The notes under the pieces were generated by a model. The model was not told the DNA's origin. It searched no databases and worked only from the letters and a program-made list of their open reading frames with translations. A program made the position numbers and the translations under genes. A stretch of 20,041 bases of DNA from a virus: positions 1 to 20,041 of IMG/VR virus record IMGVR_UViG_3300011013_000126; one strand, 5' to 3'. The stretch's first letter is position 1, and each line of letters starts with the position of its first letter. This document shows positions 1 through 20,041 of the stretch, one piece after another.

Positions 1-2
1 TA

Positions 3-62
3 GATCGGATCACTAAACACTTACTTAGTGCTTTAGGTGAGGTGGAAGAGGATTGCTCCTAG
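3..62 (+). CDS. Possible 3' end of an unidentified CDS (partial)
   Basis: One plus-strand frame is open from the left edge for 19 codons and stops with TAG at 60-62. The two other plus frames and all three minus frames contain stops in this stretch. A strong hairpin starts 11 bases after the stop, as expected at a gene end. The piece is too short and featureless to identify, and it could be non-coding. Confidence 0.4.
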   Translation, partial: DRITKHLLSALGEVEEDCS

Positions 63-73
63 TTCACTCCGAG

Positions 74-99
74 GGTGGCTCCTAGAAATAGGGGCTACC
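74..99 (+). terminator. 11-bp hairpin with GAAA tetraloop, terminator-like but without a U tract
   Basis: Bases 74-84 pair with 89-99 over 11 base pairs, two of them G-U (80/93 and 77/96), closed by a GAAA loop at 85-88. The G-U pairs mean the fold is more stable in plus-strand RNA than in the opposite strand's transcript. It is followed by AT-rich sequence but not a run of T, so it may be a weak terminator or a 3'-end stabiliser for the upstream gene. Confidence 0.5.
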
Positions 100-121
100 A
101 ATTAAATTTAAAATTAAATAA

Positions 122-187
122 GACGCAAGGCTCAAGAGCTGGGACGCAAGGCTCAGGGATCCTACACCAGGACGCAAGGCTCAAGAA
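122..187. repeat. Degenerate heptamer repeat array, left copy
   Basis: Three copies of GACGCAAGGCTCARG start at 122, 143 and 171, so the spacings are 21 and 28, both multiples of seven. Read from 125 the stretch divides into nine heptamers, many of the form NCAAGGN or TCAAGNN. A second array with the same 21 and 28 spacing lies at 1215-1279, on the other side of the GP88 gene pair. Confidence 0.8.
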
Positions 188-204
188 AAAAAATAATTAT
201 TTAG

Positions 205-233
205 TTGACTAGTGTCCCATGATATCTTATATG
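205..233 (+). promoter_or_regulatory. Promoter candidate for the GP88 gene pair
   Basis: TTGACT at 205-210, a 17-base spacer, then TATATG at 228-233: a sigma70-like arrangement. The predicted start near 240 gives a leader of about 195 bases before the GP88 start at 435. The 17-base spacing and TTGAC core match the promoter candidates at 2353 and 7117. Confidence 0.5.
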
Positions 234-379
234 TTAATTAATAAATACAGGCGTTATATTCTAGTTAAAGTTTGTATTTGTTAGCCCCTGAAAGATTACT
301 AGTCAATCGAGTTGGGGCAATGTAGTTTGAGGTCAATAGCGGTAACCAATCCGCCTTGTATATTGAGTACTGCTACAGC

Positions 380-413
380 GGGGCTAGATAGTCGGTACCC
401 GAATTCTAGCCCC
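380..413 (+). promoter_or_regulatory. Leader hairpin just upstream of the GP88 ribosome binding site
   Basis: GGGGCTAGA (380-388) pairs perfectly with TCTAGCCCC (405-413). Inside it TCGG (392-395) can pair with CCGA (399-402). The stem ends seven bases before the AAGGAG at 421-426, so it could protect the 5' end of the message or tune access to the ribosome site. Nothing else gene-like is visible in 63-434 apart from the repeat array, the first hairpin and the promoter. Confidence 0.55.
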
Positions 414-434
414 CTTAATAAAGGAGTGAAGAGT

Positions 435-1064
435 ATGAATATTAAAGAAGCATGGGCAATTGTTGGCGGTTTAAGTAAACCAAGCAAAATGCCCGGTTAC
501 GGTTACGGGTTAAGCGCCTTTGAATGCAGCACCGGATCGAAGTTGCGACTGATCAAGAATAGCACCTGCTCAATGTGTTACGCATTAAAGGGCCGCTATA
601 CTTTTAAAGGCGTGAAAGCAGCTCACGCAAACAGATTAGAATCAATTCAAGATCCACGCTGGGTGAATGCGATGGTTCTATTAATAAATAACTACGGGCG
701 CAAGGTTCCGTATTTCAGATGGCACGACTCAGGCGATCTACAAAGCCTGGACCATCTAAAGAAAATTGTAGCGGTTGCAATGGCAACGCCAAAGGTGAGA
801 CACTGGCTGCCAACACGTGAAGCTGGGATCCTGAAAGCCTTTTATAAAAAAGGTCATTCACTCCCGGGTAACCTGGCTGTGAGGGTATCCGCTACAATGC
901 TTGACGGGAAGCCCCACTCTAACGTAGGGCTAACGTCAACAGTTCACAAAGAATTAAAAGCAATTGGTTATAGCTGCCCGGCTAACAAGCAGGGAAACAG
1001 CTGTGGATCTTGCCGGGGTTGTTGGAATATCAATATACAGAATGTAAGTTATGCAGCACACTAA
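435..1064 (+). CDS. GP88-family phage protein
   Basis: A 209-residue protein of the phage GP88 family, whose biochemical role I do not know. Visible marks are an N-terminal Cys cluster (C31, C45, C48 in a TCSMCYA context), the segment FRWHDSGD at 94-101, WLPTRE at 124-129 and a C-terminal cluster C181, C190, C193, C196 spaced like a metal or iron-sulfur site. I chose ATG 435 because AAGGAG lies eight bases upstream. The frame stays open back to a TTG at 312, but that would read through the leader hairpin. The stop overlaps the next gene by 14 bases. Base composition stands out: I count 32 of 60 G+C at 481-540 and 34 of 60 at 781-840, against 13 of 60 at 10981-11040, which suggests acquisition from elsewhere. 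Family call is fairly sure; function is open. Confidence 0.82.
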   Translation: MNIKEAWAIVGGLSKPSKMPGYGYGLSAFECSTGSKLRLIKNSTCSMCYALKGRYTFKGVKAAHANRLESIQDPRWVNAMVLLINNYGRKVPYFRWHDSGDLQSLDHLKKIVAVAMATPKVRHWLPTREAGILKAFYKKGHSLPGNLAVRVSATMLDGKPHSNVGLTSTVHKELKAIGYSCPANKQGNSCGSCRGCWNINIQNVSYAAH

Positions 1065-1263
1065 ATCAGAATGCGATCGTTGCTTCAGGGAGTATTCCCT
1101 GGAGTTAATGATCCAATGTGAAAATGGTGGACCTCACCTTTGTATCAGATGCTATAACAGAAGACACAAGGATCAAGGCACATGGTTCATGAACCAGGAC
1201 TCAAGGTTTGAGAAGACACAAGGCTCAGGGAAAAAGGCACAAGGATCAAGGGTCAAGCCTTGA
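1051..1263 (+). CDS. Small Cys-rich, probably zinc-binding protein
   Basis: 70 residues with C8-x2-C11 and C31-x2-C34, a typical four-Cys zinc site, plus C23. The ATG lies inside the end of the GP88 gene (14-base overlap), so translation is probably coupled. The last 30 or so residues are Lys/Gly/Gln/Ser-rich and are simply the translation of the heptamer repeat array; the TGA stop at 1261-1263 is itself made by the array. It overlaps the minus-strand nuclease gene tail to tail by 91 bases. Function unknown; a nucleic-acid-binding or GP88-partner role is only a guess. Confidence 0.6.
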   Translation: MQHTKSECDRCFREYSLELMIQCENGGPHLCIRCYNRRHKDQGTWFMNQDSRFEKTQGSGKKAQGSRVKP

Positions 1264-1279
1264 GACGCAAGGTTCAAGG
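1163..1279. repeat. Degenerate heptamer repeat array, right copy, with 14-bp palindrome
   Basis: Copies of GRCRCAAGGNTCARGG start at 1163, 1215, 1236 and 1264. The last three repeat the 21 and 28 spacing of the left array. Read from 1218 the segment is nine consecutive heptamers close to TCAAGGN. Between the first and second copies sits TGGTTCATGAACCA (1183-1196), a perfect palindrome. The array forms the 3' ends of two convergent genes and supplies both stop codons. Confidence 0.8.
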
Positions 1280-1583
1280 ACCTTCCCCCAGAGTACACAG
1301 AGATGCCCCTCTGTTCGAGGGGGGTGACCATGATAAATGATTTTCCACCCAGTTTAAATCTGTTCATATGCCACGAAATTTGACCGGGCGATAGCCTGAC
1401 CCTGTTCCCTGAACTTACCTTTAACTCAACCCAAAATTCATGCGGTCTTTTTTCTGTATCTAAAAATAATCCATTTAAATCAGGCAGTCCTGTGGGTGTA
1501 ACAGCCTCAATTCTAGTAAAGGTAATTTTTGTAAACTTATTCTTTATTCTTCTCCAAAATTTCGTCTCCGGTTTTGTCGTCAT
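1173..1583 (-). CDS. VRR-NUC-like PD-(D/E)XK nuclease
   Basis: 136 residues. The order GLPD (D35), then WVELK (E53, K55), then SPGQ with Q68 and a following VTP strand is the pattern of VRR-NUC-type PD-(D/E)XK nucleases, often found in phages and thought to cut DNA junctions or flaps. The domain appears complete by about residue 100. The last 30 or so residues are translation of the heptamer array, with the TGA stop inside it, so the native C-terminus may once have been shorter. The start overlaps the terminase small subunit gene by 47 bases, with AAGG eight bases upstream. Location next to the terminase suggests a role in DNA processing before packaging, but recombination or repair is equally possible. 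Confidence 0.78.
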   Translation of the reverse strand: MTTKPETKFWRRIKNKFTKITFTRIEAVTPTGLPDLNGLFLDTEKRPHEFWVELKVSSGNRVRLSPGQISWHMNRFKLGGKSFIMVTPLEQRGISVYSGGRSLNLASQGLTLDPCAFFPEPCVFSNLESWFMNHVP

Positions 1584-2040
1584 CTAGTACCTTGTAACTC
1601 CCTTCAATAGATAATTTCTTGTCCATATCTGTTAATAATTTATCAACTTCCTCACGATTTAATTGGTCAATCGAGCCGTGCATAATTTCTTTTCTATCAA
1701 TATATAAACCTGCCACTTGACCTCTGGATTTCTCAGCCTGGACCGCTGCATTCCAGTTGCCCTTTTCTTCTGCGCCTTTACTTAGCTGGTCTAATCTTTT
1801 CAAATGCCTATGGAGATTTACTTCGTATTTCTTTTCTTCTTTGTTCCTTAATTCTCTTATGTACTCTGCAACATGAGGTTTTTTTCTTAACTCAGATGCA
1901 GTCTTAGTTGCTACTGATTCAGCATATCCTGCTTGGATCGCACATTCCCTAGCACTCATTTCATCCCCATGTTCAACAAACAATAAGCAAAATTTAATCT
2001 GTCTCGGAGTAAGTTTATCTCTTACTATGTCAATATTCAT
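1537..2040 (-). CDS. terS: Terminase small subunit
   Basis: 167 residues. The N-terminus, LTPRQIKFCLLFVEHG then SARECAIQAGYAE and a short helix ending in KPHVAEYI, is the helix-turn-helix region of Terminase_2-type small subunits, which bind the packaging site and hand DNA to the large subunit. The middle (about 73-110) is helical and charged, as expected for the oligomerisation part, and the tail is acidic. It is followed on the same strand by the nuclease gene, not by a large terminase subunit, which is absent from the window. No strong ribosome site precedes the ATG. It reads leftward out of the control region at 2041-2412. Confidence 0.85.
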   Translation of the reverse strand: MNIDIVRDKLTPRQIKFCLLFVEHGDEMSARECAIQAGYAESVATKTASELRKKPHVAEYIRELRNKEEKKYEVNLHRHLKRLDQLSKGAEEKGNWNAAVQAEKSRGQVAGLYIDRKEIMHGSIDQLNREEVDKLLTDMDKKLSIEGSYKVLDDDKTGDEILEKNKE

Positions 2041-2089
2041 ACTTATCTTATAATTTAAAGTGGCGGAAAATAAAGATTTTTATTTCTAC

Positions 2090-2197
2090 TGCTATGGCAG
2101 TATCAACAGCCGTAGCACAGCCGTAGCACTAAAATGACCTTTAAGTCATTGTAATGTATAGTATTTTTTTTACTGCTATGGCGCTATGGCGCTATGG
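2090..2197. repeat. Iteron-like GCTATGGC / GCCGTAGC repeats
   Basis: TGCTATGGC occurs at 2090-2098 and 2174-2182, followed directly by GCTATGGC (2183-2190) and GCTATGG (2191-2197), a period of eight. In the opposite sense GCCGTAGCA occurs at 2109-2117 and 2120-2128, one helical turn (11 bases) apart. The inverted copies differ from the direct ones by one T/C change, so they can pair in RNA through a G-U. The cluster lies between divergent genes and may bind a protein (origin or operator) or fold as RNA. Confidence 0.7.
2133..2162 (+). promoter_or_regulatory. Promoter candidate with overlapping operator-like dyad
   Basis: ATGACC at 2134-2139 and TATAGT at 2157-2162 are 17 bases apart, four and five matches to the sigma70 boxes. 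The perfect inverted repeat AATGAC (2133-2138) / GTCATT (2145-2150) covers the -35 box, as a repressor site would. The predicted start is near 2169. Confidence 0.4.
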
Positions 2198-2350
2198 ATA
2201 GGTATTTGAGTTTTGTTAAAAAGAATTGGGGTAAAAAACACTATACACAGTATGTATTATGTGTATAGATGGTTTTGCCTCATCTAAAAGAGGCTATTCA
2301 CTCCCTTCCCTCACATAGTTTTCATTCTTCTGTGTGAGGGACATTTTTTT
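2169..2350 (+). ncRNA. Candidate structured small RNA ending in a rho-independent terminator
   Basis: No credible gene reads rightward here, yet the stretch ends in a clear intrinsic terminator. Downstream of the promoter candidate come, in order, three GCTATGG repeats, a 9-bp dyad (2241-2249 with 2260-2268), a 5-bp GCCTC/GAGGC hairpin (2277-2281 with 2290-2294) and the terminator hairpin. That is a transcript of about 180 bases that folds but lacks a ribosome site. An early-gene leader with attenuation is an alternative, but the next gene has its own promoter downstream of the terminator. Confidence 0.45.
2308..2350 (+). terminator. Rho-independent terminator
   Basis: CCCTCACATA (2308-2317) pairs with TGTGTGAGGG (2331-2340) over ten pairs, one of them G-U, with a 13-base loop, followed by ACA and seven T at 2344-2350. 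It works rightward only; no A run precedes it for the other direction. It insulates the early promoter at 2353 from transcription coming from the left. Confidence 0.8.
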
Positions 2351-2352
2351 AT

Positions 2353-2381
2353 TTGACATTTATATTTGTATGGGATAAATA
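2353..2381 (+). promoter_or_regulatory. Early promoter candidate
   Basis: A perfect TTGACA at 2353-2358, 17 bases, then TAAATA at 2376-2381. The same -10 sequence at the same distance recurs at 7117-7145, so TAAATAA may be the -10 form used by this phage. The predicted start near 2388 gives a leader of about 25 bases before the gene at 2413. Confidence 0.6.
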
Positions 2382-2412
2382 ACATATAAATAACTCTAAA
2401 AGGGGAGAATAT

Positions 2413-2595
2413 ATGGGTAAAGTAAAACAATGGTTAATGAATATGGAGGAGGATGCTGCAGAAATGTCTAAATTAATGTTTGTTTTAAAGCATGGTGCAG
2501 TACACCAGGATATTTGGGATAGAGTTAACGATCCTAATTATGATGATGGAATGAGAGAACCAAAGGAGGTGTATAATGAAGATAGAAATCTTTGA
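2413..2595 (+). CDS. Small early protein of unknown function (60 aa)
   Basis: First gene after the early promoter, with AGGGGAG seven bases before the ATG. The protein is mixed helical: Met-rich in the first 25 residues, then acidic with several Tyr and Asp/Asn. No motif is recognised. The end overlaps the next gene by 20 bases, and that gene's strong ribosome site lies inside it. Position directly behind a strong promoter suggests an early host-takeover or regulatory role, which is inference only. Confidence 0.7.
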   Translation: MGKVKQWLMNMEEDAAEMSKLMFVLKHGAVHQDIWDRVNDPNYDDGMREPKEVYNEDRNL

Positions 2596-2722
2596 AAAAT
2601 GGTTAGCCGAGTGTCCTGTTGATTGGATACAAACTGATAATGGATTAAACACAACAGAAACTTATGAATTTGATTTGTCTGATTGTGAATTTGATTTTGA
2701 TAAATCAGAAGAGGCAGCATGA
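2576..2722 (+). CDS. Small acidic early protein (48 aa)
   Basis: Begins MKIEIFEKWLAECP and becomes very acidic, with repeated E/D-F-D/S steps near the C-terminus. A near-perfect ribosome site, AAAGGAGGT at 2562-2570, sits five bases before the ATG, which makes the short gene credible. The stop overlaps the next start as ATGA at 2719-2722. The DNA-mimic-like charge is notable but no function can be assigned. Confidence 0.72.
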   Translation: MKIEIFEKWLAECPVDWIQTDNGLNTTETYEFDLSDCEFDFDKSEEAA

Positions 2723-2976
2723 AATATGTAATTATAGTTGAGCCAAAACTAGAAAAGAATTTTGGTAAAGACAAGAACGGCGAAGATAGAGTATTAACTG
2801 AGGATGAAGATTTAATCATACAAAGTTTAGAACAAGAGGTTCATCAAGCAACACAAGATATAAGAATAAATATTGGAAAATATCATGATGTTGATTGTTG
2901 GTTAGATGGAATAGAAGATGTTGAGGGTTATATAGATATGCCGTATCAGAAATACCTTAATAAAGAGGCAACATGA
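2719..2976 (+). CDS. Hypothetical acidic early protein (85 aa)
   Basis: Starts within the ATGA overlap at 2719 and ends in another ATGA overlap at 2973-2976. A first strand, KYVIIVEPK, is followed by charged helical sequence (EDEDLIIQSLEQEVHQATQD) and an acidic C-terminus. No family is recognised. The chain of four-base overlaps indicates one translationally coupled early operon. Confidence 0.72.
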   Translation: MKYVIIVEPKLEKNFGKDKNGEDRVLTEDEDLIIQSLEQEVHQATQDIRINIGKYHDVDCWLDGIEDVEGYIDMPYQKYLNKEAT

Positions 2977-3113
2977 AAACAATCGTTGTAAAAATTAATG
3001 GTAAGTGGCAACTTATTAAAGTTGAGGCTGGAAGAATATTTACAGGCGAGGACCATAACATGAAGGCTGTTAAGTATCTTGATAAAAAGGTAAAAGAAAA
3101 TAATGATAACTAA
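2973..3113 (+). CDS. Small basic protein (46 aa)
   Basis: Starts MKTIVVKINGKWQL at the ATGA overlap and ends in a Lys/Asn-rich helix. Its predicted beta start followed by a basic helix would fit a nucleic-acid or protein binder, but no family is recognised. It overlaps the next small gene by 11 bases. Confidence 0.58.
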   Translation: MKTIVVKINGKWQLIKVEAGRIFTGEDHNMKAVKYLDKKVKENNDN

Positions 3114-3207
3114 TATTCTACTAGGGGCGATACTTATTGTTTTGATTTGTATCGCCTTTATGATATTTGTAGCGGGGGACAGGTACTTTGGAACCAATAG
3201 AAAATAA
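3103..3207 (+). CDS. Tiny single-pass membrane protein (34 aa)
   Basis: A short N-terminus (MITN) is followed by about 20 hydrophobic residues (ILLGAILIVLICIAFMIFVA) and a charged end with Asp, Arg and Lys, so it should sit once in the inner membrane. It overlaps the genes on both sides. The ribosome site is weak, so expression by coupling is likely. It could be an early membrane-acting peptide. Confidence 0.5.
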   Translation: MITNILLGAILIVLICIAFMIFVAGDRYFGTNRK

Positions 3208-3433
3208 ATATACAATTCATTACGATGACTTATGGGTAAGTTTTATTCCCAAAACGGACAAAGCGAGATTCTGGATTCAAGATTATAGAGGCAAGGGTCA
3301 TGATTGGTATCGCTTTATGGCTAAATGTGTTGACTATGATGGAGGAATTACATTTCCTTACAACCGAGTAAATAAGTTTAGAACTTATCTTAAAGTAAAA
3401 TTAAGAAAAGACGATGGACCTCAAAAAAGATAA
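3188..3433 (+). CDS. Hypothetical protein (81 aa), TTG start
   Basis: Rich in aromatic residues (Trp and Tyr) and ending in a basic stretch. The frame has no ATG before residue 63, so TTG at 3188, with GGGGGA about nine bases upstream, is the best start. It overlaps the preceding membrane peptide by 20 bases and the following PAPS-reductase-like gene by 20 bases. Predicted as a compact beta-rich protein; no family recognised. Confidence 0.6.
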   Translation: MEPIENKYTIHYDDLWVSFIPKTDKARFWIQDYRGKGHDWYRFMAKCVDYDGGITFPYNRVNKFRTYLKVKLRKDDGPQKR

Positions 3434-4274
3434 ATACTTCGGTACATTACTACCACAACACGACAAGACACCTAAACTTGTGATCTTATCTTTAGGTGCA
3501 GGAGTTCAATCATCAACAATGGCAATGATGGCAGCAGAGGGACACATACGACCTATGCCAGATTGTGCAATTTTTGCCGACACAGGATACGAACCACCTG
3601 ATGTATATGAATATTTAAATTGGTTAGAGAAGCAATTACCTTTTCCAGTATACCGAGTAATGAAAGGAAACATCCGAGATGATATGGTCAGTTCCGTGGA
3701 CCATGGGACGAGATTCCCGACCGCTCCCTTTTATACCGTGAATGCAAAGACAGGGAAAAAAGGAATGCTCATGCGCCAATGTACAAATGATTATAAGATC
3801 CAACCAATTAGAAAAAAGATTCGAGAACTATTAGGCGTGGGATACTACAAACACGTTAAGAAAAATGTATGGGTAGAACAGTGGATAGGAATCTCAACAG
3901 ATGAGATAGCAAGAATGAAACCAGCAAGAGATAAATACATTATTAATCGTTGGCCCTTACTTGAATTAAACATTAACCGGAGACAATGCCAGGATTGGTT
4001 CGAGAAGCGAGGACATAAAAAACCGACGAAGTCAGCGTGTATCTGTTGTCCATTTCACGATGATGCACACTGGCAAGACATGAAAGATAATCGTCCAGAA
4101 GAATTTGCGGACGCTGTGGACTTCGATAAAAAGATTAGACACGGATCACGGAATGTAAAAGATAAATTATTTTTACATAGGTCAGCACAACCACTCGACC
4201 AGGTAAAGTTCAAACCAAAAAAAGAACAATACGATATGTTTGATAATGTATGCGAAGGGATGTGTGGTGTTTAA
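3414..4274 (+). CDS. PAPS-reductase-like / adenine nucleotide alpha-hydrolase family protein
   Basis: 286 residues. The PP-loop SLGAGVQSS at 26-34, ADTGYEP at 55-61 and RQCTNDYKIQPIRK at 121-134 mark the phage PAPS-reductase-like branch of the ATP-pyrophosphatase fold, which activates substrates by adenylation or handles sulfur. Extra Cys residues (C123, C209, C211, C212) and the C-terminal CEGMCGV (C280, C284) suggest an iron-sulfur or zinc site, unlike plain sulfate-assimilation reductases. The natural substrate of such phage proteins is not known; nucleic-acid modification or sulfur supply are the usual suggestions. The XF1762-like gene starts inside its last codons, so the two are made together. 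Confidence 0.82.
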   Translation: MDLKKDKYFGTLLPQHDKTPKLVILSLGAGVQSSTMAMMAAEGHIRPMPDCAIFADTGYEPPDVYEYLNWLEKQLPFPVYRVMKGNIRDDMVSSVDHGTRFPTAPFYTVNAKTGKKGMLMRQCTNDYKIQPIRKKIRELLGVGYYKHVKKNVWVEQWIGISTDEIARMKPARDKYIINRWPLLELNINRRQCQDWFEKRGHKKPTKSACICCPFHDDAHWQDMKDNRPEEFADAVDFDKKIRHGSRNVKDKLFLHRSAQPLDQVKFKPKKEQYDMFDNVCEGMCGV

Positions 4275-4749
4275 AACAATTCCTTTATCACTTAAAGCGG
4301 CAAACGATTTCGTTACATCACATCATAGACACAATAAGAAAACAGCGGGACATAAGTTCAGTATTGGCGCAACATTAGATGGCGAACTCATTGGTGTAGC
4401 GATATGCGGGAGGCCAGTAGCGAGAGCCTTGGATAATGGAACAACACTAGAAGTTCTGCGGGTATGTATTAAAGACCCTGCTCCAAGAAATGCTTGTTCT
4501 TATCTCTATGCGAGATGCCAAAGAATCTGGACAGCTATGGGGGGAGAAAAAATTATAACATACACATTGGAATCAGAACCAGGTTCAAGTTTAAAAGCAG
4601 TCAATTGGACTCATGCTGCAACAACAAAGAAAAGGTCCAAGAATAATTTATGGAATACAAGACGACCAGAACACAAGGGATATAAATCTGTGCGGGAGTC
4701 TCAACTAGCAGACGGTGTTATTAAGAATCGTTGGGAAAAACTAATCTAA
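4267..4749 (+). CDS. XF1762-like phage protein (GNAT-like)
   Basis: 160 residues from a GTG at 4267 with GAAGGGA seven bases upstream. TTG 4240 and ATG 4246 are in frame but have poorer ribosome sites and fall in the preceding gene. The N-terminus (LKAANDFVTSHHRH), the IGVAICGRPVAR strand-turn and LEVLRVC followed by NACSYLYARC match the XF1762 phage family, thought to resemble acetyltransferases. Function is not established. It overlaps the PAPS-reductase-like gene by eight bases, a pairing that suggests a joint task, and it runs tail to tail (nine-base overlap) into the minus-strand operon with no terminator between. Confidence 0.72.
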   Translation: MFKTIPLSLKAANDFVTSHHRHNKKTAGHKFSIGATLDGELIGVAICGRPVARALDNGTTLEVLRVCIKDPAPRNACSYLYARCQRIWTAMGGEKIITYTLESEPGSSLKAVNWTHAATTKKRSKNNLWNTRRPEHKGYKSVRESQLADGVIKNRWEKLI

Positions 4750-4944
4750 AAAAAATTTAGGATCTTCTGCGATGGGACGTAATATTTTGCGTAAAGCATC
4801 CTTTCCCTCTTCACAGATGGTTAACCACTCCTCTATTGTGTAGGTTCTATCATACTTAGAATTCCAAAAATTAACAGAGAGGTCTTTACATTTATTACAC
4901 CGATAAATTTTTCTTATCGGACTATCAGGCAATCGAATACTCAT
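4741..4944 (-). CDS. Small protein with one CxxC pair (67 aa)
   Basis: Last gene of the inverted minus-strand operon. C16-x2-C19 near the N-terminus and C44 could form part of a metal site, followed by a helical stretch with EEWLTICEEGKDALRK and an acidic end. AAGG lies about seven bases before the ATG. A 55-base gap separates it from the preceding gene, the only gap in this operon. No family recognised. Confidence 0.62.
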   Translation of the reverse strand: MSIRLPDSPIRKIYRCNKCKDLSVNFWNSKYDRTYTIEEWLTICEEGKDALRKILRPIAEDPKFFLD

Positions 4945-4999
4945 AAGCAGCCTTAGTTTAAAAGGCGCATTATAAGATATTTTATAAAAAATTCAATAC

Positions 5000-5236
5000 C
5001 TAGTCAGATTCTATCTTATATCCAGGAAAACTTTCAGGGTCTAAAGGTGGTCCAAAGTATAGTGTTCTATTGATATTTCCTAAGTGATCTGTTTCATCCC
5101 AACTCTGATGATAGTGTTTATTTTCCTTTAATTCTCCTTGGGAATGACACACTTTACACTGTTCAGTAATGGATTCTGCCTCCCATCTAAATACTCTGAA
5201 CCCATTACCTTTACAATTCGGACATATTTTTGTCAT
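5000..5236 (-). CDS. DnaJ-type zinc-knuckle small protein
   Basis: 78 residues with CPNCKGNG at C5/C8 and CKVCHSQG at C27/C30, one zinc site of the CxxCxGxG kind found in DnaJ central domains. The rest is polar with several His and Tyr and no other domain. I chose ATG 5236 (ATG 5239 is adjacent) because AAGGAGG lies just upstream; the longer reading from GTG 5314 has no ribosome site and duplicates the neighbouring gene's region. The start overlaps the upstream basic-peptide gene by 26 bases. Such knuckles bind nucleic acids or unfolded proteins; a role with the SNF2-like helicase of the same operon is possible. Confidence 0.72.
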   Translation of the reverse strand: MTKICPNCKGNGFRVFRWEAESITEQCKVCHSQGELKENKHYHQSWDETDHLGNINRTLYFGPPLDPESFPGYKIESD

Positions 5237-5372
5237 CATACCTCCTTCTGATGATAGAATATAATCTTTCCCATCGCATCCGAGAAGCCATTTGTTCCTT
5301 GGTCCGTGGGTCACGAAGCGCTATCCTATCTAGTCGCTTCTTTTCTTTTCGTAATCTTTTTTCTAGTTTCAT
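5211..5372 (-). CDS. Small strongly basic peptide (53 aa)
   Basis: Starts MKLEKRLRKEKKRLDR and stays rich in Arg and Lys over its whole length, a likely nucleic-acid-binding helix. AGAGGA lies about five bases before the ATG. It overlaps the membrane-peptide gene (47 bases) and the zinc-knuckle gene (26 bases) in other frames, so it depends on the ribosome site for credibility; the compact coupled operon supports it. Confidence 0.55.
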   Translation of the reverse strand: MKLEKRLRKEKKRLDRIALRDPRTKEQMASRMRWERLYSIIRRRYDDKNMSEL

Positions 5373-5457
5373 AATTTCCTCTAAAAATAAATCCTAAACA
5401 CGCTCCCCAAAAGAAAACAAATAAGATTATTAATGTATGCCATATGAAAAAGTTCAC
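5326..5457 (-). CDS. Tiny single-pass membrane protein (43 aa)
   Basis: GTG start inside a GTGA overlap with the preceding gene, with AAAGGAAG about five bases upstream. The hydrophobic span (residues 3-25, with WGACLGFIF at its end) is followed by a strongly basic tail, RGNYETRKKITKRKE, so the tail should face the cytoplasm. It is the second tiny membrane protein in the window. Role unknown. Confidence 0.62.
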   Translation of the reverse strand: MNFFIWHTLIILFVFFWGACLGFIFRGNYETRKKITKRKEATR

Positions 5458-5630
5458 GACACTTCCTTTAATTTACCTTTAACTGCAGGTTTTTGTTTCT
5501 TCCATGCCTCATCAATGACCATGGAAATGTACGATCCTATTGATCGATGTGTATTCTCAGCCATTAATTTGGCTTTGTGATAGGTCTCCATTTTTGTGGC
5601 TACCGATTTATATTTTGATGTATCCATCAT
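5454..5630 (-). CDS. Ribbon-helix-helix-like DNA-binding protein (58 aa)
   Basis: The order of a short strand (YKSVATKM), a helix (YHKAKLMAENT), RSIGSYI and a second helix (SMVIDEAWKKQ) follows the ribbon-helix-helix pattern of Arc/CopG-type regulators and antitoxins, with a Lys-rich tail. ATG 5630 overlaps the SNF2-like gene's stop as ATGA and lies behind AAGGAG; ATG 5627 is the next codon. The stop overlaps the following start as GTGA. It could be a repressor of this operon or a helper for the helicase. No toxin-like partner is recognised, so an antitoxin role is unsupported. Confidence 0.72.
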   Translation of the reverse strand: MMDTSKYKSVATKMETYHKAKLMAENTHRSIGSYISMVIDEAWKKQKPAVKGKLKEVS

Positions 5631-7093
5631 TTTCTCCTTTTTTTAATTGGTTCAATTAACCATTCTTTAACATCCTCACCCATTACAGCACTTGCGATAT
5701 CAATCTTGCTGCGTAGGCTTTGGACAATTTTTTCATCTACAGTTCCCTCACTAATCAAATCAATATAAGTTACCTTATTAACCTGACCAATTCTGTGTGC
5801 CCTATCCTCAGATTGCATTCGCTTTTCTAAGTCATAGGTATTTGAATAATAAATTACGGTATGAGCTGCTGTTAATGTTAGGCCATACCCTCCGGTTGAA
5901 GGATTACCTACAAAGTATTTCAACTTAGAGTTCTTATCCTGGAATCGTTCAACAATATCTTGACGATCTTTATCTTTTGTATCTCCAAAGTAAGATGCCG
6001 TGCTCTCTTCTCCAAATTTATTTTTTAATATTTCTTCTATGTGTTTTAAATCAAATCTATAACTAGCCCAGATGATAACTTTACCCTCAACTTCATCAAG
6101 AACATTAAGAAGTTCATTCATCCTATTGCTTTTTAAGGCTTTTGTTTCTCCACTATCTAGTGTTACATGACCACAACTTATCTGATGTAATCTAATCAGA
6201 GCCGTGAGGCTTGATAAACTCGTCATGACTTCTCCTTCTAGTTCCGTCATATTAAAACGTCTCATCTCTTCATATGCTTTCACTTGTTCTGGAGTAAGAC
6301 TAACAAATCTTTTTTCATAAACTTTATCCGGAAGATCTAAACAATCTTCCTTGAGTACTCGGTATGAGTGTTGCTCTACAACTTTATTAAGTTCGGGTAA
6401 TCGTTGAAATCCTACGACCAGTTGCGTGGAGCGTGGTCCAAAGTTCACGTTGCGCATAATCGCATACCTAGAACGGAATGCCCAATAATTTTGTTTTAAA
6501 ATAGTAGGACTAAGAAATTCTAATTGCGAAAAAATATCGAGAGGATTCTTAGTAACAGGAGATCCTGTCATGATCCTTCTATACTGGGCTAACTTACCTA
6601 CCCGTAAAACATTTTTTGTTCGTGAAGCACTTGGTGTTTTAATTGTAGTGCTTTCATCTACAGCCATGAGTGCGCTAGATTTGTGTAAAAACTGTGCTGC
6701 ATATTTAGTTCCTTTAGTAGAACTAAAAGCCTCTACATTCATTAATAAGATTCTTAGTTTCCCATTAGGAATAAGAATATTTTTAAGATCCTCCTTATCT
6801 TTCTTAGACATTTCACTTGGAGCCTTCCATGCAGCTACTAATGTTGGCACTTGATCCGGCATATGAGTAGGTAATTCTCCTCGTTCCCAGTTACGATATA
6901 CACCTTTGGGTGCAATGATAAGAGCTGCCGTAATCTTGCCACGAAGATAAAGACTGGCTATCTCATCTATTAAAACTTTAGATTTACCTGTACCCATCTC
7001 CATAAAAAGCCCATAAAACTCCCTATCCCAAGATTTTTTTAAGGCTTTGAACTGATGTTCATATGGCTTTGTCTTAAAAATATATTCACTCAT
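5627..7093 (-). CDS. SNF2-like superfamily 2 DNA helicase/translocase
   Basis: 488 residues holding both RecA-like lobes. Lobe one: YEHQ at 11-14, Walker A MGTGKSK at 33-39, VDEST at 145-149 in the DExx position and TGSP at 176-179. Lobe two ends with the SNF2 motif VI, SEDRAHRIGQ at 428-437. There is no chromatin-type extra domain, as in the short phage versions. Such enzymes move along duplex DNA and remodel bound proteins or forks; in phage they are linked to replication and recombination. It leads a five-gene downstream operon that is inverted relative to the replication genes on both sides. A divergent control region (7094-7171) separates it from the coiled-coil gene; no clear ribosome site precedes its ATG, so leaderless or weak initiation is possible. 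Confidence 0.9.
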   Translation of the reverse strand: MSEYIFKTKPYEHQFKALKKSWDREFYGLFMEMGTGKSKVLIDEIASLYLRGKITAALIIAPKGVYRNWERGELPTHMPDQVPTLVAAWKAPSEMSKKDKEDLKNILIPNGKLRILLMNVEAFSSTKGTKYAAQFLHKSSALMAVDESTTIKTPSASRTKNVLRVGKLAQYRRIMTGSPVTKNPLDIFSQLEFLSPTILKQNYWAFRSRYAIMRNVNFGPRSTQLVVGFQRLPELNKVVEQHSYRVLKEDCLDLPDKVYEKRFVSLTPEQVKAYEEMRRFNMTELEGEVMTSLSSLTALIRLHQISCGHVTLDSGETKALKSNRMNELLNVLDEVEGKVIIWASYRFDLKHIEEILKNKFGEESTASYFGDTKDKDRQDIVERFQDKNSKLKYFVGNPSTGGYGLTLTAAHTVIYYSNTYDLEKRMQSEDRAHRIGQVNKVTYIDLISEGTVDEKIVQSLRSKIDIASAVMGEDVKEWLIEPIKKRRK

Positions 7094-7116
7094 AATTAAT
7101 TAATTTATTTTATTAC

Positions 7117-7145
7117 TTGACTATAAGATTTAATGCAAGTAAATA
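7117..7145 (+). promoter_or_regulatory. Promoter candidate for the replication operon
   Basis: TTGACT at 7117-7122, 17 bases, TAAATA at 7140-7145; the -10 and its spacing repeat those at 2353-2381. The predicted start near 7152 gives a leader of about 20 bases. The opposite strand holds a weaker TTGCAT (7138-7133), 17 bases, TAATAA (7115-7110) that could serve the SNF2-like operon, so the two would compete. Confidence 0.55.
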
Positions 7146-7171
7146 ATAAAAGATAATGTGGGAGAATAGAT

Positions 7172-7729
7172 ATGAATGATATTTTAAATGTATTCGAAGA
7201 CGAATTTACTAAATCTTTTAACACAATTGACGATGAGGCTTTAGGACAATTAGGTAATGAGCTGGAGAGAATCAAATTGGTTCAACAGAAGATTGCGTCA
7301 ACAGAAGAAATGGTAAAAAAATTAAAGGAAGAGGAGCAGGTACTTGCTGATAGCATTACGGACCTCTTACAATCTAAAGGTTTATCTGAAATAAAATTAA
7401 CAGATGGATCTAAAGTAACTACAAAGGAGCAACTTTACTGCTCTATTAAAGAAGATAATAAAGACAAAGCATTTACCTGGATCAGAGAACAGGGAGATGG
7501 TGATATTATAAAGAACATAGTAAGTGTGGATTTCAAAAAAGGCGAGGATAAGGTCGCTCAGGAATTCAAACAACTAGCAGAGAATTCGGGATTGATTCCG
7601 AATGAAACATCAACTATCCATAACAGTACATTAAGATCGTATCTCAATGCAAAGGCAAGAGACGGTGTGGATTTTGATGAAACCTTGTTTGGTGTTTATC
7701 GACTTAATAAAGTCAACATCAAGCAATAA
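7172..7729 (+). CDS. Coiled-coil phage protein upstream of the ssDNA-binding-like gene
   Basis: 185 residues. About 25-68 is a heptad-rich helix (ELERIKLVQQKI then EEMVKKLKEEEQVL), followed by a mixed domain with GDGDIIKNIVSVDFKKGED and a conserved-looking C-terminus. No enzyme motif is visible. GGGAG lies seven to eight bases before the ATG, directly behind the promoter. Its place just ahead of the ssDNA-binding-like and primase genes suggests a replication or recombination accessory role, for example a loader or annealing partner, but this rests on position only. Confidence 0.75.
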   Translation: MNDILNVFEDEFTKSFNTIDDEALGQLGNELERIKLVQQKIASTEEMVKKLKEEEQVLADSITDLLQSKGLSEIKLTDGSKVTTKEQLYCSIKEDNKDKAFTWIREQGDGDIIKNIVSVDFKKGEDKVAQEFKQLAENSGLIPNETSTIHNSTLRSYLNAKARDGVDFDETLFGVYRLNKVNIKQ

Positions 7730-7747
7730 ATTTATGAGGTATAAATT

Positions 7748-8515
7748 ATGAATAAACAAGTTGTGAAAAAAAACAATGGCAATTCAGCCGTTGCAATAAT
7801 GAATCAGTTTGAAAATGTACAGACTGGTTTTGAGGATATGAATGCAGACGATCTGCAACTTCCTCGATTAAAACTACTACAAGCCATGTCTCCAGAATTA
7901 GAAAATGATGATGCTCTTAGAGCAGGTCATGTATTTAATTCTGTGACAGGAGACTGGTGGCCTTCAGATCAAGGAGTCAAAGTGGTTCCTTGTATCTACC
8001 ATAAAACTTATGTTGAATGGGCTCCTCAAGGAAGTGGTGCTAAAGGTCCTATAAACGTGCATCAATCCAAAGAAGTCATGAACAATACGGTTCGTGGTGA
8101 GGATAATAAATACTACACCAATGATAATTCAGGTAATTACATTGAAGAGACAGCAAATTATTTTGTTTTGATAATTGGTGGGAAGGGAGAGACAAGTCAG
8201 GCTGTTATATCAATGAAGTCATCTCAACTAACTCCGAGTAGAAATTGGAATAGTAAGATGAAGAATTTAAAGATCAAAAATTCGAAGGGTGTTTACTTCA
8301 CTCCTCCTATGTGGTCTCACTCTTATTTATTGAAAACAGAAAAGACAAAAAGCGGAGATAAGACTTGGTACAAGTGGAAGATAGAAATAGATTCTATGCT
8401 TTCAACTGAAGACCATGTCAAAGAAGCTCGTTCTTTTTCTGATGAGATGGCAGTAGCAAAAGATAAGTTAGTGCCGGATCAAGACGAAAAACAAGACGAA
8501 AAAACTCCATTCTAG
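7748..8515 (+). CDS. Putative phage ssDNA-binding protein with SSB-like acidic tail
   Basis: 255 residues. The N-terminal linker is Asn-rich, then DLQLPRLKLLQAMSPE at about 36-51 and a beta-rich body with many Lys, Trp and Tyr residues. The last 17 residues are acidic and close in KTPF, like the partner-binding tip of bacterial SSB, which ends in DDDIPF. I infer ssDNA binding from the tail, the body's composition and the replication context. No OB-fold motif can be confirmed by eye. The gene follows the coiled-coil gene by 18 bases with GAGG nine bases ahead of the ATG. Confidence 0.65.
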   Translation: MNKQVVKKNNGNSAVAIMNQFENVQTGFEDMNADDLQLPRLKLLQAMSPELENDDALRAGHVFNSVTGDWWPSDQGVKVVPCIYHKTYVEWAPQGSGAKGPINVHQSKEVMNNTVRGEDNKYYTNDNSGNYIEETANYFVLIIGGKGETSQAVISMKSSQLTPSRNWNSKMKNLKIKNSKGVYFTPPMWSHSYLLKTEKTKSGDKTWYKWKIEIDSMLSTEDHVKEARSFSDEMAVAKDKLVPDQDEKQDEKTPF

Positions 8516-8518
8516 TTT

Positions 8519-8618
8519 CGTTGGAAAGTTCCAAAAGGCATGGAGGTTCGAGTCACTTCACTAGAGTGTATAGGTATCCAACGATGAGATCATTTAAACT
8601 TATACACTCAACGACTCG
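8519..8618 (+). promoter_or_regulatory. Large structured leader upstream of the primase gene
   Basis: Bases 8564-8575 pair with 8598-8609 over 12 base pairs (one G-U), and the outer arms CGAGTC (8549-8554) and GACTCG (8613-8618) extend the stem across a small asymmetric loop. An alternative fold pairs CGTTGGA (8519-8525) with TCCAACG (8577-8583) and would break it, and TTGGAA/TTCCAA (8521-8534) forms a third small dyad. The arrangement of mutually exclusive stems before the primase ribosome site suggests RNA-level control or a protein-binding site. Confidence 0.55.
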
Positions 8619-8635
8619 CAAAACAAGGCTGTCTT

Positions 8636-10198
8636 ATGAGTATAGAAAAATTTAAACAAATATTTTCAGGGTTGGAAAGAGCCTATGGGCAATACAATTC
8701 AGGAGATGTAAAGAATGGAAAGCAGGGCGGTAATGCATATATTAAAAAAGATATTGTTACAGATGCACTATGGAAAAATCATCTTGAGGGTGTGGAACCT
8801 AGTCTTGGTATCATCCCCATTAGAGATGATAGCACTTGTTCTTGGGGTTGTATTGATGTTGACACTTATCCTCTCGATCATTTAAAAATTGTAAAAAAAA
8901 TAAGAAGTTTAGAACTTCCTCTTATTGTATGTCGATCTAAAAGTGGTGGCGCTCATTTATTTTTATTTGTAGAAGATCCAGTTAGTGCTGAGGATTTAAG
9001 AAATAAGTTGACTCAATTAGCTGCCGTGTTAGGTTATGGTAATTGTGAAGTTTTTCCTAAGCAAATTAAAATTAATGCCGAGCGTGGCGACACTGGTAAC
9101 TTCCTTAATCTACCTTACTTTAATAGTGATGATGGTAATCGTTATGGTTTTTTGGACAATGGTAATGCTGCTACTTTGGACGAGTTTTATTCTCTCTATG
9201 ATAAGTACAAAATTAAATCCCAGGATATTAACAAAATCCAACCTAAACAAGTTGCTTTAAAATCAGATGAGTTAAGTGATGGTCCACCTTGTTTACAAAC
9301 ATTAATGGAACAAGGGGTTGGAGAAGGGGGGAGAGATAATACTTTATATCATTATGCAGTTTATGCAAAAAAGAAGTGGAAAGAGGGGTGGGAAGATAAA
9401 GTTTCTGACTTTAATGCTAATCATATCAATCCTCGATTAGATTATAAACAAGTTCAAAAGATAATTAATCAACATACTAAGCAAGAATACCAATACAAAT
9501 GTAAGGATCAACCTATGTGTGCATTCTGTGATTCAATTGAATGTCGTAAAAGAGAATATGGAATTGGATATGCATATGAACATCAGTTTTCTAATCTACA
9601 AAAATATCAATCCGATAATTCTGTTTGGTTTATTAGTGTGGATGGTAGGGTAGTAAGTTTATCAACACGTCAACTTTACAATCAATCTGAATTTATTTTA
9701 GCCTGCATTGATCAAATAAATATTGTTGTTAATTCCGTGAGCCGTGATCAGTGGATGAATAAAATTAAAGATTTAATCGAGAAAGTAGAGATAATTGAAA
9801 TGCCAGAAGATGTAAGGGTAGAGGGTCGCTTTGATCAATACCTGGAGTCTTTTGTTTTGGATCAAGGGGATGGCACATCTTTTGATGAGGTCATACGATT
9901 AGGTAAAACATTTACAGAAAAAGGTAAGACATATTTTCGTATGCATTATCTGGAAGAATTCTTAGATAAAAAGAGATTTAAAGGTTTTGATGCTACAAGA
10001 ATTGGAGCAAGAATAAGGCAACTTAATAACAAGGAAATTGGGGATTTAAAGGATGGAGAAACATATCCCGATCCTACTGTAGTGAGAAGAGTAAATGGAA
10101 AAAACTATCGCTTTTGGTGGATACATGAGTTAGAGAAACCAAAACAAGAAATTGAATTACCAAAGGAGAGGAGTGATGAAGATGAAATCCCATTCTAA
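8636..10198 (+). CDS. Archaeo-eukaryotic-type primase (AEP superfamily)
   Basis: 520 residues. The catalytic pattern of the AEP fold is visible: GCIDVDTY with D74 and D76, then CRSKSGGAHLFLF with H107, then EVFPKQ (E138) and GNFLNLPYF at 154-162, close to the primase domain of TOTE-type and phage primases. A helical segment at about 216-283 with GRDNTLYHYAVYAKK looks like a primase C-terminal domain. C289, C295, C298 and C303 form a probable zinc site. The C-terminal 200 residues are not recognised. The last residues, SDEDEIPF, copy the SSB tail. No DnaG- or T7-gp4-like primase is seen in the window, so this should prime replication. AAGG lies seven bases before the ATG; the next gene overlaps its end. 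Confidence 0.85.
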   Translation: MSIEKFKQIFSGLERAYGQYNSGDVKNGKQGGNAYIKKDIVTDALWKNHLEGVEPSLGIIPIRDDSTCSWGCIDVDTYPLDHLKIVKKIRSLELPLIVCRSKSGGAHLFLFVEDPVSAEDLRNKLTQLAAVLGYGNCEVFPKQIKINAERGDTGNFLNLPYFNSDDGNRYGFLDNGNAATLDEFYSLYDKYKIKSQDINKIQPKQVALKSDELSDGPPCLQTLMEQGVGEGGRDNTLYHYAVYAKKKWKEGWEDKVSDFNANHINPRLDYKQVQKIINQHTKQEYQYKCKDQPMCAFCDSIECRKREYGIGYAYEHQFSNLQKYQSDNSVWFISVDGRVVSLSTRQLYNQSEFILACIDQINIVVNSVSRDQWMNKIKDLIEKVEIIEMPEDVRVEGRFDQYLESFVLDQGDGTSFDEVIRLGKTFTEKGKTYFRMHYLEEFLDKKRFKGFDATRIGARIRQLNNKEIGDLKDGETYPDPTVVRRVNGKNYRFWWIHELEKPKQEIELPKERSDEDEIPF

Positions 10199-10358
10199 TG
10201 ATGATGAATTTGTAAAATGTAAAAACTGTGACAATGATGCAGTAATAGAAGATCCGAAAGATCAATTTTATTGTGATGGTTGTTACAAACTTTTTAAAAT
10301 ACTCCGTAAAGATTACTGGGGTCATCCCGATGCAACAGGATTGGAGGATAAAAAATGA
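10176..10358 (+). CDS. Small zinc-ribbon protein (60 aa)
   Basis: CKNC and CDGC, 17 residues apart, form a zinc ribbon, followed by a basic helix (YKLFKILRKDYWG). ATG 10176 has AAAGGAG seven bases upstream; ATG 10182 is also possible from the second AGGAG. The start lies within the end of the primase gene (23-base overlap) and the stop overlaps the next start as ATGA. A nucleic-acid-binding accessory to the primase or helicase is likely but unproven. Confidence 0.74.
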   Translation: MKMKSHSNDDEFVKCKNCDNDAVIEDPKDQFYCDGCYKLFKILRKDYWGHPDATGLEDKK

Positions 10359-10516
10359 GCAAACTAATTAAAGAAACTTTAGGCATAGCCACTCAGCTTG
10401 TAACTAAAGCAGAGAATAAAAAATTAAAATTAACGAGGCGAATGTTAGTTAATGATCTTAAAATGATCAAGTTAAATTTAATGTTAATTCAGGACGAAGA
10501 TGGTTCTAAACGATAG
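10355..10516 (+). CDS. Small basic helical protein (53 aa)
   Basis: Starts in the ATGA overlap at 10355 with GGAGG seven bases upstream. The protein is Lys/Leu-rich and should be one or two amphipathic helices (KKLKLTRRMLVNDLKMIKLNL) with an acidic patch at the end. It overlaps the UvrD-like gene by 17 bases. No family recognised; its coupling suggests it works with the helicase. Confidence 0.68.
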   Translation: MSKLIKETLGIATQLVTKAENKKLKLTRRMLVNDLKMIKLNLMLIQDEDGSKR

Positions 10517-12044
10517 ACACGCAGAGAAAGTTGTGACTATCTTTGGTCCACCTGGCACAGGTAAAACAACAAGGCTATTAAATATTGTTGAAGAAGAAAT
10601 AAAAAATGGAACTCCCATTGATAAGATTGGTTACTTTGCCTTTACTAAGAAAGCTGCGCACGAAGCCATTAGCCGGGCTTGTGCTAAGTTTAATTTAGAA
10701 AGAAAAGATTTTACTTATTTTAGAACTCTTCATAGTCTTGCTTACCACAATTTAAAATTAAAACCTGCTGATGTAATGGGAGATTTTCATTACAAAGAAT
10801 TATCTGATTGGTTGCAGATCCCTTTACTTAATCCTAACAAGACTGTGAATGATGTTGGAGTAAGTGTTGCTAAAGATGTGTATATTGGAATGATTGACCA
10901 GGCTAAGATAAGAGGAGTATCTTTGATGAATTATTTTTGTAATGCCAATGTTCACATAGATGGGGGATATGATAAGTTAGATTATATTAGTAGGGGGATT
11001 GCAGAATATAAAAAGAAAAATAAATTATTTGATTATACTGATATGATTTTAGAATTTATTAAAGAAGATAGTGCGCCACGATTAGATGTAGTTATTATTG
11101 ATGAAGCTCAGGACCTAAGTTTTATTCAATGGCAAATGGTAGAAAAAATTATTCGTAAATCTGATCGAGCTTATATTGCAGGAGATGATGACCAAGCCAT
11201 ATTTAATTGGGCAGGTGCAGACATAGGAAGATTAGGAAAGTTAAAGTGTGAGAGAGAAATACTAGACAAATCATATCGTATTCCTCGTAAGGTTCATACA
11301 GTGGCACATAAAATTATTACTCCTGTTATAGGAAGAGTAGAGAAGGTATGGCAACCACGTTCAGAAGAAGGAGAGTTACATTACCATCGTACTCGTTTGA
11401 ATCATTTAATGGATTTATCCAATGGAACTTGGCTTATTTTAGGAAGAACAAATTATTTATTAGATCAAATAGCCGAGGACCTTAAAACAAGAGGTTGGTT
11501 TTTTGAGAGATATAATCGTTCTTCAGTACCAGAAAAAATGTTGAATGCTATCATTGGTTGGAAACAAATTCAACAAGGAGGAGTAATCCCTTTTAGATTA
11601 GTTAAAGATATTTATTATTATATGTCCGGTAATAATCATATTGCTCATGGCTATAAAGAGTTACGCAATGCTGATGAAGAAAAAGATTATGATCATGACA
11701 CATTAGTTTTAGATCATGGATTAAATGTACATAAAGATAGACCTTGGCATGTCGCTTTAGATACTATTCCGGAGTACCAAAAAGTCTATATTACGGCAGC
11801 TTTACGGCGCCACCAAGACTTTAATGTGTCAAAAAATATTAAGTTATCTACGATTCATGCAGCAAAGGGTGGCGAAGCCGATAATGTTATGCTATTAACA
11901 GACTTACCTAAGAAGGTAGATGATAATTATTTTGTCCAACAGGACGATGAAAGGCGAGTGTTTTACGTGGGAGTAACAAGAGCAAAAAAATCTTTACATG
12001 TTGTTTCTTCTGAATCTACTCGTGAGTTTAGAGAAATATTTTAA
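10500..12044 (+). CDS. UvrD/Rep-like superfamily 1 DNA helicase
   Basis: 514 residues. Walker A GPPGTGKT at 16-23, FAFTKKAA (motif Ia) at 46-53, IIDEAQD at 199-205 (Walker B), GDDDQAIFNWAGA at 228-240 (motif III), STIHAAKGGEAD (motif V) and RRVFYVGVTRAKKS at 485-498 (motif VI) give the full SF1A set. It is shorter than cellular UvrD because the 1B and 2B insertions are reduced, as in phage forms. It should unwind DNA ahead of or behind the polymerase in the 3'-5' direction known for the family. ATG 10500 overlaps the preceding gene by 17 bases; the TAATG at the end couples the next gene. Confidence 0.9.
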   Translation: MVLNDRHAEKVVTIFGPPGTGKTTRLLNIVEEEIKNGTPIDKIGYFAFTKKAAHEAISRACAKFNLERKDFTYFRTLHSLAYHNLKLKPADVMGDFHYKELSDWLQIPLLNPNKTVNDVGVSVAKDVYIGMIDQAKIRGVSLMNYFCNANVHIDGGYDKLDYISRGIAEYKKKNKLFDYTDMILEFIKEDSAPRLDVVIIDEAQDLSFIQWQMVEKIIRKSDRAYIAGDDDQAIFNWAGADIGRLGKLKCEREILDKSYRIPRKVHTVAHKIITPVIGRVEKVWQPRSEEGELHYHRTRLNHLMDLSNGTWLILGRTNYLLDQIAEDLKTRGWFFERYNRSSVPEKMLNAIIGWKQIQQGGVIPFRLVKDIYYYMSGNNHIAHGYKELRNADEEKDYDHDTLVLDHGLNVHKDRPWHVALDTIPEYQKVYITAALRRHQDFNVSKNIKLSTIHAAKGGEADNVMLLTDLPKKVDDNYFVQQDDERRVFYVGVTRAKKSLHVVSSESTREFREIF

Positions 12045-12310
12045 TGATATCAAAGAACATTTTAGAACAAGCAAAAGAATTAATAGGTAAAGATCGTCAA
12101 AATGATTATGGCGATAAGCTTACCAATCATAAGAACATCGCTGCGTTGTGGTCTATTTTCCTCCGCAAAGATATATCTGCACATGATGTGGCGATGTGTA
12201 TGGCATTAGTTAAAGTGGCAAGACTAATGCATGCACATAAAGTAGATAGCTACATAGACTTGGCTGCCTACGCTGCAATCGCTGGGGAAATAAATGAAAG
12301 GGAGGAATGA
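12044..12310 (+). CDS. DUF6378-like phage protein (88 aa)
   Basis: The series QNDYGDKLTNHKNIAALW, then DVAMCMALVKVARL and a C-terminal SYIDLAAYAAIA fits the all-helical DUF6378 family of phages, in which Tyr-Gly, Lys-Ala-Arg and Asp-Ala-Ala-Tyr positions recur. The pattern is reminiscent of MazG-type nucleotide pyrophosphohydrolases but their acidic metal-binding set is not clear here. It starts in a TAATG overlap with the helicase gene and ends in an ATGA overlap with polA, so it is made with the replisome; nucleotide-pool housekeeping is a reasonable guess. Confidence 0.7.
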   Translation: MISKNILEQAKELIGKDRQNDYGDKLTNHKNIAALWSIFLRKDISAHDVAMCMALVKVARLMHAHKVDSYIDLAAYAAIAGEINEREE

Positions 12311-14187
12311 GACAACCCTCTCTTTTTCAGGCTCCGAGCGAATGGATACCTCCTGAAAATATTCCTAATTTGGAAGAAGCAACAGAGATTGCTATTGATT
12401 TAGAAACTCATGATCCCGGTTTAAAAACAACAGGACCGGGTTGGGCTGTTAAAAAGGGAAAAGTTATTGGTGTAGCGTTGGCCGTGGATGGTTGGAAAGG
12501 ATACTTTCCTCTTGCACATCCTGGTGGTGGTAACTTTGATGAAAGAATATTTAAGAGACAACTTAAGAAAATTTTAGAATTACCATGCGATAAAATTTTT
12601 CATAATGCAATGTATGACATTGGATGGTTAAGTGCCATGGGCCTTGAAGTAAAAGGTAGGATTGTTGATACAATGATCGCTACTGGTTTAATTGATGAGA
12701 ACCGATTTAGTTATACATTAAGAGATGTATCAAAAGATTTTATTGGAGAAACTAAATCAGAGGCAGGTTTATATGAGGCTGCTAAAGATTTCGGTGTTGA
12801 TGCAAAGGCAGAAATGCATTTGTTACCTGCCATGTATGTTGGTCCTTACGCAGAACAAGATGCTGCTGTAACTTTAAAACTATGGCAAACATTAAAAACA
12901 GAGATAATAAGACAAGAACTTACGACAGTTTTTAATTTAGAAACTTCTTTACTTCCTGTTCTATTTCACATGAAAAGAAAAGGAGTGAGGGTAGACGTTG
13001 AGAAAGCCGAACTTATTAAAAAAAATTTTAGAAAAGAAGAGAAAAAAATATTAGAAGGATTATATAAAACTTGTGGGTTTGAGTTAGAAATTCTTGCACC
13101 TTTATCTATTGCCAAGGCTTTTGATAAACTTAAAATAAAATATAATCGTACACCTACAGGATTACCTAGCTTTGATAAGAACTTTTTATTGACACATTCT
13201 CATCCATTTGCTCAACAAATTGTGGAGGCAAGAGAAGTAAACAAAGCGAGAACGACTTTTATTGATTCTATTTTAAGACATGAACATAAAGGACGTATAC
13301 ATGCAGATGTAAACCAATTAAGATCGGACCAAGGTGGTACTATTTCTGGGAGATTAAGTATGCAAAATCCCAATTTACAACAAATTCCTGCAAGAAATCC
13401 CAAAATTAGTCCTAAGATAAGACAATTATTTATACCGGAAGAAAGGGAAAAATGGGGGATCTTTGATTATTCACAGCAGGAGCCACGTCTTCTTGTTCAT
13501 TATGGGGCAGTCGTAAGTGATTGGTTACAGTCTCAAGACGCTATGGATGGAGTAAATTCTTTAGTAGAAGGATACAAAGAAAGAGATATAGATTTCCATG
13601 ATACAGTCGCTAAGATGGCAAATATAGACCGTAAGCAAGCTAAAACAATTAACTTAGGTATGATGTACGGAATGGGTAAAGGTAAACTGATGAGTGAATT
13701 AGGGCTAGATAAAGATGATATAGATCAAGTCTTTAAAAATTATCACTCTACTGTGCCTTTTGTAAAAGAATTAACTGAACTTACGATGAGAAAAGCAGGC
13801 GACAGAGGATATGTTAGAACTTTTTTAGGAAGAAAATGTCGCTTTGAGTTATGGGAACCCTCTGCTTGGGGTGTTCATAAACCTCTTCCTAAAGATCAAG
13901 CAGAAATAGAATACGGGGGAATGGGTAGGATTAAACGTGCCTGGACATACAAAGCATTAAATAGATTGATTCAAGGGTCTGCTGCAGACCAAACAAAAAA
14001 AGCTATGTTATGTTTATATGAAGAGGGATTTTTACCACTTATACAAGTCCATGATGAATTAGATATTTCTTTTTCTACTGAAGAAGAGAAAAAGAAGATC
14101 ATAGAAATTATGGAGCATGCAATTGATTTGCGAGTGCCATCTAAGGTAGATGCTGAAATAGGTCCTTCGTGGGGTGAAGCTGAATAG
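12307..14187 (+). CDS. polA: Family A DNA polymerase with 3'-5' exonuclease
   Basis: 626 residues, T7-like in size. Exonuclease: DLE at 31-33, HNAMYD at 99-104 and YAEQD at 181-185, so proofreading looks intact. Polymerase: GRLSMQNPNLQQIP at 348-361, motif A DYSQQE with D387 at 387-392, motif B from R442 through K446 to Y454, motif C HDE at 582-584. Aligned to E. coli Pol I, the residue at position 762 is Leu450, the variant common in marine viral polymerases and linked with altered nucleotide discrimination and less simply lytic lifestyles. No zinc or DnaJ insertion lies between the domains. ATG 12307 sits in an ATGA overlap, with GGAGG only one base ahead, so reinitiation after the upstream gene is likely. 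Confidence 0.95.
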   Translation: MRQPSLFQAPSEWIPPENIPNLEEATEIAIDLETHDPGLKTTGPGWAVKKGKVIGVALAVDGWKGYFPLAHPGGGNFDERIFKRQLKKILELPCDKIFHNAMYDIGWLSAMGLEVKGRIVDTMIATGLIDENRFSYTLRDVSKDFIGETKSEAGLYEAAKDFGVDAKAEMHLLPAMYVGPYAEQDAAVTLKLWQTLKTEIIRQELTTVFNLETSLLPVLFHMKRKGVRVDVEKAELIKKNFRKEEKKILEGLYKTCGFELEILAPLSIAKAFDKLKIKYNRTPTGLPSFDKNFLLTHSHPFAQQIVEAREVNKARTTFIDSILRHEHKGRIHADVNQLRSDQGGTISGRLSMQNPNLQQIPARNPKISPKIRQLFIPEEREKWGIFDYSQQEPRLLVHYGAVVSDWLQSQDAMDGVNSLVEGYKERDIDFHDTVAKMANIDRKQAKTINLGMMYGMGKGKLMSELGLDKDDIDQVFKNYHSTVPFVKELTELTMRKAGDRGYVRTFLGRKCRFELWEPSAWGVHKPLPKDQAEIEYGGMGRIKRAWTYKALNRLIQGSAADQTKKAMLCLYEEGFLPLIQVHDELDISFSTEEEKKKIIEIMEHAIDLRVPSKVDAEIGPSWGEAE

Positions 14188-14485
14188 AAGACATAAAAAA
14201 GGTTTTATTAATCATTTAATTGCCATGCAATGGTTAACTATAAATGATTATTATGTGTTTGATAATGTAAGTGGCCTTGGTCCGTGTGACGTGATTGCTA
14301 TGGATGAAAAAGGAAAAATGATTCCTATAGATATTAAGAGTGAAAGTTTGAGAAAAACAGGAAAATATAAAGGATATAAAATAAATCGTTCACCTAGTGT
14401 TCTTCAACACAATTTAGGTATAAGATTATTAATGGTGAAAGATACAGGAGAATGTTATTTTTATGAACAAAAAAGAAAAATATAA
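14174..14485 (+). CDS. PD-(D/E)XK nuclease, Holliday-resolvase-like (103 aa)
   Basis: GLGPCD (D39) followed by IPIDIKSES (D53, K55) is a PD-(D/E)XK active site, and the short length with a basic N-terminus (NRRHKKGFINH) resembles phage and archaeal resolvase-like nucleases or intron-type endonuclease cores. GTG 14174 starts within the last codons of polA (14-base overlap) without a clear ribosome site, so coupling is implied. Likely roles are resolving replication or recombination intermediates, or degrading host DNA. It is the second nuclease of this fold here, unlike the VRR-NUC-type one in its motif spacing. Confidence 0.74.
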   Translation: MKLNRRHKKGFINHLIAMQWLTINDYYVFDNVSGLGPCDVIAMDEKGKMIPIDIKSESLRKTGKYKGYKINRSPSVLQHNLGIRLLMVKDTGECYFYEQKRKI

Positions 14486-15011
14486 ATTTACTAAGAACTA
14501 TATTAAAGAATACAAAGATATTGTTCCACTTGAATTAGCTCGTCGTATTATTTATCAAAAAGATTTAGAGTTTAACCAAGCAACTACTGGTGGTGGTAAA
14601 ATAAGTTCGCATCGTAATTGTTTAATTAAGCCTCTTGATCCTAAATTTAACAAAGAAATTGCTGATATATTTATGAAAGTATTTAAGTCTTATATTCAAG
14701 AGTTTCATTTTTTTGACTCTATTAAAGGTGATACAACGGGGTGGGACCATGTATTATATGTAGGGGAAAAAGCCCAAGAGTATAAAGAACATGTTGATTT
14801 TTCTGATGCTCAAAGACCTCGTATTTTAACTTGTTCTTTAATTCTTAATGACGATTATAGAGGTGGGGACTTTAGTTTTTTTGAAGGTGAATATATAATT
14901 CCTAAGAAAGCACATAGTGCTATTGTATTTCCTAGTAACTTTTGTTTTCCTCACGCTGTTACTCCTGTTGTACAAGGGGATAGACATGTTATTATTACTT
15001 GGATAAGATAG
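14463..15011 (+). CDS. 2-oxoglutarate/Fe(II)-dependent oxygenase
   Basis: 182 residues. HVD at 110-112 and H164 form the iron-binding triad, and R174 in VQGDRHVIITW is the 2-oxoglutarate-binding Arg. Strand sequences GGDFSFFEGEY and AIVFPSNFCFPHAV are those of prolyl-4-hydroxylase-type oxygenases, widespread in marine phages. The substrate cannot be read from sequence; proteins or nucleobases are the candidates. The start overlaps the nuclease gene by 23 bases, with only a distant GGAG, and six bases separate its stop from the lysin start. Confidence 0.86.
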   Translation: MNKKEKYKFTKNYIKEYKDIVPLELARRIIYQKDLEFNQATTGGGKISSHRNCLIKPLDPKFNKEIADIFMKVFKSYIQEFHFFDSIKGDTTGWDHVLYVGEKAQEYKEHVDFSDAQRPRILTCSLILNDDYRGGDFSFFEGEYIIPKKAHSAIVFPSNFCFPHAVTPVVQGDRHVIITWIR

Positions 15012-15017
15012 TGATGT

Positions 15018-15566
15018 ATGAAATCTTTATGTCTAACATTATTTTTATTTTGTCAAACGGCATTAACTAATTTTGATTTTACTTATTCAAATAATAAAGA
15101 ATTTGTTAATGGAATAATTGAATGTACCCAATTATCTAATAGTTTTCTTCCCCCACATTCACGTTCTATTATAATTATTAGTGTTGCTCAGGCAGCTCTT
15201 GAATCTGATTGGGGTAAATCTCGTTTTGCTCAAGAAGGAAATAACTTTTATGGTGTTATTGAAACAGATCCTACTTCTAAACATTTAAAAGCTTTAGGTA
15301 ATCCCAGCATTATGATTCGTGTGTATGATAAAAAATGTGAGTCAGTTGCAGATTATATTAATCTTTTAAACACTCATCATCTTTTTAAAGACTACCAAGA
15401 ATTAAGGATAAAACAATATGTAAGTGGGGAAGTAAATGTGATGGCATTAGTAGAAACTCTTAAAGGATATGCGGTAGATCCTGCTTATATTCTTAAACTC
15501 AAGGCAACAATAAGATATCTTTTAAAAGAATATCCACGTCTATTTCATATATCAGTTGACGCTTAA
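15018..15566 (+). CDS. Glucosaminidase-type endolysin with signal peptide
   Basis: 182 residues. The first 17 residues (MKSLCLTLFLFCQTALT) form a signal sequence. The domain, AQAALESDWGKS with catalytic E62 and then EGNNFYGV, matches FlgJ/GH73-type N-acetylglucosaminidases that cut peptidoglycan glycan strands. Export by the host Sec route would make lysis less dependent on a holin; if the signal stays uncleaved it would behave as a signal-anchor lysin. It is the last plus-strand gene and overlaps the end of the minus-strand membrane/coiled-coil gene by 15 bases. Its ribosome site is weak. Confidence 0.85.
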   Translation: MKSLCLTLFLFCQTALTNFDFTYSNNKEFVNGIIECTQLSNSFLPPHSRSIIIISVAQAALESDWGKSRFAQEGNNFYGVIETDPTSKHLKALGNPSIMIRVYDKKCESVADYINLLNTHHLFKDYQELRIKQYVSGEVNVMALVETLKGYAVDPAYILKLKATIRYLLKEYPRLFHISVDA

Positions 15567-15761
15567 TATTGTATCTAATTTTTGATTAATTTCTTTTACT
15601 TGTACCTCAATAACCGAGAGCCGTGCATCAATACGCAACATATCTATATCTTTTATCTTTGATTCAAGGGCCGTGACCCGTGATGACATCATCCCATTAG
15701 TGAAAGCAATGCCAGCCACTATACAACCAACCCATATCCAATCACGCATTGATAAATTCAT
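15552..15761 (-). CDS. Membrane-anchored coiled-coil protein, lysis-associated candidate (69 aa)
   Basis: A membrane span near the N-terminus (WIWVGCIVAGIAFTNGMM) is followed by a coiled coil to the end (SSRVTALESKIKDID, then SVIEVQVKEINQKLDTIL). It is adjacent to the lysin but on the other strand and is the last of the minus-strand genes, starting two bases after the 552-residue protein's stop. Single-span holins and spanin-like proteins have such a build, yet XhlA-type holins carry the coil first, so the role is uncertain. ATG 15761 lacks a ribosome site; ATG 15749 (MRDW) is the alternative. Confidence 0.65.
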   Translation of the reverse strand: MNLSMRDWIWVGCIVAGIAFTNGMMSSRVTALESKIKDIDMLRIDARLSVIEVQVKEINQKLDTILSVN

Positions 15762-15763
15762 TG

Positions 15764-17422
15764 TTATTGATTAAATCTAAATAATCTTTTTAAATAATTA
15801 GGTTCTTCTGCTAATGAATTTAATACATCAAGAGAACCTTGATCCGTGTTTACTCCCGTATCAAAGTTTTCATTAACCACCATATCAGAAAGACTTAAAT
15901 TATTTTGATCTAACAAACCAGTACTCATGTCCGGTGGGTTATTTATAAGATCTGTTAACTGTATTTTTTGAGTATCATTTAATGTGTTATCTACTTGAAT
16001 ATTATTAATAGCTGTTGCTTTATCTGCTGCTTGTTTATCTAACCACTCTTGGCCTGAATATGTATTTGGTTTAACAAAAGCCTCATTTCTAATGTAATCA
16101 GCCCATTCGTTATAACCTGGAACTACGTTTAAACCAAGTTTACCCGCAAGATCTACAGGTGCTCCAACAAGTTGGCCAAATAAGTTACCACTCCGTGCTG
16201 CTTCAACATCCTTTACTATAGGAGTCTGTACATTTTTTTCATCTATTACATCTGCTTGAAATAATTGTTTTTGTACTATAGGTGTGTCATACCGTTGTTC
16301 ATACCAACTTTCACTTATTCCAGCCTTAGCTAAATCTGCTGGTGTTATTTCTCTACCATATGTTTCCATTTCATATGTTTTTCTATTTTCTTCAGCCTCT
16401 TTATTAAAGTTTTCTTTAACTTCTTTCGGTAAAGCAAATACATTTTGATAAGGATATTTATTTAAATTTTTTTGATTGGTAATTTCTTCTACTATATCTG
16501 CTAACTCACCTTTTGTATTTGCTGCTTCTGCTAATTGCAAAGCGGTACCGTCACTAGACCCTGTTTCAATAATATCGGTGGTTAAATCATCTTCAAGAGG
16601 ATATATAAACTCAGGAGTAATCCCTCTATCAATAGCTGCTTGTCTATCCTTATCTGTAATTTCATCTTTTCCAGGTGGTGTTGGTTTTTCCCAATCTAAT
16701 CCTGGTTGTCTATCGGAAATACTAAAAGGTTTTTCATCTAATGGCTCTTGTCTGTCAGAAGGAAGAATCCAATCTAGTGGATATCGTTGCGCAGGAAATG
16801 CACCTTTTCCAAATACATCACCTGTTTCAGGATATCTATAAGGAGTATCTTTATCATCTATTCCCAAAAATCCCTTAGCTAGTCGTGTGCCTGGTAATCC
16901 TTTTTGTAACTGAGATGCAAAAGGGTATATCGCATCATACATATCAGGATAAATATTTTGCATTCTTCTGGTTGAGTCTATAAAATCTACATTCTTAGTA
17001 AGATCATAAACTCGTTTTCCTTTACCTGTTAAGACAGGGTTACCAAAACTATCCCTTATAATTTTACCGGCTTTATTTTTTAAAACTCCACCTGCTTGGA
17101 TCGCTCTCTCTTGTCCCAAGGTTTTAGTAAACTTATTTAATCTGGACCGTAGGTCTTTAACCTTTTCTTTATCTCCGTCTTCCAATGCTTGATTAATTCT
17201 TCTATCAAGACTACCTACAGATTGTTCCGCTTCTCTTATTTTATCTGCTCTAGTTTTTTTCTGTGACTTAACTATAGCGGCATCACGTCCAGATAGTTGA
17301 CTATAATCGACTTTCTTTTTAGTTTTTTTTTGTGACTTAATTATACCTTGATCACGTGTAGACTTAGATTTACGATTCCTTCTTAATTTTCCTCTAGTTC
17401 TAGCTCTAAGTTTTGATGCCAT
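15764..17422 (-). CDS. Large protein with basic head and internal repeat, probable virion protein
   Basis: 552 residues. The first 60 are strongly basic and contain a repeat, RDQGIIKSQKKT (23-34) and RDAAIVKSQKKT (46-57), 23 residues apart, then a helical charged part (DRRINQALEDGDKEKVKDL). The middle and end are Pro/Asp/Asn-rich and acidic, with no enzymatic motif. The ATG overlaps the large upstream gene's stop as TAATG, and AGGAG lies seven bases ahead. Basic-headed proteins next to giant virion genes are often internal, DNA-contacting or ejected proteins; this is inference from composition and position. Confidence 0.7.
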   Translation of the reverse strand: MASKLRARTRGKLRRNRKSKSTRDQGIIKSQKKTKKKVDYSQLSGRDAAIVKSQKKTRADKIREAEQSVGSLDRRINQALEDGDKEKVKDLRSRLNKFTKTLGQERAIQAGGVLKNKAGKIIRDSFGNPVLTGKGKRVYDLTKNVDFIDSTRRMQNIYPDMYDAIYPFASQLQKGLPGTRLAKGFLGIDDKDTPYRYPETGDVFGKGAFPAQRYPLDWILPSDRQEPLDEKPFSISDRQPGLDWEKPTPPGKDEITDKDRQAAIDRGITPEFIYPLEDDLTTDIIETGSSDGTALQLAEAANTKGELADIVEEITNQKNLNKYPYQNVFALPKEVKENFNKEAEENRKTYEMETYGREITPADLAKAGISESWYEQRYDTPIVQKQLFQADVIDEKNVQTPIVKDVEAARSGNLFGQLVGAPVDLAGKLGLNVVPGYNEWADYIRNEAFVKPNTYSGQEWLDKQAADKATAINNIQVDNTLNDTQKIQLTDLINNPPDMSTGLLDQNNLSLSDMVVNENFDTGVNTDQGSLDVLNSLAEEPNYLKRLFRFNQ

Positions 17423-20041
17423 TATGTTCTCCTTGCTGCAATAGCTTCAGTTATATCAATATCTCCGCTTTTGGCAAGTTGAGATACGTCAGATGGATTA
17501 ATTACATTACCTCGTGGTTGTATGACTTGGCTAGAACCTATAAGTTCAAAACCTTTTGGTAAAGTATTAGGATTAACAGCAGGAGTTTCTTCAATTACTT
17601 CTCTTTCTCCAGCACCATAAGCATCTTGCCATTGAGGATAAGTTTTTAATGGAGTTCTATCATCAAGAATATCAAGAGACCCTTCTAATAATCCTTCAGG
17701 ATTATCAAAGAATTTTTGATTCCTAAAGTTTTTGTAAATACCATTAAAGAGAGAACGAAAAGCTCTATAAGGATCAGGAACATTTCGTATTTTTGAATGT
17801 TCTTTTATTTTATTTTTTTCAAAAGTAGAAATCTTAAAAGGAGTAAATTTATTATTCATAATCTTATTTGCTTCAAATTTAGAATAACGTTCTTTTAATA
17901 TTTTTTTAATTTCTTTGTCTGACATACCCAATTGTTTTGCTGCTTCTACTTGTTTAAAGAGTTCCATATCATTTCTTTTTTTTGCTTCATTAGCTTGGGT
18001 ATAACCTTTAATTAAATCTTCTGTAGTAGAACGTGAATCATAAACTTTATCTGTCCATAATTTTTTAGAGTTACGCAGAGCTTCTTTGTTCTCAGCAATT
18101 TTAAAATTAATTCCTTGTTCAATAAAAGGATTTTGTATTCTAAATCCTATTAACCCAAATGCTTCATTAAAAAACTTGTATCCTCTTGTATATTTATCAG
18201 GTGTACCCATACCTGATAGGTAGAGACGATGTATTTGATCTACTGATCCAGGTTTAAAAGTTTTCACTGCCTCTAGCATACTCTTATATAATTTATTACC
18301 CATAGATTCTTCAGGATTAAAAAGTTGTTTTCCATCTCTGGTCATTCCTCCACGTAAAAAAAGATCTCCATAAAATTTAGTAATAATACTTTCCTCTAAA
18401 AAAGGTTGAAAAAATTCCTTCGCCCCATCAATTGCAGCATTATCAATGCTACGCATAACACCTTCTTCATTTTCTATTCCTTCATTTAAACCATTCCACG
18501 CTGCTCGAAGAGGACGAGTTAAAAAATCATAAGCATTAGAATGAGAAAAATCAATAAAGTAAAGTTGTCCCCCTTGCTTAATGGGAATTAAAGTAGAATT
18601 CTTAGACCATTCAGGAAGAAATTGTTTCAGGGCATTAACTGTTTTATTGGATGTTCCACTTATAAGCTGAGCTGATTCTTCTACGGCTTTACCTAGTCCT
18701 ACTCCAAAAATTCCAACTCCTAGAAGTCGTTGTAATCCTATGCCTCTTGTTAAAGGATCATTGTATTCTCTTACCCCTTGTTTAATAGTGTTTACTCCAG
18801 TACGCAAAATTTCTGCTGGAAAAGAAATAAAGTTACCAAAAGGTAATCTTCGTGCAAATTTAACTAAAGGTGAAACAAAATCATAGTTAGGAATATTATT
18901 TCTCACGGTATCAGCCGCTGTTTCTTTAACAAATTTATCATAGTTTTGTCGGTTAAATAAATCGGTAATACCATATTTACTACGAGCTAATTCTCCGTAC
19001 TTAGAAACAAAAGCATTAGGATCTGTTTTATAAAGTTCATCCCAAACACGTCGATATTTTCCTTGTTCAGCAAAATAATTTTGAATTTTATAAAAGTCAT
19101 CTTCTACTTGGTATAAAGTTCTTGCACCTTCACGTAGTCTTGTTAGGCCAGATTTTTGTCCAATACGACGTAGAAGATTATACATTTGTCCGTCAGGTGT
19201 TAAATTTTCTAGTCCACTGGACATATCATCTAACATCATTTTTAAATCACCCATTCGTGCATTTGTATTAACGATGCCTAGTCTTTGCATTTCATTATAT
19301 TCTTTTAAAAATTGTTCATATGCTACATCATCTTTAAAAAGTCTTTTTCCTGCTTGAGATTCTAATTGGCTTTTAGTTAATGACTTTGAAATTTGCCATG
19401 ATCTTCTAAAGTCTTTAATAAATTGTGAGGGGTTAAATAAATTACCATTCATTCCTGAAAAAGAAATAGCACTAATTATATTACGTGCGTGGGTAATAGG
19501 AGAGAGAGTAGTTTTTGTTTCTTGAATAAGAGCTTTAGGAGCCAATACAATTCCATTATAAAGAGCTGTTCCTAAATTTTCTTTCTGTGCTACATTAGCA
19601 ACACGATGAATAGAGTTAGCAATATCAGGTGTTGTATATAAACCATTTAAAGGATTCCATAGATCAGTTTCTATCTTAGTTGTAAAATTTAAACCTCCTT
19701 CTGTTGGAGTAGGATTTCTAAATAAGTAACGATCTAATCCAGTATCTGCTACTTTTTGAAAATATTTAGAAGAACTTAAAAAATTATTTATTTTATTTAC
19801 ACTGTCAATAAGTTGAATGCCCGGATCTTTAATCTCTCCTAATAAGTCTCTAATTTCTTTAGGTACTTGTTCTCTCATTTTAAATACAGCGTCATCTACA
19901 GATTTTAATTTAACTAATTGATCTCCAAGATCTTTCATTTTTCCTGACTCTAAAATTGTTCTAATTTCTCCTTCTAATGCTTCCGCATGATTCCCACTTT
20001 TAGGAATAAATTTTCCGTCCACTACATCACCATATAAACCA
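17422..20041 (-). CDS. C-terminal part of a very large virion-type protein (partial, runs off right edge)
   Basis: At least 866 residues counted from a GTG at 20022, but the frame stays open to the edge of the window, so the true start lies beyond it. The chain is mostly helical. It has a segment SPITHARNIIS at about 174-184, DDFYKIQNYFAEQ near 308, a Pro/Phe-rich stretch with RRLPFGNFISFP at 391-402 and a Gly-rich hydrophobic span (RLLGVGIFGVGLG) at 432-444. This size, helicity and place at the head of a late-type operon are those of internal virion or ejection proteins of podoviruses that form the conduit for DNA. No lytic-transglycosylase motif is seen in this part. Confidence 0.72.
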   Translation of the reverse strand, partial: GLYGDVVDGKFIPKSGNHAEALEGEIRTILESGKMKDLGDQLVKLKSVDDAVFKMREQVPKEIRDLLGEIKDPGIQLIDSVNKINNFLSSSKYFQKVADTGLDRYLFRNPTPTEGGLNFTTKIETDLWNPLNGLYTTPDIANSIHRVANVAQKENLGTALYNGIVLAPKALIQETKTTLSPITHARNIISAISFSGMNGNLFNPSQFIKDFRRSWQISKSLTKSQLESQAGKRLFKDDVAYEQFLKEYNEMQRLGIVNTNARMGDLKMMLDDMSSGLENLTPDGQMYNLLRRIGQKSGLTRLREGARTLYQVEDDFYKIQNYFAEQGKYRRVWDELYKTDPNAFVSKYGELARSKYGITDLFNRQNYDKFVKETAADTVRNNIPNYDFVSPLVKFARRLPFGNFISFPAEILRTGVNTIKQGVREYNDPLTRGIGLQRLLGVGIFGVGLGKAVEESAQLISGTSNKTVNALKQFLPEWSKNSTLIPIKQGGQLYFIDFSHSNAYDFLTRPLRAAWNGLNEGIENEEGVMRSIDNAAIDGAKEFFQPFLEESIITKFYGDLFLRGGMTRDGKQLFNPEESMGNKLYKSMLEAVKTFKPGSVDQIHRLYLSGMGTPDKYTRGYKFFNEAFGLIGFRIQNPFIEQGINFKIAENKEALRNSKKLWTDKVYDSRSTTEDLIKGYTQANEAKKRNDMELFKQVEAAKQLGMSDKEIKKILKERYSKFEANKIMNNKFTPFKISTFEKNKIKEHSKIRNVPDPYRAFRSLFNGIYKNFRNQKFFDNPEGLLEGSLDILDDRTPLKTYPQWQDAYGAGEREVIEETPAVNPNTLPKGFELIGSSQVIQPRGNVINPSDVSQLAKSGDIDITEAIAARRT

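Follow-up and report, generated by a model that had tools for sequence, protein, structure and literature searches.

A predicted small RNA in a marine phage family with complementarity to the ribosome-binding sites of several phage genes

Most of the well-studied small RNAs of phages belong to temperate phages that infect enteric bacteria, and where such RNAs act on phage genes they mostly have a single target. Dependence on a chaperone (Hfq or ProQ) is common, if not universal, among trans-acting antisense small RNAs, and in Alphaproteobacteria the AbcR, NfeR1 and cuckoo/CcsR-type small RNAs use a C/U-rich anti-Shine-Dalgarno (anti-SD) motif to pair with the ribosome-binding sites (RBSs) of many mRNAs. 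The c4 antisense RNA of phages P1 and P7 is phage-encoded, and pairs around the RBS of the phage ant mRNA to block its translation (PMC12197685), and the sar RNA of phage P22, a small phage RNA of 68/69 nt, also represses ant (PMC12197685). The lambda OOP RNA is short, has its own promoter, and represses a phage gene, being antisense to cII by overlap (PMC12197685). Two Hfq-linked, trans-acting small RNAs of phages have also been described, of which PreS (from lambda) regulates bacterial genes, and VpdS affects the levels of both host and phage mRNAs (PMC12197685). For phages related to the one considered here, promoters, intergenic elements and small or noncoding RNAs go unmentioned in a paper on the transcriptome of infection (PMC12753301), as do promoters, intergenic elements and noncoding RNA in a second paper on related pelagiphages (PMC9599517).

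The locus that we describe resembles c4 in that a phage RNA is predicted to pair with phage mRNA at the RBS, yet no sequence relation between the two was seen, and c4 is described for ant mRNA, whereas the seed at this locus fits several genes that are unlinked. It similarly differs from sar, with its 68/69 nt and its ant target, in a predicted length of about 180 nt and a separate target set of several genes. Whereas OOP is cis-antisense to cII, the predicted targets here lie elsewhere in the genome, and the best of them (435-1064) is on the same strand as the RNA (2169-2350). The anti-SD small RNAs of Alphaproteobacteria are host-encoded and carry a different motif, in contrast to a phage RNA with predicted phage targets. 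PreS and VpdS are likewise phage-encoded and trans-acting, but at this locus only phage targets are indicated, phage genes being those that were compared.

The window, by which we mean the whole stretch of DNA analysed, is a virus record of 20,041 bases (IMGVR_UViG_3300011013_000126). Its DNA polymerase shares 49-56% identity with those of the Pelagibacter phages HTVC027P and HTVC023P, phage 023Pt_psg01 and phage DSL-LC04, and a SAR11 host is plausible for this pelagiphage-like virus. Relatives were collected by a search of IMG/VR with the terminase small subunit (terS), the best 80 loci encoding homologues 70-100% identical to it; further terS scans for more distant members left these best 80 matches essentially unchanged. 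Among them, 69 contigs had enough sequence upstream of terS, and the counts of layout given below refer to these. Two terS relatives, L214 and L215, sit on what may be misbinned phage contigs, one assigned to a SAR202 MAG and the other to a Bacteroidetes MAG. The small-RNA locus sits between terS and a block of rightward genes, and the features referred to in the text are as follows.

420-434, plus strand: RBS AAAGGAGTGAAGAGT of the GP88-family gene, the best supported target site, with the ATG at 435-437
435-1064, plus strand: GP88-family gene (PF17338, E = 1.4e-25), predicted target of the small RNA
1537-2040, minus strand: terS
2091-2127: upstream half of the repeat array, GCTATGG (+) at 2091-2097 and CCGTAGC (-) at 2110-2116 and 2121-2127
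2134-2162, plus strand: candidate promoter P1 (-35 ATGACC, 17-bp spacer, -10 TATAGT; 9/12 matches)
2169-2350, plus strand: predicted small RNA of about 180 nt, its start placed from P1 and its end from the terminator
2175-2197: downstream half of the array, three direct 8-bp repeats just past the predicted transcription start
2227-2294, plus strand: leader with lineage-specific hairpins (CUAUACA...UGUAUAG; GCCUC...GAGGC)
2295-2307, plus strand: seed UAUUCACUCCCUU, nearly invariant, preceding the terminator and complementary to GGAGUGAA(UA) RBSs
2308-2350, plus strand: intrinsic terminator (12-bp stem, 11-nt loop, 7 T), stem at about 2308-2341 and T run at 2344-2350
2353-2379, plus strand: predicted promoter P2 of the rightward genes (TTGACA ... 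ATGGGATAAA), its position conserved in all aligned relatives
2413 onwards: block of rightward genes
4240-4749: Mom-family protein (PF25680, E = 5e-8), directly after a PAPS-reductase-like gene; Mom is a DNA-modification family known from phage Mu
5454-5630, minus strand: small Arc-like (ribbon-helix-helix) protein with a weak Pfam match (E = 0.047), strongly conserved in the family

A sequence-only reading of the window had proposed that this region holds a separate RNA, perhaps regulatory, with its own promoter and an intrinsic terminator, and the features that it named are present. Comparison among relatives lends support to such a small-RNA gene at 2134-2350, for 65 of the 69 contigs retain the full layout: in order, a repeat array around a -10 box, a leader, UUCACUCCCU, an intrinsic terminator and a second promoter. 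UUCACUCCCU stands at the same place, before a hairpin and a T run, in 65 of the 69 terS-linked contigs, with UCACUCCCUC replacing it in two more (L030 and L033) and neither sequence present in the other two (L052 and L054). The blocks that are conserved in the family alignment are the geometry of the array, the -10 block, the seed and the second promoter, and it is these signals that argue for an RNA of its own, about 180 nt long. The folding energy of 2169-2350 is -61.6 kcal/mol (z = -6.7), and conserved coding capacity is absent from it, as is usual for a small RNA. The region was said to lack a credible gene, and indeed no ORF of at least 50 aa occurs in 2041-2412; it was also said to be undescribed, in keeping with which an Rfam scan of the small RNA returned nothing at gathering thresholds, and only chance-level matches below them. 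We conclude that 2169-2350 probably encodes a separate RNA, which is probably regulatory.

That the terminator works at the RNA level is strongly supported by its stem, the sequence of which varies and yet always pairs. When sequences were folded individually, 25 distinct hairpins were found in the family, all of them paired, with CG, UA, AU, GC and GU combinations at most positions, i.e. compensatory changes. The classic intrinsic terminator of the earlier reading is consequently borne out, having a strong hairpin, a covarying stem and a T run, such that the predicted RNA would end in a run of U as small RNAs with intrinsic terminators do. The hairpin at 2308-2341 was missed by a simple terminator scan on account of its loop of more than 8 nt, and an RNAalifold consensus on a MAFFT alignment contained just 4 pairs because gaps misalign the stem, the covariation being revealed by individual folding. 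Of the three successive dyads originally noted, the terminator stem is thus conserved, but the two middle stems (about 2227-2278 and 2277-2294) are found in the window and its close relatives and are absent from the rest of the family, and the sequence of the leader varies from clade to clade. A covariance-model search, which had been suggested as a check, did detect the element in the family, but the model, built on the 4-pair RNAalifold consensus, is nearly a sequence profile; its weak matches in other contigs were mostly the antisense of RBS motifs, and there was no convincing match in HTVC023P or HTVC027P. In one relative (L016) the region is mosaic, its upstream half resembling L013 and its downstream half L004, and recombination has therefore occurred inside the intergenic region.

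The promoter candidate of the earlier reading, P1, is a real but modest site, of which the -10 block TTAAGTcATTG..ATGTATA (about 2141-2162) is shared by most of the family while the -35 hexamer is not. It is not established by a scan of the single sequence, since promoter-like matches in the whole window (67 found, versus 76 expected from shuffles) are no commoner than in shuffled sequence. What had been described as an operator-like dyad does consist of repeats, but these form an array of six copies of 8-9 bp, with one (+) and two (-) copies preceding the -10 box and three (+) copies following it (starting at 2091 (+), 2110 (-), 2121 (-), 2175 (+), 2183 (+) and 2191 (+)). There is one array per genome, with a distance of 84-86 bp from half to half in the contigs measured. 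The repeat unit differs between phages (GCTATGG, GCTACA, GCAACA, AAGACA or TTAGACAC), and the copies within one phage largely change together, which means that the protein binding the array has to change along with them. The array looks like an immunity-type specificity switch, and its repeats are likely to be recognized by a phage-encoded DNA-binding protein, which would time the small RNA.

The immI region of P22 also holds Arc-type repressors, and the phage of the window likewise has an Arc-like protein. We considered this protein (5454-5630) as the array binder and rejected it: the strand residues KSVATK are identical in phages with quite different arrays, and the protein is a poor candidate because these presumed DNA-contacting residues are invariant while the arrays differ. 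It probably binds another conserved operator. Downstream, the proposal that the following genes have a promoter of their own is supported by the TTGACA at 2353, which lies after the terminator at a conserved position. P2 and the promoters of some left-arm genes (at about 3370-3400 in G007 and about 2756 in L214) have in common TTGAC plus TATGGGATA or GGGATATATCC, an element that is palindromic in some cases, and P2 and the left-arm promoters possibly answer to one common regulator.

From sequence comparison, the complementarity of the seed to several phage RBSs, the conservation of the two together and their joint absence in one lineage are demonstrated. Matches to the seed elsewhere in IMG/VR include several unrelated ones that are the antisense strand of RBSs, and these therefore suggested that the targets of the seed are RBSs. 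Since the genes whose RBSs it complements are unlinked, the seed has the character expected of a trans-acting antisense small RNA. Its mean unpaired probability in predicted folds is about 0.65, with low values in L017 and L010. Two other roles for the seed were rejected, namely a minus-strand reading with AAGGGAGTGAATA as the RBS of a leftward gene, for which a conserved start codon or ORF is absent downstream (a chance ATG/ORF follows the antisense of the seed in G003 only), and intramolecular pairing with AAGGGGGU after the array, which is possible in one clade only. A search for similar anti-RBS RNAs in unrelated phages with the same RBS yielded only L346, a member of the family, and two RBS-antisense-like sequences.

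The best supported target is the GP88-family gene, the start of which we place at ATG 435 instead of TTG 312 because the RBS and the homologues fit 435. GTGAA is present in 22 of 31 distinct GP88 RBSs versus 2 of 171 RBSs for 13 other gene families, although the families compared were partly picked after the motif had been seen, making this count and those of GTGA below descriptive and not a blind test. The regions from -45 to -21 of the GP88 genes have a mean identity of 28%, and so resemble one another about as little as unrelated DNA does. Some GP88 RBS variants retain pairing through wobble (GGGGTGAA) or an altered spacing to the start codon. The mean energy of the duplex between seed and GP88 RBS is -11.7 kcal/mol, and 2 of 1000 shuffled seeds gave a contrast in duplex energy between GP88 and ten other families at least as large as that of the true seed; for a 16S-tail-like sequence the contrast of GP88 with others is -3.6, versus -6.1 kcal/mol for the seed. 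GP88 is the best predicted target among the 100 ORFs of a 60-kb relative, and in the window the gene at 10176 beats it on duplex energy alone. The motif is absent at GP88 in some contigs that bear the seed (L069, L022, L040 and L074), of which the L074 contig has other matching RBSs. GP88 homologues in phages without the RNA (HTVC027P, psg01, HTVC033P and Caulobacter phage Seuss) have different RBSs, and GGAGTGAA is absent before the GP88 matches in six further records, not all of whose exact starts are resolved. A possible hairpin just 5' of the GP88 RBS (about 385-418 in the window, GGGGCTAGA...TCTAGCCCC) occurs also in L010, L009 and L063, and other phages carry unrelated sequences there.

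Beyond GP88, the pattern GGAGTGAA-N0-7-ATG is found 22 times across 8 of 9 family contigs (one occurrence being the antisense of the seed itself), versus once for a reversed-pattern control, and most of its sites are left of the small RNA, on the same strand. Four left-arm genes that are non-homologous have the RBS in common, GTGA being found in the RBS of MPNWT in 9/9 cases, MKQVK in 5/6, SH3-like in 13/24 and VDSGQL in 3/12, compared to 0/16 for the neighbouring MKIKLEK. Counting distinct genes, TGAA follows a GGAG SD in 56 of 487 in the family, versus 0 of 88 in the sequence analysed from HTVC023P, HTVC027P, psg01 and DSL-LC04. AAAGGAGTGAATATG is present in many unrelated viral contigs (117 loci, 5 with homologues of the window), and is therefore a workable RBS in its own right, the presence of which proves nothing alone; the argument for targets is made because the motif is restricted to certain genes of the family, and is absent both from relatives that lack the RNA and from a lineage that has lost the seed. 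In that lineage (L052 and L054; contig L333), both the seed and the T run after the hairpin are missing, the RBSs of GP88 (TATATGTAAAGC-ATG), VDSGQL (GGAGTAATAT-ATG) and SH3-like (GAGGTGTTATT-ATG) are without the motif, and the first rightward gene carries GGAGTGAATATG; being one lineage, it is counted as a single event of seed loss. The RBS (1583-1603, minus strand) of the gene after terS (1173-1583) contains AGGGAG, complementary to the CUCCCUU half of the seed, and its mean duplex energy with the seed is -10.7 kcal/mol; this gene is possibly a second kind of target.

The explanation that we consider likely is that of a phage-encoded, trans-acting anti-RBS small RNA, which would repress a small regulon of phage genes at a time set by the array. 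As the conserved signals suggest, transcription from P1 would give an RNA of about 180 nt ending at the intrinsic terminator, the UAUUCACUCCCUU of which would pair with the Shine-Dalgarno and start region AAAGGAGUGAAUAUG of several left-arm genes, UUCACUCC of the small RNA pairing with GGAGUGAA of the target. The targets would be the GP88-family gene in most phages and, where present, MPNWT, MKQVK, SH3-like and, less often, VDSGQL. Pairing would mask the SD, often extending to the start codon, and may thereby lower translation, so that the small RNA probably switches off translation of its target genes, while a phage protein on the repeats flanking the -10 box would time P1. We see roughly even chances for a broader proposal, under which non-homologous accessory genes have acquired or converged on one RBS, AAAGGAGUGAAUAUG, a single small RNA under a promoter flanked by a lineage-specific array silences them all, and the set of RBSs and the seed decay together upon loss.

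The terminator directly precedes the rightward genes, and an attenuator of early transcripts might be proposed instead, in which the leader from P1 stops at the terminator, conditional readthrough extends into the rightward block, and the first SD, which is partly complementary to CUCCCUU (AAGGGAG in L017 and L020), is controlled in cis by the C/U-rich stretch. We regard this as unlikely, given that a conserved, promoter-like P2 with TTGACA lies between terminator and gene and would make readthrough unnecessary, that conserved alternative pairing with the terminator was not found in the family alignment, and that the first gene matches mainly through ordinary SD complementarity, whereas the extended match is at left-arm genes. 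Terminators also commonly separate gene blocks, and left-arm genes on the plus strand face the region, such that the terminator might simply block rightward readthrough from the left arm, with no role of their own for P1 and the seed. The near-invariance of UUCACUCCCU beside a freely varying stem would then be left unexplained, as would the conserved -10 block and array and the matching RBSs, and we give such an insulator a lower probability still.

A decoy for host RNA-binding proteins had been suggested by the sequence-only reading, and more generally UUCACUCCCUU could mimic the 3' tail of 16S rRNA or bind a host RNA-binding protein; it does resemble the anti-SD tail UCACCUCC, and a C/U-rich tract precedes the terminator. 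However, the seed separates GP88 from other genes better than the 16S-like tail does, the target motif is absent where the seed is absent, and conservation in the RNA is highest not in a stem but in the C/U-rich stretch that complements RBSs of the phage's own genes, making a decoy highly improbable. We hold it equally improbable that the repeats and the AT-rich stretch function as a DNA element (a replication origin or partition-type site) with an incidental transcript: although the array is iteron-like, occurs once per genome at fixed spacing, and accompanies a divergent gene orientation, the covariation of the terminator and the match between seed and RBSs are signals at the level of RNA, and the array is compatible with a role in promoter control.

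If the anti-RBS explanation is true, a conserved small RNA in a marine phage family would control a set of phage genes via a common RBS. The target set would be readable from sequence alone, with a pair of seed and target that is directly testable, and the finding would give grounds for seeking RNA control in pelagiphage-like viruses.
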